From NCBI GenBank assembly GCA_015709595.1, contig CP054178.1, forward strand, positions 1,240,001 through 1,304,000: a stretch of DNA of 64,000 nucleotides. Reading direction: 5' to 3'. Shown one piece after another: positions 1 through 64,000 of this stretch (positions are counted from its first letter, which is position 1; the number at the start of each line of letters is the position of its first letter). This DNA is from Phycisphaeraceae bacterium. Lineage in GTDB: Bacteria; Planctomycetota; Phycisphaerae; Phycisphaerales; SM1A02. The notes beneath the pieces were generated by a model that was given only the letters and a program-made list of their open reading frames with translations, had not been told where the DNA came from and made no database searches. The translations under genes were made by a program, and so were the position numbers.

Positions 1-818
1 TCGCCGCGACGGTGAACCGCGAACACGCGGACATCGGCTTCGCCCAGGATCCCGACGCCGATCGGCTGGCGATCATCGACGAAACAGGCCGCTACATCGG
101 CGAGGAGTACACGCTGGCGCTGTGCGCCAGGCGCGTACTGGAGCGATTCGCAGCTGACCCCTCCTTCGCCCACGGCTCCGGCGAGGGAGCGGTGGATGAT
201 TCGAAACACGTCCTGGTTCTCGCCGCCAACATGTCCACCAGCCGCATGATCGACGACATCGCGGCGTCCTTCCCCGGTCTGCACGTGAGCGTGCTGCGCA
301 CCGCTGTTGGAGAGGCGAACGTGGTCGCCGCGATGAAGCCGCACGGCGACCGGGCCGTGCTGGGGGGCGAAGGCAACGGCGGCGTCATCGTGCCCCGCGT
401 CTGCTGGGTGCGCGATTCACTCTCGAGCATGGCGCTGGTGCTGGACCTGCTGGCGGGGTGCGGCGGCAAGGAGAATGGCGGCGCTGGCGTCAGCGGCGCT
501 GGCGTCCCGCCTGTGTCCTCCCTCACCCTGTCATCCATCGTCGCCTCGCTGCCGCGCTACGAGATGATCAAGCGCAAGTTCGATCTGGCGTCCGTGGGCG
601 GCTCGGCGGCTGTCGGCCCGGCGCTGACCCGCGTGCGCGAGGCGTTTCACGGCGAGCGGTTCAACGACACGGACGGCGTGCGCCTCGACTTCGACGACGG
701 CTGGATCCACCTGCGCCCGAGCAACACGGAGCCGATCATCCGCCTGATCGCGGAGGCGACCACACACGCGCGCGCCGAGGAGTTGATCGAATCCGTGCGC
801 GCCGCCGCGCATCTGTGA
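1..818 (+). CDS. Phosphohexomutase (phosphoglucosamine/phosphomannomutase family), 3' part
   Basis: This is the last ~270 residues of an alpha-D-phosphohexomutase, a cytoplasmic enzyme that moves phosphate between the C1 and C6 positions of a hexose for envelope sugar synthesis. The frame is open to the left edge (codons start at base 3), so the start and the catalytic phosphoserine lie outside the window. Seen directly: the Mg-binding loop DPDADR (bases 48-65), a sugar-binding loop GGEGNGG (363-383) in place of the GExSGH of typical GlmM, and the C-terminal phosphate-binding loop RPSNTEP. A Gly/Val-rich stretch at about bases 460-530 looks like an in-frame insertion carrying a hairpin repeat (495-515) that also occurs between genes. 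The substrate (glucosamine, mannose or glucose phosphate) cannot be decided from this part. Confidence 0.88.
   Translation, partial: AATVNREHADIGFAQDPDADRLAIIDETGRYIGEEYTLALCARRVLERFAADPSFAHGSGEGAVDDSKHVLVLAANMSTSRMIDDIAASFPGLHVSVLRTAVGEANVVAAMKPHGDRAVLGGEGNGGVIVPRVCWVRDSLSSMALVLDLLAGCGGKENGGAGVSGAGVPPVSSLTLSSIVASLPRYEMIKRKFDLASVGGSAAVGPALTRVREAFHGERFNDTDGVRLDFDDGWIHLRPSNTEPIIRLIAEATTHARAEELIESVRAAAHL
495..515. repeat. CAGGCG-type hairpin repeat inside the phosphohexomutase gene
   Basis: Core GGCGTCCCGCCTGTG, almost the same as the intergenic hairpin at 2871-2892. It lies within the coding frame and encodes part of a Gly/Val/Pro-rich segment just before the conserved SLPRYEMIKRKF region. Confidence 0.6.
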
Positions 819-881
819 CCGGGTTGAGCGGCCGCCGCGTTCATGACGGAAGGCCGCGTCTGCGTTGTTCACCTGCGTTGT

Positions 882-1754
882 TCACCCCAGCGCCCGCAGC
901 CGCACCGCCGACATCGTCACCTCTTCCGCCGTCGGGGGATCAGCCAGATCGATCGACACCACCGCCGCCTGTTCGTGGTCGCTGTTGAGGCGGATGACCT
1001 GCCCGCCTCGCATCTCGCAGCCGGTTTCAACGTGCTCGTGGCCCAGCAGAAAGAGCCGCACATTCCACGCTTTCGCGAGCGTCGTCACCTGCTCCGGGGT
1101 CTGCCCGCGACCCCAGGTCATCAGGTACGCGCTGCCGGTGTTCGTCGCGTAGTCGGCATCGGTCAGTTCACGATCGAGGATGCCGACATCGAATCGGTCG
1201 AGCATTCTCGCCGCGGGGATTGAATGGGCGCAGAGCACGCCCGAATCGCTCCGCACCGCGAGCGGCAGGGCGCGGATGAAACCGCCGATCGCCTGCGCCA
1301 CATCCTCCCAGCGGCTGTCGAAGACGTATTCCAGCCCCGCGTTGAACAGATCCACGCTGTTGCCCGCGCCCTTGCTGACGCCCTTGCCGGTCATCTGCGA
1401 AAGTTCGTGGTTGGCCAGCACGGGGTGAACCTGGCCGGGGCGGCCCAGCACCAGGTCCGCGACGCGCAGGAGCATGCGGTGCGAAAGATCGACGCCGTTG
1501 ATCAGGTGCTCGCCGTGGATGAGTTCGTGCAGCACGACGTGGTGATCGGCGTCGTGTTCGAGCCGCGCCAGCCGCAGAATGATGCCCAGATGCACCGGGT
1601 TGTCATGCAGGTCGCCAGTGGCCAGCAGCCGCCCGCGGGCGGGCAGCCGCACGCACGAGCCGCGCCGCAGCGGGCTGTGCCGCAGCGCGGCGGCGGCGCG
1701 GGCGAGCAGGTCGATCGCCGCGTCGGCGTCGCGCATGTCCAGGGCGGAGATCAC
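882..1754 (-). CDS. Calcineurin-like metallophosphoesterase
   Basis: A cytoplasmic protein of about 290 residues with the layout of the calcineurin-like phosphoesterase fold: GDLHDN near residue 47 (metal-binding GDxH motif), LANHE in place of GNHE in the middle, and GHEH near the C-terminus. The usual second motif GDxxDR is not recognisable; at its place is a stretch beginning HELIHGEH. The start is chosen at GTG 1754 because it overlaps the holB stop codon as GTGA, which suggests translational coupling; ATG 1736 is the alternative. The substrate is unknown, and a Ser/Thr phosphatase, nucleotide phosphatase or nuclease role are all possible. Confidence 0.75.
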   Translation of the reverse strand: MISALDMRDADAAIDLLARAAAALRHSPLRRGSCVRLPARGRLLATGDLHDNPVHLGIILRLARLEHDADHHVVLHELIHGEHLINGVDLSHRMLLRVADLVLGRPGQVHPVLANHELSQMTGKGVSKGAGNSVDLFNAGLEYVFDSRWEDVAQAIGGFIRALPLAVRSDSGVLCAHSIPAARMLDRFDVGILDRELTDADYATNTGSAYLMTWGRGQTPEQVTTLAKAWNVRLFLLGHEHVETGCEMRGGQVIRLNSDHEQAAVVSIDLADPPTAEEVTMSAVRLRALG

Positions 1755-2845
1755 GCCACGGCCCCGACATCCGCCGGGTCGGCCCATCGCGCGGCCAGCG
1801 CCTCGAAGACCATCTTCAGGTTGACGTTGGCGTTGAGCGCGCGATCGGCGTCGCGCACCAGGTCAATCACGCGCAGCCAGTGGTCGGGCGGCTCGCCGTG
1901 GTCGAGCGCCGCGTGCAGCCCCTGGCGGGCATGGAACGCCAGCAGCATGAACACACGCTCTGCGCCGGACTTGTTGGCGGCGTCCTTGCTGGGGTTCTCG
2001 TGCTTCTGCTTCTTCACCCACGCGGTGGCGTAGGCATCCACGAAGCCCGCCAGCATTTCGCCCGCGTCCGACGGGAAGCTCCCGCGATCAAGTTCGCGCA
2101 GTACGGGCGAGAGCGTGCTCCACCACTCGAACAGGCCGTCCTCCACCGCCAGCGTGACCAGCCCGGGCGAGCCGTCGGCGAAGCGTTCCAGCCATGCGCG
2201 ATGGTCGGCGTTCACCGCAAGGCCGGCGCGCTCGAACCACGTCCGCATCGCGACGGGATCGAGCGGGGAAAACGCCACGCGCTGGCAGCGGCTGCGGATG
2301 GTGGGCAGCAGATCGCTCTCCTGCGTGGTGAGCAGGATGATGTACGTGCCGGGCGGCGGCTCCTCCAGAGTCTTCAGCAGCGCGTTCTGACCGTACTGAT
2401 CGAGCAGTTCCGCCTCCTCGATGATGAACACCTTGCCGCGTCCCATCCGCGCGGTGGAGAAGGCCCGCGAAGGCACGTGCGTCTCGCCCACGAATCCGCC
2501 GATCATGAACTCGCGCAGCACATCGAAGGGGATGTTCGTGAGTTTTCGGCTTCTCACCTCGCTGTTCGATGAGAACAGCGCCAGTTCCTTGCGGATGATG
2601 TGCAGGTCGGGATGGGCGTCGCGCGCCACGAGCTGGGCGACGCGGCCTTCGGGATCGGAGCGGAGATGCCCGTCCGCATCCGACCGCGCGTCGGGGTCGA
2701 GCAGGATCGCGGCGAAGGCGCGGGCGGTGGTGAACTTTCCCACGCCGCGCGGGCCGTGGAAGATCCACGCGTGATGCACGCGCCCGCTGTCCAACGCGCT
2801 TTGCAGCGTGCGAATGGCGTGAGGTTGGCCGAGGATTCGGTCCAT
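1751..2845 (-). CDS. holB: DNA polymerase III delta' subunit (clamp loader)
   Basis: A 364-residue AAA+ clamp-loader subunit that helps load the sliding clamp during replication. It has the N-terminal region typical of DnaX/HolB proteins, a P-loop-like GPRGVGKFTT near residue 24, an acidic Walker-B-like segment VFIIEEAELL, and the TIRSRCQR sensor/SRC motif. The zinc-binding cysteines of DnaX are absent, which favours delta' over gamma/tau. The start is ATG 2845 rather than an upstream one because the sequence before it is a hairpin repeat and because a TACAGT box lies 6 bases before this ATG. Its 3' end overlaps the phosphoesterase start. dnaE lies just upstream on the same strand, so two replisome subunits are adjacent. 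Confidence 0.9.
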   Translation of the reverse strand: MDRILGQPHAIRTLQSALDSGRVHHAWIFHGPRGVGKFTTARAFAAILLDPDARSDADGHLRSDPEGRVAQLVARDAHPDLHIIRKELALFSSNSEVRSRKLTNIPFDVLREFMIGGFVGETHVPSRAFSTARMGRGKVFIIEEAELLDQYGQNALLKTLEEPPPGTYIILLTTQESDLLPTIRSRCQRVAFSPLDPVAMRTWFERAGLAVNADHRAWLERFADGSPGLVTLAVEDGLFEWWSTLSPVLRELDRGSFPSDAGEMLAGFVDAYATAWVKKQKHENPSKDAANKSGAERVFMLLAFHARQGLHAALDHGEPPDHWLRVIDLVRDADRALNANVNLKMVFEALAARWADPADVGAVA

Positions 2846-2851
2846 GCGGCA

Positions 2852-2857
2852 ACTGTA
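2852..2857 (-). promoter_or_regulatory. -10-like box TACAGT before holB
   Basis: TACAGT on the minus strand ends 6 bases before the holB ATG. One of nine such boxes in the window at 5-11 bases from a start codon, consistent with leaderless or near-leaderless transcription. Confidence 0.45.
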
Positions 2858-2870
2858 GGGAGAGTCCAGC

Positions 2871-2924
2871 GGCACAGGCGTCCCGCCTGTGACAGAGAGC
2901 GGTGGCGCGGGCAGGGACGCCCGC
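2871..2924. repeat. Two adjacent intergenic hairpin repeats between dnaE and holB
   Basis: First hairpin: CACAGGCG, 3-base loop, CGCCTGTG, within 2871-2892. Second: GCGGGC (2907-2912) and GCCCGC (2919-2924). The first belongs to the family also seen at 495-515 and 7556-7574. It has no U-tract, so it is not a typical intrinsic terminator. Confidence 0.7.
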
Positions 2925-2938
2925 TCCACTGCATGCAC

Positions 2939-5900
2939 TCAGTACCGATCAATCGAAGCGCAGACTTCGCCGGTGCCGCTCGCCGCGGCGCCGTTGCTTC
3001 GTCCGTTGCCGTTGAGCGCGTATCCGTTGCGCCGCGTCGCATTCCCACCGCCTCGCGGGGGCAGGTATGACGCCGCCGCGCCGCCTCGATAGCGGACACG
3101 CTCGCGGCCCAGCAGCTGCTCCAGCCGCGCGGTGAGGGTGGATGACGGCGACACGCGCAGCATCGACGGGCGCAGCGTGACTCGCTTTCGGTCCACGTGC
3201 AGGTGAATCAGCACTTCGGCGGCTCGTCCGCCCGATCCGCCGATCGACGCCGCGTCCATCAGCGCCTCGCGCAGCGCCTCCAGCGTCGGTTCCATCGCCT
3301 CCGGGGAACGTCTTTCGGCGTCCACGTCCAGTTCGATGGCGGTCGCCAGCTGCTCCGCCGCGGCCTCCACCGGCACCACGCGGTCGACCACCAGCCCCGG
3401 CTCGGCCCGCTTGCGATCGACGCGCCCGATCAGGAACACCACGGCGTCCGCCTGCAGCAATGGAGCGAACTTGGCGTAGGCGTCGCTGAACACCACGCCC
3501 TCGATGGTCGCGGTGCGATCCTGCAGCCCGACCCATGCCATGCGCGCCCCCGCGTTCTGGCCCGACTTCACCACCGTCTGCTTGAGGCGGGTGAGCAGCC
3601 CGCCCACCACCACCGGCGTGTCGGCGGGCAGGGAAGCCAGCTCCGCCGCGCTGTGCGAACCGAACGCCTCCAGCACGCGGCGGTGCATGTCCAGCGGGTG
3701 GCCCGAGGCGTGGAAGCCCAGCACGTCCTTCTCGAACTGGAGCGCCTCGGCGGGCGACCACGGCTTCACGCTGCGCAGGGCGGCGGGCTTCACCTCCACC
3801 TCGGCGGGCGGAGCGAAGGCGTCGAAGAACGTGGACTGGCCATGCTTGCGGTCCACCGCCCGCTGCTGGCCGGATCGCATGGCGTCCTCGATGGAGGCGA
3901 CCAGGGCGGCCCGTGCGTCTCGCCCATGCACCGAGTCGAACGCGCCGCACTTGATGAGCGCCTCGATGGTGGCCTTGTTCACGCCGCGCAGGTCCACGCG
4001 CTCGCAGAAATCGAAGAGCGAGGCGTAGGGTCCGTTCGCCTCGCGCTCGCCGATGATCGAGCGGATCGCCGCGTTCCCGGCCCCCTTGATGGCCCGCAGG
4101 CCGAAGCGAACGTGCCCGTGCAGATGGTCGCGCGGCTCATCCGGCCCGAAGACCACGGTGAAATCCGCCGCCGACAGGTTGATGTCGGGCGGCAGCACCT
4201 CCACCCCCACGTGCGGCCTTTCGGGCGTGTGATCGGGGAAGTACGTGCGGCGGCAGTCGTCCAGATACGGGGCCCAGTCCTCCACCTTGCGGGCCTGGCT
4301 CTCATAGGTGAGCACGGCCGCCATGTACTGGTTGGGGAAGTACGTCTTCAGGTACGCCGTCTGGTAGGCGATGATGGCGTAGCCGGTGGAGTGGCTCTTG
4401 TTGAAGCCGTAGCCGGCGAACTTGAGGATCAGATCGAAGAGGTCATCGGCGTCCTTCTTCGAGAGTCCCTTCTCGCGCGCGCCCTCGATGAACCTGGGGC
4501 GCACCGCGTCGATGTCCTTCTGCTTCTTCTTGCTGATGGCCTTGATGAGCGAGTACGCCGCGCGCAGGGGAATGCCGCCCAGCGCGTGGACGATCTGCAT
4601 CACCTGCTCCTGGTAGACCATGATGCCGTAGGTTTCGCCGGTGTATCGCTCGACGATCTCGTGCATCGCGGGCACCGGCTCGCGCCCGTGCTTGCGGTGG
4701 TTGTACTGGGGGATCAGGTCCATCGGACCGGGGCGGAAGAGCGCGTTGGCGGCGATCAGATCCTCCAGCCGGTCGGGCTTCATGTCGACCAGCAGGTTGC
4801 GCATGCCGCCGGACTCGAACTGGAACACACCCGAGGTGTCGCCCCGGCGGAACAGCTCGAAGACGCGCTGATCATCGAAGGTGAGCCGGTCGAGGTCGAG
4901 AGGGTGGGGGAAGGGGGCATCAAGGGACCGAGGCATCAAGGGATCAAGGGTGCGAGGGTCCAACGCACGGTGCTTCACGTGCCTTGATGCCTCCGTGCCT
5001 TGATGCCTCGATGCCTCAATGCCTTGATCCCTTTCTTTCCCCACCGCGCGCCAGATCGCCTCTTCCGGCAGCGTTTCGCGGATGATCCGCTTGGCCCGCT
5101 CGATCGTCGAGATCGTGCGCAGTCCGAGGAAGTCCATCTTGAGCAGACCGACTTTCTCGCACGTCGGCCCGTCCCACTGCGTCACGGCCTCCTCGCCGCC
5201 AGAAACTCGGCAGAGGGGCACGATGGTGTCCAGCGGCTGCGTGGCGATGACCACCCCCGCCGCGTGAACCCCGGCGTGGCGGGCGTGATCCTCCAGCGCG
5301 CGGGCATGGTCGATGACCTGGCGCACGCGCGGCTCCTGGACCGCCTCGCGCAGGTTCGGCTCCTTCTCCAGCGCCTCCTCGAGCGTGATGTTGAGTTCGT
5401 CCGGCACCAGGTTGGCCAGCCGCTGGCCCTCGTCGGGCGTGAAGCCCATGACGCGGGCCACGTCCTTGATCGCGGCGCGGGCCTTGAGCCGCCCAAAGGT
5501 GATGATCTGCGCCACGTGGCCGTATTTCTGGCGGACATAGTTGATCACGTCCTGTCGACCATCCTGGCACAGGTCGATATCGATGTCGGGGTACTCGGTT
5601 CGGTCCGGGTCGGTGAACCGCTCGAAGAGCAGACCATACCGCACCGGGCAGGCGTTGGAGAGCCCCAGCACGTAGCCGACCATGGTGCCCACGCCCGAGC
5701 CGCGCGCGTTGGCGGGAATGCCCCGCTGCCGCGCCCAGTTGACGAAATCCCAGACGATCAGGAAGTATGCCGAGATGAGCTTGTCGGCGAGGATGGTGAG
5801 TTCGCGGTCCAGCCGTTCGCGTATCTCGGGCGTGACGCCGTTAGCGCCGTAGCGCCAGATCGCCCCCGCCTCGGCGAGCAGGCGCAGCGCCAGGTCGCAG

Positions 5901-7048
5901 CGCCGCTTGAGTTCATCGCGCGACTCGCCGTCGCGTTCGGCGTCGTAGGGTTCCAGACGGAACTGGGCGCAGAAAGCGTTGTACCACTCGTTGGAGCCGA
6001 CGGGGTGATCACAGGCGAAGGCGCGGATGATGGTGGCGATGTCGGGGCCGGAAAGCCCCTCACTCCCGACCCCGCTCCCGGGGGAAGAGGGCGGAGGTGC
6101 GAGGGGAGCGGCGCCGGTCGTCAGAAGGTCGGAGACGATTTTCACCACCGGAGCGTGGTTGGCTCCGAACGCCAGATCGACGTTGCAGCGATCCGCGATG
6201 CGCCCAGCGTTGTCCACCGCCTCGGGCAGGTCGGCGAAGAGCTCCGCCATCTGTTCGGGGGACTTGACGTACAGCGCGGCGGGATACCTGATCCGATCCG
6301 TCTCGGACTTCATCTTCTGCATCGAAATGCAGCAGAGCGTGTCGTGCGTGTCCCAGTCATCCGCCTTGAGGAAGTGGGCGTCGTTGTCGCACACCAGCGG
6401 CAGGTTCAGCTCCCGCGCCAGCCGCACCAAGTGCGGATTGATGCGCTCCTGCTCGGGCACGTCGTTCCGCTGCAGCTCGATGAAGAATCGCGGCTCGCCC
6501 CGTTCGTTCACGCCGAACGTCGCCGCGTGCCAGCGGGCCTCCTCCACCGCCTGCTGCCAGTGCTCGCCGCGGCCCGTCTGCTCGTACTGCAGCAGCCAGT
6601 GCGCGATGGACGAACCGAGGTGGCCGTTGATGGCGATCAGCCCGTCGGCCCGCTCGGCGAGCGTGGACTTGTCCATGCGCGGCTTGTAGTAGAACCCCTG
6701 CAGGAACGCATCGGATGAGAGCCGCAGCAGGTTGCCCCAACCGGTCAGATTCTCGGCCAGAAGCACCAGGTGGAAGCCGCCGTCGGCGATGCCCGTGGGC
6801 GATCGGTCGCGCCGGTCGCCCGGCGCCACGTACGCCTCGATGCCGAGGATCGGTTTGACGCCCGCGGCCCTGGCCCGCGTGTAAAACTCGATCGCGCCGT
6901 GCAGGTTGCCGTGATCGGTCACGGCGACCGCGTCCATGCCCAGATTCTTCACGCGCTCGACGAGAGCATCAATGCGGTTGCCGCCATCGAGCAGCGAGTA
7001 CTCGCTGTGCAGGTGCAGGTGAACGAAACGGGGCCGACCTGATGACAT
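2939..7048 (-). CDS. dnaE: DNA polymerase III alpha subunit
   Basis: The replicative polymerase catalytic subunit, 1369 residues. Domains in order: an N-terminal PHP domain with intact-looking metal motifs (FVHLHLHSEYSLLDG near residue 8, VTDHGNLHG, later NDAH); the Pol III palm with PDIDID near residue 485 and KMDFLGL near 636 holding the three catalytic aspartates; fingers with GYGFNKSHSTGYA near 885; helix-hairpin-helix near 960-1000; and an OB fold near 1150-1230. It is longer than the usual ~1160-1200 residues of DnaE1, partly through two low-complexity insertions at about residues 319-331 and 671-714 that coincide with dispersed DNA repeats. ATG 7048 is chosen because the conserved PHP start follows at once. 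DnaE-type is favoured over PolC because PHP is N-terminal and no DEDD exonuclease is inserted. Confidence 0.97.
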   Translation of the reverse strand: MSSGRPRFVHLHLHSEYSLLDGGNRIDALVERVKNLGMDAVAVTDHGNLHGAIEFYTRARAAGVKPILGIEAYVAPGDRRDRSPTGIADGGFHLVLLAENLTGWGNLLRLSSDAFLQGFYYKPRMDKSTLAERADGLIAINGHLGSSIAHWLLQYEQTGRGEHWQQAVEEARWHAATFGVNERGEPRFFIELQRNDVPEQERINPHLVRLARELNLPLVCDNDAHFLKADDWDTHDTLCCISMQKMKSETDRIRYPAALYVKSPEQMAELFADLPEAVDNAGRIADRCNVDLAFGANHAPVVKIVSDLLTTGAAPLAPPPSSPGSGVGSEGLSGPDIATIIRAFACDHPVGSNEWYNAFCAQFRLEPYDAERDGESRDELKRRCDLALRLLAEAGAIWRYGANGVTPEIRERLDRELTILADKLISAYFLIVWDFVNWARQRGIPANARGSGVGTMVGYVLGLSNACPVRYGLLFERFTDPDRTEYPDIDIDLCQDGRQDVINYVRQKYGHVAQIITFGRLKARAAIKDVARVMGFTPDEGQRLANLVPDELNITLEEALEKEPNLREAVQEPRVRQVIDHARALEDHARHAGVHAAGVVIATQPLDTIVPLCRVSGGEEAVTQWDGPTCEKVGLLKMDFLGLRTISTIERAKRIIRETLPEEAIWRAVGKERDQGIEASRHQGTEASRHVKHRALDPRTLDPLMPRSLDAPFPHPLDLDRLTFDDQRVFELFRRGDTSGVFQFESGGMRNLLVDMKPDRLEDLIAANALFRPGPMDLIPQYNHRKHGREPVPAMHEIVERYTGETYGIMVYQEQVMQIVHALGGIPLRAAYSLIKAISKKKQKDIDAVRPRFIEGAREKGLSKKDADDLFDLILKFAGYGFNKSHSTGYAIIAYQTAYLKTYFPNQYMAAVLTYESQARKVEDWAPYLDDCRRTYFPDHTPERPHVGVEVLPPDINLSAADFTVVFGPDEPRDHLHGHVRFGLRAIKGAGNAAIRSIIGEREANGPYASLFDFCERVDLRGVNKATIEALIKCGAFDSVHGRDARAALVASIEDAMRSGQQRAVDRKHGQSTFFDAFAPPAEVEVKPAALRSVKPWSPAEALQFEKDVLGFHASGHPLDMHRRVLEAFGSHSAAELASLPADTPVVVGGLLTRLKQTVVKSGQNAGARMAWVGLQDRTATIEGVVFSDAYAKFAPLLQADAVVFLIGRVDRKRAEPGLVVDRVVPVEAAAEQLATAIELDVDAERRSPEAMEPTLEALREALMDAASIGGSGGRAAEVLIHLHVDRKRVTLRPSMLRVSPSSTLTARLEQLLGRERVRYRGGAAASYLPPRGGGNATRRNGYALNGNGRSNGAAASGTGEVCASIDRY
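4915..5033. repeat. Tandem and inverted GCATCAAGG repeat inside dnaE
   Basis: Several degenerate copies of GGCATCAAGG on one side and of CCTTGATGCC on the other form an imperfect inverted array. It is read in frame in dnaE and encodes Arg/His/Leu/Pro-rich sequence between the KMDFLGL motif and the DTSGVFQFES motif. Confidence 0.75.
6055..6092 (-). repeat. CCCTCTTCCC...TCGGG..TGAGGG repeat inside dnaE
   Basis: On the coding strand this reads CCCTCTTCCCCCGGGA, then GCGGGGTCGGGAGTGAGGG. The intergenic copy at 10015-10048 has the same order of blocks: CCCTCTTCCCGCTGGAAGAG, then GGTCGGGATGAGGG. Here it codes a Pro/Ser/Gly-rich linker between the PHP and polymerase parts of DnaE. Confidence 0.7.
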
Positions 7049-7237
7049 GGCGTCCGTGCCTGAGTGAAAGAATACTGCGCGATCGGTGCGTGACGTGTGG
7101 GTCGATGCTTCGAGGCCCACGATCGGCATCCAGTCGTCCATTGTACCGTCCGCGCCGCCTCAGCCCGCGCTTCAACAGGTTGTCCACGCCGGTCGGGAGG
7201 TTCTCGACCGTCGCGATCCCCCGACCGTCGGAGAACG

Positions 7238-7243
7238 TACCAT
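7238..7243 (+). promoter_or_regulatory. -10-like box TACCAT before the 97-residue membrane protein gene
   Basis: TACCAT ends 7 bases before ATG 7251. No Shine-Dalgarno sequence fits in the gap, so a leaderless start is likely. The 7049-7250 spacer also separates this gene from the divergent dnaE. Confidence 0.5.
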
Positions 7244-7250
7244 TCCCGCG

Positions 7251-7544
7251 ATGCACGAGGCCGCCTCTCGAGTCTGGACCTTCCACCGCGCCGGAGCGAG
7301 GCGGTACGTCACGTTCGCGGAGCACCTGCGCCGACAGCCGAACGTCCTCACGCGCCTCCTGCTGATGGCGGCGGCCATCATCATCGCCGTGCCGCTGGCG
7401 ATCCTGGCGATCTTCGTCACCGCGGTGCTGCTGGTGTTCGTGGCGGTGTTTCTGCTCATCCATGCGGTGCGCGGGTGGCTCTCGCGGCTGTGGCCAAGCC
7501 GCGACGGGCGCAGCAACGTGCGCGTCATCCGGCGCGTCGAGTAG
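7251..7544 (+). CDS. Small membrane protein of unknown function
   Basis: A 97-residue protein. The first ~35 residues are polar and basic, followed by a long hydrophobic block of about 40 residues (LLLMAAAIIIAVPLAILAIF and on) that can hold two transmembrane helices or one hairpin, and a short Arg-rich tail. I do not recognise a family. The start is chosen at ATG 7251 because a TACCAT box lies just before it; upstream in-frame codons overlap the divergent dnaE leader. It is followed by a hairpin repeat. Confidence 0.6.
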   Translation: MHEAASRVWTFHRAGARRYVTFAEHLRRQPNVLTRLLLMAAAIIIAVPLAILAIFVTAVLLVFVAVFLLIHAVRGWLSRLWPSRDGRSNVRVIRRVE

Positions 7545-7555
7545 GGCGGGGCGAT

Positions 7556-7574
7556 CGCAGGCGGGACGCCTGCG
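7556..7574. repeat. CAGGCG-type hairpin repeat
   Basis: CGCAGGCG, loop GGA, CGCCTGCG: a perfect 8-base-pair stem between the small membrane protein gene and the converging PDZ gene. Same family as 2871-2892. No U-tract follows. Confidence 0.7.
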
Positions 7575-7631
7575 CCACTGAAGTCTGAGGGTCACTGGCC
7601 GGACGTCATCGCCGCCATGCCGGGGTCAGTT

Positions 7632-8672
7632 CTACCGGCGCTCGGGCTGCGACAGCAGCGCCATGAATCGTTCGTACACCTCGTAGCGGTGCTGGCGCTC
7701 CTGCACGCTCAGCCCCAGTTCCGTCAATCCGTTCCGAACCTGGTTGCGCAACTCGACGATGCGGTCGTAGACCTCCTGCGTGCGCTCGGGGCGCGCCAGC
7801 AGGGACTTCAGCTCGATGATCGCGGGGTCGCTGTCCACCGCCGACGGCGCGGCCGGGGCGCGCAGGGCCGCGGCTCGCGGGGTGAAGATCATCACCGCTT
7901 CGCGGGCGCGACGCTCCCGGTCCGCCTGACGGGCCAGCACGGTTTCCTGTCCGAGCGACGTATCCTCCGCCAGGGGCACATCCACCTCGATGGTCTCCGT
8001 CAGCACGCGGCCCGCTGCCCCACCGACATTCCCCACGTCACCCCCCGCCGCGCCATCGCCCGGCACGCCTCTGTCGGCGACGGGGCGCTCCACGCGCAGC
8101 CGCACCGTCTCACCCGGCTGGCGCATCGACACCAGGTCGGTGAACTCCGTGGTGGTGTTGAACGACCGAAGCGCCTGCCCGTTGACATGGGTGATGCGGT
8201 CGCCGACCTTGAGCGTGTTCTCCGCGGGCATGCGCGCCATCAGCATGACGACCACGATGCCCGGTCCCTCCTCCAGTCGGGCCGGGCGCATCTGGATGCC
8301 CAGCGCCCCGCCCCGCCTGGTGAGGATACGGTCGCGCAGAATCGCCACCAGCTGGTGCTTCTGCTCGGCGTTGAGGTACTCGGCCTCGGCCAGGAACTGA
8401 AAGACCTGGTCGGATACATTCACCTCGCGCAGCCACGCCGCCGCCTCGGACCGGCGGCGCCAGGAGTCGTCGCCCAGCTGCATCAGCCGCTCGGCGAATG
8501 GACCGCGCAACGACTCGGGGATGAGGTACTCGTCCTCGAATGGCGGCGCGTCGGCGGGCGAACCGTCGACGCGCTCCGCCACCTGCGCCGTCGAGAGGCC
8601 CGCCGCCGCGGTCGCCAGCACCGTCGCGGCGATCACCGCGGCCTGGCGGAAGAGTGGCCCGTCCGATCTCAT
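7632..8672 (-). CDS. Exported PDZ-domain protein
   Basis: A 346-residue protein with a likely signal peptide (MRSDGPLFRQAAVIAATVLA, then TAAAGLSTAQ). A central PDZ-like domain lies at about residues 105-190, with GALGIQMRP and VGDRITHVNGQAL typical of the carboxylate-binding fold. The C-terminal ~80 residues are helical and charged, probably coiled coil. No protease catalytic domain is present, so it is more likely an adaptor or scaffold than a DegP-type protease. The start is ATG 8672, which overlaps the stop of the upstream phosphotransferase gene as ATGA; longer frames upstream are read in the wrong frame of that gene. Confidence 0.7.
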   Translation of the reverse strand: MRSDGPLFRQAAVIAATVLATAAAGLSTAQVAERVDGSPADAPPFEDEYLIPESLRGPFAERLMQLGDDSWRRRSEAAAWLREVNVSDQVFQFLAEAEYLNAEQKHQLVAILRDRILTRRGGALGIQMRPARLEEGPGIVVVMLMARMPAENTLKVGDRITHVNGQALRSFNTTTEFTDLVSMRQPGETVRLRVERPVADRGVPGDGAAGGDVGNVGGAAGRVLTETIEVDVPLAEDTSLGQETVLARQADRERRAREAVMIFTPRAAALRAPAAPSAVDSDPAIIELKSLLARPERTQEVYDRIVELRNQVRNGLTELGLSVQERQHRYEVYERFMALLSQPERR

Positions 8673-9910
8673 CGCTGCGACTCCCGGACGAACGTGACCA
8701 GTCGCTCGGCCCGCGGCGTCAGCCAGCGCACCTTGCGCTCGATCATCGCCAGAAAGGGCGCGCCCGGAATACGGGCGAAACTGCCCGTGGCCGCGATCGG
8801 CACTACGCTCTCGGCGATCAGCGCCTCGATGATGAGCCATGGCAGCGACTGGTGCTCGGCGTCGGTCAGCGGCGTCGCGGCGCCCTGATCGTATCCGCGC
8901 ACGAAGGCCCTGATCCGCTCCGCGGAAAGCGCTTCGGGCCACGTGGTGGGGTCTTCCGTGTTCTGACCGATGCGCATCGAGAACTGCAGCGCGCCGTTGG
9001 CCACGTCGGTCATACGGGGCTCAAGCCGCGCCGAATCGAAGTCGATCACCGCCGCCACGCGACGATCGGGGTGGAAGAGCAGGTTGCCGGGGTGCCAGTC
9101 GCCGTGGTTGATGACGCGCGGCCAGCGCGAGTAGCCCAGCGACTCAACGCGCCGGACCGCGTCGTCGTACGCCTCGCGCAGATACGCGCAGCAGCGCAGC
9201 AGATCCGCCTCGCTGGCCTTCACGTCCACCGTCGAAACCGCGCGAGGCACCGCCGCGACATGCCCCGCCAGCCCCGGGGCGGCGTGATACGAGGCGTCAG
9301 GCGGGTTGGAAACCAGGGCGTGCCCCCCCAGCAGCCGATGCAGGTGGGCCAGCGCGTAGCCCGCGTACTGCGTGGCGCGGTTGGAGCCGTTGAAGTGCTC
9401 GCCTCGCACGTACTCGAACATTTCGTAGACCGCGCCCTCGTGCTGCACCAGCGAGTTGTTGCTGTCACGCGTGCCGATCAGCCGCGCCACGGGAAAGCTG
9501 TTCTCCGCCAGGTGCAGCTGCAGTCGGTGCGAAAAGGCCACGCGGTGCGGCTCGTCGCGCCCGGGAGCGCGGCGTTTGAGCAGGTATTCCCCGGTCTGCG
9601 TGCGGATGCGCACCTTGGGGGCGCGGCGCGACCCGCGCGGATAATCACGGATCGACTCGATCACGCCCAGTTCGTAGTGCGACAGCACGATGGCCAGTTC
9701 GCGGGAGTCAAATCGCTCCCGGCGCGTCACGTCATCCTGCCGCGGGCCAAGATGCGCGACGGGTTCCGGCGGTGCGGGAGCCGGATGGGACGCCGGTCGC
9801 TTCTCGGCGCCGCGTCGTCCGCCCCCGGCCGGACCGGCGGACGACTTCCCCCGCCCCGGCGAGCCGGGACCGTGTCGTCCGGGTTCTGGATGGTGAGCGG
9901 GCGTGGGCAT
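8669..9910 (-). CDS. Aminoglycoside/homoserine-kinase-like phosphotransferase (APH fold)
   Basis: A 413-residue protein. The first ~60 residues are Pro/Gly-rich and low complexity. The rest is an APH-fold small-molecule kinase: a lobe with a KRR nucleotide-contact region, then HGDWHPGNLLF (Brenner catalytic loop) near residue 270 and IDFDSA near 288, which supplies the Mg-binding aspartate. The substrate is not evident; related proteins act on homoserine, choline, sugars or antibiotics, and no resistance role is implied. It is coupled to the PDZ gene by a 4-base overlap. The true start could be further inside, given the low-complexity N-terminus. Confidence 0.75.
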   Translation of the reverse strand: MPTPAHHPEPGRHGPGSPGRGKSSAGPAGGGRRGAEKRPASHPAPAPPEPVAHLGPRQDDVTRRERFDSRELAIVLSHYELGVIESIRDYPRGSRRAPKVRIRTQTGEYLLKRRAPGRDEPHRVAFSHRLQLHLAENSFPVARLIGTRDSNNSLVQHEGAVYEMFEYVRGEHFNGSNRATQYAGYALAHLHRLLGGHALVSNPPDASYHAAPGLAGHVAAVPRAVSTVDVKASEADLLRCCAYLREAYDDAVRRVESLGYSRWPRVINHGDWHPGNLLFHPDRRVAAVIDFDSARLEPRMTDVANGALQFSMRIGQNTEDPTTWPEALSAERIRAFVRGYDQGAATPLTDAEHQSLPWLIIEALIAESVVPIAATGSFARIPGAPFLAMIERKVRWLTPRAERLVTFVRESQR

Positions 9911-10014
9911 GGCGGTCGCGTGCCCCGCGAAGCAGGGCTGCTACAGGGTAGCCGGGCACCCGGTGATACCCGCCGCAACGTCATACGTGTCACCCCTGAA
10001 TCAAATCCCATTTC

Positions 10015-10048
10015 CCCTCTTCCCGCTGGAAGAGGGTCGGGATGAGGG
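10015..10048 (+). repeat. CCCTCTTCC hairpin repeat downstream of phoU
   Basis: CCCTCTTCC (10015-10023), a 4-base loop, GGAAGAGGG (10028-10036), followed by TCGGGATGAGGG. It lies between phoU and the phosphotransferase gene. It could act as a structural 3' end for the pst operon, but its sequence matches the repeat found in dnaE, so it is primarily a dispersed element. Confidence 0.7.
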
Positions 10049-10121
10049 TTCCTTCGTCAGGGATTCACCGGCGTTCAACCTGAGCGTGCGCCGCCCCTGG
10101 AGCGACCGCGGCCGGGCGTGG

Positions 10122-10778
10122 TCACAGGTGCTCGTGCCGCACCAGCGAACCCTTGCTCATGAAGATGACGTCCTCTGCGATGTTGGTGCAGACGTCGGCG
10201 ATGCGCTCGAGTTTGCGGGCGATGGAGAGCACGTCGATGGCCGCCTCGGTGGCCTCGACATGCCTGGGGATCTCCACCTGCGCCCACGCGAAGACCTCTT
10301 TCTGCAGGTCATCGACGCGCTGGTCGTCCTTGCGGATGCGCTGGGCCAGGTCGGCGTCCTCGTCGGCCAGCGCCTTCATGGCGCTGACGAACATGTGCTC
10401 GGTCTCGGTGGCCATGGTCGCCAAAGACGGCGGCATCTCCACCGTGCGGAGCTGATGCAGGTCAATGGCTCGCTTGGCCACCGACCGGGCCATGTCCGCG
10501 ATCCGCTCGAGGTTGGTGTTGATGCGCATGGCGGAGAGCACGAAGCGCAGGTCGCCCGCCACGGGGTGGGTGAGGGCGAGGATGCGCAGGCACTCCTCTT
10601 CGTTGATGATTTCCATGCGGTCGATCTCGTTGTCGCCCTTGCGGACAAGCTGCGCCGCCTCCATGTCTCCCTCCAGCAGCGCCCGCATGGCCCAGTGGAT
10701 GCGCTGCTCCACCGCCGCCCCCATGGTGAGGATGTTGCGTCGAAGATCGACCAGTTCCTTGAGCAGTTGCATGGGCAT
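10122..10778 (-). CDS. phoU: Phosphate transport regulator PhoU
   Basis: A 218-residue all-helical protein with two PhoU repeats, each a three-helix bundle, with metal-binding-like segments INTNLERIADMA and IARKLERIADVCTNIAED. PhoU links the Pst transporter to the PhoR kinase and keeps the regulon off when phosphate is plentiful. It is the last gene of the pstSCAB-phoU order, 83 bases after pstB, with a hairpin repeat in the gap. The start is ATG 10778; ATG 10772 two codons later is possible. Confidence 0.95.
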   Translation of the reverse strand: MPMQLLKELVDLRRNILTMGAAVEQRIHWAMRALLEGDMEAAQLVRKGDNEIDRMEIINEEECLRILALTHPVAGDLRFVLSAMRINTNLERIADMARSVAKRAIDLHQLRTVEMPPSLATMATETEHMFVSAMKALADEDADLAQRIRKDDQRVDDLQKEVFAWAQVEIPRHVEATEAAIDVLSIARKLERIADVCTNIAEDVIFMSKGSLVRHEHL

Positions 10779-10832
10779 GGACGTTCACTCGATTCGGGCG
10801 GATACGGCTCGCTGCGCCGCGGCACACGGAAT

Positions 10833-10851
10833 CACGGCTCACAGAGCCGTG
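10833..10851. repeat. CACGGCTC hairpin repeat between pstB and phoU
   Basis: CACGGCTC, loop ACA, GAGCCGTG: a perfect 8-base-pair stem, flanked by GGCACACGG on both sides. Same family as the copies at 52630-52740. It could modulate phoU levels relative to pstB, but this is inference. Confidence 0.7.
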
Positions 10852-10861
10852 GCACACGGGA

Positions 10862-11755
10862 TCAGCCGAAGCGACCCGTGATGTAATCTTCGGTTTCCTT
10901 CTTCTTCGGGTTCGTGAACACATCGGCGGTTTCACCCACTTCAACCAGGCGTCCCTCGCAGAAGAAGGCCGTCTGGTCCGACACGCGGGCCGCCTGCTGC
11001 ATGTTGTGGGTGACGATGATGATGGTGTACTGCTCTCGCAGCTGGGCGATGAGCTCCTCGACGCGGGCCGTGGACTTGGGGTCGAGCGCGGAGCAGGGCT
11101 CATCCATGAGAAGCACTTCCGGCCCCACCGCCACGGCACGGGCGATGCACAACCGCTGCTGCTGCCCGCCCGAAAGCCCCAGCGCCGAGTCGCGCAGTCG
11201 ATCCTTCACCTCGTCCCACAGGGCCGCCTTGCGCAGCGACCATTCGACCAGGTCGGCCAGCTCCGTCCGGCTCATCGAGCGGTGCAGGCGCGGGCCGAAG
11301 GCCACGTTGTCGAAGATCGACTTGGGGAAGGGATTGGGCTTCTGAAACACCATGCCCACACGGCGGCGCAGTTCCACCACGTCCGTGGAGCGGGCCAGCA
11401 CGTCCATGCCGTGCAGATCGAGCGTGCCTTCGGCCCGGGCGGTGGGGATCAGGTCGTTCATCCGGTTGACCCAGCGCAGGAAGGTGCTCTTGCCGCACCC
11501 GCTGGGACCGATCAGGGCGGTGACGCGGCATCGCGGCACGTCGATCTCCACGTGGTGCAGGGCCTGAAAAGTGCCGTAGAACGAGTTGAACTCACGCACC
11601 GTGATCGCCGTCTCCACGTCCGCCAGGGCGGAGGCGGCGTCGGTCGCGGTCTGGGGTCGGGTCGGTCGCACGACGGGAATATGAACCGAAGGCGACGCCG
11701 AACGCAACTCGGACTCGGCCATGATCGCGGGATTGCCGGGTTGAATGGCTGTCAT
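10862..11755 (-). CDS. pstB: Phosphate ABC transporter ATP-binding protein PstB
   Basis: A 297-residue ABC ATPase powering high-affinity phosphate import. After a ~60-residue low-complexity N-terminal extension come Walker [10 protein letters not shown], the Q-loop region [12 protein letters not shown] typical of PstB, signature [14 protein letters not shown], Walker [14 protein letters not shown] and the H-loop VTHNM. Its ATG 11755 overlaps the pstA stop as ATGA. The first 60 residues are not part of the usual family length (~255), so a downstream start is possible, but the overlap supports the one given. Confidence 0.96.
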
Positions 11756-13035
11756 TGAAGTGGCTTCTGGAACTTCTGGCGGACAAGCACCGCCGTGGCG
11801 TTGAATGTGAGCAGCACGGCCAGCAGGACGATGATGCCCGTGGCCGCCACGTCGTGGAAGGACTTGTTGGGCAGCGACGCCCAGTTGTAGATCTGCAGCG
11901 GCATGGCCGTGAAGTCGTCCATCAGGTGGGCGGGCGTGAAGGTGATGTACACGATGCCCGCGAGGATGAGAATCGGCGCCGCCTCGCCGATGGCTCGGCT
12001 CATGGCGAGGATCGATCCCGTCATGATGCCCGGCACCGCGGCGGGCAGCGTCATGCCCCAGATCATCTGCCAGCGGGTGGACCCCATCGCCAGCGCGCCT
12101 TCGCGCAGCGAACCGGGCACGGCCCGAAGCGCTTCCTGCGAGGAGATGATCACCACCGGCAGCACCACCAGCATGAGCGTCAGCCCCCCCGCCAGCACGC
12201 CGCGTCCGAAGGGAAGCCGGACGTACCACCACGCCTTCTCGTCCGTGCGCGCGACGTAGACGTCTTCCGCCACCACGCCCCCGAGCAGCTCGGCGCGGAT
12301 TGCGCTGATCGCCGCTTCATCCTCAAGATCGGCCGCGCGCTGAGCGACGCGTTCGTGCAGGGCGTCGATCTCCTCATACGGAAGCACGCGCAGGGTGACG
12401 GGCTGGTCCTCGTCCGAGGTCATTACGAGTCCGCTGACGATCGCCGTCTCCGGGGCGCTCCGATCCGCGACCCGGAGTCGAAGGTACTCGCCCGACTCAT
12501 CCATCACCTCGTCGTAGAAGCGCACGCCCCATTCGTACCGGGGCGACAGGGCGGAGCCGAAGAGCCCGAACATGTTGGCGAAGACCGTCAGCCCCAGGAT
12601 GCCGTACACGATGGACGGCACGCCCGCCAGGTTGGCGATGTTGAGCTGCACGAAGCCGTGCAGCCGCCTCACCAGCCGATGCCGGGGCTTGTACTCCTCC
12701 AGAAAGATCGCTGTGCCCACGCCCAGCGGCAGGGCCACGATGGCGCAGATGGCGCAGATGAACACGCTGCCCCACAGCGCGGGGCTCATGCCGGCTTTCT
12801 CGGCGTCACGCGAAGGCACGCCGGTGAAAAAATCGACGTCCAGGTGCGTCAACCCCCGAAGAGCGATGGACCCGAGCAGGATGACCAGCAGAAGCACGCT
12901 GCACCATGCGGTGACCCAGCAGACCACGGTGAAGATCGCGTTGGCGCGGCGGCGTCGAGCGCCAAGCGTGGACGGGCCGAAAACCGGCGGGGGCGGCTCA
13001 CCCGTGGGGGAGATCGGATTCGTCGGGAGATTCAT
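11752..13035 (-). CDS. pstA: Phosphate ABC transporter permease PstA with large periplasmic insertion
   Basis: A 427-residue inner-membrane permease, well above the usual ~280-300. The core is typical: six membrane segments and the EAA loop [20 protein letters not shown] that contacts PstB. The extra length is a ~110-residue hydrophilic insert at about residues 165-275, from after [12 protein letters not shown] to before [17 protein letters not shown], in what should be a periplasmic loop. A ~20-residue Pro-rich N-terminus is also present. Both ends overlap neighbours by 4 bases (ATGA with pstC and pstB), implying coupled translation and a fixed stoichiometry. The insert has no family I recognise. 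Confidence 0.94.
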
Positions 13036-14003
13036 TCGTAGGCCTCCCGGAAGCGCACCCGGATCCAGTGCCCGATGAGCGTGATGATGAAGGTCATCAG
13101 GAACAGCGTGGCGGCGACGGCGTAGCTGGAGTAGTACTCCGCCCCGAAGTTGCTCACGTCGCCCAGGAAGATCTGCACCATGTACGCGGTCATGGTCTGG
13201 GATTGCTCGGTCACCTTCCACGTGATCTGCGCCATGTTGCCGGCGGCGAGCGTGACGATCATCGTCTCCCCCACCGCACGGGCGATGGCCAGGAGCGAGG
13301 CCGCCACGATGCCGGAGATCGCCCCCGGCACCACCACCTTGAGCGACACGTCGAACTTCGTGCCACCCAGTCCGTAGGCGCCTTCCCGCAGCGAGCGAGG
13401 CACGGCCTGCAGGGCGTCCTCGGAAATCGAACACACGATGGGCAGGCACATGATCCCCACCGCGATGCCCGCGCTGAGCACGTTGTAGGTGCCGAACCCG
13501 GAATACATCCCCTGCAAGGCGGGTGTGATGACGAAGAGCGCGAAGAAGCCGTACACCACGGTGGGCACGCCCGCCAGCACCTCAAGCACGGGCTTGAGCG
13601 CCGCCCGCAGCGGCCTCGGGGCGTACTCGCTCAGGAAGATCGCCGTCACCAGCCCCAGGGGAATGGCGAAGAGCATCGCCAGCAGGGTGATCATCACCGT
13701 GCCGGAGATGAGGGGCCAGATGCCGAAATGCTTCTCCTCGCCCAGCAGCGGCGCCCACTTCAGGCCGAAGAGGAAGTCAGTCACCGTCACATCGGGAAGC
13801 TTGAAGAACGTGAACGTCTCCCACCCCAGCACCACGATGATGGCGGCGGTGGTGAAGATCGAGAACGCCGCGCACCCGACGAGCGAGCCGCGGATCGTGT
13901 ACTCCACGGCGTTGCGACCGACGCGCGAACGCGCCCGACCGAGTTCGGCCGGGCGGAGAAGCCGCGGCTTCTCCAGGTTCGTGGAGGGTGCAATGGAGGT
14001 CAT
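13032..14003 (-). CDS. pstC: Phosphate ABC transporter permease PstC
   Basis: A 323-residue inner-membrane permease that pairs with PstA. It has six predicted membrane helices, the VPTVVYGFFALFVITP segment typical of PstC, and the EAA motif EDALQAVPRSLREGAYGLGG. A ~35-residue charged cytoplasmic N-terminus precedes the first helix. It lies 90 bases downstream of pstS and overlaps pstA. Confidence 0.95.
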   Translation of the reverse strand: MTSIAPSTNLEKPRLLRPAELGRARSRVGRNAVEYTIRGSLVGCAAFSIFTTAAIIVVLGWETFTFFKLPDVTVTDFLFGLKWAPLLGEEKHFGIWPLISGTVMITLLAMLFAIPLGLVTAIFLSEYAPRPLRAALKPVLEVLAGVPTVVYGFFALFVITPALQGMYSGFGTYNVLSAGIAVGIMCLPIVCSISEDALQAVPRSLREGAYGLGGTKFDVSLKVVVPGAISGIVAASLLAIARAVGETMIVTLAAGNMAQITWKVTEQSQTMTAYMVQIFLGDVSNFGAEYYSSYAVAATLFLMTFIITLIGHWIRVRFREAYE

Positions 14004-14093
14004 GAGGTTGCGCCTGACGCGGGACGTGATCCGGGCAAAGCCGGAGCGGCGCCTCTCGACGCCGCCCCGGGTTGGTCGCTGTTCAGGCGAGGA

Positions 14094-15095
14094 TCACTTG
14101 TAGACCGTGGTCACCGGACCGCTGACCTTCTCACCCTTGTCGTTGAGGAACTGGGTGCCGGTCTTGCTGGCCTTGAAGTTGGCTGAGGCCCGCTGGTAGA
14201 CCACCTCGGGCAGGGAGACGTAGCCCACCTCGGCGGCGAGCCGCGGCGCGTTGGCCAGGTAGAACTCCACGAAGCCCTTGACTTCCGGGCGTCGGGCCGA
14301 CCTGGCGTTCACGTAGATGAACAGGGGGCGACTGAAGGGGGCGTAGGAGCCGTCCTCGATGGTGCCGGCCGTGGGCTCGACCGGCGTGCCCAGCTTGGGG
14401 TTCACGATGGGCACGACCCGGAGCTTGTCCTTGTTCTCGAAGTAGTACGCGCAGCCGAAGAAGCCCAATGCGGCTTCATCGCCCGATACGCCTCGAACGA
14501 GCAGGTTGTCATCCTCGGAGACCGACACGTCGGGCCGGATGGCCTCCTTGCCGGCGACGACCTCCTTGAAGTAGTCGAACGTGCCGGAGTCGGTGCCGGG
14601 GATGAACATCTTGATGGGCTTGTTGGGCCACGAGGGGCGGACATCCCTCCACGTCTTGGCGGCCTTGGAGGCCAGGAAGATCGTCTGAATCTCCTCCACG
14701 GTCAGCGAGTCCACCCAGGTGTTCGCCTTGTTCACCACGAAGGACAGCCCGTCGTAGGCCACCGGGAGCTCGATGTACTGGGCGCCGTTCTTGGCCGCCT
14801 CATCATGCTCCTCCTTCTTGATCGGGCGGGAGGCGTTGGAGATGTCGGTTTCGCCCAGGGCGAATCGCTTGAACCCGCCGCCCGTGCCCGACACGCCAAC
14901 CGTCACGTTGACGTTGGGGGCCTTCTCCTTGAACTCCTCGGCGACCGCCTGGGTGATCGGAAAGACGGTGGACGAGCCGTCGATGGCGACGGCGCCACGA
15001 AGACGGGCGTACGAATCCTGGCTGGGTGAGGTGAAGCCGAGCGTCACGGCGAGGGCGCCGGTCGCCAGCACGGCTGCGTTCGTCTTGGTGAGCAT
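14094..15095 (-). CDS. pstS: Phosphate-binding periplasmic protein PstS
   Basis: A 333-residue periplasmic binding protein that captures phosphate for PstCAB. It has an N-terminal signal peptide (about residues 1-29), then [12 protein letters not shown] and [12 protein letters not shown], which provide the Ser/Thr-Gly phosphate contacts of the family, and [11 protein letters not shown] in the second lobe. No lipobox cysteine is visible, so it is probably soluble. It is the first gene of the pst operon. The 154-base leader region has one GTTCA half-site at 15166 in the context TGTTCAGATTGCGC, nearly identical to one before the porin gene. Confidence 0.95.
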
Positions 15096-15249
15096 GCGTG
15101 GATTCCTTCGTTCGAGGGACCGAGAATGAGGTTCCGATCGTTCGGAGGAATCGTTTCCGGCGCGTGTTCAGATTGCGCTAAGGGCACGCGGAGATGGCGC
15201 AAGAGTTGGGCGCGCCTTTCCCGCGCGGCGGGTCGGCGTCAGGGGGCGA

Positions 15250-16368
15250 TCACGTCACCAGCGGCTCGATGAGCCAGTGGATCAGCCCGTAGGAGATGGC
15301 GGCGATGAACGCCGAGCATGGCAGCGTCAGCACCCAGGCCATGACAATCCGCTGGCCCCAGATCCACCGCACGCTGCGGACGTTGCGCACCGTTCCCACG
15401 CCCAGGATCGCCCCGGTGATGGCGTGGGTCGTGGAGATCGGCACCCCGCCGAACTTGGTGAACCCGCTGATGACCACGGCGGCCGCCGTCTCCGCCGAGA
15501 ACCCGCCCACCGGCTGAAGCCGGGTGATGCTCAGCCCCATGGTCTTGACGATGCGCCACCCGCCGCACAACGTGCCCAGCGCGATGGCGAAGTGGCACGA
15601 AATGATGATGGGCCATCCGTAGGCGTGCTCCTGCCCGAAGAGGTGCCACTCGCCCCAGGTGGTCCATTCCTGCATGCCCGCGGCGGTGAGCACGAGCACG
15701 ATGATGCCCATGGTCTTCTGGGCGTCGTTGCCCCCGTGCCCGAGCGAGTAAATCGCCGCCGAAACCAACTGCAACCGACGGAAGACGCGATCAACCCTGT
15801 ACGGCGTCATGCGGCGGCAGATCCACGAGATCGCCACCATCAGCGTGCCCCCGAACAGAAACCCGAACCCCGGCGACAGCACGATGCCGATGAGGATCAG
15901 AATCCACCCGTGGGCGATGAGCACGGTGAAGCCCGCCTTGGCGATGGCGGCGCCGGCGATGCCCGCCACCAGCGCATGGGAGGAGCTGGTGGGCAGCCCC
16001 AGCCACCAGGTGATGATGTTCCAGATGATGGCCCCCATCAGCCCGCCCCAGACCACGAAGATATCGATGCGCTGAACATCCACCAGCCCTGTGCCGATGG
16101 TCTTGGCGACGGCCGTACCGAACACGAAGGCCGCGATGAAGTTGAAGAACGCCGCCCATGCCACCGCCGCCCCAGGGCTGAGCACCCGCGTGGAGACGAT
16201 GGTGGCGATCGAGTTGGCCGCGTCGTGGAAGCCGTTGAGGAAGTCGAAGACCAGCGCCACGAAGATGATGAACAGCACCACCGCCAGGGCCAGCCCCGTC
16301 ACGGAGGCACCGGAAGACCCGGCGACGGGTGCGGCTTCGGCGATCAGCAGGACAGGGCTCATCGACAT
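15250..16368 (-). CDS. pit: Low-affinity inorganic phosphate transporter (PiT family)
   Basis: A 372-residue integral membrane protein, probably a phosphate/cation symporter. It carries the two inverted PiT signatures: NGFHDAANSIAT near residue 45 and HGGNDAQKTMGII in the second half, with about ten membrane helices. It lies 63 bases downstream of a DUF47 gene, the usual partner of pit in bacteria, and is followed by pstS on the same strand. Confidence 0.94.
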   Translation of the reverse strand: MSMSPVLLIAEAAPVAGSSGASVTGLALAVVLFIIFVALVFDFLNGFHDAANSIATIVSTRVLSPGAAVAWAAFFNFIAAFVFGTAVAKTIGTGLVDVQRIDIFVVWGGLMGAIIWNIITWWLGLPTSSSHALVAGIAGAAIAKAGFTVLIAHGWILILIGIVLSPGFGFLFGGTLMVAISWICRRMTPYRVDRVFRRLQLVSAAIYSLGHGGNDAQKTMGIIVLVLTAAGMQEWTTWGEWHLFGQEHAYGWPIIISCHFAIALGTLCGGWRIVKTMGLSITRLQPVGGFSAETAAAVVISGFTKFGGVPISTTHAITGAILGVGTVRNVRSVRWIWGQRIVMAWVLTLPCSAFIAAISYGLIHWLIEPLVT

Positions 16369-16431
16369 GGGGAACTCTGGTGATGTGGTTCACGGAACGG
16401 CGGAGGCCGGTGCGCGGGCTGAGCGGCCGGG

Positions 16432-17055
16432 TCAGCCGTTCTTCAGAACGATGCGTTCAATGGTGTTGCCCACGTCCTCGCATTTGTCGATGGCTTTCTC
16501 GATGCGGTCGTAGAGCTCCTTCCACTTCATCACCTCGAGCGGGGGTACGTCGCCTTTGAACAGCCGCGAGACGGCGGCGTGGTTGGTGTCGTCGCCCACG
16601 TTCTCCAGTCGGTGAATCTCGATCAGCAGCGGGCTGAGGTCCGAGAGCTTTCGCGTCTTGCGGAGCATCCCCACCGCCTGGCGGACCGCTTCGGTCGCCT
16701 GCACCAGGATGCCCACCTGGTTGACGAACTCCCCTTCCATCGAGACCACGTGGTAGAGGGTGAACCGCTTGGCGAGCGCGTCCACCTCGTCCACGATGTC
16801 ATCCAGGCCGCCAACCAGCTCGTGAATGTCCTCGCGGTCGAAGGGCGTGATGAAGGTGCGGTCCAGCCGATCGAGGGCGGCGTGGGCCAGTTCGTCCGCC
16901 GAGTGCTCCTGGTCGCGGATGCGCTGGATCGGCCCTTCGATGTTGGGGAACCGCCCGACCAGGCCCTGCAGCTCCTGGGCCGCGCCGACCACATGGCTGG
17001 CCAACTGCTCAAAGAGGTCGAAGAACCTGGTGTCGCGGGGGAGAAGTTGAACCAT
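16432..17055 (-). CDS. DUF47 (PhoU-like) partner of Pit
   Basis: A 207-residue helical cytoplasmic protein of the DUF47/PhoU-like family, which is regularly encoded next to pit and thought to modulate its activity. Supporting segments are IRDQEHSADELAHAALDRLD and LENVGDDTNHAAVSRLF. The start ATG 17055 is chosen because the family begins close to the phenylalanine-rich RDTRFFDLFEQLA region; the longer upstream frame has no family similarity. A TACAAT box lies about 40 bases upstream (17096-17101, minus strand). Confidence 0.9.
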   Translation of the reverse strand: MVQLLPRDTRFFDLFEQLASHVVGAAQELQGLVGRFPNIEGPIQRIRDQEHSADELAHAALDRLDRTFITPFDREDIHELVGGLDDIVDEVDALAKRFTLYHVVSMEGEFVNQVGILVQATEAVRQAVGMLRKTRKLSDLSPLLIEIHRLENVGDDTNHAAVSRLFKGDVPPLEVMKWKELYDRIEKAIDKCEDVGNTIERIVLKNG

Positions 17056-17192
17056 TTCTGAACACACCTTCCGGGGAACGTTCGGGTTGGGGCCGATTGT
17101 AGTGATTCGATCCGTGGCTTCAACCCAACGGACGTTCGGAGAAGGCGGAACTTGGTGGCATTTTCTTCGGCGGTGGTGAGATTCCGTCAAAC

Positions 17193-17228
17193 AAAAAACG
17201 GCCGACCGGGTGGAAGGCCGGTCGGCCG
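17193..17228 (-). terminator. Intrinsic terminator after the porin gene
   Basis: Read on the minus strand: CGGCCGACCGG, 8-base loop, CCGGTCGGCCG (perfect 11-base-pair stem, 17199-17228) directly followed by TTTTTT. It sits about 120 bases after the porin stop codon and before the DUF47 gene. Confidence 0.9.
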
Positions 17229-17346
17229 ATGATCCGTCGCGAGTGATGTCGTACTGGACAGGTAACTTGGAGAGTCAGACGCGACGGGTGGATGAGCGTC
17301 TCTCACTCCATTCGGTCAAATCAAGCCGTCAGTTCTGTCCGGGCGA

Positions 17347-18648
17347 TCAGAACAGCATCTGAAGTTGCGTACGGAAGACGATCTGGCCGTCCTCGTCGCC
17401 CGCGTCGGAGCGCCAGCCCACTCCGCTGGCGGAGAAGGGCGAGGACACCGTGTCCAGACCGTAGCCCAGGTCAGTGGTCCATTTGATGTTGTGCTTGTCC
17501 CAGTACTTGTTGACGCCGACGGTGATGACGCTCAGATCCTCCACGCCATCCACGTCGAAGTCGCTCCACTCGTACCGTCCGAAGAGCTCCACATCATCCG
17601 TCACGAAGAAGCCGCCCTGAATGACGAAGCCGTACTGATCGACGTTGGCCTCGTCGAGATGCCGGCCGACGATGGCGGCGAACAGGTTGGCCCCGCCGAA
17701 CTCGAGCATGGCGTCCACGGTCCAGGTGAACATCTTCTCCTCGGGACCGGCCGCGGTGCCGACCTCGGCCTTCTCGTAGTGAGCGGCTCCGCCGAGCTGG
17801 AAGCCGAACTCCTCACCCTTGAAGGAGGTGAAATCGCGGAACTGGCTCCACTTGCCCGCCAGCAGCACCTCGGCTCGCCCGGTGAAGGCCCACTCGGTGT
17901 CGTAGCCGAGCGCCGCGGTGTTGGCGGTCATGAAGCCGTCGCTGTAGGCGACGTAGAACCGGAACTGATCGGCGGTGTAGGACATCTGCACGCCCTGGGA
18001 GCGATCCTGGTTGTATTCCTCGTTGACCAGCGAACGATCCACCGCGAGCTGCCGCTTGCTGGAGATGGTCTCCTCGATCATGAACGGCAGCTTGAACTGT
18101 CCGACCATGAGCTCCCAGCCATTGCCCAGATCCTTGGCGATGTAGGCGTCCTCGAGCAGGAACGAGCCGCCATCGCGGGCGAAGGCGCCCGTCACGTGGT
18201 ACTTCCACGAGGGATCAACCACGTGCCCCTCGAAGGTGAGCTTGGTGCGCCGGTTCTCGAATCCGCCGCGGCTGGTGTCCTCGGTGGCGTCTTCATCCTG
18301 GTGGTTGAAGACGTAGCGGAACTGGAGCTGGCCGTTGATTTTGAGCTTGAACTTGCCGTCGCCGCTGGCCAGGAAAAAGCCCTTGTCCCACCCGGCCGTG
18401 CCGCCCTGCAGCAGCGACGTGCGGGTGTCGGCGTCGGCGAGCACGTCCTGCACGAGCGAGCGAATCTCGGCGGCGCGGGCTTCGGTGAGCCACTGGTCGC
18501 CGTTCTGCGCCTGCAGCGTCGCCAGGCGGGCCTCCAGTTCGGCCACGCGCGACCGCAGGTCGGCGTCGGTGGCGCCCTCGCCGGCGAACGCGCCGCCCGC
18601 GAGCGTGATCGCGCCCACGAGCGCGATCGATCCGTGTGTTGCTCTCAT
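17347..18648 (-). CDS. Phosphate-selective porin (OprO/OprP-like)
   Basis: A 433-residue outer-membrane beta-barrel that should admit phosphate or related anions. It begins with a signal peptide (to about residue 22), then a short coiled coil (LRSRVAELEARLATLQAQ), then a barrel rich in alternating aromatic strands (FKLKINGQLQFRYVF; NRRTKLTFEGHV; LMVGQFKLPFMIEE) and ends in phenylalanine (FRTQLQMLF), the usual barrel-assembly signal. The N-terminal helix plus 16-strand type barrel matches the porin O/P family. Its place inside a phosphate gene island and the tandem GTTCA boxes upstream agree with phosphate control. Confidence 0.88.
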   Translation of the reverse strand: MRATHGSIALVGAITLAGGAFAGEGATDADLRSRVAELEARLATLQAQNGDQWLTEARAAEIRSLVQDVLADADTRTSLLQGGTAGWDKGFFLASGDGKFKLKINGQLQFRYVFNHQDEDATEDTSRGGFENRRTKLTFEGHVVDPSWKYHVTGAFARDGGSFLLEDAYIAKDLGNGWELMVGQFKLPFMIEETISSKRQLAVDRSLVNEEYNQDRSQGVQMSYTADQFRFYVAYSDGFMTANTAALGYDTEWAFTGRAEVLLAGKWSQFRDFTSFKGEEFGFQLGGAAHYEKAEVGTAAGPEEKMFTWTVDAMLEFGGANLFAAIVGRHLDEANVDQYGFVIQGGFFVTDDVELFGRYEWSDFDVDGVEDLSVITVGVNKYWDKHNIKWTTDLGYGLDTVSSPFSASGVGWRSDAGDEDGQIVFRTQLQMLF

Positions 18649-18711
18649 CGTTGATTCTCCAAGAGGTGAATGAGGGAACCCGAACAGACGGCGTGATTGT
18701 TCCGGCGGTCT

Positions 18712-18733
18712 GTTCAGGCGCTGTTCAGATCGC
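18712..18733 (+). promoter_or_regulatory. Candidate Pho box upstream of the porin gene
   Basis: Two direct 11-base units, GTTCAGGCGCT and GTTCAGATCGC, with GTTCA at 18712 and 18723. OmpR/PhoB-type regulators bind 11-base direct repeats. The repeats read on the strand opposite to porin transcription (as CTGAACAG in gene direction), so orientation is unusual if PhoB activates this gene. Confidence 0.5.
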
Positions 18734-18793
18734 GCGTGAAATCATCAGGGTCGATCGCGACGGCGGCCGGCAACCGGATCATCTCCAACCTCC

Positions 18794-19267
18794 TCACGGC
18801 GCCGCCAGAGCCAGCGCCCTGACAAGGTCCAGACTGGTGACAATCCCCAGCGGAAACCGATTGCGATCGACCACGATGACCCGGTGGACGCGGGCGTCGA
18901 CCATGCGGTTCGCCAGATCCCCGAGCGACGCGGACGGCCCCGCCGTCACCGGCTCGGGATTCATGCACTCCTCGACGAAGATGCTTCGCTCCTGGAGCGG
19001 ACCGGCGTCGGGGTCATCATCGCTCCCCAGCAACTCAACAAGCAGAGCGGGGTCGCGTTCATCGCCGCCTTCCATGCAGCGACGAATCAGGTCCGACCGC
19101 GAGATGACCCCGATCACGCGCCCGCCGCCATCCACCACGGGAGCACCGGAGATGCCGTTCTCCTCGAAGATCCGGGCAACCTGCCGGATCGTCGCGCCCG
19201 TCTCAATGCACACGGGCTCCGGTGTCATGATGTCGGCGGCGACGCGGGCGTGAGTTCTTGTTTCCAT
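18794..19267 (-). CDS. CBS-domain pair protein
   Basis: A 157-residue soluble protein made of two CBS domains: ADIMTPEPVCIE...VIGVISRSDLIRR and VEECMNPEPVTA...PLGIVTSLDLVRALA. Such stand-alone pairs bind adenine nucleotides and act as energy or redox-state sensors. It follows the molybdoenzyme gene by 36 bases on the same strand and is probably the last gene of that operon, so a regulatory role there is plausible. The partner is not known. Confidence 0.9.
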   Translation of the reverse strand: METRTHARVAADIMTPEPVCIETGATIRQVARIFEENGISGAPVVDGGGRVIGVISRSDLIRRCMEGGDERDPALLVELLGSDDDPDAGPLQERSIFVEECMNPEPVTAGPSASLGDLANRMVDARVHRVIVVDRNRFPLGIVTSLDLVRALALAAP

Positions 19268-19303
19268 GACTGCACCTCGCTTCGGAAACTCGGCGGGCCG
19301 GAC

Positions 19304-22300
19304 TCAACGCACCGGCTCCACGCGGACGTGCGTGTCGTAGAACGACACGCTTCCGCCCACCGGGTCGAACATGCAGGTGTTCCTGATGGTGGGGTCGGTC
19401 CACATGGCGGCGTTGGCGTGGATGCCCCGCGTGCGACGTTCCTCTCCCTTGATGACCTGCCCGTTGATGGTCACATCCTGAGCCCCGGTGGCCCAGTGGC
19501 CGAAGCCCAGCGCGAACGACACCACGCCCGGACGGATGGTCTGCGTGATGGTCACCTTGCCAACCATCGGCTTGCGCACCCCGTTGCCCAGCGGCCAGTC
19601 GCCCGAGGGGTTGGTGGCGCTGACCACCTTGACCAGCTGGCCGTTGCGCAGCCCCCGCCGCTGCGCGTCGGACGGATGCATAAGCACGCCGTTCTCGGGC
19701 ATGATCGCCGACAGCCACGGGTCGGCGATGGTGCGGCTCTTGGTCTGGGTAATCACGCGGTGCGTGATGAGCGCCAAGTCGTGCCCCCTGCGAAGGTCAT
19801 CGGGCTCGTTGCCGGCATAGTCGCGCACCGGCACGTAGCACGCATAACCGGGATACGACTGACCCGTACCGGCGTGGATGGTCGCGGCGGTCTTCTCCTG
19901 GTAGAGATTCAGCAGCGCACCGTACGGATGAGCCGCGCGGTCGCCCTTGTAGCCCTTGGCGTGATCCTCGTAGCGGCCGCCGCGGTTGAGCACGTACACC
20001 ACCTTGGGCCACATCGACTCGCCCACGATGGCGCGCCAGCGCTCGGCGTCGAAGATGGACCTGGGCAGGTGCCGCCGCGCCGCGTGGAAGATCTCCAACT
20101 CGCGGGCGTCTGCGTCGGGCACGTTCTGCGAGGCATCGGGCTTCTCGCCGAACGCCAGGTTCGCCACGGCCCGCAGGTAGAGATCATCGGGGTGGCGCAG
20201 GTGCTTGCCTTCTCCGAGGCCGTTCTCTCCGAACCCGGGCAGTTTGAGCTGTTCCGCAATGCCCAGGATCATGGTTTCGAGCGAGATGGGATACGACTGG
20301 CCGTAGACCGAACACTCCTCGGGAATCGGCGCAATCACCGGCTGGCGCACGGGCTGCACCTTGTTGGGGATGTTGGGGTGGCTGCCCTGGAACTCCCAGC
20401 GCTCGAGGAAGGTCAGGTCGGGGAAGATGTAGTCCGCGTACATCGACGTGGTGCCGATCAGAATGTCGCAGGCGACGAACAGCGGCACCTTCTGCGTGTC
20501 GCAGAGCACCTCGATGTTGGTGTGCCCGGCGGGCAGGGCGTAGGTCGGCGCGCCCATGTACAGGAAGAGGGCCTTCACCGGATAGGGATACTGGTCGCCG
20601 ATCGAGGGGATGATCTCCTCGTAGATGTCGCTGGAGAGCGGGTACCAGTTCCGCCGGGCGGGATAGCCCTCGAAGATGGTGGTCTTCTCGTAGTCCAGCC
20701 CATGCCGGATGCTGCTGATGCCGAACGCCGTGGTGACGCCGGGATGGGCGGTGAGGTCGAAGAGGTTGCCCTTGCCCTTTCCCTTGGTGTCGTAGGTCGT
20801 GGCCTTGATCAGCCCGCCCCTGGCGTCGTAGTTGCCCAGGAGCATGTTGACCGTCATCCACCCCAGCACGTTGTAGAACCCGTTGGTGTGCTGGGCGACG
20901 CCCCGGTGGATGTCCACCGCCGCCGCCTTGCCGTAGGAGGTCAACTCCCGCGCCACGGCGATGACATCCTGCTCACGCAGGCCGGAGAGTTCCGCCCATT
21001 CGGCGACGGTCCGCTCACGCGATGCCTCCGCCACGATCTGCAACCCGGACTTGACCTTCACGCCGTCGGGTAGAGCGGCATCGACGAACAGATCGGCGAC
21101 CACGGCGGACTTCTCATCGTTCGGGTCCACGGCGGTCAACTGGCCGTTGACCATCGCGACCATGAACTTCTCGTCGTAGTCCTTGCCGTCCTTCGCCTTG
21201 CGCGGCTCGGCGGCGCGCAGGGGCTGCCCGTCGACCTTCACGTCCGCGGCGCGCACCAGTTTGCCCGGCTTGCCGTCCTTGACGGCGACCAGCCACGTGG
21301 CGTTGGTCCACGAGTTCTCGCCGTTGGCCATCGCCGCGGCCTTGTTGGCGTTCGCGAGAAACCTGGCGTCGAAGCGACCTTCATCCAGCATCCAGCGGAT
21401 GAACGCCATGGCCAGAGCGCCATCCGCGCCGGGCTTGATGGGCAGCCACTTCCACGCCTTGCTGGCCAGCTTGCTGAAGCGCGGGTCGACCACCGCGATC
21501 TTGGTGCGGCCCTCGACGAGGTTGGTCGTCAGCCGAACCGTCCGGTTGGGCGGACCATAGTTGGCTTCGAACAGGTTAGCGCCGACAAACAGGATGAACC
21601 GGCTGTTCTCGGTGTCCGCCTGCCAGTAGAACTTCTGCCCGCCGGTGAACTTGCCGCCTTCGTACTGCTCGCTGATGGCCTTGCAGGTGAAGTACAGGGA
21701 GCCCTGGCACACCGTGGTGTGCCCGTGGGCGTTGGTGGTGCCCAGCGCCGAGGCGAACCGCTTGTAGAAGTCGCCGCGACCGTCCTTCAACCGTCCCCAG
21801 GCGACGACGATCTGATTGTTGCGCGGGCCGAAGTCCGGGTGATCGGGATCGATCATCTTGTCCAGATGCGCCGCGTGCTTCTGCTTGAACGCCTCGATGA
21901 GCGCCTGCTTCTTGGCCTTGTCCTTCTCGTCCCAGATGGCCTTGACATCGGCATCCAGCACCTTGGCGAGGGCCGGGTCGGTCACGGTCATCAGGGAACG
22001 CAGCCCCTCGACCTGGCGGCTCTCTTCACCGGCGACGCCGCTGAACAGCGCGCCGCCCTCGCAGATCTCCCGAATCGCCTGCTCGAAGGGAATGGTGACC
22101 CACCTGTTCTCGCCGCGCTTGCCGGCCCGCTTGAGCACCTTGCGAAGGCGGTAGGGGTCGTAGGCGGTCTGCAGCCCGGACTGCCCCTTGGGGCAGAGCG
22201 CCCCATCCACCGGGGCCGCATCGTCCAGAGAGGTGGCGAAAGGCAGGTGCGGCAGCATCGTCCAAGGGCTGTACGGGTTGCCGTCAATCTTGGTGACAAC

Positions 22301-22546
22301 GCCATCCTGAATCTTGCAGCGGATGCCGCAGCCGGTGTTGCACTGCAGGCACGATGAGCAGATGTGGTTGTCGGCCCGCACCATGTCGTATGGTGCATCC
22401 GGGCGCGAACTGTTCATGATCGCGCTGTCGGACGAGCCATCGAATGCGGCGGCGCGCTCTGCCGCACCAGCCGCTCCGAGCATGGCGCCGCCCGCAAGAA
22501 ACCCGCGGCGTGAGACGATCTTCTGATCGGGTGCAGCTGTTGTCAT
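19304..22546 (-). CDS. ttrA: Molybdopterin oxidoreductase catalytic subunit, TtrA-like
   Basis: A 1080-residue exported molybdoenzyme of the DMSO-reductase superfamily. A twin-arginine signal (SRRGFLAGG at residues 12-20) is followed by a cysteine cluster C66-x2-C69-x3-C73 and later CPKG, which bind a 4Fe-4S cluster, then long Mo-bisPGD-binding regions. A possible Mo-ligand cysteine lies in GHTTVCQGS. Its gene order behind a four-cluster ferredoxin and an NrfD protein, and its length near 1000 residues, match tetrathionate reductase TtrBCA. Selenate, arsenate, thiosulfate or polysulfide reductases have similar subunits, so the substrate is uncertain. It overlaps ttrC by 4 bases. Confidence 0.72.
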   Translation of the reverse strand: MTTAAPDQKIVSRRGFLAGGAMLGAAGAAERAAAFDGSSDSAIMNSSRPDAPYDMVRADNHICSSCLQCNTGCGIRCKIQDGVVTKIDGNPYSPWTMLPHLPFATSLDDAAPVDGALCPKGQSGLQTAYDPYRLRKVLKRAGKRGENRWVTIPFEQAIREICEGGALFSGVAGEESRQVEGLRSLMTVTDPALAKVLDADVKAIWDEKDKAKKQALIEAFKQKHAAHLDKMIDPDHPDFGPRNNQIVVAWGRLKDGRGDFYKRFASALGTTNAHGHTTVCQGSLYFTCKAISEQYEGGKFTGGQKFYWQADTENSRFILFVGANLFEANYGPPNRTVRLTTNLVEGRTKIAVVDPRFSKLASKAWKWLPIKPGADGALAMAFIRWMLDEGRFDARFLANANKAAAMANGENSWTNATWLVAVKDGKPGKLVRAADVKVDGQPLRAAEPRKAKDGKDYDEKFMVAMVNGQLTAVDPNDEKSAVVADLFVDAALPDGVKVKSGLQIVAEASRERTVAEWAELSGLREQDVIAVARELTSYGKAAAVDIHRGVAQHTNGFYNVLGWMTVNMLLGNYDARGGLIKATTYDTKGKGKGNLFDLTAHPGVTTAFGISSIRHGLDYEKTTIFEGYPARRNWYPLSSDIYEEIIPSIGDQYPYPVKALFLYMGAPTYALPAGHTNIEVLCDTQKVPLFVACDILIGTTSMYADYIFPDLTFLERWEFQGSHPNIPNKVQPVRQPVIAPIPEECSVYGQSYPISLETMILGIAEQLKLPGFGENGLGEGKHLRHPDDLYLRAVANLAFGEKPDASQNVPDADARELEIFHAARRHLPRSIFDAERWRAIVGESMWPKVVYVLNRGGRYEDHAKGYKGDRAAHPYGALLNLYQEKTAATIHAGTGQSYPGYACYVPVRDYAGNEPDDLRRGHDLALITHRVITQTKSRTIADPWLSAIMPENGVLMHPSDAQRRGLRNGQLVKVVSATNPSGDWPLGNGVRKPMVGKVTITQTIRPGVVSFALGFGHWATGAQDVTINGQVIKGEERRTRGIHANAAMWTDPTIRNTCMFDPVGGSVSFYDTHVRVEPVR

Positions 22547-23781
22547 GATGACGCCCTCTCCTGTCGGGCGATGCGGAACGCGATCATCGCACCAAGGCGA
22601 CGAAGCACGAAGTACGACGCCATCCCTAGCGCGACCAGGAACAGACCCACGAGGTACTCCATCGCGGTCGCGTGATAGGTGTAACTCAGCCGCGGATGGG
22701 AGAACGCCTCCTGCAGACCCTTCAGTTCACTGACCGCCTGCCCCGGCACCAGCACGTTCAGACGGGTTGCCAGGAAAGTCACCGCCACCAGCACCGCGGC
22801 GAGAATCCACCACCTCGGACTGCGGCAGCCGAGCAGCATCACCAGCGGCACGACGCCTCCCAGCAGCAGATGCACGATCCAGAACACCCACCAGTACGGC
22901 CCGGTCAGGATCAGCTCGATGGCCGGGTTGTGCGAGCCGGGGTTCCACAGCGTCACCGAGAACTCGGCGAACTCGAGAATGAAGTACACGAAGAGCCCGG
23001 CGATGATCACCCGGCGCAGATAGGTGAGCGCCATCTGGTGCTCGGTGTGCGGGTCGGGCGTGGCCCAGGCGAAGGCGTCCGGCCCGAGCGCGGCCCGCAC
23101 CGCCAGCAGCACGGCCGACCCCGACACGATCGCGGAGCACAGAAAGAGCACCGGAAAGAGCGCGCTGTGCCAGAACTCGCGGGCGTCCACCACGCCGAAG
23201 AACGCGCCGCTCTGACTGGGGATCACCACCGCGAAGAAGATGCCCAGGCACAGGAACGGCTTGAGCCACGTGGAGCCGGGTCGGAACGAAAGCACCCATG
23301 CCGCCGCCGCCACAATGACGAAGGCCACGTACATCCAGGCGTTGAAGGCCATCATGCTGGTGAAACTGGGCGAGGTCATGATGCGGTGCGCCCGGTCCAG
23401 ATGTCCCAGGTCCAGCCACACCGACATGAACGCCGGCGCCATGGCCGCGATCGCCAGCACAATGACGGTGCGAAGCATCGAGGGCGTGCCGAGCCCGCGC
23501 AGGTTGAGGATGTAGCCCAGCGCGCCCACGGCGAACGCGCCCCCCGCAATGCCGACCGCGTGAAAGTAGATGGCGATCCACAGCCCCCATGGCACATATG
23601 AACCGTACCCAGCGGGCAGGTGCCCCTGCGTGAACCGCATGTACAGGCCGATCGAACCCAGGGCCAGCAGAATGAACCAGATGATCCACAAGGCGCGGGC
23701 CCACGGCACGGGGCTCAGCGCCGGGCTGGCGGCGGCGCCGTTCCGCGGAAGCGATCCGGCATGGATGGGCATGGCGCTCAT
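22543..23781 (-). CDS. ttrC: NrfD/PsrC-family quinol-oxidising membrane subunit, TtrC-like
   Basis: A 412-residue integral membrane protein with about nine or ten helices, of the NrfD/PsrC family. It would take electrons from menaquinol and pass them to the iron-sulfur subunit TtrB. Typical features are the WGLWIAIYFHAVGIAGGAFA segment and charged or polar residues (D, H, E) in the following helices. It starts 7 bases after ttrB and overlaps ttrA. No heme-binding pattern is evident. Confidence 0.82.
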   Translation of the reverse strand: MSAMPIHAGSLPRNGAAASPALSPVPWARALWIIWFILLALGSIGLYMRFTQGHLPAGYGSYVPWGLWIAIYFHAVGIAGGAFAVGALGYILNLRGLGTPSMLRTVIVLAIAAMAPAFMSVWLDLGHLDRAHRIMTSPSFTSMMAFNAWMYVAFVIVAAAAWVLSFRPGSTWLKPFLCLGIFFAVVIPSQSGAFFGVVDAREFWHSALFPVLFLCSAIVSGSAVLLAVRAALGPDAFAWATPDPHTEHQMALTYLRRVIIAGLFVYFILEFAEFSVTLWNPGSHNPAIELILTGPYWWVFWIVHLLLGGVVPLVMLLGCRSPRWWILAAVLVAVTFLATRLNVLVPGQAVSELKGLQEAFSHPRLSYTYHATAMEYLVGLFLVALGMASYFVLRRLGAMIAFRIARQERASS

Positions 23782-23788
23782 GGGTGCC

Positions 23789-24745
23789 TCACACGATGTA
23801 GAACACGCGCGGCTTGGTGCCCTTGTGCGGCAGCAGCGTCTGCACGTTGTTCCGGGTGATCAGTTCCGTGACCAGACTGTCGGGGTCGTTCGCGTCGCCG
23901 AAGTACGTCGCCCGGCCGATGCAGGTGGTCACGCACTGCGGCAACTGCCCCACCTCAAGCCGGTGCAGGCAGAAGTGGCACTTGCGGGCGTTGCCCATCG
24001 GCGACTGGTGGTCAGAACGGTCCCACGCCTTGCCGTACTCGTTGTTGGGCTGCTCTTCGTACGGCAGGTTCGACCCCAGCAGGGGTCGATCCGGGCCTTC
24101 CGGCGCGCCGACCGCCGCACCTTCGGAGTAATGCTCCCCGAAGTCGCTGGTGCGCGCCCCGTAGGGGCACGCGGTCAGGCAGTAGCGGCAGCCGATGCAC
24201 TTGTCGTAGTCGATGGCCACGATGCCGTCGGGACGCTTCCACGTCGCCTTCACCGGACACACCGGAACGCAGGGCGGTTCATCGCACTGCATGCAGGGGC
24301 GCGGCGTGAAGCGCAGCTGCACGTTGGGATACTCGCCGAACTCCTCGGTCAGCACGGGACGATAGACCACGCCGGGCGGAAGCTTGTTCTCGGCGATGCA
24401 CGCCATGGTGCAGGCGTGGCAGCCCACGCACTTGCGCGTGTCGATGACCATCACCCACCGGCGCTGCTCCACCGGCTTGGCCATGCACTTCAGCAGGTCG
24501 CGCTGCATCCGAACCAGGACGTCCTCATCCACCGCCGGCTTGATGTTGTTCAGCACGGGCAGGTGGCGCACGGTGCCCGCGCCCACCGGGTCATTCGTGG
24601 TCGCCGTCGTGCGGTCGATGACCACCGCCGACACGGCCGCCGCGGCGCCGGCGCCCACCAAGGCGCCGGCGCGGACGAACTCGCGTCGAGTCAGGATCGG
24701 AGGGGAGGAGGCGGGTCCGTCGGATGGATCGGTCTTCGCCACCAT
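23789..24745 (-). CDS. ttrB: Four-cluster ferredoxin subunit, TtrB-like
   Basis: A 318-residue exported electron-transfer protein. It has a twin-arginine signal ([15 protein letters not shown]) and four cysteine groups for 4Fe-4S clusters: [38 protein letters not shown] and CHFCLHR...CVTTC. It links the NrfD subunit to the molybdoenzyme. A hydrophilic insert lies between the third and fourth groups. SD-like GAGGAG lies 9 bases before ATG 24745. It is the first gene of the ttrBCA-type operon, preceded by an 11-base-pair inverted repeat. Confidence 0.85.
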
Positions 24746-24766
24746 GCCGTCGCTCCTCGGTTGTTC

Positions 24767-24808
24767 GGAGCCATTCGCGGCCGGAATCCCGCACCCTCGA
24801 ATGGCTCC
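24767..24808. promoter_or_regulatory. Perfect inverted repeat before ttrB
   Basis: GGAGCCATTCG (24767-24777) and CGAATGGCTCC (24798-24808), with 20 bases between. It lies between the phoR stop and the ttrB start. It may be a transcriptional operator or an RNA hairpin that ends or attenuates the phoBR transcript. There is no U-tract. Confidence 0.5.
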
Positions 24809-24846
24809 TGACGCTGGAGCATTGTGGCATGGCTGATATCGCCTTC

Positions 24847-26688
24847 CTACGAGGAAACTTCCCCCTTCAGGTCGGTCTCGACGCGGCCCCGATCCGGCAG
24901 CACGATCGTGAACACGCTGCCGCGACCGATGTCGCTGTCGATCTCGATCCGACCGTCATGCACCCGCACGATGTGCTTGACGATCGCCAGCCCCAGCCCC
25001 GTCCCCCCCACCTCGCGGCTGCGGCCCTTGTCCACCCGGTAGAAGCGCTCGAAGATGCGGGCGTGGTGGATGCGCGCGATGCCCGGCCCCTGGTCCGCCA
25101 CGCTGATGGCGATTTCATCTCCCTTCTGACCCTGGCGCCGGACGGCGCGGATCGTCACCGTGGTGCCGGGGGGCGAGTAATTGATCGCGTTGGAGACCAG
25201 GTTCCCCACCGCCTGCTCCATGAGCGCGCCGTGGACTTCGGGCTCCAGACCCTCCCGCACGTCGCTGACCAGCCGGATCGACTTGGCGTCCGCCGCCGCC
25301 TGGAACTGGGACACCACGGCGCGCACGATCAGCCGCAGCGGCGTGGGCTCCTTCTCGAGCGTCTGTCCGGCGCGGGGCTGCTCCAGCCGGGTGAGGGACA
25401 TCACGTCCTCCACGATCGCCGCCAGGCGGTCGCTGTTCTGCTTGATGATGCGGAGAAACTTCTGGGTGCGCTCGCGGTCATCCGCGCCGACTTCCAGCAG
25501 CGTCTCCACGTAGCCCTTGATGTTGGTGATGGGCGTGCGCAGCTCGTGCGAAACATTGGCGGCGAAGTCGGTGCGCATGGATTCCAGCCGCCGCAGCTGC
25601 GTCACGTCGGTCAGGATGATGAGCACGCCGCTGAGCACGCCGCGGGCGTCGAGCAGCGGCTCCGAGGCGGCCTGCACCTGTCGCGGCGTGTCGCCCTCGA
25701 GCCGGAACTCGATCGGTCCGTTGCCGCGCCCCGCCACCGCGGCGGCCGCGAAGCGGTGAAGGTCCGGCTGACGCACCACCTCGTGCAGCAGCCGCCCGAT
25801 GGCGCTCTCCGCCTTCACGCCCAGCAGGCGCTCGGCGGCCAGATTGAGGTTGAACACCCGCTGCTCCACGTCCAGCGCCACCACCCCGCTGCTCATCGAC
25901 TGGAGAATCGCCTGCACCTCGTTCTGACGGGTTCGGACTTCGATCATGCGCGCCCCCAGTTCCTCGGCCATGTGATTCAGCGCCCGCGCCAGCGAGGCCA
26001 GTTCGCTGGCGCGGGGCGGGTCCACGCGATGATCCAGCCGCCCTTCGGCGAACCGCGTCGCGCCGTGGGCCAGCGCGCTCACCTGGCGGCCGAAGTGCCG
26101 GGACATCAGCAGAAAGACGGCGAACGTCAGCCCGATGAACAGCGACGCGCCCAGCCCCACCGTGCGCGCCACGTCCGTCAGATCGGCGTCCACCGCCGCC
26201 ACCGAAATGCCCGCCCGCACCACGCCCAGCACGCGACCATCGTCCGGCGACTGAACGCGACGGGCCAGGTAGAGCATCGGTTCGTGGATCGTGGGGCTGA
26301 GGCGGCGGCTCTGTCCTTCGCCGCGCTCCAGGGCGTCGCTGATCTCCGCGCGCAGTCGATGGTTGTCCATCGTCGCGGGGTCGGCGTGGGAGTCTCCCCA
26401 CACCACCCCGTCCGGCGCGACGATGGTGACGCGGATGCGGGTTTCGGCGCCGTCGCGCTTGCACCGGGCGTCGATCGCCGCGGCGTCGGCGCTCGCCATC
26501 AGGACGCGATGCTCCTGCACCAGCAGCGGGAGCGTGCGATCCAGCTTGTCATAGGTCTGGTCGTGGTGAAACTGACGCACCTTGGCGTAGGCGAACGCCC
26601 CGAGTGAAAGTGCGATCACCGCCTGAACCAGCACCAGCGCCAGCCCCAGCCGCCAGACCAGCGATCGCGGAGCGCGCAGAATGGTCAA
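24847..26688 (-). CDS. phoR: Phosphate sensor histidine kinase PhoR
   Basis: A 613-residue membrane kinase. Order: first membrane helix (about 12-35), a ~145-residue periplasmic domain, second helix (about 185-208), HAMP linker, PAS domain (about 270-370), HisKA with SHELRTPI (phospho-accepting His near 380), and HATPase with N, G1 DQGPGIA, F and G2 [12 protein letters not shown] boxes. It should phosphorylate PhoB under phosphate limitation and receive the Pst-PhoU signal. A periplasmic domain is larger than in enteric PhoR. It starts with TTG at 26688, which overlaps the phoB stop (TTGA). A role for TtrB-C-A control cannot be excluded because that operon is next. Confidence 0.88.
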
Positions 26689-27422
26689 GTCCCCTGTTCG
26701 GCGTGGGTGGGCAGCGAGTCGTTGAGACGATACCCCACGCCGCGCACCGTGTCGATCATCCGGCCCAGGTCGCCCAGTTTCTTGCGGATGGCCGTCACGT
26801 GAACATCCACGGTGCGGCTGGCCAGCACCGCGTTGACCCCATGCACCGCCGAAATGATCTGGTCCCGCGTGCGCACGAAGCCGGGGCGCAGCGCCAGGCA
26901 GCGGAGAATCTCGAACTCGGTGCGCGTCAGGTCCACTTCCTGCCCGTCGGCGCTCACGACGTGGCGGTCGGAGTCGATGATGAGCCGACGATCCGCCAGC
27001 GTGATGCGGTTGGCGGTGGAGGTCGGGGCGGACGCCGCCCGCGTGCGCCGGACGATGTTCTTCACCCGCGCCATCAGCACCTTGGGGCTGAAGGGCTTGG
27101 TGAGGTAATCATCCGCGCCCAGTTCCAGTCCCGTGACGATATCGCTCTCCTCGCCCTTGGCCGAGACGATGAGAATGGGAATGGACCGGGTGTCCTCGTT
27201 CCACTTCAGCCGCCGGCAGATCTCCAGTCCGTCGATGTCAGGCAGCATCAGGTCGAGGATCACCAGGGCCGGCTCGCGCCGCTTCACCGCCTCCATCGCG
27301 TGCTTGCCCGACTGCACCACCGCCGTCTCGAACCCCTCCCGGTCGAGATGAAAACGGATCAGGTCCGCGATGTCGGGTTCGTCCTCCACGATGAGAACCG
27401 GTGTCTTCGCCACGGGGGTCAA
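26685..27422 (-). CDS. phoB: Phosphate response regulator PhoB
   Basis: A 245-residue OmpR/PhoB-family regulator. The receiver has the acidic pair VEDEPD, the phospho-acceptor in LVILDLMLPDIDG (near residue 57) and the conserved lysine in VSAKGEE; the C-terminal winged helix ends with RTVDVHVTAIRKKLG and GVGYRL. The start is TTG 27422, or GTG 27413 three codons later. Two GTTCA units with 11-base spacing on the minus strand, 24-40 bases upstream, suggest autoregulation. Confidence 0.9.
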   Translation of the reverse strand: MTPVAKTPVLIVEDEPDIADLIRFHLDREGFETAVVQSGKHAMEAVKRREPALVILDLMLPDIDGLEICRRLKWNEDTRSIPILIVSAKGEESDIVTGLELGADDYLTKPFSPKVLMARVKNIVRRTRAASAPTSTANRITLADRRLIIDSDRHVVSADGQEVDLTRTEFEILRCLALRPGFVRTRDQIISAVHGVNAVLASRTVDVHVTAIRKKLGDLGRMIDTVRGVGYRLNDSLPTHAEQGT

Positions 27423-27445
27423 TCTCCGGGAGATGCTCCGCAGGG

Positions 27446-27461
27446 TGAACGATTCCTGAAC
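27446..27461 (-). promoter_or_regulatory. Candidate Pho box upstream of phoB
   Basis: On the minus strand GTTCAGGAATC is followed directly by GTTCACCCTGC, with GTTCA repeats exactly 11 bases apart and oriented toward phoB. The two cores occupy 27457-27461 and 27446-27450. Confidence 0.6.
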
Positions 27462-27486
27462 GCCGGCATGATCGTAGAAGCCGAAT

Positions 27487-27519
27487 GTTCAGGACTGGTT
27501 CACGTCCGGTTCGCGCCCC
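27487..27519 (+). promoter_or_regulatory. Candidate triple Pho box upstream of the PLP enzyme gene
   Basis: Three 11-base units GTTCAGGACTG, GTTCACGTCCG and GTTCGCGCCCC begin at 27487, 27498 and 27509 and point toward the gene at 27569. It is divergent from the phoB box about 25 bases away. Confidence 0.6.
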
Positions 27520-27557
27520 CTACATCTTGGATCGCCGGGACGCTTCGCCAGCCATGC

Positions 27558-27563
27558 TACACT
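27558..27563 (+). promoter_or_regulatory. -10-like box TACACT before the PLP enzyme gene
   Basis: TACACT ends 5 bases before ATG 27569, consistent with a leaderless start; the triple GTTCA repeat lies upstream. Confidence 0.5.
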
Positions 27564-27568
27564 CGCCC

Positions 27569-28744
27569 ATGTTCAGTGGAATGGAACGCTGGCCCGCCGA
27601 TCGGTTTCACCTGCCGCCCGAGGCGACCCGCGAAGTGGCCGCACCGGCGCTCGTGGTCTTCATGGACCATGTACGCGACAACATCACCCAGGCCCTTCAC
27701 GTGGTGGGCGGCGACGTGCGCCGCTGGCGACCCCACCTGAAGACCACCAAGATGCCGCTGGTGTGGGATGAGCTGCTGCGCACGGGGCTGCGCTCCTTCA
27801 AGTGCGCCACCACGCGCGAGGCCCGCGTGCTGCTGGAGGAGACCGCCGCCCGCGACCTGCCCGGCGTCGATCTGCTGGTTGCGTATCCTCACCGTGATCT
27901 CGCGCTCAGGCGGCTGGGCGATCTGGCCCGCGCTCACCCGCGCGCCCGCGTGTCGGTGATCTGCGAGGACGAAGCCATCGCCCGATCTGCTCCGCCCGAA
28001 CTGGGCATCTTCGTCGATGTCAACGTGGGCATGCACCGCACCGGCGTTCCCATCGAATCAAGGGACGAGATCGTGCGGATCGCCCGCGCCGCCGGCGCCG
28101 CTTCCGGGGGCCGCTTTCGCGGGATTCACGCCTACGAAGGCCACATCCGGGGCGGCACGATCGACGACCGCCGCGCCCGCACGCACGCCGCGCTGGATCA
28201 AGTCGCCCGGCTGGCGGATGACCTCGTCGCCGCCGGGATGTCCGTGGGCGAAGTCATCACCAGCGGCACGCCAACGCTGGCCCATGCCGCCACGTCATCC
28301 TGCTGGACGCGCGCCGGGGGGCCGTTCTTCAGCGCGTCGGCCGGCACCGTGGTCTTTCACGACTTCGGCTACCACGACATGCTGCCGGAACTGTCGTTCA
28401 CGCCCGCGGCGTTGGTGCTCACGCGCGTCATCAGCCGCCCCGCGCCGAACATCGCCACCTGCGACGCCGGATCCAAGTCCATCGCCGCCGAGTCGGGCGA
28501 CCCCTGCGCGGTCGTGATCGGCCGAAGCGACCTCGCGGCGCTCAAGCCCAGCGAGGAGCACCTGCCGCTCGAAGTCCGCGGCGGCGCCGCGCCCCAGCGC
28601 GGCGACCTGCTGCTGCTCGTCCCCCGGCACGTGTGCCCCACGGTGAACCTGCACGAGGAAGCGATCATCATCGACGGCGGCCGCTTCGCCGGGCTGGCGC
28701 CGATCTCCGCGCGCGGGCGCGAGCGGCCGTTGGCAACCGGCTGA
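27569..28744 (+). CDS. PLP enzyme, D-serine deaminase / D-threonine aldolase family
   Basis: A 391-residue cytoplasmic protein with an alanine-racemase-type barrel and a C-terminal DSD domain. HLKTTK near residue 53 carries the PLP-binding lysine; later come GTPT(L), DAGSKS and RHVCPTVNLHEEA, whose His and Cys are the zinc site of D-threonine aldolases and D-serine dehydratases. It likely acts on a D-hydroxy amino acid. ATG 27569 is preferred because TACACT lies 5 bases before it; ATG 27554 is the alternative. It is divergent from phoB and has its own GTTCA triple repeat, which may make it a phosphate-responsive gene. Confidence 0.8.
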   Translation: MFSGMERWPADRFHLPPEATREVAAPALVVFMDHVRDNITQALHVVGGDVRRWRPHLKTTKMPLVWDELLRTGLRSFKCATTREARVLLEETAARDLPGVDLLVAYPHRDLALRRLGDLARAHPRARVSVICEDEAIARSAPPELGIFVDVNVGMHRTGVPIESRDEIVRIARAAGAASGGRFRGIHAYEGHIRGGTIDDRRARTHAALDQVARLADDLVAAGMSVGEVITSGTPTLAHAATSSCWTRAGGPFFSASAGTVVFHDFGYHDMLPELSFTPAALVLTRVISRPAPNIATCDAGSKSIAAESGDPCAVVIGRSDLAALKPSEEHLPLEVRGGAAPQRGDLLLLVPRHVCPTVNLHEEAIIIDGGRFAGLAPISARGRERPLATG

Positions 28745-28813
28745 CCAACGAGCCACAACCATGAGGAAACGGGAATCCACCGCTTCCTCACGGGCGCGGC
28801 TTATTGAATGACA

Positions 28814-31800
28814 TTACTCATTGAACAACCGAATCTGCACGTTCACGAACTCGAAGTCGTCCAGGTCGCCCATGTCGTCGGACGACTGGATGACCAGTTC
28901 GTTCTCACCCTCGAACAGGAGCCGGATGTCGAACGGCGCCACGAACTCGCCGTAACTGCCGTCGCGCGGCGAGCGGTTGAGCCGCGTGGGCAGCACCCGA
29001 CCGTTGAGCCGGATGCGGTTGCCCGCCTGCGCCCCCTTGACCAGCATGCGCAGCTCGGCGCGGCGGTAGTTGGGCGGCAGTTGCTCCGGTCCCACGCGGA
29101 ACACCACGCTGTACACGGCTCCCTCCGCCGCGCGCTGGAACTGGCTGTTGATCGATCCCTCGAACCGGTCGTTGCCCAGGTGATGGACCTCCGGCACCTG
29201 CTCCAGCGCGATGATGTCGGACGTGAGCGGTTCGAGCGCGAAGTCACGCTCCAGCACCTGCCCGCGCAGCGCCTCGCCCTGGGCGGTCATTGACAGCGGC
29301 GCGAAGCCCGGCCTGGCCGCCGACAGCGCGAAGTGCTCGGGCATCTCCGGCGACTGCAGCGCATAACGTCCCTGCCCGTCCGTCCGCACCTGCAGCGCCT
29401 CGCGCCCGGGAATGTCCAGCGTCACCACCGCGCCCGGCAGCGGCTTGCCGTCGGATCGACTCGTCACCACGCCGCGGATCGTGCCCACCGCGTCGATGGC
29501 CTCGTCCGGGTTGGTGAGCGGGTCGTAGCGGTAGTAGACCTCCAGGCACAGGGCGGCGATGGCGGTCTGGTAGACGCGCCCGCCGATCTGCGACCATTGA
29601 TCGTTGGGATCCCAGCTTCCCGTCGCTGGCCCGCTGCGATGCTGACTGGACAGCAGGGCGTTTTTGAGCGCCGCGTTCCAGCGATCCCATTCCGGCCCCT
29701 GGTGGTGGAACATCGCCAGCGTGCCGTAGTACCAGTAGTAGGTGTCCGGCGTGTTCTCCCAGTCGGGCAGGTTCTCCAGCAGGAAGAGCGCGCTGCCCGC
29801 CTGGGCGCGCTCCTCGCGATGAGCGCCCAGCAACTGGCGGATGAACATGCCCTCCGCCGTCATGGCGTTGGTGTACTGCCGGCCCGGCTGATAGGCGTAT
29901 CGCCCCGGCAGCGTGGGGTGGCGGACCGCGTCCATCCACCGATGCACGTGCGTGAGCGCCTCGGCGGGCACGTCGATCCTCGCCCGCCTGGCGCTGGCCA
30001 GCGCCATCACCTGCCAGCCGGTGACCGAGGTGTCCCCGAACTGCCCCGGCGCGTAGCGCCACCCGCCCAGTTCGCGGTTGCGGGCCTGGACCACGAAGTC
30101 CGTCGCCCGGCGCGCCGGGCTTTCGAGCCAGGGATCGCCCGTCATGGCGAAGGCCTCGGTGAGCGCGATGGTCACGATGCCCTGCGTGTACATCGTCTCC
30201 TCGGAAAGGAAGCCGCCGTCCGGCGCCTGTCGATCGACCAGCCAGCGCAGGGCGCGGGCCACGGTGTCGCGGTAGGGGCCTTCCCGCTCGTGGGTGTGAT
30301 CGGCGCCGAGGAACGCCAGCACCGCCAGCCCGGTGAGTGCGGCATCAATGCGCGCGTTCGACTGCCCGCCGCACTGCTCGCACTTGGCGTCGAACCCCGA
30401 TGCGCTCCAGCGGCCGTCGTCGCTCTGGTGCGCCGCCAGCCAGCGCAGGGCGAGCTGCACGGCGTTCTCCGTCTCCTGGTTGCCGCCCAGCCGGTCGAGC
30501 AGCGACTCGCGACGGTCCGCCCCGCGCTGCGACAGCGGGTTGTCCACCGGGGGGCGCTCGGAGGGCAGACGCAGATCGTTCATGATGCGGTCGATGCCCG
30601 GCAGGTCCGCGACGACCAGCGCCAGAACGGGCGGCATCGACACGGCGTCCGATGACGCGGCATCGCTGGTCGCCATCGCGCCGTCTGTTGCGAATGACGA
30701 CTCGGGGGCGGGCACGCGCCGGTCGGATGGGTCGATGCGCGTCGTCCGAGGCGCGGCGGGACCGGCGATCCGGCTCCATGCCGACGCGGCGCGGCGTGTC
30801 GCCGCCTGCTCCGGCGTGATTGACGGTCCCGCCGACAACTCGTCGTTGGCGGCTGGTTCGATTGCCGTTTCATCCAGTCCTGGCAGAGCAGTCGCCAGCG
30901 CCGGCAGGTCGAGCAACGACGACGCGACATCGCGCCGCGGGGACGATTCCGGCCTTGTCGAGGCGGACTCGGATTCGTCCGCCCGAGCCAACGAGCCGGT
31001 CGCGGCCCGCTCCGCAGACGCCGCGTCAGTCGCCACAATGGTCGCCTCGGCGGTCGGCGGATTGTCGCCAACGCCATCTTCCGGCGCTCGACGGCTCGCA
31101 ATGTGCTGAGGCGCGGCGACGACCGTCGTCTCCGCGGCCAACGCACCCTCGGGCGCGGGCTGTGCGACGGGCAGCGCCACGGCGATCTCCATCCCAGTCC
31201 GCGGCACGTCCGACGCCGCACCCGTCGCGGGAGGCCGGGATGCTTCGGGGGCATCGGCCTCTCGCGATGCGGCGTCACCGACAATCGCGGATGAATCGCC
31301 CTCGCGCCGGTTCGACGCAGGCGCGACCGCCACGACCTCGCTGGATGGCGGCGGGACGGCTGGCTTCGTCGCCGTGACTTCGCCGGCGCGTTGTGACGCC
31401 GTCGCCGATTGCGCCGCGATGCGCGTCGTCGGCTCGGCGACGCTCGACGGCTCTCCCCGCACCTCGCGCGGCAGCGCAACCGCGGCGTCCATGATGCGCG
31501 GCAGGTCCGCCGCCAGGGTCGCCTCACGCGCGGCCTCCTCGATGGGCGCCGCCTCACGCGGAGAGTGCTGGCCGGCGAGACTGGTCGAGGTCGCTCCGTC
31601 GCGGCGCTGGGCCGGCGCGGGCTCCATCGCCGCCGTCGTCGGGTCGGCGGTCTCCACTGCGGGCGCCCGTGTTTCGGCGCGGTCAGTCGCTGGCGACATC
31701 GCCACGTCGCCAGCCGCCACTTCCACGCGGCGTTCCTCGTGATGCGCCCGCTCCGGCTGCATGGGCAGCGCCGTCGGCGCGTCCGTCAACGCGGGCGGCG

Positions 31801-33355
31801 CCTCGGCGTGCGTCACGAATCGCTCGATGACCTCCGTCGTTGGCGCTTCCCGCGTCGCGGGAGGCACCTGCGAGGCGTCGGTCGCGGGGCGGCGCGGCTC
31901 GATCGCCGCCGTCGCCGAAAGCATGGGCATCGGCTGGAGGAGCGGCGACTCGCTGGGCCGCTCGCCCCCTTCGGTCGGCTGCTCGGCGTCGATTGAGACA
32001 TCCGTCAGCCCCCCGCGAATCTGGTTCGCCACTGACTCGGCCGCCGAGTTGGACGTGATCGCCACCCGCACAGACCCGTCCTTCATGCGCTGGGCGATCG
32101 TGCTGGTCACGCCCCACACCGTCAGCAGCAGCATGATGAGCAGGTGCGCCAGCAGCGACGTGAGCAGACACTTGGCCAGCAGCGACAGCCGCCGGAACTG
32201 CGCCCGCCGCATGAAGTGCAGCAGCGCCAGAACCAGCAGCAGGCCCAGCAGCGCCAGCAGCAGGAGAGGCCAGAGTTCCGACCACAGGCCGGCCCAGTCG
32301 ATCCGCGCGGCGAAGGGGTCGGTCTCGGTGAACACCTCGCGCGACAGGGCGCGATGCAGATCCGAATCCAGGTCCGTCTCGGCGACGGAACCGGCGGCAA
32401 TCCGGGGGCGGGGACGCGCGGAGGCGAAGAAGAGCGCGAAACCGCCGAAATCCACCGCCGGGTCGAGTTCATCGCGGAACGTATTGATCGCAGCGCCGAG
32501 GTTGCGGGCCGGCAGCACCGCCCCGCGCACCACGCGCGAGCGATACAGGTCGAACCCGCCGAAGCCGCCCGCGCGATCAGACGCGAAGTAGAGGAAGTCG
32601 CCCGGCGGGCTGAGCGCGGGCGAGGTCTCGTTGGCGTCCGTGTTGACCGCGTCCACCGCGTGCGCCGCGCCCGGCCCGTCGGCCAGCAGCGACGCGACGA
32701 ACAGGTTGTAGTCGCCCCCCCGTGCGCGCGGGTCGCCTTCATCGAGCGGCGCCGTCGGGTCCACGGCCCGGGGCCGGTTGGAGGCGAAGTACATCGCCAT
32801 CCCGTCGGAGGTGGGCGCGGGGCCGTACTCGTTCCAGCGCGTGTTCACCGCGGGGCCGAGGTGCATCGGCTCGCCCCAGCCGCCATCGCCCTCTCGGCGC
32901 GCGACCCACAGGTCGTATCCACCCAGCCCGCCGGGTCGGTCGCTGGCGAAGAAGAGCGACTGCCCATCGGCGCTCATCGCGGGGCTGATCTCATCGAATC
33001 GCGTGTTGACGCCGTTGATCGGCGTCGGCTCGGTCCAGCCATGCACCGTGCGCTGCGTCACATACAGGTCCGCGCCGCCGCCCGGCGCGCCCCGCACCAG
33101 GATCATGGTCATGCCGTCCGAGGAAATGGTCGGCCCGGCCTCGTGCCGGGCGGAGTTGACCAGCCCATCGACGGGCAGCGCCGGCTCCCACAGTACGTCG
33201 CGCGTGGTGGTGGAGCCGATGGGCACGCGGATCGACTGAGCGTCGGTGTAGAACGTGTGGTCGCGCTGGCGCTTCCACCACAGCCCGCCGCCCACGACCG
33301 CAGCGATGGCGAGCGATGCGAGCACGAACCACAGGATGCGTCGGACGATGCGCAT
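28814..33355 (-). CDS. Giant membrane protein: beta-propeller, membrane hairpin, alpha-toroid and carboxypeptidase-regulatory-like domain
   Basis: A 1513-residue protein of unknown function. Order: N-terminal helix (7-25); WD40/PD40-like propeller repeats to about 340 (repeating FASDRPGGLGGYDLWVA and FASDRAGGFGGFDLY); two strongly hydrophobic segments at about 358-420; an Ala/Pro/Thr-rich, probably disordered stretch of ~520 residues; an alpha/alpha-toroid of the squalene-cyclase/prenyltransferase type at about 958-1275 (ALRWLAAHQSDDGRW, LVDRQAPDGGF, GGWRYAPGQFGD); a carboxypeptidase-regulatory-like domain (about 1288-1350); and a C-terminal beta-rich domain. No cyclase DCTAE-type catalytic motif was seen, so the toroid is probably a binding domain. 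It is the last gene of a TPR-exbB-exbD operon, 24 bases after exbD, and is a candidate energised partner of ExbB/D. Confidence 0.75.
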   Translation of the reverse strand: MRIVRRILWFVLASLAIAAVVGGGLWWKRQRDHTFYTDAQSIRVPIGSTTTRDVLWEPALPVDGLVNSARHEAGPTISSDGMTMILVRGAPGGGADLYVTQRTVHGWTEPTPINGVNTRFDEISPAMSADGQSLFFASDRPGGLGGYDLWVARREGDGGWGEPMHLGPAVNTRWNEYGPAPTSDGMAMYFASNRPRAVDPTAPLDEGDPRARGGDYNLFVASLLADGPGAAHAVDAVNTDANETSPALSPPGDFLYFASDRAGGFGGFDLYRSRVVRGAVLPARNLGAAINTFRDELDPAVDFGGFALFFASARPRPRIAAGSVAETDLDSDLHRALSREVFTETDPFAARIDWAGLWSELWPLLLLALLGLLLVLALLHFMRRAQFRRLSLLAKCLLTSLLAHLLIMLLLTVWGVTSTIAQRMKDGSVRVAITSNSAAESVANQIRGGLTDVSIDAEQPTEGGERPSESPLLQPMPMLSATAAIEPRRPATDASQVPPATREAPTTEVIERFVTHAEAPPALTDAPTALPMQPERAHHEERRVEVAAGDVAMSPATDRAETRAPAVETADPTTAAMEPAPAQRRDGATSTSLAGQHSPREAAPIEEAAREATLAADLPRIMDAAVALPREVRGEPSSVAEPTTRIAAQSATASQRAGEVTATKPAVPPPSSEVVAVAPASNRREGDSSAIVGDAASREADAPEASRPPATGAASDVPRTGMEIAVALPVAQPAPEGALAAETTVVAAPQHIASRRAPEDGVGDNPPTAEATIVATDAASAERAATGSLARADESESASTRPESSPRRDVASSLLDLPALATALPGLDETAIEPAANDELSAGPSITPEQAATRRAASAWSRIAGPAAPRTTRIDPSDRRVPAPESSFATDGAMATSDAASSDAVSMPPVLALVVADLPGIDRIMNDLRLPSERPPVDNPLSQRGADRRESLLDRLGGNQETENAVQLALRWLAAHQSDDGRWSASGFDAKCEQCGGQSNARIDAALTGLAVLAFLGADHTHEREGPYRDTVARALRWLVDRQAPDGGFLSEETMYTQGIVTIALTEAFAMTGDPWLESPARRATDFVVQARNRELGGWRYAPGQFGDTSVTGWQVMALASARRARIDVPAEALTHVHRWMDAVRHPTLPGRYAYQPGRQYTNAMTAEGMFIRQLLGAHREERAQAGSALFLLENLPDWENTPDTYYWYYGTLAMFHHQGPEWDRWNAALKNALLSSQHRSGPATGSWDPNDQWSQIGGRVYQTAIAALCLEVYYRYDPLTNPDEAIDAVGTIRGVVTSRSDGKPLPGAVVTLDIPGREALQVRTDGQGRYALQSPEMPEHFALSAARPGFAPLSMTAQGEALRGQVLERDFALEPLTSDIIALEQVPEVHHLGNDRFEGSINSQFQRAAEGAVYSVVFRVGPEQLPPNYRRAELRMLVKGAQAGNRIRLNGRVLPTRLNRSPRDGSYGEFVAPFDIRLLFEGENELVIQSSDDMGDLDDFEFVNVQIRLFNE

Positions 33356-33379
33356 GCGTGAATCGTCGGAACGGGACCG

Positions 33380-33796
33380 CTAGTCGGTGACGGGCACGGT
33401 GTCCAGATAGGGCTGCTGCACGCCCGCGCCCTTGCACAGATCGAGCACGCGGGCCACGTGCTGGTACGGCGCGTCACGGTCGCCTCGAACGGTCACCTTC
33501 TGCTCGGGGTTCTGCTGCACGGCCTGGATGATGCGCTGTTGCAGGTCCTCCGGCGAAATGACCGCGCCGTTGAGGATGATCGTCCCCTCCCTGTCCACGT
33601 TGATGACGATGTCGCGCAGCGCCGCGCTGATGGGCCCGCCGTGCGCCGCATGGGGCAGGGCGATCTGCATCTCCCGCTCGGTCTGGTGGAAGGTCGTCGC
33701 CACCAGGAAGAAGATGAGGAGCAGGAAGACCATGTCGATGATGGGCGTGAGCTCGACCGCCGCGCCCTGGTCGTGGCCGAAGTCCGCGCGGATCAT
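33380..33796 (-). CDS. exbD: ExbD/TolR-family proton-channel subunit
   Basis: A 138-residue inner-membrane protein with one N-terminal helix, LTPIIDMVFLLLIFFLVAT, holding the conserved proton-carrying aspartate (D21), and a periplasmic domain with the VTVRGDRDAPYQHVARVLDLC segment of the ExbD fold. With ExbB it converts the proton gradient into force on a partner. Its ATG 33796 overlaps the exbB stop (ATGA). The neighbours are a giant envelope protein and a TPR protein rather than TonB or TolA. Confidence 0.92.
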   Translation of the reverse strand: MIRADFGHDQGAAVELTPIIDMVFLLLIFFLVATTFHQTEREMQIALPHAAHGGPISAALRDIVINVDREGTIILNGAVISPEDLQQRIIQAVQQNPEQKVTVRGDRDAPYQHVARVLDLCKGAGVQQPYLDTVPVTD

Positions 33797-34614
33797 GCCC
33801 GTGCTCCTGTCGTCGCCGTCGCGGCCTGGGCCGCCTCGATTCCACGTCCCGCGTGCTGACCGCTGATTTCCGCCTTCTGACCCCTGCCCGCGGCGCCGTT
33901 CTCCGACGCCGGCGCGACGACCGACTTCGACTCGGCGCGCCGGGCGGCGTACTCGTCCACGAAGTTCACCGTCATCTCGTCGATCTCCATCACCAGGCGC
34001 TCGACCTTGGAGACGAGGAAGTGGTAGAAGATGAGGGCGGGAATCGCGACGATCAATCCCGCCGCCGTGGTGACCATCGCCTGGTAGATGCCCGCGGCGA
34101 GCAGTTCCGTCTTGCCCAGCGCCTCGCCGCTGCGCGACACCTCGGCGAAGGCCTGGATCATGCCGAAGATCGTGCCCAGCAGTCCCAGCAGGGGCGAGAC
34201 CGAGGCGATGACCGACAGCGCCCGCAGATTCCTGCGCAGGCGCAGCACCTCGCGCTGGCCCGCCTCGACGATGTGCTTCTCCAGCAGTTCGGGCGATTCG
34301 CCCAGTCTGCGGATGCCCGCCGCGAACACGTTGGCCACCGGGCTGCCGTTCCTGCGGCAGTAGTCGATGCCCTTCTGCCGATCGCCCTCGGCGAGCGCCT
34401 TGCGCAGCCCCGCGAGAAAGCCAGGCGGAATGACCGAACGCCGCCGCAGCGTGATGAGACGCTCCACCAGCACCGCCAGCCCGATGAGCGAGCACAGCCC
34501 GATGGGAACCATCAGCGGTCCGCCCTTCTGGACGAGATCCCACACGGTTTCCACCGCGCCCGCTGGAGCCGGCGCGGCGAGAAGCAGAGCGGTGAGACAG
34601 GTGACGCTGGTCAC
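33793..34614 (-). CDS. exbB: ExbB/TolQ-family proton-channel subunit
   Basis: A 273-residue inner-membrane protein of the MotA/TolQ/ExbB family: helices near residues 30-50 and two in the second half, ALSVIASVSPLLGLLGTIFG and YQAMVTTAAGLIVAIPALIF, with the conserved Pro/Gly and Thr. A signal-like N-terminus TSVTCLTALLLAAPAPAG precedes the first helix, and starting at GTG 34614 with GGAG 9 bases upstream fits it. An in-frame GTG at 34710 gives a 32-residue extension read through a hairpin repeat, so is less likely. The last ~35 residues are charged and Gln/Ala-rich and coincide with a degenerate CTGACCGCTGA-type repeat. Confidence 0.88.
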   Translation of the reverse strand: MTSVTCLTALLLAAPAPAGAVETVWDLVQKGGPLMVPIGLCSLIGLAVLVERLITLRRRSVIPPGFLAGLRKALAEGDRQKGIDYCRRNGSPVANVFAAGIRRLGESPELLEKHIVEAGQREVLRLRRNLRALSVIASVSPLLGLLGTIFGMIQAFAEVSRSGEALGKTELLAAGIYQAMVTTAAGLIVAIPALIFYHFLVSKVERLVMEIDEMTVNFVDEYAARRAESKSVVAPASENGAAGRGQKAEISGQHAGRGIEAAQAATATTGARA

Positions 34615-34651
34615 GATGGGAGCTCCAGTTGAGGGAACAGAACAATCCTGA

Positions 34652-34676
34652 TGGCGCCGGCGGAATGCCGGCGCCA
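34652..34676. repeat. TGGCGCCGGC hairpin repeat between the TPR gene and exbB
   Basis: TGGCGCCGGC, loop GGAAT, GCCGGCGCCA: a perfect 10-base-pair stem, resembling the other intergenic hairpins. It lies inside an operon and may set the exbB translation rate, which is inference. Confidence 0.7.
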
Positions 34677-34699
34677 CCGGAGAGGTGGATTGCACGCGC

Positions 34700-37600
34700 T
34701 CATCGCCCACCCCCTGATCCGCCGCCCCGTCCCGGCAGGTCGGGCTTGCTCAAGGCGGCCAGGCGGGCCGTCGCCAGCTCCGCCCAGCGGGTGCCGGCGT
34801 GCTGGTCGCGCACGGCCTCGAACTGCTGCCGCGCCTGACCGACCTGGGCCATGGCCTCGAAGCAGCGGCCCGCTTCGTACAGCGCCGCGGCGCTCCACTC
34901 CGGGTAGGCGTAGAGAATGTCCACCTTGAGCAGTTCGCGGGCGGCCTCATCGTACTTCTTCTGCGCATAGAGGCATTCGCCGATCTGGAACTGGCTGCGC
35001 GCCGCGGTAGGGCCGTCGTGCTTCTCGATCACGGCGCGGTACGAGGTGATCGCCTCGTCAAATCGACCCTGATTCTCCATCGCGAAGCCCAGGCCGAACC
35101 GCGCCTGGAACCAGACCTCTGATTCGGGAAACTCGCGCAGGAAGCGGCTGAACGCCTGTTCGCTCTCCTTCCACGCCTGCAGCGCGGCGTGGGCCTCGCC
35201 CAGCCGCAGCAAGGCGGGAGCACGCAGCCGCGCTTCCTCCGACTCCGCGGCCCTGGCAAGATGCGCCGCCGCCTGCCTGTGCTGCCCGCGGCGGAAGTGC
35301 GCCTCGCCAGCCAGCAGCCGCGCGGACGGCGCGAGCGAGCTCTTCGCATGCGACTTCAGGAACGCCTCGAACGCCCTGGCTGCCGCTTCATCCCGGCCCA
35401 GTTCGTACAGGCACGCGCCGAGCCGGTACCCGGATCGCTCGCCCAGGTCGCCCGGCAGGTCGGCTCGCTCCGCGATCGGCTCCAGGAGCGCGACGGCCGC
35501 GTCGTGTCCGCCCGCGCCGGCTTCGAGTTCCGCCAGCTCCACGCGGGCGAACAGGTCCAGCGAATGTTCGCGCTGATCCCCGAGCATGGCGCGATAGGTG
35601 GCGGAGGCGCCCTGCACGTCGCCCGTCTCGCGCTGCGACCAGGCCTTCTCGTAGAGCAGCGATGTCGTGACCTGGTCATCCAGCGAACGCGCCTGCTCGC
35701 GCAGCACGCGGTCAATCTGCTTCAGCGCCCCGGCGTGATCGCCGCCTCGCGCCGCGCACAGGGCCACGTTGGCGCTCGCCATCGGCGCGCGGGCGTGCCC
35801 GGGGGCCTGTTCGACGAACCGGGCGAAGGCGCGCCCCGCCTCGTCGTATTTCGACTGAGCCATGAGCGCCTGGCCCTGCTGGAAGAGTGCTTCGTGCTTC
35901 AGTTCCTCCGGCGCGTCCAGACCGGCCAGTTTCGCATAGTGCATCGCGGCCTCGTCGTACCGTTTGCCCCGCATGGCGATGGCGCCAAGATGGTTGAGCG
36001 CATGGGCGGCGAACCGGGACGCCTCGCGGCTCTCCAGCACGCGCTGAAGCACCTCAACCGCGTCGTCATCCCGCCCCAGCACGACCAGCGACTGCCCGCG
36101 CTCGAAGTTCGCCTGGGCCGCGTGCGGGCTGCTCGGATGACGTTCCAGCAGCCGCTCGAACGCCTGCAGCGCGGTTTCGTGCAGGTCGCGCCGCTGGCGG
36201 CACAGCCCGATGGTGATAAGCGCATCATCGGCGTCGGGTGCATTCTCGTCGGCGGAGAGGTACTCGCTGGCGCGGGCTTCCGCCGGCTCCCACTCCTGAC
36301 GCGCGAAGTGAATGTCCGCCAGGTCGAGCAGCGCCGAGCGGTACGCCGCCGGCGTCTTCGCACCGTTCACCACGGCGCGCAGATGCTCCTCCGCCCGCCG
36401 GGGGTCGTTCAGCCGCACGTATGCCGTGCCCAGTCGATAGCGCGCCGCGGCGACCTGCCCGTCGCCGGGCCGAGAAGCGATGAACTTCTCAAACCGCGCC
36501 GCCGCCTCCCGGTGATTGCCGGACAGGAAGGCGTTCTCCGCCATCAGGAACTCGATGGCGGGAAGGAGCGCGTGCTTCGCATGCTTCTCGATGAACTCCC
36601 GCCCCAGCGCGTCGCTGGCCGCGTACTCCCGCCGCTGGTGATCGATGATGGCGGCCAGGTGCAGCGCGTCCGGCGCCAGGACGTGCTTCGGATGGGCGGC
36701 GCGGAACTCGGCCAGCGCCGCCTGCGCCGCGTCCGCGTCTCCCGCGCGGTGCAGGGCGACCGCGCGGTCATATCGCATCTCGGCCAGCATGGCGCTCTTC
36801 GGATGCCGCGCAATCGCCTGCTCCAGCCGCGCCGCGGCCTGTCCGGGCTGATCCTGCCGCAGTTCGCACCGGGCGGTCCACCACGCCGCGCTGTCGGCGA
36901 GCGCCTCGTCCGCCTCGACCGCCTCGGCGAAGCGCGACACGGCCTTGTCGTATTCGCCCGCGTCGTAGTGGACGCGCCCGCGCTCCAGCAGCGCCAGCGG
37001 GATGACGGGATGTTCCGCGTGATCCTTCAGCACCCGGTCGAGCAGCGCCGCGGCGTCCCGGGGCTTCCCGTCGCGGCGAAGCAGCCCCGCCAGTGAGTAC
37101 ATCGCCTCCGGGGCGAAGGCCGGGTCATTCCGCCGGATGACGCGCTGATACTGCGCCGACGCCGCCTCCCACTGCTCCGCAGCGTGCAGCGCTCGGGCGT
37201 GCAGCAGCGACGCGCGGGCGGCCAGCTCGCCATCGGGAAACGCCCGGACCATCGCTTCGTACCGCCTGGCGGCGTCCGCGTGGCGCTCCAGCGCCGTCTC
37301 CGACAGACCCGCGAAGAACTCCGCCCGCTCGCGTCGCGGTGAATTCGTCCACTTCGCCGCCATCACGGCCGCGGCCTCGATGGCCCGCTCGTGCGCCGCG
37401 GCTCGCGAGTGCGATTCCACCAGCAGCGCGCAGGCCGCATCCGCCTGGGCGTGCCCCGCGTGTCGCTTCACGACCACGTCGAACGCCGCCGCCGCGTCGG
37501 CGTAGCGCTCCTGGATCATGCGGCACTGGCCGAGCAACAGGCACGACTCCGCCGCGAACTCAAAGCGCTCCAGCCCGATGAGCGGTTCGAGCTCGCCCGC

Positions 37601-37897
37601 TGCCTCGTCGATCCGGTTCTGACGCTGCAGCGCCACCGCCAGCCCGTATCGCGCCACCGGCGCCTTGGCGTGCGTCGGATGCGCGGCGAGGAACTTGCGG
37701 TACTCCTGCTCCGCCAGGTCGTGCATGCCCCGGTTGAGCAGCCCGTTGGCGCTGTGGAAGTCACGCAGGGTGGCGGCGTCATCCTGCGATGCAGCGCACC
37801 TTGCCGCGGCGTGCGCATCGAGCGCGGGCCACGTCACCGCCGGAGCGAGAAACACCAGCGGCGAGGCCGCCGCCCATACGCGATGCACACGAGCCAT
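34700..37897 (-). CDS. Exported TPR-repeat protein
   Basis: A protein of about 1065 residues made almost entirely of tetratricopeptide repeats (about 20 or more units, for example AEQEYRKFLAAHPTHAKAPV and EAITSYRAVIEKHDGPTAARSQFQIGECLYA). It begins with a likely signal peptide ending near DAHAAARC. This layout is typical of envelope scaffolds such as YbgF-type proteins of Tol-Pal systems, but no coiled-coil head is seen. The start is ATG 37897, with GAGGGAG 8 bases upstream. It is the first gene of the exbB-exbD operon. Confidence 0.82.
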   Translation of the reverse strand: MARVHRVWAAASPLVFLAPAVTWPALDAHAAARCAASQDDAATLRDFHSANGLLNRGMHDLAEQEYRKFLAAHPTHAKAPVARYGLAVALQRQNRIDEAAGELEPLIGLERFEFAAESCLLLGQCRMIQERYADAAAAFDVVVKRHAGHAQADAACALLVESHSRAAAHERAIEAAAVMAAKWTNSPRRERAEFFAGLSETALERHADAARRYEAMVRAFPDGELAARASLLHARALHAAEQWEAASAQYQRVIRRNDPAFAPEAMYSLAGLLRRDGKPRDAAALLDRVLKDHAEHPVIPLALLERGRVHYDAGEYDKAVSRFAEAVEADEALADSAAWWTARCELRQDQPGQAAARLEQAIARHPKSAMLAEMRYDRAVALHRAGDADAAQAALAEFRAAHPKHVLAPDALHLAAIIDHQRREYAASDALGREFIEKHAKHALLPAIEFLMAENAFLSGNHREAAARFEKFIASRPGDGQVAAARYRLGTAYVRLNDPRRAEEHLRAVVNGAKTPAAYRSALLDLADIHFARQEWEPAEARASEYLSADENAPDADDALITIGLCRQRRDLHETALQAFERLLERHPSSPHAAQANFERGQSLVVLGRDDDAVEVLQRVLESREASRFAAHALNHLGAIAMRGKRYDEAAMHYAKLAGLDAPEELKHEALFQQGQALMAQSKYDEAGRAFARFVEQAPGHARAPMASANVALCAARGGDHAGALKQIDRVLREQARSLDDQVTTSLLYEKAWSQRETGDVQGASATYRAMLGDQREHSLDLFARVELAELEAGAGGHDAAVALLEPIAERADLPGDLGERSGYRLGACLYELGRDEAAARAFEAFLKSHAKSSLAPSARLLAGEAHFRRGQHRQAAAHLARAAESEEARLRAPALLRLGEAHAALQAWKESEQAFSRFLREFPESEVWFQARFGLGFAMENQGRFDEAITSYRAVIEKHDGPTAARSQFQIGECLYAQKKYDEAARELLKVDILYAYPEWSAAALYEAGRCFEAMAQVGQARQQFEAVRDQHAGTRWAELATARLAALSKPDLPGRGGGSGGGR

Positions 37898-38063
37898 GGT
37901 CACACTCCCTCGAGACCGGACGCATCATCCCACACGGGCCGCCCACCGGCCACCCCGCACCCACGAGATTGTCAGGTTTCGCGACGCCAAGCCGACGGGC
38001 CGGGCCGGGGCGCGCAAAACGCCACGGCGCGGTTCTGAGCAGGCCGCGGCGAGGGGTGCAGTC

Positions 38064-38100
38064 GTGTCCCCCATGCAGGTTGGGGGGTGGGGGAGGACAC
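38064..38100. other. Inverted repeat downstream of the M56 gene
   Basis: GTGTCCCCC (38064-38072) pairs imperfectly with GGGGGAGGACAC (38089-38100). It is a possible transcript end for the M56 gene but lacks a U-tract. The rest of the 37898-38152 gap shows nothing recognisable. Confidence 0.3.
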
Positions 38101-38152
38101 GTGTGCGGCCCCGGCCCGTTGGCCCGTCGATGCTCTCACGTCACAGGACGCC

Positions 38153-41008
38153 TCAGCGGCCGCCCTCCTTCGCCATCTCGGACAGCGCCTGCTCGACCCG
38201 CTTGATCTCCGCCTGCAGGGTCTTGAGCTGGGCCTCAAGCGACTGGCGGGCGGCCTGGGTGCTTCGCACCGCCGCGTCGGTGGCGTTGACGCGGGCCTTC
38301 AACTCCGTCACGCGGGCGATCTCTTCCGCGCGCTTCTCGGCGCCGGCATCCCGCAGCGCCATCTCCGAGCGGCGCAGTTCCTCGATCAGGGCGCCCCGAT
38401 CGCCTTCCAGCGACGACGCCTGGTCGCGCAGCGTGATCCGATGGGCCTCGATTTCGGCGGCGGCCCGCGCCAGTTGATCGTGGTGGGTCCGCAGCCGCAC
38501 GTCGCCTTCAGCGATCAACTCCTTCTGTCGGGCCAGTGCGGCGTGGTCGCGCGTCAGCGACTCCACGGCGGCGCGTTCCGACTCCAGCTGACGCGAACGC
38601 CGGGCGGCCACGTCGCGCAGCCGCGCCGCCTCGGCCTGCTCCAGCGCCGCCATCTGGCCGATCACGGCCTCCATCCGGCGGCTCTCCGCCTCCGCGGAGC
38701 CGGAACTCGACGCCTCGGGATGAATCAACTCAATGAACATGCGGAAGATGCGGTGCTGACCCTCGGTGGCGTGAACCTCGATGGCGTCTTCTCTGGGCGC
38801 CACGCGCACGGGCACGTCATCGCGGATCATCAGCTCGACGAGCTCCTTCAGCTTGCCCTTGGGCAGGCGATACGTGCGCGCCAGAATGGGGCCGTCGGCG
38901 TTGAACAACTCGGCGGCCGTCGCAACCGGCGACGTGGCGAGACCCCCGCCCCCAGGCGCCTGACCCGCGCGCGGCGCCTGGGCGGTGGTCACCGCGCCCC
39001 CCGGACCCTGAACGCCCGGCGGCAAGGCCAGCGGCGCGGGGTGGCCCGGATGGGCCGGAGCCGCGGTCGTCGCCATGCCCCCAGGCGCAGCGCCGGCGCC
39101 GCCGTGCGACCGCACGGCCGTGGGGGCCATCGGCGGCTGGGGTGCGGTCGCGCCGCCCTGTCCGCGCGGCGCTGGTTCCGCAGGCGGCACGGGACGCATC
39201 GGCGGCGCGGAGGTCGTGACGCCTCCCACGACGCCCTGCTGACCGGCGTGAAGTCGCTCGACCGCCTGCATGAGCCGCTCCAGCCGCTCCTCGAGCCGGC
39301 GCAGCCGCGCCTCCACGTCGTCATGCGCCTCGGCGGCCTCGCCCATGAAGAACAGTTCGGCGGGAATGGGATACTCAAACGAGCCGGTCTCCGGCGCCGC
39401 GGCGCGCTCGCGCATGAACTGCTCGAACGTGCTGTCAGCCGACGCGGGCGAGCCCGCCCCGGGCGCGGCCTGAGCAGCGCCGCCGAAGAACGCGGGCACG
39501 GGTGACGCAAGCGTCGTCGTCGGCCTGGCGTCCTTGAGCGACTTGCCCTCCTCCGGCGGACAGGCGGCGATCGGCGACACCAGCAGCCCGGCGGCGGTGA
39601 GCGCTCCCGCCAGGGCGACGCCCCGGATCGAACGACGCGGAACGAACTCTCGTGTCATCACCATCGTGAGTCTCCTTGCGAAACGTCGAGCGCGGGGCGT
39701 CGCCGTCCCCAGGCCCACGGCGGGCCCGGCGAGCGGCATCGCGCTCAGGTACTTCCGTGAATCGAGCAGCGCCTGCGCATACGCCCGACGACGCGCCGGC
39801 TGAAGATGCGTCACCCAGGCGTCGCAGCACAGGTCGGCCTCCTCCCGAACCTGACGCCTCACCCACCACGCCAGCGGATGCCACCAGAACACCACCCCCA
39901 CCACCAGGTCGAACCAGCACACCCAGTGGTCCAGCCGCCTCAGGTGCGCCAGTTCGTGGCAGATCACCGCGTAGCGGCCCGCCCCATCCAGTTGCGACCA
40001 CAACCCCGCGGGCAGCACCAGCACGGGGCGGCGACCGCACCACATCATGGGAGACACCCGGTCCGACACCATCACCACGTCCGGCGGCAGGCCCAGTCCC
40101 ACGTCACGGGCGGCGCGCTCCACCATCTGCCGCACGCTCCGACACGCGGGCACGCCACGTCGAACCAGACGCGCAATCGCCAGAACCCGCACCAGCATCA
40201 CCGCCACCATGATGGCCATGCCCGTGATCCACGCCGGCGCGGGCACGGGGGGCAGCGCGGCGACGGCGTCGCGCACCGCCAGCAACGAGGCGACCCCGCC
40301 AGGCCGCGAAGCATCGCCCGTCGTCGGCGCGGGACGCCAAGCGTCGGAGGACGGCTGAACACTCGACGCGTCCAGTCGCGGAGAGGCGACGACAACCGAC
40401 GACGGCATCCGCTCCGGCAGCGCGTCGGACGCCGGTTCCTCACGGACGGCGGCGTCCGCGGCGCGCGATGCGTCCACCGCTCGGCGAACGACCGGCTCCA
40501 CGATGCCCGCCAGCCAGAGGGAGTCGGCGGGCTTGAGCACGCGGCGTGCGGACGGCGATGGGCTCTCCGCCGCCGCGTCGTGCGATCGGCTCATCACCGG
40601 CGACGACGCGTCACTCTTGCGGCCAGGCGTGATCAGCCGGGTGAGGGGCGATTCGGACGCGGGCAAGCCGGGTCGCGGCGCCGACTCGCGCTGCGGGGTC
40701 TGGGTCGCGCGGGTCGTGGATTGATCGACCGGCGCGACCGTCTCTTCGTCGCGCGGGGCGCGGGCGACGGTGCGCTGGTCATTCGCATGGGTCGCGCCCA
40801 GGTACGCCGCCGGGTCGCGGCGCGCCTCGTGGGGCAGCCAGCCGACGACGAAGGACGGCGCCAGGAACATGGCCAGCACCGCCAGCCAGATGAGATGCCG
40901 CGTGGAAGGCCGAGCCGGGAAGACGCGGCAGACAATGATCGCCAGCAAAGCCACCGGGATGATGCCCAGCGCATTGAGCCAGAGTTGGCCGAGCGAGAAA
41001 TCGGGCAT
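38153..41008 (-). CDS. M56 (BlaR1-type) membrane zinc peptidase with coiled-coil C-terminus
   Basis: A 951-residue membrane protein. Two N-terminal helices (about 10-60), a ~200-residue Ala/Ser/Pro/Thr-rich region (70-300), another helix (VMLVRVLAIARL), then the M56 core with zinc motif CHELAHLRRLDHW near residue 350 and EEADLCCDAWV near 400. After residue ~470 comes a signal-like hydrophobic segment, a long low-complexity stretch, and a C-terminal coiled coil (about 800-951). In BlaR1 a periplasmic penicillin-binding domain follows; here there is none, so the sensed signal is different. It is 2 bases after a BlaI-type repressor gene and may cleave it, as in the Bla/Mec system. Confidence 0.85.
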   Translation of the reverse strand: MPDFSLGQLWLNALGIIPVALLAIIVCRVFPARPSTRHLIWLAVLAMFLAPSFVVGWLPHEARRDPAAYLGATHANDQRTVARAPRDEETVAPVDQSTTRATQTPQRESAPRPGLPASESPLTRLITPGRKSDASSPVMSRSHDAAAESPSPSARRVLKPADSLWLAGIVEPVVRRAVDASRAADAAVREEPASDALPERMPSSVVVASPRLDASSVQPSSDAWRPAPTTGDASRPGGVASLLAVRDAVAALPPVPAPAWITGMAIMVAVMLVRVLAIARLVRRGVPACRSVRQMVERAARDVGLGLPPDVVMVSDRVSPMMWCGRRPVLVLPAGLWSQLDGAGRYAVICHELAHLRRLDHWVCWFDLVVGVVFWWHPLAWWVRRQVREEADLCCDAWVTHLQPARRRAYAQALLDSRKYLSAMPLAGPAVGLGTATPRARRFARRLTMVMTREFVPRRSIRGVALAGALTAAGLLVSPIAACPPEEGKSLKDARPTTTLASPVPAFFGGAAQAAPGAGSPASADSTFEQFMRERAAAPETGSFEYPIPAELFFMGEAAEAHDDVEARLRRLEERLERLMQAVERLHAGQQGVVGGVTTSAPPMRPVPPAEPAPRGQGGATAPQPPMAPTAVRSHGGAGAAPGGMATTAAPAHPGHPAPLALPPGVQGPGGAVTTAQAPRAGQAPGGGGLATSPVATAAELFNADGPILARTYRLPKGKLKELVELMIRDDVPVRVAPREDAIEVHATEGQHRIFRMFIELIHPEASSSGSAEAESRRMEAVIGQMAALEQAEAARLRDVAARRSRQLESERAAVESLTRDHAALARQKELIAEGDVRLRTHHDQLARAAAEIEAHRITLRDQASSLEGDRGALIEELRRSEMALRDAGAEKRAEEIARVTELKARVNATDAAVRSTQAARQSLEAQLKTLQAEIKRVEQALSEMAKEGGR

Positions 41009-41010
41009 GG

Positions 41011-41442
41011 TCAGCCGCCCCTTCCCTTCTTCCGTCGCTTCGTCTGTTCATCCAGACGGTCGATGAGCGACTGGAGCTGGGCGACTTCCTCGGGCGTGAA
41101 GGTGCCGGTCTGCATGAGCTGCAGCACCAGCGGACAGGCCGATCCGTCGTACAACTCGTCGATCAGGGCCTTCAGCCGGGAGTGGCGCACCGTGTCGCGC
41201 GGCACGGCGGCGCGGTAGACGTGCGCCAGGTCGGACTTGTCGCTGACGACGTAGCCCTTCTGCGCGAGCCGGGTCAGAAACGTGAGGACCGTGGTGTACG
41301 CCACGGTGCGCCCGCGCCGGTGCAGATGCGTGAGCACCTCGCGCACCGTGGACGGGCCTTCATCCCAGAGGATGGTGAGGACTTCCAGTTCGGCGGGGCC
41401 GAGGTCGTGCTCCGGCTCGCGTTCTCGTTCGCGTGGTGGCAT
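41011..41442 (-). CDS. BlaI/MecI-family repressor
   Basis: A 143-residue winged-helix repressor of the BlaI/MecI/CopY family, with LTILWDEGPSTVREVLTHL and RTVAYTTVLTFLTRLAQKGYV in the DNA-binding domain and a helical dimerisation tail. ATG 41442 has AGGAGG 11 bases upstream. It is 2 bases before the M56 peptidase gene and divergent from yceI. Promoter and two operator-like dyads lie directly upstream, so autoregulation is strongly suggested. The M56 peptidase probably inactivates it on signal. Confidence 0.92.
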   Translation of the reverse strand: MPPREREREPEHDLGPAELEVLTILWDEGPSTVREVLTHLHRRGRTVAYTTVLTFLTRLAQKGYVVSDKSDLAHVYRAAVPRDTVRHSRLKALIDELYDGSACPLVLQLMQTGTFTPEEVAQLQSLIDRLDEQTKRRKKGRGG

Positions 41443-41456
41443 GATCGTCCAGACCT

Positions 41457-41473
41457 CCTACGACTGTCGGAGG
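41457..41473. promoter_or_regulatory. Second BlaI operator-like dyad
   Basis: CCTACGACTGTCGGAGG, with 7-base arms CCTACGA and TCGGAGG (one mismatch) around 3 bases. It covers the Shine-Dalgarno region of blaI, downstream of the -10 box. Confidence 0.5.
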
Positions 41474-41475
41474 AC

Positions 41476-41505
41476 ATCCTACTACGAAAGTCGTAGTCGC
41501 TGCAA
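41476..41505 (-). promoter_or_regulatory. blaI-M56 promoter with operator between -35 and -10
   Basis: On the minus strand: -35 TTGCAG (41500-41505), an 18-base spacer and -10 TAGGAT (41476-41481). The dyad ACTACGA AAG TCGTAGT (41481-41497) fills the spacer. It resembles BlaI/MecI operators (TACTACAnnTGTAGTA type), and its position suits repression. Confidence 0.78.
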
Positions 41506-41764
41506 GAGGTTTTCCGGAAGATCGCCGGAAAGTTTCACGGGACAGATGGAAAGATGGCGTGCGACAACCCATCCGCCGCAATCCGGATTGAAACCTGGCG
41601 AGCATCGCGGCATCTGGAGACATGGAATAAGGGAGGTCGTTCAGTCGCTGGTTGCGGAGAGCGTCTGGCTTTGACTCAACTACCCGATTCACCTGTCTTG
41701 CCGCTCCTGGCGGCCAGTCATCCACAAACCATCCACACCATTCCACATCGAAATGGAGCATCAC
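41506..41764. other. Intergenic region between blaI and yceI
   Basis: No gene or repeat was recognised in this stretch. It should hold the yceI promoter; no convincing -35/-10 pair was seen. Confidence 0.4.
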
Positions 41765-42376
41765 ATGAAGATTCGTCCCCTTCTCGTCGCCGGAGTGCTC
41801 GTCGGGGCGGCTGGCATGACCGCGTTGACCACTCAGCCCCGCGTCGAAGCAACGACCGCGGCGGTCGCCGAGTCGTTCTCCACCGACCCGGTGCATTCCA
41901 GCGTGGTCTTCCGCGTCGGACACCTGGGTGTGGCGGTCTTCTGGGGCCGGTTCAACGAGGTGTCGGGCACGTTTTCGCATGACGCCGCCAGCCCCGGCGC
42001 GTCGTCGTTCAGCTTCACCGTCAAGACCGCCAGCGTGGACACCGGCAACCAGCAGCGCGACCGACACCTGCAGAGCGCGGACTTCTTCAACGCCCGCGAG
42101 TATCCGGAGATCACCTTCAAGAGCACCAGGGTCACGCCTGCGGCGACCAACAAGCTGGAGGTCACCGGCGACCTGACGCTCCACGGCGTCACGAAACCCA
42201 TCACCGCCCAGATCGAGATTCTCGGCGCGGGTGAGACGGCCCAGGGCTACAAGAGCGGCTTCGAAGCGACCTTCACCATCAAGCGCAGCGACTTCGGCAT
42301 GACCAAGTACCTCGAGAACAACGCCGTCGGAGACGAAGTGCGGATCATCGTCGCCATCGAGGGCAAGCGCGGGTGA
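41765..42376 (+). CDS. yceI: YceI-family periplasmic lipid-binding protein
   Basis: A 203-residue exported protein with a signal peptide (about residues 1-29) and the YceI lipocalin-like barrel: DPVHSSVVFRVGHLGV, the ASVDTGNQQRDRHLQSADFF segment that is the family hallmark, and TGDLTLHGVTKPI. Members bind polyisoprenoids and lie in the periplasm. ATG 41765 has GGAG 6 bases upstream; an ATG four codons earlier is less likely. It is divergent from blaI. Confidence 0.93.
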   Translation: MKIRPLLVAGVLVGAAGMTALTTQPRVEATTAAVAESFSTDPVHSSVVFRVGHLGVAVFWGRFNEVSGTFSHDAASPGASSFSFTVKTASVDTGNQQRDRHLQSADFFNAREYPEITFKSTRVTPAATNKLEVTGDLTLHGVTKPITAQIEILGAGETAQGYKSGFEATFTIKRSDFGMTKYLENNAVGDEVRIIVAIEGKRG

Positions 42377-42681
42377 GGTGGGGCAAGGCATCAGCATCAG
42401 GCATTGGGCATGAGGCACTGGGCACTGGGCACTGGGATATAGGCAGTGGGGTCCGGGGCTCTTCGCTTCGCCCCGGGCTTGGCCCGGGGGCTGGTGCGGC
42501 AACAGAGTCGCGCCCCGGTGCCACGGTACGGCGCCAGCCGTTCCGTGGTGGTGCGTCCGATGCGGGGCCGACGGCACGCCTCTCGGCGTACCGTGGCACC
42601 ATTGACTCCTGTCAACGGCCCTACTGATCTCTGACCTCTGATCTCTGACCTCAGACCTCTTCTCCTTGCTCTCCTCTCCCC
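42377..42681. repeat. Repeat-rich spacer
   Basis: Several unrelated repeats are stacked here: runs of GGCACTGGGCACTGGG (about 42388-42450); hairpin CCCCGGGC-TTG-GCCCGGGG (42471-42489); an element with 14-base terminal inverted repeats (42517-42600); and copies of TGATCTCTGACCTC (about 42626-42660). No coding sequence. Confidence 0.75.
42517..42600. repeat. 84-base element with 14-base perfect terminal inverted repeats
   Basis: GGTGCCACGGTACG (42517-42530) and CGTACCGTGGCACC (42587-42600) are exact reverse complements. The ends suggest a small non-autonomous mobile element or large hairpin. Target duplication was not seen. Confidence 0.65.
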
Positions 42682-43638
42682 ATGACAGAACAACTGATCC
42701 GCGAAGGTCTGCTCGGCGTGGGGTTGCCGCTCGTCGTGGCAGGCGCGATTCTGGCGCTGGCGTGGCGCGTGTGGCGCGCCCGCGCCGGATCGCCGGCGGC
42801 GCACTCGTCCGCCTGGGCGGGGGCGCTCGCCTTCGGCGCGGCGATGATCGCTTCGCACATCGCGCTCAACGGAGGAGTCAACCAGAAGTGGGAGCGCGTG
42901 GTCTATCTGCTCATCGCCGCAGGAGTCATCGGAATGGCCGCCGCGGCGGCACGTTGGACGCTGACACAGCGCGCCAAACACGCCGCAACGACCACTTCTG
43001 AATCGGTGTGCGCGGGGGCTCGCCCGGGCGACTGGCTGGCGTGGGTCATCGCCGCGATGCTGACGGGTGCGGCGGCCCACTTCGTGATGGCCGGCATCTT
43101 TCAGGATGGCGATCCGACCTGGATGCGAATTGCGGCTGCCGGCGCGCCCGTGGCCTTCGCCCTGATCATGCAGCCGCTGGCACAGCGGCGGCCCGGCGCG
43201 ACCCTTCCCGCCGCGCTGACGCTCGCCTGCTTCGGACAGGCGGGCGTGCTGGTGCTCAGCGGAAATCAGACGTTCGCGCTCATCCCCGCATCCCTGGCCG
43301 CCGCGTCGATGGCGGCGGTCCTGGTCGGAGGCGCGGTGGCGCTGCGCGGCGGAAGCGTCTCAATCGGCTCTGGCGCCATGCCGCTGGCGAGCGTCGCACT
43401 CACCATTCCGCCGGTGCTGGGGCTGCTGTGGGTGACGGGCCTACCCATCGCTTTCGCGTGGGCGGCGGGATTGGTGGCCTTCGCGCCCGCGATGCTGTGG
43501 ATCGGCGAGGTGGGGTCCATCGCCCGTCGAGGCGCCCTCACGCGATTCCTGATACGGCTTGCTTTGGTCGCCCTGCCCATCGCGGCCGGCCTGTTGCTGG
43601 CGAAGGCGAACGCCGAGACGGATGTGTACTTCGGGTGA
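42682..43638 (+). CDS. Multipass membrane protein of unknown function
   Basis: A 318-residue protein with about nine hydrophobic segments and very short loops, rich in Ala/Gly. I do not recognise a family. No Shine-Dalgarno sequence is visible before ATG 42682, and the upstream DNA is repeats. It converges on trpF. Confidence 0.6.
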   Translation: MTEQLIREGLLGVGLPLVVAGAILALAWRVWRARAGSPAAHSSAWAGALAFGAAMIASHIALNGGVNQKWERVVYLLIAAGVIGMAAAAARWTLTQRAKHAATTTSESVCAGARPGDWLAWVIAAMLTGAAAHFVMAGIFQDGDPTWMRIAAAGAPVAFALIMQPLAQRRPGATLPAALTLACFGQAGVLVLSGNQTFALIPASLAAASMAAVLVGGAVALRGGSVSIGSGAMPLASVALTIPPVLGLLWVTGLPIAFAWAAGLVAFAPAMLWIGEVGSIARRGALTRFLIRLALVALPIAAGLLLAKANAETDVYFG

Positions 43639-43677
43639 GGCCCGCAGGTGGCGCGCCACCCGGGCCGCCGCGTCACC

Positions 43678-44316
43678 CTACGCATCGATCGACGCATCCG
43701 CCTCGCGAACCGCCTGACAGAATGCGCGGATCATCGCAGCGTCCTTCCGCCCCGGCGCGCTTTCCACGCCGGTGCTCACGTCCACCGCGAAGGGCCTCAC
43801 CGCGCGAATCGCCTCCGCCACGTTGTCGATGTTCAGTCCGCCCGCCAGGGCGATCGGCTTGCGGATCTCGTCCCGCATCGCCGCCAGGGACGTGAAATCC
43901 CACGCTTGCCCGCTGCCGGGCCGACTGCCCTCGACCAGCAGCAACTCGATGTGCGTGCATCCCGCCCATTGACGCACCGCCGACGATGAGAAGCGGAACC
44001 CCTTGATCAGGCGACGGCCGCGCGACGCCTGGCGGGCGACCCGCTCGTCCTCGTCGCCATGAAGCTGCGCCCACGGCGAGAGCGTCTTCCACTGCTCAAA
44101 ATCCGCATCGACGCCCTTGCCGGAGAGCTGAAACACGCCGACCGCGGTCACGAAGGGCGGCAGCGAGGCCACGATCTCGGCGGCGCGGTCCAGCGACACG
44201 CGGCGCGGCGAGGAGGGCGCGAAGACCAGGCCGATGGCGTCCGCTCCGCAGGCCACTGCGGCGGCGGCGTCCTCCACCGTGGTCAGACCGCAGATCTTGA
44301 TTCGCGTGCGGGGCAC
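43678..44316 (-). CDS. trpF: Phosphoribosylanthranilate isomerase
   Basis: A 212-residue TIM-barrel enzyme for the third step of tryptophan synthesis from chorismate (N-(5-phosphoribosyl)anthranilate to CdRP). It has KICGLT at the N-terminus with the catalytic cysteine, GLVFAPSSPR, IALAGGLN and the phosphate-binding DVSTGVE. GTG 44316 is preferred over ATG 44400 because the family begins close to KICGLT and the 44340-44400 stretch consists of GTCGCGGCTCGCTG repeats. No other trp gene is nearby. Confidence 0.93.
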   Translation of the reverse strand: MPRTRIKICGLTTVEDAAAAVACGADAIGLVFAPSSPRRVSLDRAAEIVASLPPFVTAVGVFQLSGKGVDADFEQWKTLSPWAQLHGDEDERVARQASRGRRLIKGFRFSSSAVRQWAGCTHIELLLVEGSRPGSGQAWDFTSLAAMRDEIRKPIALAGGLNIDNVAEAIRAVRPFAVDVSTGVESAPGRKDAAMIRAFCQAVREADASIDA

Positions 44317-44339
44317 GGAGGATTCCTTGTCGTCGGTTG

Positions 44340-44400
44340 CTGGAGTCCGCTCCCTGACGGTCGCGGCTCGCTGTGAATGATCGCGGCTCGCTGACATCAT
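44340..44400. repeat. GCGGCTCGCTG repeats upstream of trpF
   Basis: Two copies of CGCGGCTCGCTG separated by TGAATGAT lie just upstream of the trpF start, after CTCCCTGACGG. They look like the other dispersed intergenic elements. Confidence 0.5.
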
Positions 44401-44433
44401 TCGCGTGTCGCCGTCATCGGTCGGTCCGTCAGT

Positions 44434-45621
44434 TCACGTCAGCTCCGCGCGCAGCTGCTCGGCCATGGCGCGCTCGTCGTCACTGCGCAATCCAGTGGCG
44501 GCCCGGTCCAGCAGTTCCCTGGCTCGCGCGGCGTTTCGTAGACGCCGGGTGTAGATAACCGCCAGCATGAGCCGCACCGGATCGGCCTCGCGCGAGGTGG
44601 GGAAGGCGCGCAGCAGATTCTCATAGGCCCGCGCCGCGTTGGCGTAGTCGCCCTCGTGGTAGAGCTGGTTGGCGACATCCAACTGCCGCCGCTCGGGCAG
44701 CACCGCGTCGGGCGCCAGGGCCAGCAGCGTGCGGAAGCGCGCCGCGGCGGCGGGCATGTCGTGCCGCTCGATCAGGCGCAGCACCTCCGCCCGCGCCGCG
44801 GCATGCTGCTGCTCCTCGGCGGACATGGGTCCGGCTTCGCGCCGGCGCGACATCCGCTCGGCGGAATCGGCCCTGGGCGCGTCCCACACGCGGGCGTCCG
44901 GCGCGGTGGCGGCACGGAACTGACGACGACGACGCATCTGCTTGAACAGAAAGAACACGTCCATCTCCTCGCGCGTGAGCACCCGCGCCGCCAGCAGCCC
45001 GAAGCACACGCCGAAGCCGTACACGTATCCCGCCAGGTGCGCCGCATAGGCCACGTTGCCACCCGCGCCCAGCAGCGATTCGTTGGTCTGGCGCAGCAGG
45101 TCCACCACGAAGTAGAACAGGATGAACCACGCCGCGGGAACGTGATAGAGCCCGATGATGAAGAAGATCACCAGCACGCGGATGCGCGCCCGCGGGAACA
45201 GCGCCAGGAACGCGCCGCTCACGCCCGCGATCGACCCGCTGGCTCCGATCACCGGCGCCTGGGGGTTGAATGCTCCGTGCGCCAGCGCCGCCACGACGCC
45301 TCCGATCAGGTAGAACGCCAGGTAGCCCACGCGCCCCAGGCGGCTTTCCACCGCGTTGCCGAACACCCACAGGAAGAGCAGGTTGAACAGGATGTGACCC
45401 ACGCCCCACGGATCGTGGATGAACTGGTAGGTGATCAACTGCCACGCCCTGAACTCGCCGGGGTGGTAATGCCCCCATCGCGCCACCGCGTCTCGCTCGA
45501 ACCAGCCGAAGTACGCGCCCGCCAGTCCCGCCAGGTAGACCAGCAGGTTCACCATCACCAGGGTTTCATTGATGACCGGGCGCCGCTTGGGCGGTCGATC
45601 CGTGGAGAGCGGAATGAACAT
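44434..45621 (-). CDS. Rhomboid-family intramembrane serine protease with TPR tail
   Basis: A 395-residue protein. The N-terminal ~230 residues are a rhomboid of the six-helix type with the catalytic serine in GASGSIAGV and histidine in AAHLAGYVYG. The C-terminal ~130 residues hold TPR-like helices (EGDYANAARAYENLLRAFPT). Rhomboids cleave membrane proteins within the bilayer; the substrate is unknown. ATG 45621 is chosen because TACACT lies 9 bases upstream and the rhomboid begins here. Confidence 0.88.
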   Translation of the reverse strand: MFIPLSTDRPPKRRPVINETLVMVNLLVYLAGLAGAYFGWFERDAVARWGHYHPGEFRAWQLITYQFIHDPWGVGHILFNLLFLWVFGNAVESRLGRVGYLAFYLIGGVVAALAHGAFNPQAPVIGASGSIAGVSGAFLALFPRARIRVLVIFFIIGLYHVPAAWFILFYFVVDLLRQTNESLLGAGGNVAYAAHLAGYVYGFGVCFGLLAARVLTREEMDVFFLFKQMRRRRQFRAATAPDARVWDAPRADSAERMSRRREAGPMSAEEQQHAAARAEVLRLIERHDMPAAAARFRTLLALAPDAVLPERRQLDVANQLYHEGDYANAARAYENLLRAFPTSREADPVRLMLAVIYTRRLRNAARARELLDRAATGLRSDDERAMAEQLRAELT

Positions 45622-45630
45622 GACGGCGGA

Positions 45631-45636
45631 AGTGTA
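45631..45636 (-). promoter_or_regulatory. -10-like box TACACT before the rhomboid gene
   Basis: TACACT on the minus strand ends 9 bases before ATG 45621. Confidence 0.45.
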
Positions 45637-45727
45637 GGAGCGGGAGCCGCGCCTCCCGTCACACAATCCATCGAGCGAGGCGCCGATTGACCTCTGACGC
45701 CTGCGCAGCGATTCGCCCGTCAAGAAC

Positions 45728-45758
45728 ACCGGCGACACTCCTCAGAAATGTCGCCGGT
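45728..45758 (-). terminator. Hairpin terminator after the PEP-CTERM gene
   Basis: Read on the minus strand: ACCGGCGACA (arm 45749-45758), an 11-base loop, TGTCGCCGGT (arm 45728-45737), a perfect 10-base-pair stem then GTTCTT. It sits between the PEP-CTERM stop and the rhomboid promoter. Confidence 0.65.
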
Positions 45759-45794
45759 GCGTGAGATGGGGCCTCGGTCGCTTGATCGCGCTGT

Positions 45795-46406
45795 TCACGC
45801 GCGGCGGCGGCCGCGGGCAAGCAGGCCGGCGCCGGTCAGCAGGGCCAACGCGCCGGGCGCGGGCACGTCGCCCACGCGGATCGTGAAGGTTCCCACGCCG
45901 CTCAGGCCGTTGAGCGAGTACTCGGTCACGGTCGCGGTCATGCCGCCAATGGTGAACGAAGTCTCGCCGTGGTAGGGACCGTCAGGGCTGAAGCCGCCCC
46001 AGGTGTTGACGAACACGCCCTGCGCCGGGAAGGCCAGCTGGTTCTGGGTGTCACGGTACACCACAAGGTGGGGCATGGCGCCGTTGGGACCGGGGAAGTG
46101 ATTGGCGTTGTCGCCGAACCACAGCCCGATCGCGTGGTCGTTGGTGACGTTCGCCCAGATCTGGAACGTGAACAGGTTGTTCCCCGGCTGAAGCAGGAAC
46201 GTGGTGCCGCGCGGCGTGTTGTTGATCTTCATCTCCGCCGAGACACCGTTGGGAATGTTCTCGAACTCCCAAGCGCCCCCGGCGTTGGACCCGTTGTTCG
46301 GGTTCACGATCCAGGCATTGGCGGAAGTGAGATAGATGTCCGCCTGAGCCGCCAGCGAAACCGAGGCGGCCAGGACCATGAGGCCGCCGTGGATGATTCT
46401 CCGCAT
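45795..46406 (-). CDS. PEP-CTERM-type exported protein
   Basis: A 203-residue protein with a signal peptide (MRRIIHGGLMVLAASVSLAA), a beta-rich body (TSANAWIVNPNNGSNAGGAW onward), and a tail VPAPGALALLTGAGLLARG then RRRA, which has the motif, hydrophobic and Arg-rich order of PEP-CTERM sorting signals. It is therefore probably processed by an exosortase and exported to the surface. SD-like AAGGAGAAAG precedes ATG 46406. Function unknown. Confidence 0.8.
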   Translation of the reverse strand: MRRIIHGGLMVLAASVSLAAQADIYLTSANAWIVNPNNGSNAGGAWEFENIPNGVSAEMKINNTPRGTTFLLQPGNNLFTFQIWANVTNDHAIGLWFGDNANHFPGPNGAMPHLVVYRDTQNQLAFPAQGVFVNTWGGFSPDGPYHGETSFTIGGMTATVTEYSLNGLSGVGTFTIRVGDVPAPGALALLTGAGLLARGRRRA

Positions 46407-46672
46407 GATCTTCTTTCTCCTTGCTCTCCAAGCGTGGGGGCGATGGTATGCCCCCATACTCGCACCCGGTAGATGTAGCATGTCAGTGATGGACTCTGAC
46501 AGCGAACCCATTCAGGATTGATGAATCCCCGGATCGCCGCCATAGATGAATCTGGAATCTATTTTTATAGGACATTGACTCCCGCCGCTCGGCCACGACT
46601 GACCTTCCCGCGATCGGATTTGCCCGTCAATCGGACTTCCGCTCGGTCCCGGCCGGGCCCCTCTTGATCCCG

Positions 46673-46678
46673 TACAAT
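46673..46678 (+). promoter_or_regulatory. -10-like box TACAAT before the beta-helix gene
   Basis: TACAAT ends 9 bases before ATG 46688. Confidence 0.5.
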
Positions 46679-46687
46679 CTGCTCATC

Positions 46688-49057
46688 ATGTCACGAATCC
46701 CTCTCGTCCAGGTGGTGGTCGCCCTGGTGTGGCCATCGTCGGTCCTCGTGCTCCCCACGGGGCAGGAGCCGCCTCAGACCACCGTCATCACCGTCTCGCG
46801 GGACAACACCGTCATCACGCGATCCGCGACGGTCAGCATCGCGGACGCGGCCATCGCCGACGCGGACGGCGACGGCGTGATCCACGTCGCGGCAGACGGC
46901 GTCACGCTCGACTTCCGAGGCGCCATGCTCAACGGCGCGGCGCGCGGGCGCACGCCCGATACCTTCGCGGGCGTCGGTCTGCGCATCACGGGCAAGAACG
47001 TCACCATCCGCGGCCTGAGCGTGCGCGGGTACAAGGCGGGCATCCATGCGACCGGCGCCGACGGGCTGACCATCGAGGACTGCGACCTCTCCGGCAACTT
47101 CCGCCAGCGATTGCGATCAACCCCCGCCGCCGAGGACGGGGGCGACTGGCTCTGGCCTCACCGCAACGACAACAACGAGTGGCTGACCAACTACGGCGCA
47201 GGGCTGTACGTGGAGGACGCGAAGAACGTCACCATCCGCCGCGTGCGGGCGCGGGAGGGGCAGAACGGCATCATCCTCGATCGCGTGACCGACTCGAAGG
47301 TGTACGACAACGACTGCTCGTTCCTCTCCGGCTGGGGGCTGGCGATGTGGCGGTCGAGCGGCAACGTCATCACCCGCAACGCCTTCGACTTCTGCGTACG
47401 CGGCTACAGCCACGGCGTGTACAACCGCGGACAGGATTCCGCCGGCATCCTGATGTTCGAGCAGTGCTCGGACAACCTGATCGCGGAGAACTCGGTCACG
47501 CACGGGGGCGACGGCATCTTCGGCTTCGGCGGGCAGGACGCCCTGGGCGAGCACTGGCTCAACGCCGAGCGGGCGCGGCTTCGCAAGGAACTGGGACGCG
47601 ACAACGTGGATGACGCGGTCGTCTATCCGGCCGACGTGATCGAGCGGGCGAGGAGAAACGGCAACAACCGCAACCTCATCATCAACAACGATCTTTCCCA
47701 CGCGCCGGCCCACGGACTGGAGATGACCTTCTCCTTCGACAACCGCATCATCGGCAACCGCATGGCCGACAACGCCATCTGCGGCATCTGGGGCGGCTAC
47801 TCCCAGTCCACTCTCATCGCCGGCAATGAGTTCATCGAGAACGGCGAGATGGCCTACGGCCTGGAGCGCGGCGGGGTGAACATCGAACACGGGCGCGACA
47901 ACCTCATTCTCGGCAACACCTTCCGCGGCAACAAGGCGGGCGTTCACCTGTGGTGGGACGCGGATGACGGGCTGATGCTCTTCCCCTGGTCCAAGGCCAA
48001 CGACCCGGCGATCACCCCGGGTGAGGATGGATCGATTCCGCTCGCCGCCCGCCCGCCCGCGGGAGCGGACGGGGCGTCGCGCATGCTGCCTTCGATCGAC
48101 AACGTGGTCGCCGACAACCTGTTCGAGGGCGATGTGCTGGCGGTGCATCTGCGCGACGCCGACGCCACGGTGCTGCGGAACAACCGCTACACGCAGGTGG
48201 GCCGCGCACTGGACGCGTCCAACTCCGATGTGCGCAGCGAAACGGAGCGCGATCTGGAATGGACGAGGCCGGACTACACGCCCCTTGGCGAAACGCAGCC
48301 GGTGGGCGCGCGGGCGTCTCTGCGAGGGCGCGAGCACATCATCGTCACCGAGTGGGGGCCGTACGACTGGGAGAAGCCCTACCTCCAGCGTCTGGCTGAC
48401 GCGGAAGGCGGCGCCCACGTCTATCGCCTGCTGGGGAAAGAACCGATGTCCCTGCCTCCCCGCGCCGTGGGCGACGTGGTCGTGACGCACGAAGGCGACG
48501 GCGCGAGTGAGCGGATCGTCGTTTCACCGGCCAAGCCCGGAACGATTGCCGCCTACACGCTCAGCGTCCACACCGAGTCGGACGTGCTGACGCGGGATGG
48601 CCTGCTCATCGCCACGCGCTGGAGCGTGAAGTTCTTCCCGTGGACCATCGACCCGCGCGAGAACCTCGACGGCTGGCACAATGAGGCGGCCTTGCACGCC
48701 GTCACCGCCGAAGTCGGCGCCCTGGACCTGCCTTTCGGCATGGGCGGACCAAGCAACTTGGCGTCGATGCCCCAGAACATCCGCGACGCCAGACTGGGCG
48801 GCAACCGCTTCGGAACCATCGCCACCACCACGCTGACCTTCCCGGCGGGGAAGTGGCGGGTCATCACCCGGTCGGACGACGGCATCCGTGTGTGGGTTGG
48901 GGATACCTTGTTGATCGACGACTGGACCTGGCATGGCCCCACCGAACACCGGGGCGAGATCGCCTTCGACCGCCCAACCGAAGCCGCGATCCGCGTCGAG
49001 CACTTCGAGATCGACGGCTACGCCGTGCTATCCCTGCGGCTGGAACGAGTGGATTGA
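46688..49057 (+). CDS. Exported right-handed beta-helix protein with PA14-like C-terminus
   Basis: A 789-residue protein. A signal-like N-terminus (MSRIPLVQVVVALVWPSSVL) is followed by a long region with Asn-rich coils typical of right-handed beta-helix proteins (NVTIRGLSVRGYKAGIHA; NLIAENSVTHGGDGIFGF; NRIIGNRMADNAICGIWG), resembling NosD/parallel beta-helix enzymes. The last ~180 residues include GKWRVITRSDDGIRVWVGD, a PA14-like carbohydrate-binding signature. It may bind or cleave a polysaccharide. The upstream TACAAT box sets the start at ATG 46688; an ATG at 46664 is less likely. Confidence 0.75.
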   Translation: MSRIPLVQVVVALVWPSSVLVLPTGQEPPQTTVITVSRDNTVITRSATVSIADAAIADADGDGVIHVAADGVTLDFRGAMLNGAARGRTPDTFAGVGLRITGKNVTIRGLSVRGYKAGIHATGADGLTIEDCDLSGNFRQRLRSTPAAEDGGDWLWPHRNDNNEWLTNYGAGLYVEDAKNVTIRRVRAREGQNGIILDRVTDSKVYDNDCSFLSGWGLAMWRSSGNVITRNAFDFCVRGYSHGVYNRGQDSAGILMFEQCSDNLIAENSVTHGGDGIFGFGGQDALGEHWLNAERARLRKELGRDNVDDAVVYPADVIERARRNGNNRNLIINNDLSHAPAHGLEMTFSFDNRIIGNRMADNAICGIWGGYSQSTLIAGNEFIENGEMAYGLERGGVNIEHGRDNLILGNTFRGNKAGVHLWWDADDGLMLFPWSKANDPAITPGEDGSIPLAARPPAGADGASRMLPSIDNVVADNLFEGDVLAVHLRDADATVLRNNRYTQVGRALDASNSDVRSETERDLEWTRPDYTPLGETQPVGARASLRGREHIIVTEWGPYDWEKPYLQRLADAEGGAHVYRLLGKEPMSLPPRAVGDVVVTHEGDGASERIVVSPAKPGTIAAYTLSVHTESDVLTRDGLLIATRWSVKFFPWTIDPRENLDGWHNEAALHAVTAEVGALDLPFGMGGPSNLASMPQNIRDARLGGNRFGTIATTTLTFPAGKWRVITRSDDGIRVWVGDTLLIDDWTWHGPTEHRGEIAFDRPTEAAIRVEHFEIDGYAVLSLRLERVD

Positions 49058-49216
49058 AGCCCAAAAAGTCCTATAACCGCACACTCTGATCCCGAGGCGT
49101 TCGCAGGTCGAATCCCACTTTTTGTGGGAGCGATCTGAGAACCGTCCGCTCTTGCCCATCTTCCCAGCGATCCATGTGTCTAAGGCATGGATATTCGATA
49201 AGTTACGAAACTTCTA

Positions 49217-49245
49217 TTGCGGATGCCGCCTGTCGGGGTTAGACT
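49217..49245 (+). promoter_or_regulatory. Sigma-70-type promoter of the 504-residue exported protein gene
   Basis: TTGCGG (49217-49222), 17-base spacer, TAGACT (49240-49245). A leader of about 140 bases follows. Confidence 0.55.
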
Positions 49246-49252
49246 GTCGGTG

Positions 49253-49271
49253 CCTCAGGGAAGTCCTGAGG
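49253..49271 (+). other. Leader RNA hairpin
   Basis: CCTCAGG-GAAGT-CCTGAGG, a perfect 7-base-pair stem near the 5' end of the predicted transcript of the gene at 49394. It may stabilise the mRNA. Confidence 0.45.
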
Positions 49272-49393
49272 GCGTGATTTCGGAACACAGACCAAGTGCC
49301 TCGGCGGGTGGGCCGGTGTGCGGACACCACGTCGAGGTTCGCTACTTGACCGGGGTCGGGCTGGAAGGCCCTTGTCCCCCTTGGAGGAAAGAC

Positions 49394-50908
49394 ATGAGAA
49401 ACAGCATGCTGCTGGCCGCTGCCGGGCTGGCCATGGGTGTGGGGAGCCACGCGTTCGCCGCGGATAGCGGCAATCGCCGACTGAACGGACCCGAGCGAAC
49501 GACGGCGTTGCCGGCCGCCAAGACGCCGTACCGCATCGCGCGGGTCATCGGGCGCGACAAGAACGGCATGCCCATCCCGGGCCCGTGGCACGCCTACCGC
49601 CCCAACCGCGCGGACGGGCAGACGCTCATCGAACTCTTCGACCATTACGAGGGCTCGACCTTCTGCACCGTGGGCATGATTCCCTTCCCGCCCACCGATG
49701 GCGCGGTGCTCGGCGGCTTCGGCGACTCGTGCGCCGGCCTGACCGAGTGCGACAACGTCGGCTTCCTGCAGACTGGCCGCTGGTTCCTCGGCGCCACGTT
49801 CCGCGCCAGCGGCTACATCGGCAAGGTGGAGACGCTCGCCCAGGGCATGAACCCCACCGCCTTCGACCTCGCCCTGGACTGGTTCGAGCTCGGCAACTCG
49901 GGCACCGCCGATCCCTGCGGCGACACCATCGACCGTCTGGTCATTTTCATTTCGACCTACGACGAGACCGTCGGCGACCTGATCGACGGCGTGACGCCGA
50001 TCACGCTGCAGAACCTCGAAGACGGCTTCGTGGACGGCGTTCTGCTGGACTTCGGCGCACAGGGCGCCGCGCAGCTTCCGGCCCGGTTCGTGTCGCAGGT
50101 CTTCCTCGATCCGAACCTCGACCCGGACCTGCCCATCGAGATGGTCGAGGGCGGCGCATGGGAGATCTCCTTCGTCGACGCCACCCTCGTCGGCAACGAG
50201 CTGCAGCTCAACCGCTTCAGCGCCAACAACCAGGCCACGCTGTGGCACTCCAAGGACGCCGCCGGTCAGGGCAGCTCCAACGGCTTCCTCGGCATCGACG
50301 GCGACGGCACCGCCACGCTCTGCACCAATCCCGATCGTCTCAACGGCACCTACGAGGCCGATGAGGTCGGCGAAGAGGACTTCGGCACACCCTGCCCCAC
50401 CCTGCTCACCGCCGCCGTCGGCTTCTACGGCGAGCCCGGCTCCACCGGACCCGTCTGTCCGGACAGCTTCACCCGTGTGCGCGGCCTGCCGATCGGCGGC
50501 AACCTCGCCTCGCTCTGCACCAGCGATGACAACCACCTGATCACCCGTCCCGACGTCTTCCGCACCAGTGCGGTTCCGCCCGTGCAGATTCAGCTCGACT
50601 TCACCTCCACCGACCAGAACCCCCCGGTCCTGCGCCTGGTGGTCGAATCGGCGGCCAACGTCAACAACATCTCCCAGCGCGTCAACCTGTTCAACTGGGA
50701 TACCCAGGCGTACGAGCTCATCGCCACCAACGTGCTCACCCAGGTGGACACCACGCGCGAGTACCTGATCTCCACCAACCCCGGCCGGTTCGTGCAGGAC
50801 GGCACCGGCGCGGTCCGGGCGCTCATCCAGTGCAACTCGCTGGCCTTCTCGATCGCACCGATCTGGCAGTACCGCATCGACCTGACCCAGGTGTCGAAGA
50901 ACCAGTAA
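49394..50908 (+). CDS. Exported protein of unknown function
   Basis: A 504-residue protein with a signal peptide (MRNSMLLAAAGLAMGVGSHAFA) and an acidic, beta-rich body with about eight cysteines and repeated Asp/Gly-rich turns. No family recognised. GGAGGAAA lies 3 bases before ATG 49394, a strong ribosome binding site unlike most genes here; together with its own promoter, long leader and terminator hairpin it suggests high expression. The C-terminus has no membrane anchor. Confidence 0.75.
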   Translation: MRNSMLLAAAGLAMGVGSHAFAADSGNRRLNGPERTTALPAAKTPYRIARVIGRDKNGMPIPGPWHAYRPNRADGQTLIELFDHYEGSTFCTVGMIPFPPTDGAVLGGFGDSCAGLTECDNVGFLQTGRWFLGATFRASGYIGKVETLAQGMNPTAFDLALDWFELGNSGTADPCGDTIDRLVIFISTYDETVGDLIDGVTPITLQNLEDGFVDGVLLDFGAQGAAQLPARFVSQVFLDPNLDPDLPIEMVEGGAWEISFVDATLVGNELQLNRFSANNQATLWHSKDAAGQGSSNGFLGIDGDGTATLCTNPDRLNGTYEADEVGEEDFGTPCPTLLTAAVGFYGEPGSTGPVCPDSFTRVRGLPIGGNLASLCTSDDNHLITRPDVFRTSAVPPVQIQLDFTSTDQNPPVLRLVVESAANVNNISQRVNLFNWDTQAYELIATNVLTQVDTTREYLISTNPGRFVQDGTGAVRALIQCNSLAFSIAPIWQYRIDLTQVSKNQ

Positions 50909-50951
50909 TCCGGTTCCTCGATCCCCCACGGGTCGCACCCTTGGTTCACTC

Positions 50952-50981
50952 GCCGCAGGCCCCGGAGACGGGGCCTGCGGC
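50952..50981 (+). terminator. Strong hairpin after the exported protein gene
   Basis: GCCGCAGGCCCC, loop GGAGAC, GGGGCCTGCGGC: a perfect 12-base-pair stem followed by CTTCCC. It lacks a run of T, but it lies 44 bases after the stop. Confidence 0.65.
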
Positions 50982-51141
50982 CTTCCCGGCGGACCGGCGT
51001 CTGAGCACCGCCCCCCGTCCATCCCGACGCTGACCTGCGTCCGACACGCTTCCCTGTCTGGATTGCCACCCGCCGCGTGCTATTCTTTCCCTTCCCCTGA
51101 AATCCCCGATCTCCCCTTTCCGGCCTGAGTGAGTGCCCGCC

Positions 51142-52602
51142 ATGACCACCGCCGTCGATGCCGCCGCCGTCACCTCCACCGAGATTCCCAATCAGGTCGT
51201 CATCGAAGACGCCGGTCCCGCCAAGAAGCGGCTGACCATCACCATCCCCGCCGAGTCGGTCAACGAGAAGATCGACGACTCCTTCAGCACGCTGGCGGGC
51301 GAGGCGGCGCTGCCCGGCTTCCGCAAGGGCAAGGCCCCGCGCAAACTCATCGAGCGGCGTTTCGGTTCGTCCGTGATGCAGGAAACCCGCAATCAGCTCA
51401 TCGCCGACGCCTACTCCAAGGCGCTCGAAGACCACAAGATCAAGGCCGTGGGCGAGCCCGAGGGCGATGACCTCAAGGACGTCAAGGTCGAGCCGGGCAA
51501 GCCGCTCACCTTCTCCGTGGAGGTGGAAGTCGCCCCCGAGTTCGAACTGCCCAACCTTGAGGGCGTCAAGATCCGCAAGCCCGTCGTTGAAGTCACCGAC
51601 GCCGACGTGCAGGCCGAACTCGACCGCCAGTGCTACCGCTTCGGCGAGCCGGAGGAGCTGACCGAAGCCATCGGCGCGGGCGACCGCATGCAGGGGCGCG
51701 CCCTGGTGACGAAGATCGAGGACGGCAGCGTGGTGGAGGATCTGGCCGAGGCCGTCGTCGCCATGCCCCTCACCGAGGACGACAGGAAGGGCCACGTGCT
51801 CGGGCTGTTCCAGGAGGACATGTTCGCCCTCTTCGGCGGCAAGAGCGTGGGCGACACCGTCGCCCTTGAAGCCACCATCTCCGAGACGCACGAGCGCCCC
51901 ACCCTGCGCGGGCAGAAGATCAAGGTGGAGTTCACCATCAACCGGGCCGTCCGCGTCAAGCGGGCCACGCCCGAGGGGCTGGTGGAGATGTTCGGCATGG
52001 ACTCGGTGGACACCGTGCGCAACGAGATCCGCAGCGCCCTGCAGCAGCGCGCCCAGCAGGAGCAGCAGGCCGCCATGCGCGAGCAACTCGCCGAGCACCT
52101 GGTCGCCACCATCGACTTCCCCCTGCCCGAGAAACTCTCGGCCAACCAGGCCCAGCGCGTGCTGGAGCGGGCCCGGCTGGACATGCTCTACCGGGGCATC
52201 TCGCCCGACGAGGTGGAGGTGCGCGTCGCCGAGCTGCGCGAGTCATCGGTCGAGGAGGCGCGGCAGGGGCTGAAGATGTTCTTCATCCTCTCGCGGCTGG
52301 CGGAGCAGATGTCGATCGAGGTGTCGGAGCAGGAGATCAACGGTCGCGTGGCCATGCTCGCCGCCCAGCGCGGCGTGCGCCCCGAGCAACTCCGCGCCCA
52401 GCTGGCCCAGGAAGGCCGCCTGCAGCAGATCGCCCTGCAGATCCGCGAGCACAAGACCCTCGACCGCGTCCTCGAAAAGGCCTCGGTGGAGGAGATCAGC
52501 GCCGCCGACTGGAACAAGCTCGTCGAGCAGAAACGCGCCGAACGGACCGGCGGCGCCAAGCCCGCCCCCAAGGGCAAGGGCGGAGGCAAGGCGAAGAAGT
52601 AG
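51142..52602 (+). CDS. tig: Trigger factor (ribosome-associated chaperone)
   Basis: A 486-residue chaperone. The N-terminal ribosome-binding domain has the signature GFRKGKAP near residue 60; a reduced PPIase-like middle domain (about 160-250) and a long helical C-terminal domain follow. The Lys/Gly-rich tail is an extension. ATG 51142 starts the conserved domain; a GTG nine bases upstream is also possible. TATTCT lies about 55 bases upstream. The usual clpP-clpX neighbours are absent; a SHOCT-like protein and an AtoE-type transporter follow. Confidence 0.93.
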   Translation: MTTAVDAAAVTSTEIPNQVVIEDAGPAKKRLTITIPAESVNEKIDDSFSTLAGEAALPGFRKGKAPRKLIERRFGSSVMQETRNQLIADAYSKALEDHKIKAVGEPEGDDLKDVKVEPGKPLTFSVEVEVAPEFELPNLEGVKIRKPVVEVTDADVQAELDRQCYRFGEPEELTEAIGAGDRMQGRALVTKIEDGSVVEDLAEAVVAMPLTEDDRKGHVLGLFQEDMFALFGGKSVGDTVALEATISETHERPTLRGQKIKVEFTINRAVRVKRATPEGLVEMFGMDSVDTVRNEIRSALQQRAQQEQQAAMREQLAEHLVATIDFPLPEKLSANQAQRVLERARLDMLYRGISPDEVEVRVAELRESSVEEARQGLKMFFILSRLAEQMSIEVSEQEINGRVAMLAAQRGVRPEQLRAQLAQEGRLQQIALQIREHKTLDRVLEKASVEEISAADWNKLVEQKRAERTGGAKPAPKGKGGGKAKK

Positions 52603-52629
52603 GCGGACCACCCGACACGCAACTGCGTG

Positions 52630-52740
52630 CCGCGGCTCTGTGAGCCGTGCGAACCGCAAGCCCCCGGAGCACGGCCGATACGGCCGTGGCACACGTGTCG
52701 GCGACGCGCGTGCCCGCGTGCCACGGCTCTGTGAGCCGTG
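52630..52740. repeat. Three hairpin repeats after tig
   Basis: CGGCTC-TGT-GAGCCG (about 52633-52647), CACGGCCG-ATA-CGGCCGTG (52670-52688) and CACGGCTC-TGT-GAGCCGTG (52722-52740). Same family as 10833-10851. They may serve as transcript 3' ends for tig. Confidence 0.75.
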
Positions 52741-52808
52741 CGAGCGGTCCGAGGTGATGATTGACGCGGCGACGACTGGAGCATCGCCGAGCATCTCACC
52801 GCCACCGC

Positions 52809-52814
52809 TATGAT
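52809..52814 (+). promoter_or_regulatory. -10-like box TATGAT before the SHOCT-like gene
   Basis: TATGAT ends 11 bases before ATG 52826. Confidence 0.45.
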
Positions 52815-52825
52815 CCTCGGTCCTC

Positions 52826-53179
52826 ATGCGCCTCCCCACCGACGCACCGGTTCCCGCGATCCTCGCCGACTCGACCCAATCCTGGGGCGACGTGGCCCTG
52901 TGGTCGGCGGTGCTCTTCCTGCTGCTCTGCGCTGGCATGGTGGTCATCATCTTCGTCCGACGGGGCGTGCAGCGGACGACGGGCGAGAGCGACACGCCCG
53001 ACGGCTTTACCCTGCAGGGGCTGCGCGACATGCACGCTCAGGGGCTGATCGACGACGCCGAGTTCGAGCGGGCGCGGCAGGCGATCATCGAACGCGTCAA
53101 GTCCCGTCCCGCGGCGGACAACGAAAGCGCCTCGACCAAGCTGCTGCGCGAGCTCCGCGAGCGACGGGACGACGCGTAA
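52826..53179 (+). CDS. Small membrane protein with SHOCT-like C-terminus
   Basis: A 117-residue protein. One membrane helix (about residues 24-44) is followed by FTLQGLRDMHAQGLIDDAEFERARQAII written as two parts: a leucine-led helix then a short hairpin, the pattern of SHOCT oligomerisation motifs. The tail is charged. It is probably a membrane-anchored oligomeric protein; function unknown. The start is set by TATGAT upstream. Confidence 0.75.
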   Translation: MRLPTDAPVPAILADSTQSWGDVALWSAVLFLLLCAGMVVIIFVRRGVQRTTGESDTPDGFTLQGLRDMHAQGLIDDAEFERARQAIIERVKSRPAADNESASTKLLRELRERRDDA

Positions 53180-53323
53180 GCGATGCGCCGCAGGCCGCAC
53201 GTTGAGGCAAGCCCAGGGTTTCCCGGTCCCTGCTTATTCCACCGCCGCGAGACACCGGATGCCATCTGCTGACGGCTGATCACTGACGCCCCCACCCGCC
53301 TCGCACGCGACTCGATGGCGCGG

Positions 53324-53329
53324 TACCTT
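53324..53329 (+). promoter_or_regulatory. -10-like box TACCTT before the AtoE-type gene
   Basis: TACCTT ends 6 bases before ATG 53336, which supports this start over ATG 53315. Confidence 0.5.
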
Positions 53330-53335
53330 GCCCGC

Positions 53336-54763
53336 ATGTCGCGCGTCTCCGATCTCGGGCTGCGGCTGAGCGCGGTCTTCCGCCGCACCGCGCCGGACCC
53401 GCTGGTGCTGGCGATACTGCTCACATTGGCGACGTTTCTGCTGGCGCTGACGCTGGGTCGGTTCGAGGCGGCGGATGGGGGCCTGCTCTCCCGCGCGGCG
53501 CGTCTGCTCGATGCATGGCGCTTCGACGAGACGGCGCCGCCGGCGGCCCGCGTGGGGCTGTGGAAGTTCCTCGAGTTCTCCATGCAGATGTGCCTGATCC
53601 TCGTCACGGGCCACGCGGTGGCGATGACCAGCCCGGTGCGCGCGCTGATCGACGCCATCGCCTCGCGCCCTCGCTCGACGGGGCAGGCGGCGGGGCTGAT
53701 CGCCTTCACCGCCTGCGCCGCGGGGCTGATCAACTGGGGGCTGGGGCTGATCGTCGGCGCACTGCTGGCCCGCGAGGTGGGACGGTCGATGGAGCGGCGC
53801 GGCGTGACGGCTCACTATCCCCTGCTCTGCGCCGCGGGATACATGGGCATGCTCATCTGGCACGGCGGGCTGTCCGGCTCGGCTCCGCTGGCCATGACCA
53901 CGCGGCAGGCGGCGGAGAAGGTCATCCCCGCGCAGTACCTTGCCCAGGTCGCCGCCGAAGGCGTGCCGCTCACGCAGACCATCCTTTCTCCCATGAACCT
54001 GTTCATCACCGGGGGGCTGCTCTTCGGCGTGCCGCTGATGCTGTCGCTGCTCGCTCCGACGCGGCGCGAGGACCTGCTGCCCATCTCGCGCTTCGACGTG
54101 CGCGACGAGCCGGAGCCGGACGACGGTCCGCCCCAGACGCTGCCCGATCGGCTGGACCGCAGCCCGGTCATCTCGTGGCTCATCGCCCTGCCCATGCTTC
54201 TGGGGCTGGCCCGATGGGTGACGGCGGAGGGCGACTGGCGGAGCATCGGGCTGAACCAGGTGAACCTGTTCATGCTGGCGATCGGCCTGATCCTGCACGG
54301 CTCACCCACGGCGTACATGCGGGCGGCGACGGATGGGGCGCGGGGCTGTGCGGGCATCATCATCCAGTTCCCGCTCTATGCGGGCATCATGGGCATGATG
54401 GCCGCCTCCGGACTGATCGGCGTCATCAGCGACCTCTTCACCGCCATCGCCGGGGAGCGTACGGTGCCGGTGCTGACGTATCTCTCGGCGGGCGTGGTGA
54501 ACCTGTTCGTGCCCTCGGGAGGCGGGCAGTGGGGCATCCAGGGGCCGATCGCGCTGGAGACGGGGCTGGCCGCTGGCGTGACGCCCGGCAAGATGGTGAT
54601 GAGCGTGGCGTACGGCGACCAGCTCACCAACATGCTCCAGCCGTTCTGGGCGCTCCCGCTGCTGGGCATCACGGGGGTCAGGGCGCGTGACATCGTGGGC
54701 TACACGGCGATCGTGATGGTCGCCGCCGGCGCGTGGATCGCGCTGGGGCTTCTGGTGTTCTGA
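53336..54763 (+). CDS. atoE: AtoE-family short-chain fatty acid transporter
   Basis: A 475-residue integral membrane protein with about 12 helices, resembling the AtoE short-chain fatty acid transporter family. The C-terminal FVPSGGGQWGIQGPIA motif, GLINWGLGLIVGALLARE and HGGLSGSAPL are shared with that family. It probably imports acetoacetate, butyrate or similar acids; the exact substrate is unknown. No beta-oxidation genes are adjacent. It converges on the coiled-coil gene. Confidence 0.85.
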   Translation: MSRVSDLGLRLSAVFRRTAPDPLVLAILLTLATFLLALTLGRFEAADGGLLSRAARLLDAWRFDETAPPAARVGLWKFLEFSMQMCLILVTGHAVAMTSPVRALIDAIASRPRSTGQAAGLIAFTACAAGLINWGLGLIVGALLAREVGRSMERRGVTAHYPLLCAAGYMGMLIWHGGLSGSAPLAMTTRQAAEKVIPAQYLAQVAAEGVPLTQTILSPMNLFITGGLLFGVPLMLSLLAPTRREDLLPISRFDVRDEPEPDDGPPQTLPDRLDRSPVISWLIALPMLLGLARWVTAEGDWRSIGLNQVNLFMLAIGLILHGSPTAYMRAATDGARGCAGIIIQFPLYAGIMGMMAASGLIGVISDLFTAIAGERTVPVLTYLSAGVVNLFVPSGGGQWGIQGPIALETGLAAGVTPGKMVMSVAYGDQLTNMLQPFWALPLLGITGVRARDIVGYTAIVMVAAGAWIALGLLVF

Positions 54764-54845
54764 GCACGATCGAGGCGGCGCGAACCTGTCGCCAGCGCCG
54801 CCAGGCGCCGATCATCGACGACCGATCGCCGCCATCACGGCGCCA

Positions 54846-56015
54846 TCACAGTTTGGCGAGCAGCGCCTTGGCGTCCTTGGCGGCGGCCTGGTTGGCGCCG
54901 TTGATGATGGTGTCCAGACCCTCTCGCAGTTCGTCAACGCCCTTGTTGGACAGGGCGATGATGCGGCCATTGAGCGTCATGCCGCGCGTCATCAGCGGGC
55001 CGAAGGCCTTCACGTCCTGCTCCTCGAACTTGGCGGCGACGCGCATCTTCACCACCTTGCCGGTGGATTCGCGGATGTCGTGCAGCGCCTTGGCCGAGTC
55101 GGCCTTGACCTTGATGAAGTCCTTGTTGAGCTTGTCCGCGACCTTCACCATGCCGTCGGGGTTCTTCTCCAGCAGCGGGTTGCCGTTGAAGCTCTGGCAC
55201 TTCTTGTGCAGCTCCTTGGCCTCGCCGATGAACGAGTCGATTTCCTTGAGGACTTCCTTGTAGGCCTTCATCACCTCGTCGAACTTCTTCTTGTACGCCG
55301 GGTCCGACTTGCTGGGAACGGGGTCGGCCCCTTCGCCCATGTCGTCCAGTTGCTCCTCCAGCCCCTCGACGCGCTTGTACAGCGCCTTGAGCGTGTTCTT
55401 GCACGGGTTGAGGCGCGAGGCGAAGTCTTTGAGCGACAGCTTGCCCGGCGTCAGTCCGTTGTCCTTCTCGGCGTTGCGCACCGCGTCGTCCTTGTTGAGC
55501 GCGGTCACGCAGTACTTGATCTTGCCGTTGGCGTTCTGCAGCTGCGTTTCGGCGCTGCGGGCGTCACCTTGCTTGATGAACGCCTCCGCCTTGTCGAGAA
55601 TCTCGGGAATCACCTCGTTGAGCTGACGCTCGGTCTCGGCGAAGACCTGCAGGAACTGCTGCCTGGCCTTCTCGATCTTGCCCTTCAGCTCCTCGGCCGC
55701 GGCCTTGACCACCGCGCCGTTGAGCTTGTCCTGATAGGCCCTGGTTTGTTTCTCCCAGTCGTCGAGCAGGTCCTTGGTGGCGTCGGCCTGCTTGTCGCCC
55801 TTCTTGGCCTTGGCGAGCTTGCCGCGCGCGGTCTTGAGGGCTTCGTACATCTCGTTGATGGTCTTGATCGCGTCGCTGGCCTTCTTGGGGTCGTCGGCCA
55901 CCTTGTCGGGGTCGCCGCAATGCTTTTTCCACGCATCGCACGCGGCTCCCACGCCCGAGCCCTTGCACACGCTGGTCCGGGTCTTCTCCCACGTCTTCTT
56001 GTCGGCGAACGGCAT
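54846..56015 (-). CDS. Cytoplasmic coiled-coil protein of unknown function
   Basis: A 389-residue protein rich in Lys, Glu, Ala and Asp, almost wholly helical with several coiled-coil-like stretches (for example KRVEGLEEQLDDMG). No signal peptide or membrane helix. Four or five cysteines lie near the N-terminus and middle. ATG 56015 is chosen because longer upstream sequence is basic and low complexity; GGAG lies 11 bases upstream. No family recognised. Confidence 0.65.
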   Translation of the reverse strand: MPFADKKTWEKTRTSVCKGSGVGAACDAWKKHCGDPDKVADDPKKASDAIKTINEMYEALKTARGKLAKAKKGDKQADATKDLLDDWEKQTRAYQDKLNGAVVKAAAEELKGKIEKARQQFLQVFAETERQLNEVIPEILDKAEAFIKQGDARSAETQLQNANGKIKYCVTALNKDDAVRNAEKDNGLTPGKLSLKDFASRLNPCKNTLKALYKRVEGLEEQLDDMGEGADPVPSKSDPAYKKKFDEVMKAYKEVLKEIDSFIGEAKELHKKCQSFNGNPLLEKNPDGMVKVADKLNKDFIKVKADSAKALHDIRESTGKVVKMRVAAKFEEQDVKAFGPLMTRGMTLNGRIIALSNKGVDELREGLDTIINGANQAAAKDAKALLAKL

Positions 56016-56247
56016 GGCTGTCTGCTCCACTGACCGGGTAATGACACGCGCCGCGTCGCGGGCGCCTGGTTTCGTGTATCCTACTGGAATCCACGGAGAC
56101 ACAACGGGACTGACGTGTCCCGGACGCGACTCTCTCGGACATTCAGCCCGGCATGCCCGGAATCGCCGCGCCTGTCAGACGCGTTGCGTCGCACGCCCGG
56201 CCAGATGATCGCAAACCGGTGTCTTGACTCAGGATAGGAGAAGATCC

Positions 56248-57099
56248 ATGCATCCCGACTGTCGCTTCGTCTCACGGCTGGCCATTGCCTGTGCCGCTGC
56301 CGGGTTCTTCGGCTCACCCGCGCCGGCGCAGGACTTCGCCCTTGAGCGCCTGAACAACTCGCCGCGCCATCACGAGTGGGTGGAAGTGAAGCGCGCCGTG
56401 AAGGGCGAGGCGGGCGAGGCCGAGCGTGTCATCCACTGCTTCGTCGCCTACCCGGAGGTCGAGCACAAGGCCCTGGCCGTCATCGTGATCCACGAGAACA
56501 AGGGGCTGACCGACTGGGTGCGAAGCGTCGCCGATCAGCTCGCCGAGCACGGCTACATCGCCATCGCGCCGGACCTGCTCTCGGGGCACGGGCCTGGCGG
56601 GGGCAGAACCAGCGACTTCGAAAGCCCCGACAAGGCCACGCAGGCGATCGGGCGGCTGAAGCCCGAGGAAGTCACCGCCGACCTGAATGCCGTGGCGGAT
56701 TACATCAAGGCCGTGCCCGCCTGCAACGGCGCGCTGGCCGTGGGCGGCTTCTGCTGGGGCGGCGGGCAGACCTTCCGCTTCGCCACCACCCGCGCAGACC
56801 TGAAGGCCGCCTTCGTGTTCTACGGCAGTTTCCAGCACACGAAGGATGACCTGGCCAGGATCACCTGCCCGGTGTATGGCTTCTACGCGTCGAATGACGC
56901 CCGCATCAACGCCACCATCCCCGCCACGCAGGAGGCGATGAAGGAACTGGGCAAGATCTACGAGCCGGTGACGTACGAGGGCGCGGGCCACGGCTTCATG
57001 CGCGCCGGCGAAGACCCGAGCGGGTCGGAGGGGAATCGGAAGGCGCGCGAGGCGGCGTGGGGGAGGTGGTTGGGCGCATTGCGAAAAATGGAGTCATGA
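56248..57099 (+). CDS. Exported dienelactone hydrolase-family protein
   Basis: A 283-residue alpha/beta hydrolase of the dienelactone hydrolase family. A signal peptide (about residues 1-27) is followed by the fold with the catalytic triad: Cys in GGFCWGGGQ, Asp in YASNDARI and His in GAGHGFMR. It would hydrolyse ester or lactone bonds outside the cytoplasm. ATG 56248 has TAGGAGAAG 4 bases upstream. It overlaps the next gene by four bases. Confidence 0.87.
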   Translation: MHPDCRFVSRLAIACAAAGFFGSPAPAQDFALERLNNSPRHHEWVEVKRAVKGEAGEAERVIHCFVAYPEVEHKALAVIVIHENKGLTDWVRSVADQLAEHGYIAIAPDLLSGHGPGGGRTSDFESPDKATQAIGRLKPEEVTADLNAVADYIKAVPACNGALAVGGFCWGGGQTFRFATTRADLKAAFVFYGSFQHTKDDLARITCPVYGFYASNDARINATIPATQEAMKELGKIYEPVTYEGAGHGFMRAGEDPSGSEGNRKAREAAWGRWLGALRKMES

Positions 57100-57869
57100 T
57101 GCACAATGCGCAGACCTCGCTGGCGATGGTTTTCGAGAGCACGGCCGCGACGAGGCAGGCACTCGACGCTTACGACGGGTTCGCCCAAAAGGCACGCGGG
57201 TGGTCTGTTGAGGAGAAACTCAACCTGTATCACCTTGCTTCGAGGGCGTGGGACGTCACAGGTTCGACGAAGGCTCGATCGAATGCCTTTGGGGAGTTGA
57301 TGGGTCGATTGCGTGGATACTGGCAGTTGAATCGCCCCGGCGGGCTGATGTCTGACGACGACATCTACGCGACCCTTCGTCCACTTGAGCATGTTCGGCG
57401 GTTGGGGCGAGCGAGCGATTCGCTCGAGGACGCTCTTGCGCCCGTTTTGGCATTGCGCCGAGTCAAGAAGTCCGTTTCACGCTGGTACTCGCCGATGGCA
57501 CTGTCGAAGATCCTCCACTTCTTCAATCCGTCGATTTACCCGATCTACGACACCGCCGTCGTCGAAGATCGCGTTCTTCATCGCTTTCGGAACGACTGGC
57601 GTGAGTTCGACCCGACGTTCACAGCAATCAGCATCCCGCTACACACAGGCGCGATCTACTACTTCAAGTACATGCTGTGGTGTGAACACCTCCTGTCCAT
57701 CAATCGGGCGTCGGTGCTGCAAGTATTCCGGAACTGGATCGAAAGCCAAGACATTCCGCTCGCGACGGCAGCGCTTGCTCACGGCCTCGACGCCACCGCC
57801 TTCGAGATGATCGCCATCGGCGCAGCCCATCTTCAGGCGGATGCGACGCGTGGGAGTTCGCCTCCGTAG
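57096..57869 (+). CDS. Protein of unknown function
   Basis: A 257-residue soluble protein, translationally coupled to the hydrolase gene by an ATGA overlap (ATG 57099 is the alternative). Base composition looks less GC-rich than its neighbours, suggesting transfer. The middle has SPMALSKILHFFNPSIYPIYD, a P-x-x-[FY]-P-I-[YW]-D pattern that I associate with uncharacterised helical DNA-glycosylase-like or defence-linked families; I cannot assign it. It overlaps the convergent gene at its 3' end by 37 bases. Confidence 0.55.
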   Translation: MMHNAQTSLAMVFESTAATRQALDAYDGFAQKARGWSVEEKLNLYHLASRAWDVTGSTKARSNAFGELMGRLRGYWQLNRPGGLMSDDDIYATLRPLEHVRRLGRASDSLEDALAPVLALRRVKKSVSRWYSPMALSKILHFFNPSIYPIYDTAVVEDRVLHRFRNDWREFDPTFTAISIPLHTGAIYYFKYMLWCEHLLSINRASVLQVFRNWIESQDIPLATAALAHGLDATAFEMIAIGAAHLQADATRGSSPP

Positions 57870-58654
57870 ACGACCCGCCAGTTTCGCGTCGCGTTCTCGC
57901 GCAGCCCCGGCTCGGCCAGCAGGCCCGCCATGCTGGTTCGCAGCCGATCCTCGATTCGCGCCCGGTCCAATCGCGGGGCCAGCGCCCGCAGGTCATCCAG
58001 GTCCTTCTCGCGGCGGCTGAAAAGCTTGCCCGTGAAGATGTCCACCGGATCGACCAGCCGCGCTTCCAACTTGCCGAACCGTCCCAGCGGCTTGGCCCGC
58101 TCCGACCAGCCCGTGGGAAGGTAGTGGGACTGAAAGTGCGTCAGCGCCAGCCCATATCGCTCCGACAGCGACCGCAGCAACGCATGATCCGATCGGATCG
58201 GCTCGGGCGCCTCATCCACCACATCAATGTCCTCGGTGGCGCGCGACAGCAGACCCGCCAGAATCAGCGCCGTCGAGCCGCCGATGTCGATCCGGGCTGG
58301 CGATTGCAACCGCTCACCCAACTCCCGCAGGAACTGAAGCACTGTTTCGGGCCGCGTTGCATCCATCAGCCGCCTCCCCAGCGTCGGAAATCCCGTCTCC
58401 TCGAATCTCGCATCCAGCAGTTCTCCCATTCGCGCCGCCGCCGCGCCTCCATTGAGCCGCCTCAGCAGCGCCTCGCGCCCCCACCGGCACGCCAGCGCGG
58501 CGAGCCCCTCGTGCATCAGCAGCCGAGTTCGATAGTCGAGCGGCTGGGCCGTCTCCGCCGTCTGCCGGATGGCTGATAGCAGCGAGTTCGCGTCGATGGG
58601 CTGGCCACGGGAGACCAGGTTCCACAAGTCGGATGGCGATGACTCCGAGGGCAT
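57833..58654 (-). CDS. Nucleotidyltransferase-like protein
   Basis: A 273-residue protein. The second half has GGSTALILAGLLSRATEDID, matching the GG-S-x9-R-x-T-x-D-x-D active-site pattern of minimal nucleotidyltransferases such as AbiEii-like or DUF6036 proteins. The N-terminal half is helical. It ends within the 3' end of the convergent unknown gene. ATG 58654 is chosen; the longer upstream frame overlaps the divergent BatA-like gene. An AbiE-type antitoxin partner is not seen. Confidence 0.6.
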   Translation of the reverse strand: MPSESSPSDLWNLVSRGQPIDANSLLSAIRQTAETAQPLDYRTRLLMHEGLAALACRWGREALLRRLNGGAAAARMGELLDARFEETGFPTLGRRLMDATRPETVLQFLRELGERLQSPARIDIGGSTALILAGLLSRATEDIDVVDEAPEPIRSDHALLRSLSERYGLALTHFQSHYLPTGWSERAKPLGRFGKLEARLVDPVDIFTGKLFSRREKDLDDLRALAPRLDRARIEDRLRTSMAGLLAEPGLRENATRNWRVVYGGELPRVASA

Positions 58655-58716
58655 GGACGATTCTAGCGATTCGCGTCGATCCGCCGCCACCTGAATCGTC
58701 CCGCCCCCCGCGCCGG

Positions 58717-58722
58717 TAGAAT
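58717..58722 (+). promoter_or_regulatory. -10-like box TAGAAT before the BatA-like gene
   Basis: TAGAAT ends 8 bases before ATG 58731. Confidence 0.5.
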
Positions 58723-58730
58723 CCCCGCGA

Positions 58731-60974
58731 ATGACCTTTGTCACCACATGGCTCGCGGTGGCCGGCGCGGTCGGGATGTCCATCCCGATCATCATCCACC
58801 TGCTCTGGCGGCAGCGGCGGCGGCCCATCGAGTGGGCGGCCATGCGGTTTCTCATCGAGGCCTTCAAGCGCAACAAGCGCCGTCTGCAGGTGGAGCAGCT
58901 CATCCTGCTGGCGGTGCGCTGCCTCATCGTGCTGCTCCTGGGCGGCGCGCTGGCCCGTCCCCTGCTCGACGCGGCGGGGCTGCTGGACAACGACGAATCT
59001 CGCGCGGTCATCCTCATCATCGACAACGGCGTGACCGCCGCCACGACGCCCCCGGGCGCCGAAAGAAGCGACGCCCTCGCCCGCCACGTCGCCCACGCCA
59101 TCGGCGTCATTCGCTCGCTCGGACCGTCGGAGGCGGTGGGGCTGATCACGGCAGCAAGGCCCATCGCGTCACCCGTCATTCCACCGTCGGTGGACCACGG
59201 CGCAATCATCACGCTGCTGGAAGGGTTGACCGCCTCGCAGTCGCCCAGCGATCTGGCCGGCGCGCTGCGCCTCGCGCGCGATACCGTGACCGACCTGCAG
59301 AAGGACGGCCGCCGCGCCGTCGTCTACCTGCTCAGCGACTTCCGCGCCGGGGCGGCTCCGCTGGATCAGCCGCTTGGCGACCTGTTCGCCGGGCTGGGGG
59401 ATGATGTGCTGCTGCTCGCCTCGCCGCCCGCCGAATCGCCCGCGCCCAACGTGCAGATCACCGACCTGACGCCGGTGCGCCGGCTCATCCTGCCCGGCGC
59501 GGCGGACGGATCGCAGCAGATCACCGTTCATCTGGCGCGACATGGGGGCGACCTGCCCCGCGGGGCGTCGCGCCTGCGGCTTTCGGGCGACGACATCTCC
59601 GCCGCCCCGCGCACGGTGGAGTGGGGCGCGGGTCAGGCGGATGCGTCGGTCACCTTCACCATCAACTACGATCGGGCCCTGGGGCGCGAGATCGGTCTGA
59701 CCGCCATCGTGGATGATGACGACGCCCTGGCGGCGGACAACACGCGGTACGTCACGCTGGACGTGCGCGACCGGCTTCGCGTGACGCTGGTGAGCCCGCC
59801 CACCTTCGAGCGCATCGCCTCCATCGAGCGATTGACGCCGGGGCAGTGGATCCGCCGGGCGCTGCGCACCAGCGACCAGAGCCCCATTGATGTGATCGAC
59901 CTGCCGCCCGGCTCGGTGGATGATGTCGAGTTGCGCGCGACGGACGCCGTCATCATCGCGCAGCCGGATCGGCTGACGGAGTCCGGCTGGGGCGCGGTGC
60001 GGCGGTTCGTGGATCGGGGCGGGCTGGCGATCATTGTGCCGCCCGCGGACCTGAACGTTCACTCGTGGACGGAGGTCTTCGCGTCGCACCTCGATCTGCC
60101 GTGGCGCTTCCCGCTGGAGGCGTCGTCCCACCCGAATGGGCTTCTCATGGCCGACGAGCAGCCCGCGTCGGAACTGCTTCGGCTGCTGCAGGGCGAACTG
60201 CCCGACCTGACGCGCTCGCTCATCACCTACCGCTCGCTGTCGGTGGACACGGCGTCATCGCAGGCGGAAGCGGTGCTGGTGTTCGAGAACGGCGCGCCGA
60301 TGCTCGTCATCGGCTCGCCCCGCGCGGCGGCGCCCGATCTCGCCGAGCGAGGCGGCGAGTCGCACCAGTCCACGCGCGGGCTGGTGCTGTACCTGGCCGT
60401 TGCGCCGCAGTTCCCGGAGTGGACGACCCTGCCCATCCAGATGTTCATGGTGCCGCTCTTCCAGGAAATGGTGCGTCAGGGCCTGAACATGATCCGCTCC
60501 ACGCAGCGCATCGAAGTGGGCGACCAGCCCGCTCTGCCGGGGCTGGCCCGCGCCGCGGAGAGCGTGGTCGCGCCCGATGGCGTGACCTTCGCGCTGGACG
60601 CCGCCCGCCGCCCGACGCGGCCGCTGGAGAAGGCCGGTCTGTACGAGGTGGTCGATGGCGCGGGTCTGCGCGTGGGGCGCGTGGCGGTGAATCTCGACCC
60701 GCGGGCCGCCCGAACCGATCCGCAGAGCGCGGCGGCGGTGGCGGCGTGGCTGGGGGCGTCGGGTTCGTGGCGCGTGTTCGACCCGGCGCAGCCCGCCGCA
60801 CTGCTCGCCGAGGCGGAGACCGGCGCCGCGCTGGCGGGGTATCTGCTGACGGTGGTGCTGGCGCTGCTGGTGGCGGAGACGATTCTGGCGCGCCGGTTCA
60901 GCCACGCCTACCGTGGCAGCGGCGGGGTCAGCACGACGGGCGGATTGAGTCCGACGTTGGCAGGAAAGGCCTGA
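58731..60974 (+). CDS. BatA-like membrane protein
   Basis: A 747-residue protein. The N-terminus IIIHLLWRQRRRPIEWAAMR then FLIEAF is the aerotolerance-regulator (BatA) N-terminal domain, with two membrane helices (about 3-22 and 58-80). A VWA-like region with VILIIDNG follows, in which the metal-site DxSxS is replaced, so metal binding is probably lost. A large extracytoplasmic beta-rich region and a C-terminal helix (YLLTVVLALLVAETILA) follow. It is likely inner-membrane anchored with the bulk in the periplasm. The next gene is a similar protein 67 bases downstream. Confidence 0.8.
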   Translation: MTFVTTWLAVAGAVGMSIPIIIHLLWRQRRRPIEWAAMRFLIEAFKRNKRRLQVEQLILLAVRCLIVLLLGGALARPLLDAAGLLDNDESRAVILIIDNGVTAATTPPGAERSDALARHVAHAIGVIRSLGPSEAVGLITAARPIASPVIPPSVDHGAIITLLEGLTASQSPSDLAGALRLARDTVTDLQKDGRRAVVYLLSDFRAGAAPLDQPLGDLFAGLGDDVLLLASPPAESPAPNVQITDLTPVRRLILPGAADGSQQITVHLARHGGDLPRGASRLRLSGDDISAAPRTVEWGAGQADASVTFTINYDRALGREIGLTAIVDDDDALAADNTRYVTLDVRDRLRVTLVSPPTFERIASIERLTPGQWIRRALRTSDQSPIDVIDLPPGSVDDVELRATDAVIIAQPDRLTESGWGAVRRFVDRGGLAIIVPPADLNVHSWTEVFASHLDLPWRFPLEASSHPNGLLMADEQPASELLRLLQGELPDLTRSLITYRSLSVDTASSQAEAVLVFENGAPMLVIGSPRAAAPDLAERGGESHQSTRGLVLYLAVAPQFPEWTTLPIQMFMVPLFQEMVRQGLNMIRSTQRIEVGDQPALPGLARAAESVVAPDGVTFALDAARRPTRPLEKAGLYEVVDGAGLRVGRVAVNLDPRAARTDPQSAAAVAAWLGASGSWRVFDPAQPAALLAEAETGAALAGYLLTVVLALLVAETILARRFSHAYRGSGGVSTTGGLSPTLAGKA

Positions 60975-61041
60975 GGCGCCGGGCATCAGGCGCCAGGCAC
61001 TGGCATCAGAACTCGGAACTTCCACAGCATTCACTCTCCTT
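60975..61041. repeat. Degenerate GGCATCAGGCGCCAGGCACTGG repeat region
   Basis: The spacer has GGCGCCGGGCATCAGG and CGCCAGGCACTGGCATCAG, like the GGCACTGGG runs at 42388-42450. No hairpin of note. Confidence 0.5.
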
Positions 61042-63411
61042 ATGAACTCCCCACTCGTCCGATGGCTGCTCGACCTGGAACGCATCCCTGCGGAGGCGGA
61101 GGGTCTTCGGCTGGCGTGGGAGCGGTCGCTGCCCGGCTGGGCATGGACGATCATCCTCTTCGCGGCGGTGCTCTTCGCCATCTGGTCGTACGCGCAGCTC
61201 GAGGGCGATCGTCGCGGGCGGGGCATCCTGGCGGTGGTGCGCGGCGGCATCCTGCTGCTGGTGACGGTGCTGCTCTGCGGTCCGCTGCTCGAACTGCCGC
61301 GCGAAACGGTTGAGCCGGACTGGGTGCTGGTCCTGTCGGATCGCAGCGAGTCGATGCAGATCGCCGACGCCCCCGGAGCGGGAACCGGCCAGCGGCGTCA
61401 GTCACGCGAGGAGCAGCTGCATTCGCTGCTCACGCGGACGAGCGGCGCCTGGGCGGAGATGCAGCAGCGCCGCCGGGTGCTCTGGCTGGGCTTCCACGAC
61501 AGTGCGTTTGATCTTTCCGGCGGGGCGGACTCCGCCGCGGGCGGCTCGTCTGGCGTCGGCGACGGATCGTTCACGCTGCCCGACCTGGGTGAGCCGACGG
61601 GCCGCCGCACCAGCATCGCCGCCGCCATCGAGCAGGCGCTGCAGAAGGCCGCCGCCCGGCCCATCAGCGGCATCGTGCTCTTCAGCGACGGGCGCACCAT
61701 CGACCCGCCCAGCCGGTCGCTGGTGCGTCGCCTCCAGGCGGATCAGATTCCCGTTTTCACGGTGCCGCTGGGCTCGCGCGATCCGCTGGGCGACCTGGCG
61801 GTGCGCCGTGTGGACGCGCCCCGCCGCGCCTTCGTGCGCGACAAGGTGCCTGTCGTGGTGGAGCTGGACCGCTTCGGCGAGGCGGTGCGCGACCTGGGGG
61901 CCACGGTGCGACTGGTGGACGAGGCCACCGGCGAAACGCTGGACGAGCAGCCCCTTCAGCCCGGCGGGGGCGACAGCGTCACCCTCACCGCCGAGCCGGG
62001 TGCGGCGGGGGACGCCACCTGGCGCGTCGAAGTGCGCACCGCCACCGACGACCTGGTGCCGGATAACAACATCCGTCCCTTCACGATTGAACTGGTCGAT
62101 CGTCCGCTGCGCGTGCTCTACGTGGACGGCTACCCCCGCTGGGAGTTCCGCTACCTGCGCTGGCTGCTGATCCGCGAGCAGTCGGTGCAGAGCTCGATCA
62201 TGCTGCTCTCGGCGGACCGCGACTTCGCGCAGGAGGGCAACACGCCCATCACGCGCCTGCCGCGCAGCCCGGAGGAGTTCGCCGAGTTCGACGTCATCAT
62301 TCTGGGCGATGTGCCGGGCACGTTCTTCTCGCCCAGCCAGCTCGAGATGATCCGCGACCACGTGGCGGAGCGCGGCGCGGGGCTGCTGTGGATCGGCGGC
62401 GAACGGTGGACGCCCGCGTCCTTCACGGGCACCGCGGCGGTGCTGGCCGATCTGCTGCCCATCCGCGGCACGCTGTCGCTGCCCGCCATCGGCAGGCCGG
62501 TGACCATCGAGCCCACGCCGCTGGCTGATCGGCTGGGCGTGCTGCGGCTGGTGAGCGCGGGGCAGGTGGGTTGGCCGCGCGAGCTGGCCGACCCGAGTTT
62601 CCGCTGGTCGCGTCTTCAATGGGCGCAGCGGATTCTGCCCACGCAGCTCAAGCCCACCGCGCAGCCGCTGGCGGTGACCACCGAGCCCATCGGTGGTGCT
62701 CAATTGCCGGTGGTCATCCACATGCGATACGGCGCGGGGCAGACAATCTATGTCGCCACCGATGAAATCTGGCGCTGGCGCTACGGGCGAGGCGACCTGC
62801 TGCCCGAGCAGTTCTGGGTGCAGATGATCCGCATGCTGGGGCGCGAGACGCTCTCGGGCGGCGACACGCCCGCGCTGCTGGAGGTGGAGCCGAGACGACT
62901 GGCCGTCGGCCAGCCCATGCAGATCACGCTTCGGCTGCTCGATGCGCGGCTGGCGGAACTGGACGCCCGCTCCATCCGCGCCACCATCGAGGACGCCGCG
63001 GGGGCGCGGCTGGCGGAAGTCGATCTGCGCCAGGTCGATGGCGCCCCCGGCGAGTACGTGGCGACCATTCTGCCGGACGTGGCCGGCACGCTGCGTGTGC
63101 GCGTGCAGGATGCGCTCATCGCCGCCCAGCCCCTGCTGGCCGACGCCGAGGTCTTCAATCCGGAGAATGAGCTTCGACGCCCGGAGACCGATCATGACCT
63201 GCTCGCCGCCCTCTCGCGCGACACGGGCGGGCGCGTGCTGGAGACGGCGTCGGACATCGAGCGGCTCAACACCACCCTGCTGCGCGACCGGTCGGTGACG
63301 ACGCCCAACCCCCTCACCGAGCGGCTGTGGGACACGCCGCTGGCCTTCCTGCTCGTGCTGCTGCTGCTCGCGTCGGAGTGGGTGGGTCGCAAGGCGCTGC
63401 GGCTGGCGTAG
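61042..63411 (+). CDS. BatA/VWA-like membrane protein with glutamine-amidotransferase-like domain
   Basis: A 789-residue protein. N-terminal helices (about 33-52 and 66-88), then VLVLSDRSESMQIADAPG, a VWA fold with an intact-looking DxSxS-type site (DRSES). A middle CARDB/Ig-like region and a segment VIILGDVPGTFFSPSQLEMI then RDHVAERGAGLLWIGGERW, typical of the class-I glutamine-amidotransferase-like domain found in such Planctomycetes proteins, follow. It ends in a helix (PLAFLLVLLLLASEWVGR). The pair probably forms a membrane complex; its partner AAA+ (MoxR) ATPase is not seen in this window. Confidence 0.78.
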   Translation: MNSPLVRWLLDLERIPAEAEGLRLAWERSLPGWAWTIILFAAVLFAIWSYAQLEGDRRGRGILAVVRGGILLLVTVLLCGPLLELPRETVEPDWVLVLSDRSESMQIADAPGAGTGQRRQSREEQLHSLLTRTSGAWAEMQQRRRVLWLGFHDSAFDLSGGADSAAGGSSGVGDGSFTLPDLGEPTGRRTSIAAAIEQALQKAAARPISGIVLFSDGRTIDPPSRSLVRRLQADQIPVFTVPLGSRDPLGDLAVRRVDAPRRAFVRDKVPVVVELDRFGEAVRDLGATVRLVDEATGETLDEQPLQPGGGDSVTLTAEPGAAGDATWRVEVRTATDDLVPDNNIRPFTIELVDRPLRVLYVDGYPRWEFRYLRWLLIREQSVQSSIMLLSADRDFAQEGNTPITRLPRSPEEFAEFDVIILGDVPGTFFSPSQLEMIRDHVAERGAGLLWIGGERWTPASFTGTAAVLADLLPIRGTLSLPAIGRPVTIEPTPLADRLGVLRLVSAGQVGWPRELADPSFRWSRLQWAQRILPTQLKPTAQPLAVTTEPIGGAQLPVVIHMRYGAGQTIYVATDEIWRWRYGRGDLLPEQFWVQMIRMLGRETLSGGDTPALLEVEPRRLAVGQPMQITLRLLDARLAELDARSIRATIEDAAGARLAEVDLRQVDGAPGEYVATILPDVAGTLRVRVQDALIAAQPLLADAEVFNPENELRRPETDHDLLAALSRDTGGRVLETASDIERLNTTLLRDRSVTTPNPLTERLWDTPLAFLLVLLLLASEWVGRKALRLA

Positions 63412-63503
63412 GGACGGCCGTCGTGGTCCTGCCTCTGGGGAGCAGCCCTGGAGCGATCCACCCCCCCCACGCCCCCACGCCCCCACGCCGACGCTTCCCC
63501 CGC

Positions 63504-63509
63504 TACCCT
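63504..63509 (+). promoter_or_regulatory. -10-like box TACCCT before the PH-domain gene
   Basis: TACCCT ends 5 bases before GTG 63515, which fits a leaderless start. Confidence 0.45.
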
Positions 63510-63514
63510 CTCCC

Positions 63515-64000
63515 GTGTCATCCGCCGCCGATGCATCAGGCCATCCCGCCGCTCCCGACCGTCGCCCGAGGCGGCTGCACCCGCTGTCGCTGTTCTTCCG
63601 CTTCGCCTCCCACGTCCGCAACCTGCTGATCCCGGGGCTGATCGTCCTCTTTCTCGCCCGCGAGCGCGGCGGGTGGGAAGTGTGGCTGATGGCCATGTTC
63701 ATCCCCAGCATTCTGTTCGAGCTCTTCACCTACTTCACGCTGCGATACCGCTTCGCCCAAGGCGAGATCGTCATCAACCGCGGGCTGCTCTTCCGCTCCG
63801 AGCGGCACATTCCCTTCGCGCGCATCCAGAACATCGACCTCACGCAGAACCTCTTCCACCGGCTCTTCCGTCTGGCCGAAGTGCGGCTGGACACGGGAGG
63901 CGGCAACGAGCCGGAGGCGGTGCTCAAGGTCATCACGCTGGGCGCGGTGGATGAGATTCGACAGCGCGTCTTCGCCGGACGCGACCAGCGGGCAGGGGCG
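63515..64000 (+). CDS. Bacterial PH-domain (YdbS/YdbT-like) membrane protein, 5' part
   Basis: At least 162 residues, cut by the window end. Two membrane helices (NLLIPGLIVLFLARE and WLMAMFIPSILFELFTYF) precede a bPH2 domain: RYRFAQGEIVINRGLLFRSE then RHIPFARIQNIDLTQ and RLAEVRLDTGGG. This order is that of the YdbS/YdbT family of bacterial PH-domain membrane proteins. GTG 63515 is chosen because TACCCT lies just before it; an in-frame ATG (63638) is inside the helix region. It follows the VWA gene by 103 bases. Confidence 0.82.
   Translation, partial: MSSAADASGHPAAPDRRPRRLHPLSLFFRFASHVRNLLIPGLIVLFLARERGGWEVWLMAMFIPSILFELFTYFTLRYRFAQGEIVINRGLLFRSERHIPFARIQNIDLTQNLFHRLFRLAEVRLDTGGGNEPEAVLKVITLGAVDEIRQRVFAGRDQRAGA

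Follow-up and report, generated by a model that had tools for sequence, protein, structure and literature searches.

A putative proton-driven, TonB/TolA-like force transducer encoded by a widespread but patchy operon of Planctomycetota

A tightly packed row of tandem genes in a Phycisphaeraceae bacterium, encoding in order on the minus strand a giant TPR protein, ExbB, ExbD and a long fusion protein (Table 1), probably specifies an undescribed type of machine for pulling on the outer cell envelope. Judging from sequence, we put at about 0.72 the probability that the operon product is a PMF-driven trans-envelope force transducer, similar in action to TonB and TolA and docking through residue H404 of the fusion protein. 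To our knowledge, few kinds of proton-driven force transducer have been recognised, and the way in which planctomycetes couple the energy of the inner membrane to the outer membrane is little understood. If the reading is true, the docking helix known from TonB and TolA can form part of very different proteins whose heads are exchangeable, and such a motor can come under BlaI/M56 control. H404 is the single residue that exposes the docking idea to a direct test. A description of the operon was not found in the open-access literature; subscription papers lay outside that search.

The window is a stretch of 64,000 nucleotides (G000:C1:1240001-1304000) from a genome assembled as a single contig of 3.84 Mb. 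An earlier note on this DNA had described the four genes, and its coordinates proved right; its outer limit of 37897 is an alternative ATG of the TPR gene, for which we list a GTG start. Start codons in the operon are uncertain. The stop codon of the ExbB gene overlaps the start of the ExbD gene (ATGA), and a gap of 24 bp separates ExbD from the start of the fusion gene. The domain assignments of that note agree with Pfam and NCBIfam: Pfam matches PD40, SQHop_cyclase_C and CarboxypepD_reg in the fusion, besides MotA_ExbB, ExbD and many TPRs. The succession of parts that it had read in the fusion (propeller, membrane hairpin, tether, toroid, CREG and C-terminal beta-domain) is backed by Pfam and by two AlphaFold2 models, which were built from alignments of the window protein with GTDB relatives and have a mean pLDDT of 83.8 for residues 1-441 and 90.9 for residues 935-1513. 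A crude pattern detects a lipobox in just 9 of 77 TPR proteins, so the TPR protein is not a lipoprotein in general. Consensus sigma-70 promoters were not found, and terminator-like sites occur at chance level.

Table 1. Genes, protein parts and putative operator of the unit, in positions of the window
Feature	Position	Strand	Basis and remarks
Palindromic operator (putative) ACTACGA-N3-TCGTAGT	41481..41497	.	perfect; 39 bp upstream of blaI start
BlaI/Penicillinase_R-type repressor, 143 aa	41011..41442	-	PF03965 E 3.7e-28
M56 (BlaR1-like) membrane metalloprotease, 951 aa	38153..41008	-	PF05569 E 8.3e-30; HELAH at residue 351
TPR gene	34700..37903	-	giant exported protein, ~1067 aa, YbgF/CpoB-type repeats; GTG start, ATG at 37897; TIGR02795 E 2.3e-88, 14 stretches
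ExbB/TolQ proton-channel subunit	33793..34710	-	PF01618 E 5.8e-32; start codon uncertain
ExbD/TolR subunit, 138 aa	33380..33796	-	PF02472 E 1.7e-28; has proton-binding Asp
Fusion force transducer (putative), 1513 aa	28814..33355	-	Pfam and AlphaFold2 models
TM1, signal-anchor-like helix, residues 2-28	33272..33352	-	AlphaFold2 model
PD40 beta-propeller, ~residues 41-345, periplasmic (predicted)	32321..33235	-	PF07676 E 4.7e-26; Foldseek best is TolB
TM2 (354-385), positively charged loop, TM3 (392-425)	32081..32296	-	AlphaFold2 model
S400-x3-H404 motor-docking signature (putative), TM3	32144..32158	-	invariant in A5; 78/78 in near set
Motor-box-like strand and A-x-Q-I-R-G element, residues 428-451	32003..32074	-	conservation profile; spacing from His
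Disordered Ala/Pro-rich tether, ~residues 452-949	30509..32002	-	composition and length
Alpha/alpha-toroid head, ~residues 955-1280	29516..30493	-	VIA-align Z 26.9 to squalene-hopene cyclase 2sqc, 284 residues, rmsd 3.0
CarboxypepD_reg-like (CREG) domain, ~residues 1288-1375	29231..29494	-	PF13620 E 7.7e-9
C-terminal beta-domain, residues 1376-1513	28817..29230	-	AlphaFold2 model; no Pfam match

The operon is widespread but patchy in Planctomycetota: a broader profile finds near-full-length matches in about 50 of 391 genomes of the phylum. A search with the toroid in 41 genomes separated two groups of proteins, long fusions and a short single-domain paralogue. The latter is present almost everywhere, and the long fusions were found in 8 other genomes, 7 from the same family and 1 from another family of the order. 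Wherever the contig is long enough to show the neighbours, TPR, ExbB and ExbD genes precede these long fusions. One genome of this set carries two copies in tandem, and one contig, L044, appears misassembled. A search of the phylum added 31 further regions with the same order almost without exception, the TPR gene lying beyond the contig or going unscored in a few of them. Moreover, a scan of GTDB contigs yielded 79 named loci, nearly all in Phycisphaerae/Planctomycetota MAGs and 2 in Verrucomicrobia; this set comes from the narrower alignment A2, consists mostly of MAGs and is biased towards Phycisphaerae. Named loci with enough upstream DNA have TPR, ExbB and ExbD in order, with the exception of L188 and the truncated L181, where the TPR alone was scored. 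The four genes singled out by the earlier note are almost always together in Planctomycetota, and the recurrence of one gene order in about 110 loci (the 79 named loci and the 31 regions, nearly all) is far beyond chance.

Clustering of the neighbours of 80 loci gave exactly six recurrent families, namely the four genes and, directly upstream of them, an M56 protease found at 60 loci and a small regulator found at 49, the next most frequent family being present in 5 of the 80. The four genes described at first are conserved as such; the unit extends beyond them by two upstream genes, M56 and BlaI, and an operator. Among loci with at least 8.5 kb of upstream sequence, M56 lies upstream in 56/64 and BlaI in 48/64. 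The HExxH motif is kept in 55 of 60 M56 homologues, and in the long C-terminal region of the M56 protein no known domain was found. The operator core, CTACGANNNTCGTAG, has a single occurrence genome-wide. At least 10 of the 14 positions of the operator pattern are matched in 44 of 47 blaI upstream regions, as opposed to about 6% of shuffles, and the dyad CTAC-N7-GTAG was observed at 30 loci with 0.05 expected. It is this dyad that is strongly enriched, and not the generic BlaI operator TACA-N-TGTA, which was seen in only 2/49. Since BlaI, M56 and a conserved operator stand upstream, the unit is probably under the control of a single BlaI/M56 switch. As in BlaI-BlaR1, a Penicillinase_R repressor is followed by an M56 protease with HExxH, and a palindromic operator is present. 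Unlike in BlaI-BlaR1, the M56 protein has no detected penicillin-binding sensor and the output is an envelope motor. By analogy with the BlaR1 family, the M56 protein may cleave BlaI.

The strongest hint of how the fusion could work lies in its third transmembrane helix, TM3 (LLAKCLLTSLLAHLLIMLLLTVWGV). In E. coli cryo-EM structures, a Ser-His pair (S16/H20 in TonB, S18/H22 in TolA) docks on ExbB/TolQ; it touches Ser34 and Trp38 of ExbB, and Trp38 in turn touches Pro190 (PMC12215075). In 38 aligned sequences of the membrane part of the fusion (alignment A5), only C396, S400, H404 and V416 are invariant. The pattern used to find TM3 in the near set itself demands the Cys and the His and leaves the Ser position free, yet Ser stands there in 78/78; the independent evidence there therefore lies in the unconstrained Ser position and in the alignments. 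In the divergent set A3 (22 sequences) the His is the sole invariant transmembrane residue, and the Ser position of divergent members holds Ser or, often, Ala. At position +7 of the SHLS motif the window protein has Leu and the family Leu, Phe or Met; at +11, Gly (or E/Q/K) replaces Ser in the operon family. These same two positions, Leu +7 and Ser +11, are less conserved in Ton (PMC12215075).

The motor subunits show corresponding features. In the ExbB proteins of the operon the partner Ser is present in 108/108, the Pro in 107/108 and both channel Thr in 108/108, so that the equivalents of TolQ S28, T145, T178 and P187 are kept; the position of Trp38 is occupied by Leu, Val or Met. The ExbD proteins share the column of the proton-binding Asp with TolR. 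Beyond TM3, amid otherwise unconserved sequence, lies a conserved strand-like GxRVAL that spans positions +26 to +31 relative to the His. The E. coli counterparts by spacing are ISVTMV of TonB (+25 to +30) and IDAVMV of TolA (+27 to +32), and the element at such a position has been named the 'motor box' by Williams-Jones et al. (PMC12204202). Sequence homology to TonB or TolA did not reach significance in the search of PDB sequences or in hhalign. The profile of TM3 and the juxtamembrane region matched no TonB/TolA in the PDB sequences, giving only chance matches such as haemoglobin; the hhalign alignment with TolA is in register (P 0.005) at a probability of only 7%, which is not significant.

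The predicted order of parts in the fusion is TM1, propeller, TM2, TM3, tether, toroid, CREG and beta-domain. The TM2-TM3 loop carries a net charge of +4 (median), and the charge pattern fits, under positive-inside rules, an N-terminus and a hairpin loop inside, with the propeller, the tether and the heads outside. By these rules tether and toroid would lie in the periplasm, in agreement with the earlier proposal. The function that we propose is as follows. ExbB and ExbD would form the motor. Anchored in the inner membrane, the fusion would have its N-terminus and its hairpin loop on the cytoplasmic side and expose propeller, tether and heads to the periplasm. TM3 would dock on ExbB via S400/H404, while the strand just after it would pair with ExbD. 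Cycling of the motor would then pull on the long tether, connecting the motor to a partner in the outer membrane or cell wall that is gripped by the toroid and/or the CREG-beta heads. Near the motor or the wall, adaptor and scaffold functions may fall to the propeller, which resembles TolB, and to the TPR protein. Through a single operator BlaI would keep the operon repressed, and the M56 protease would lift the repression on sensing an envelope signal. The idea of the earlier note, namely a tether working as TonB or TolA does in an envelope machine driven by protons, gains from co-occurrence, the charge rules, Ser-x3-His, the motor-box-like strand and the ExbB residues; what it loses is an essential toroid, the absence of TonB from the genome and the extent of the unit.

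A tentative extension, which we regard as less likely than its opposite, is that a double-ended transducer of this kind forms a separate class of PMF-driven trans-envelope machine, in which the BlaI/M56 pair tunes the number of motors to the state of the envelope. A periplasmic domain would stand on each side of the docking helix, the propeller near the inner membrane or wall and an exchangeable head at the far end, and pulling would alter the distance between them. If true, the double-ended machine would be the Planctomycetota counterpart of Tol and Ton.

The far end of the protein is indeed variable. For residues 935-1513, AlphaFold2 predicts an alpha-toroid followed by a CREG fold and, at the C-terminus, a beta-domain. 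Between TM3 and the toroid lie about 530 Ala/Pro-rich residues (median 430 in relatives), and a disordered tether is present in all relatives examined. Among 71 complete proteins, 28 have the toroid only, 21 the toroid followed by CREG-beta and 19 CREG-beta only; 1 has the reverse order and 2 have no recognised head. The 19 proteins with only CREG and the beta-domain speak against the view that the toroid is an essential part. On a tree of propeller and hairpin, a quick one with many weak forks, the head states need at least 17 changes. All its deepest branches have the toroid, which suggests that the toroid is ancestral and was lost several times. As the head varies while docking helix and motor stay, the core consists of propeller, docking hairpin and tether, with an exchangeable head.

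Comparison with TonB and TolA of E. coli reveals shared elements: 5:2-type motor genes, a Ser-x3-His docking helix, a motor-box-like strand, a disordered tether and a C-terminal periplasmic head. In the fusion, by contrast, the docking helix is the third transmembrane helix, within a hairpin and not N-terminal, with a propeller before it; the heads are a toroid and/or CREG-beta, and the last Ser of SHLS is missing. The TonB_C/TolA C-terminal fold had no match in the fusion by Pfam, in the AlphaFold2 model or by structure comparison. Given these other heads, the fusion would work like TonB/TolA without being a member. The earlier statement that a TonB gene is lacking holds for the locus and fails for the genome, which has a separate TonB/ExbB/ExbD set with a TonB-dependent receptor at C1:3.42 Mb. 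TonB and TonB-dependent receptors are both present in 5/10 carriers and both absent in the other 5/10, and the operon therefore does not depend on such receptors.

The vWA force transducers of the PVC group, which occur in Planctomycetota, combine an SHLS helix with an unrelated head and adjoining TPR and tolQ/tolR-like genes (Williams-Jones et al. 2025, PMC12204202). The operon resembles them in having TPR and tolQ/tolR-like genes beside a transducer with a docking helix. It differs from them in having one ExbD and not a pair, no vWA fold (none in the Pfam scan or the AlphaFold2 model) and BlaI/M56 control; the fusion adds a propeller and a hairpin, and its tether is hundreds of residues long as against about 100 (PMC12204202). 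The PorE/CHU_0125 OmpA family shares TPR, carboxypeptidase-type elements and a PD40 propeller whose sequence is similar (NF053607 E 1e-40, a match that falls far short of the cut-off). Its members are outer-membrane lipoproteins with an OmpA domain, whereas the fusion has three transmembrane helices and no OmpA domain.

On what the transducer pulls, fold similarity and synteny yield guesses only, the two best being Tol-like envelope maintenance and glycan-linked transport; both are versions of the transducer reading and not alternatives to it. First, the operon could be a functional stand-in for Tol-Pal, with the propeller fused to a TolA-like tether, acting in constriction or stability of the outer membrane. 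This is possible, with the odds clearly against it. Every part but Pal has a counterpart: the motor, the TolA-like tether, the YbgF- or CpoB-type TPR protein and a propeller for which Foldseek ranks TolB first. The N-terminal Rossmann domain of TolB (PF04052), detected in the E. coli control, is absent from 10/10 carriers, all of which have OmpA/Pal-like domains elsewhere in the genome. Unlike Tol-Pal, the operon itself is without Pal as well as without that TolB domain, and no OmpA-type gene recurs near it among the 80 clustered loci. VIA-align places the glycosidase propellers GH43/GH62 first, with no TolB among the best 50, and a profile of propeller and hairpin had no match in PDB sequences. 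Moreover, presence in so few Planctomycetota genomes argues against a core division function in the phylum, and BlaI/M56 control suggests conditional use.

Second, and equally doubtful, the motor could energise uptake or secretion of glycans via an outer-membrane partner bound by the head, a TonB-like role with another class of receptor. CREG and the beta-domain align with the C-terminal modules of rhamnogalacturonan lyase (Foldseek E 2.5e-9 at a low TM-score, a lead only), which we take to be fn3-like and carbohydrate-binding-like, and many glycan enzymes are found among toroids of the same fold. Fold similarity, however, reveals no ligand; the clustering of 80 loci shows no recurrent transporter, porin or glycan enzyme next to the operon, and half of the ten carriers lack TonB-dependent receptors.

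Outside the transducer reading, the fusion might be a passive inner-membrane tether beside a motor that drives something else, Ser-x3-His being coincidental. This has in its favour that the coupling of fusion and motor is read from sequence, and we consider it improbable: 74/74 proteins have the motif in TM3, as against 0/74 in TM1 and 1/74 in TM2, it is invariant where it stands, and ExbB has matching partner residues. Still less probable is an incidental motor beside a toroid that is active as an enzyme, be it a class II terpene cyclase or another, since, although the toroid's best structural match is squalene-hopene cyclase, the general-acid motif DXDD forms no conserved column (a D.DD string in 11/80 toroids), the toroid is predicted to be periplasmic, and its repeated loss left motor and docking helix in place.

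Two other candidate roles for the toroid were rejected. A zinc site or thioester at its CxxC (C-E-Q-C in the window) was discarded, this motif being present in 39/80 toroids and absent from the others. Kinship with the TED of alpha-2-macroglobulin was likewise discarded, a loose pattern for the CGEQ thioester motif matching only 3/80. The conserved acids of the toroid are E1067 and E1272.

In one genome (G019, locus L039), TPR, ExbB, ExbD and fusion genes are present as two complete tandem copies. At L105, a single ExbB/ExbD pair is followed by two consecutive fusion genes; the product of the first has a propeller, a toroid and a terminal TM helix, but no hairpin. In another relative (L042), the toroid follows the CREG and beta-domains, the order opposite to that in the window. 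The record carrying L174 is titled Alphaproteobacteria, yet its fusion protein nests within Phycisphaerae; this contig is probably mis-binned or mislabelled.

A short toroid paralogue (30-35% identity) is nearly universal among the relatives. Its neighbourhood contains neither ExbB nor ExbD, and in several genomes it follows one or two long proteins with at least two TM helices.

In the place where BlaR1 has its sensor, the M56 protein of the window instead has a long region without known domain, which probably ends in a coiled coil.

Locations of the features discussed (L, loci; G000:C1, the window's contig)
Feature	Location	Content
M56 protein, long C-terminal region	window:38156-39601	
Two consecutive fusion genes	L105:3-6175	
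Reversed toroid order	L042:10536-15371	
Short toroid paralogue	L052:9219-10319 = G000:C1, about 1035.2-1036.3 kb	366 aa, N-terminal TM
Ordinary Ton system of the genome	L193:1351-11077	receptor, TonB, ExbD, ExbB
Possible motor operon	L194:6773-11062	one ExbB, two ExbD, large TPR-type protein
Possible motor operon	L196:4111-8721	one ExbB, two ExbD, large TPR-type protein

The two additional ExbB/ExbD operons may represent other undescribed motor systems. The ordinary Ton system of the genome is adjoined by a DUF7133/cytochrome c protein.
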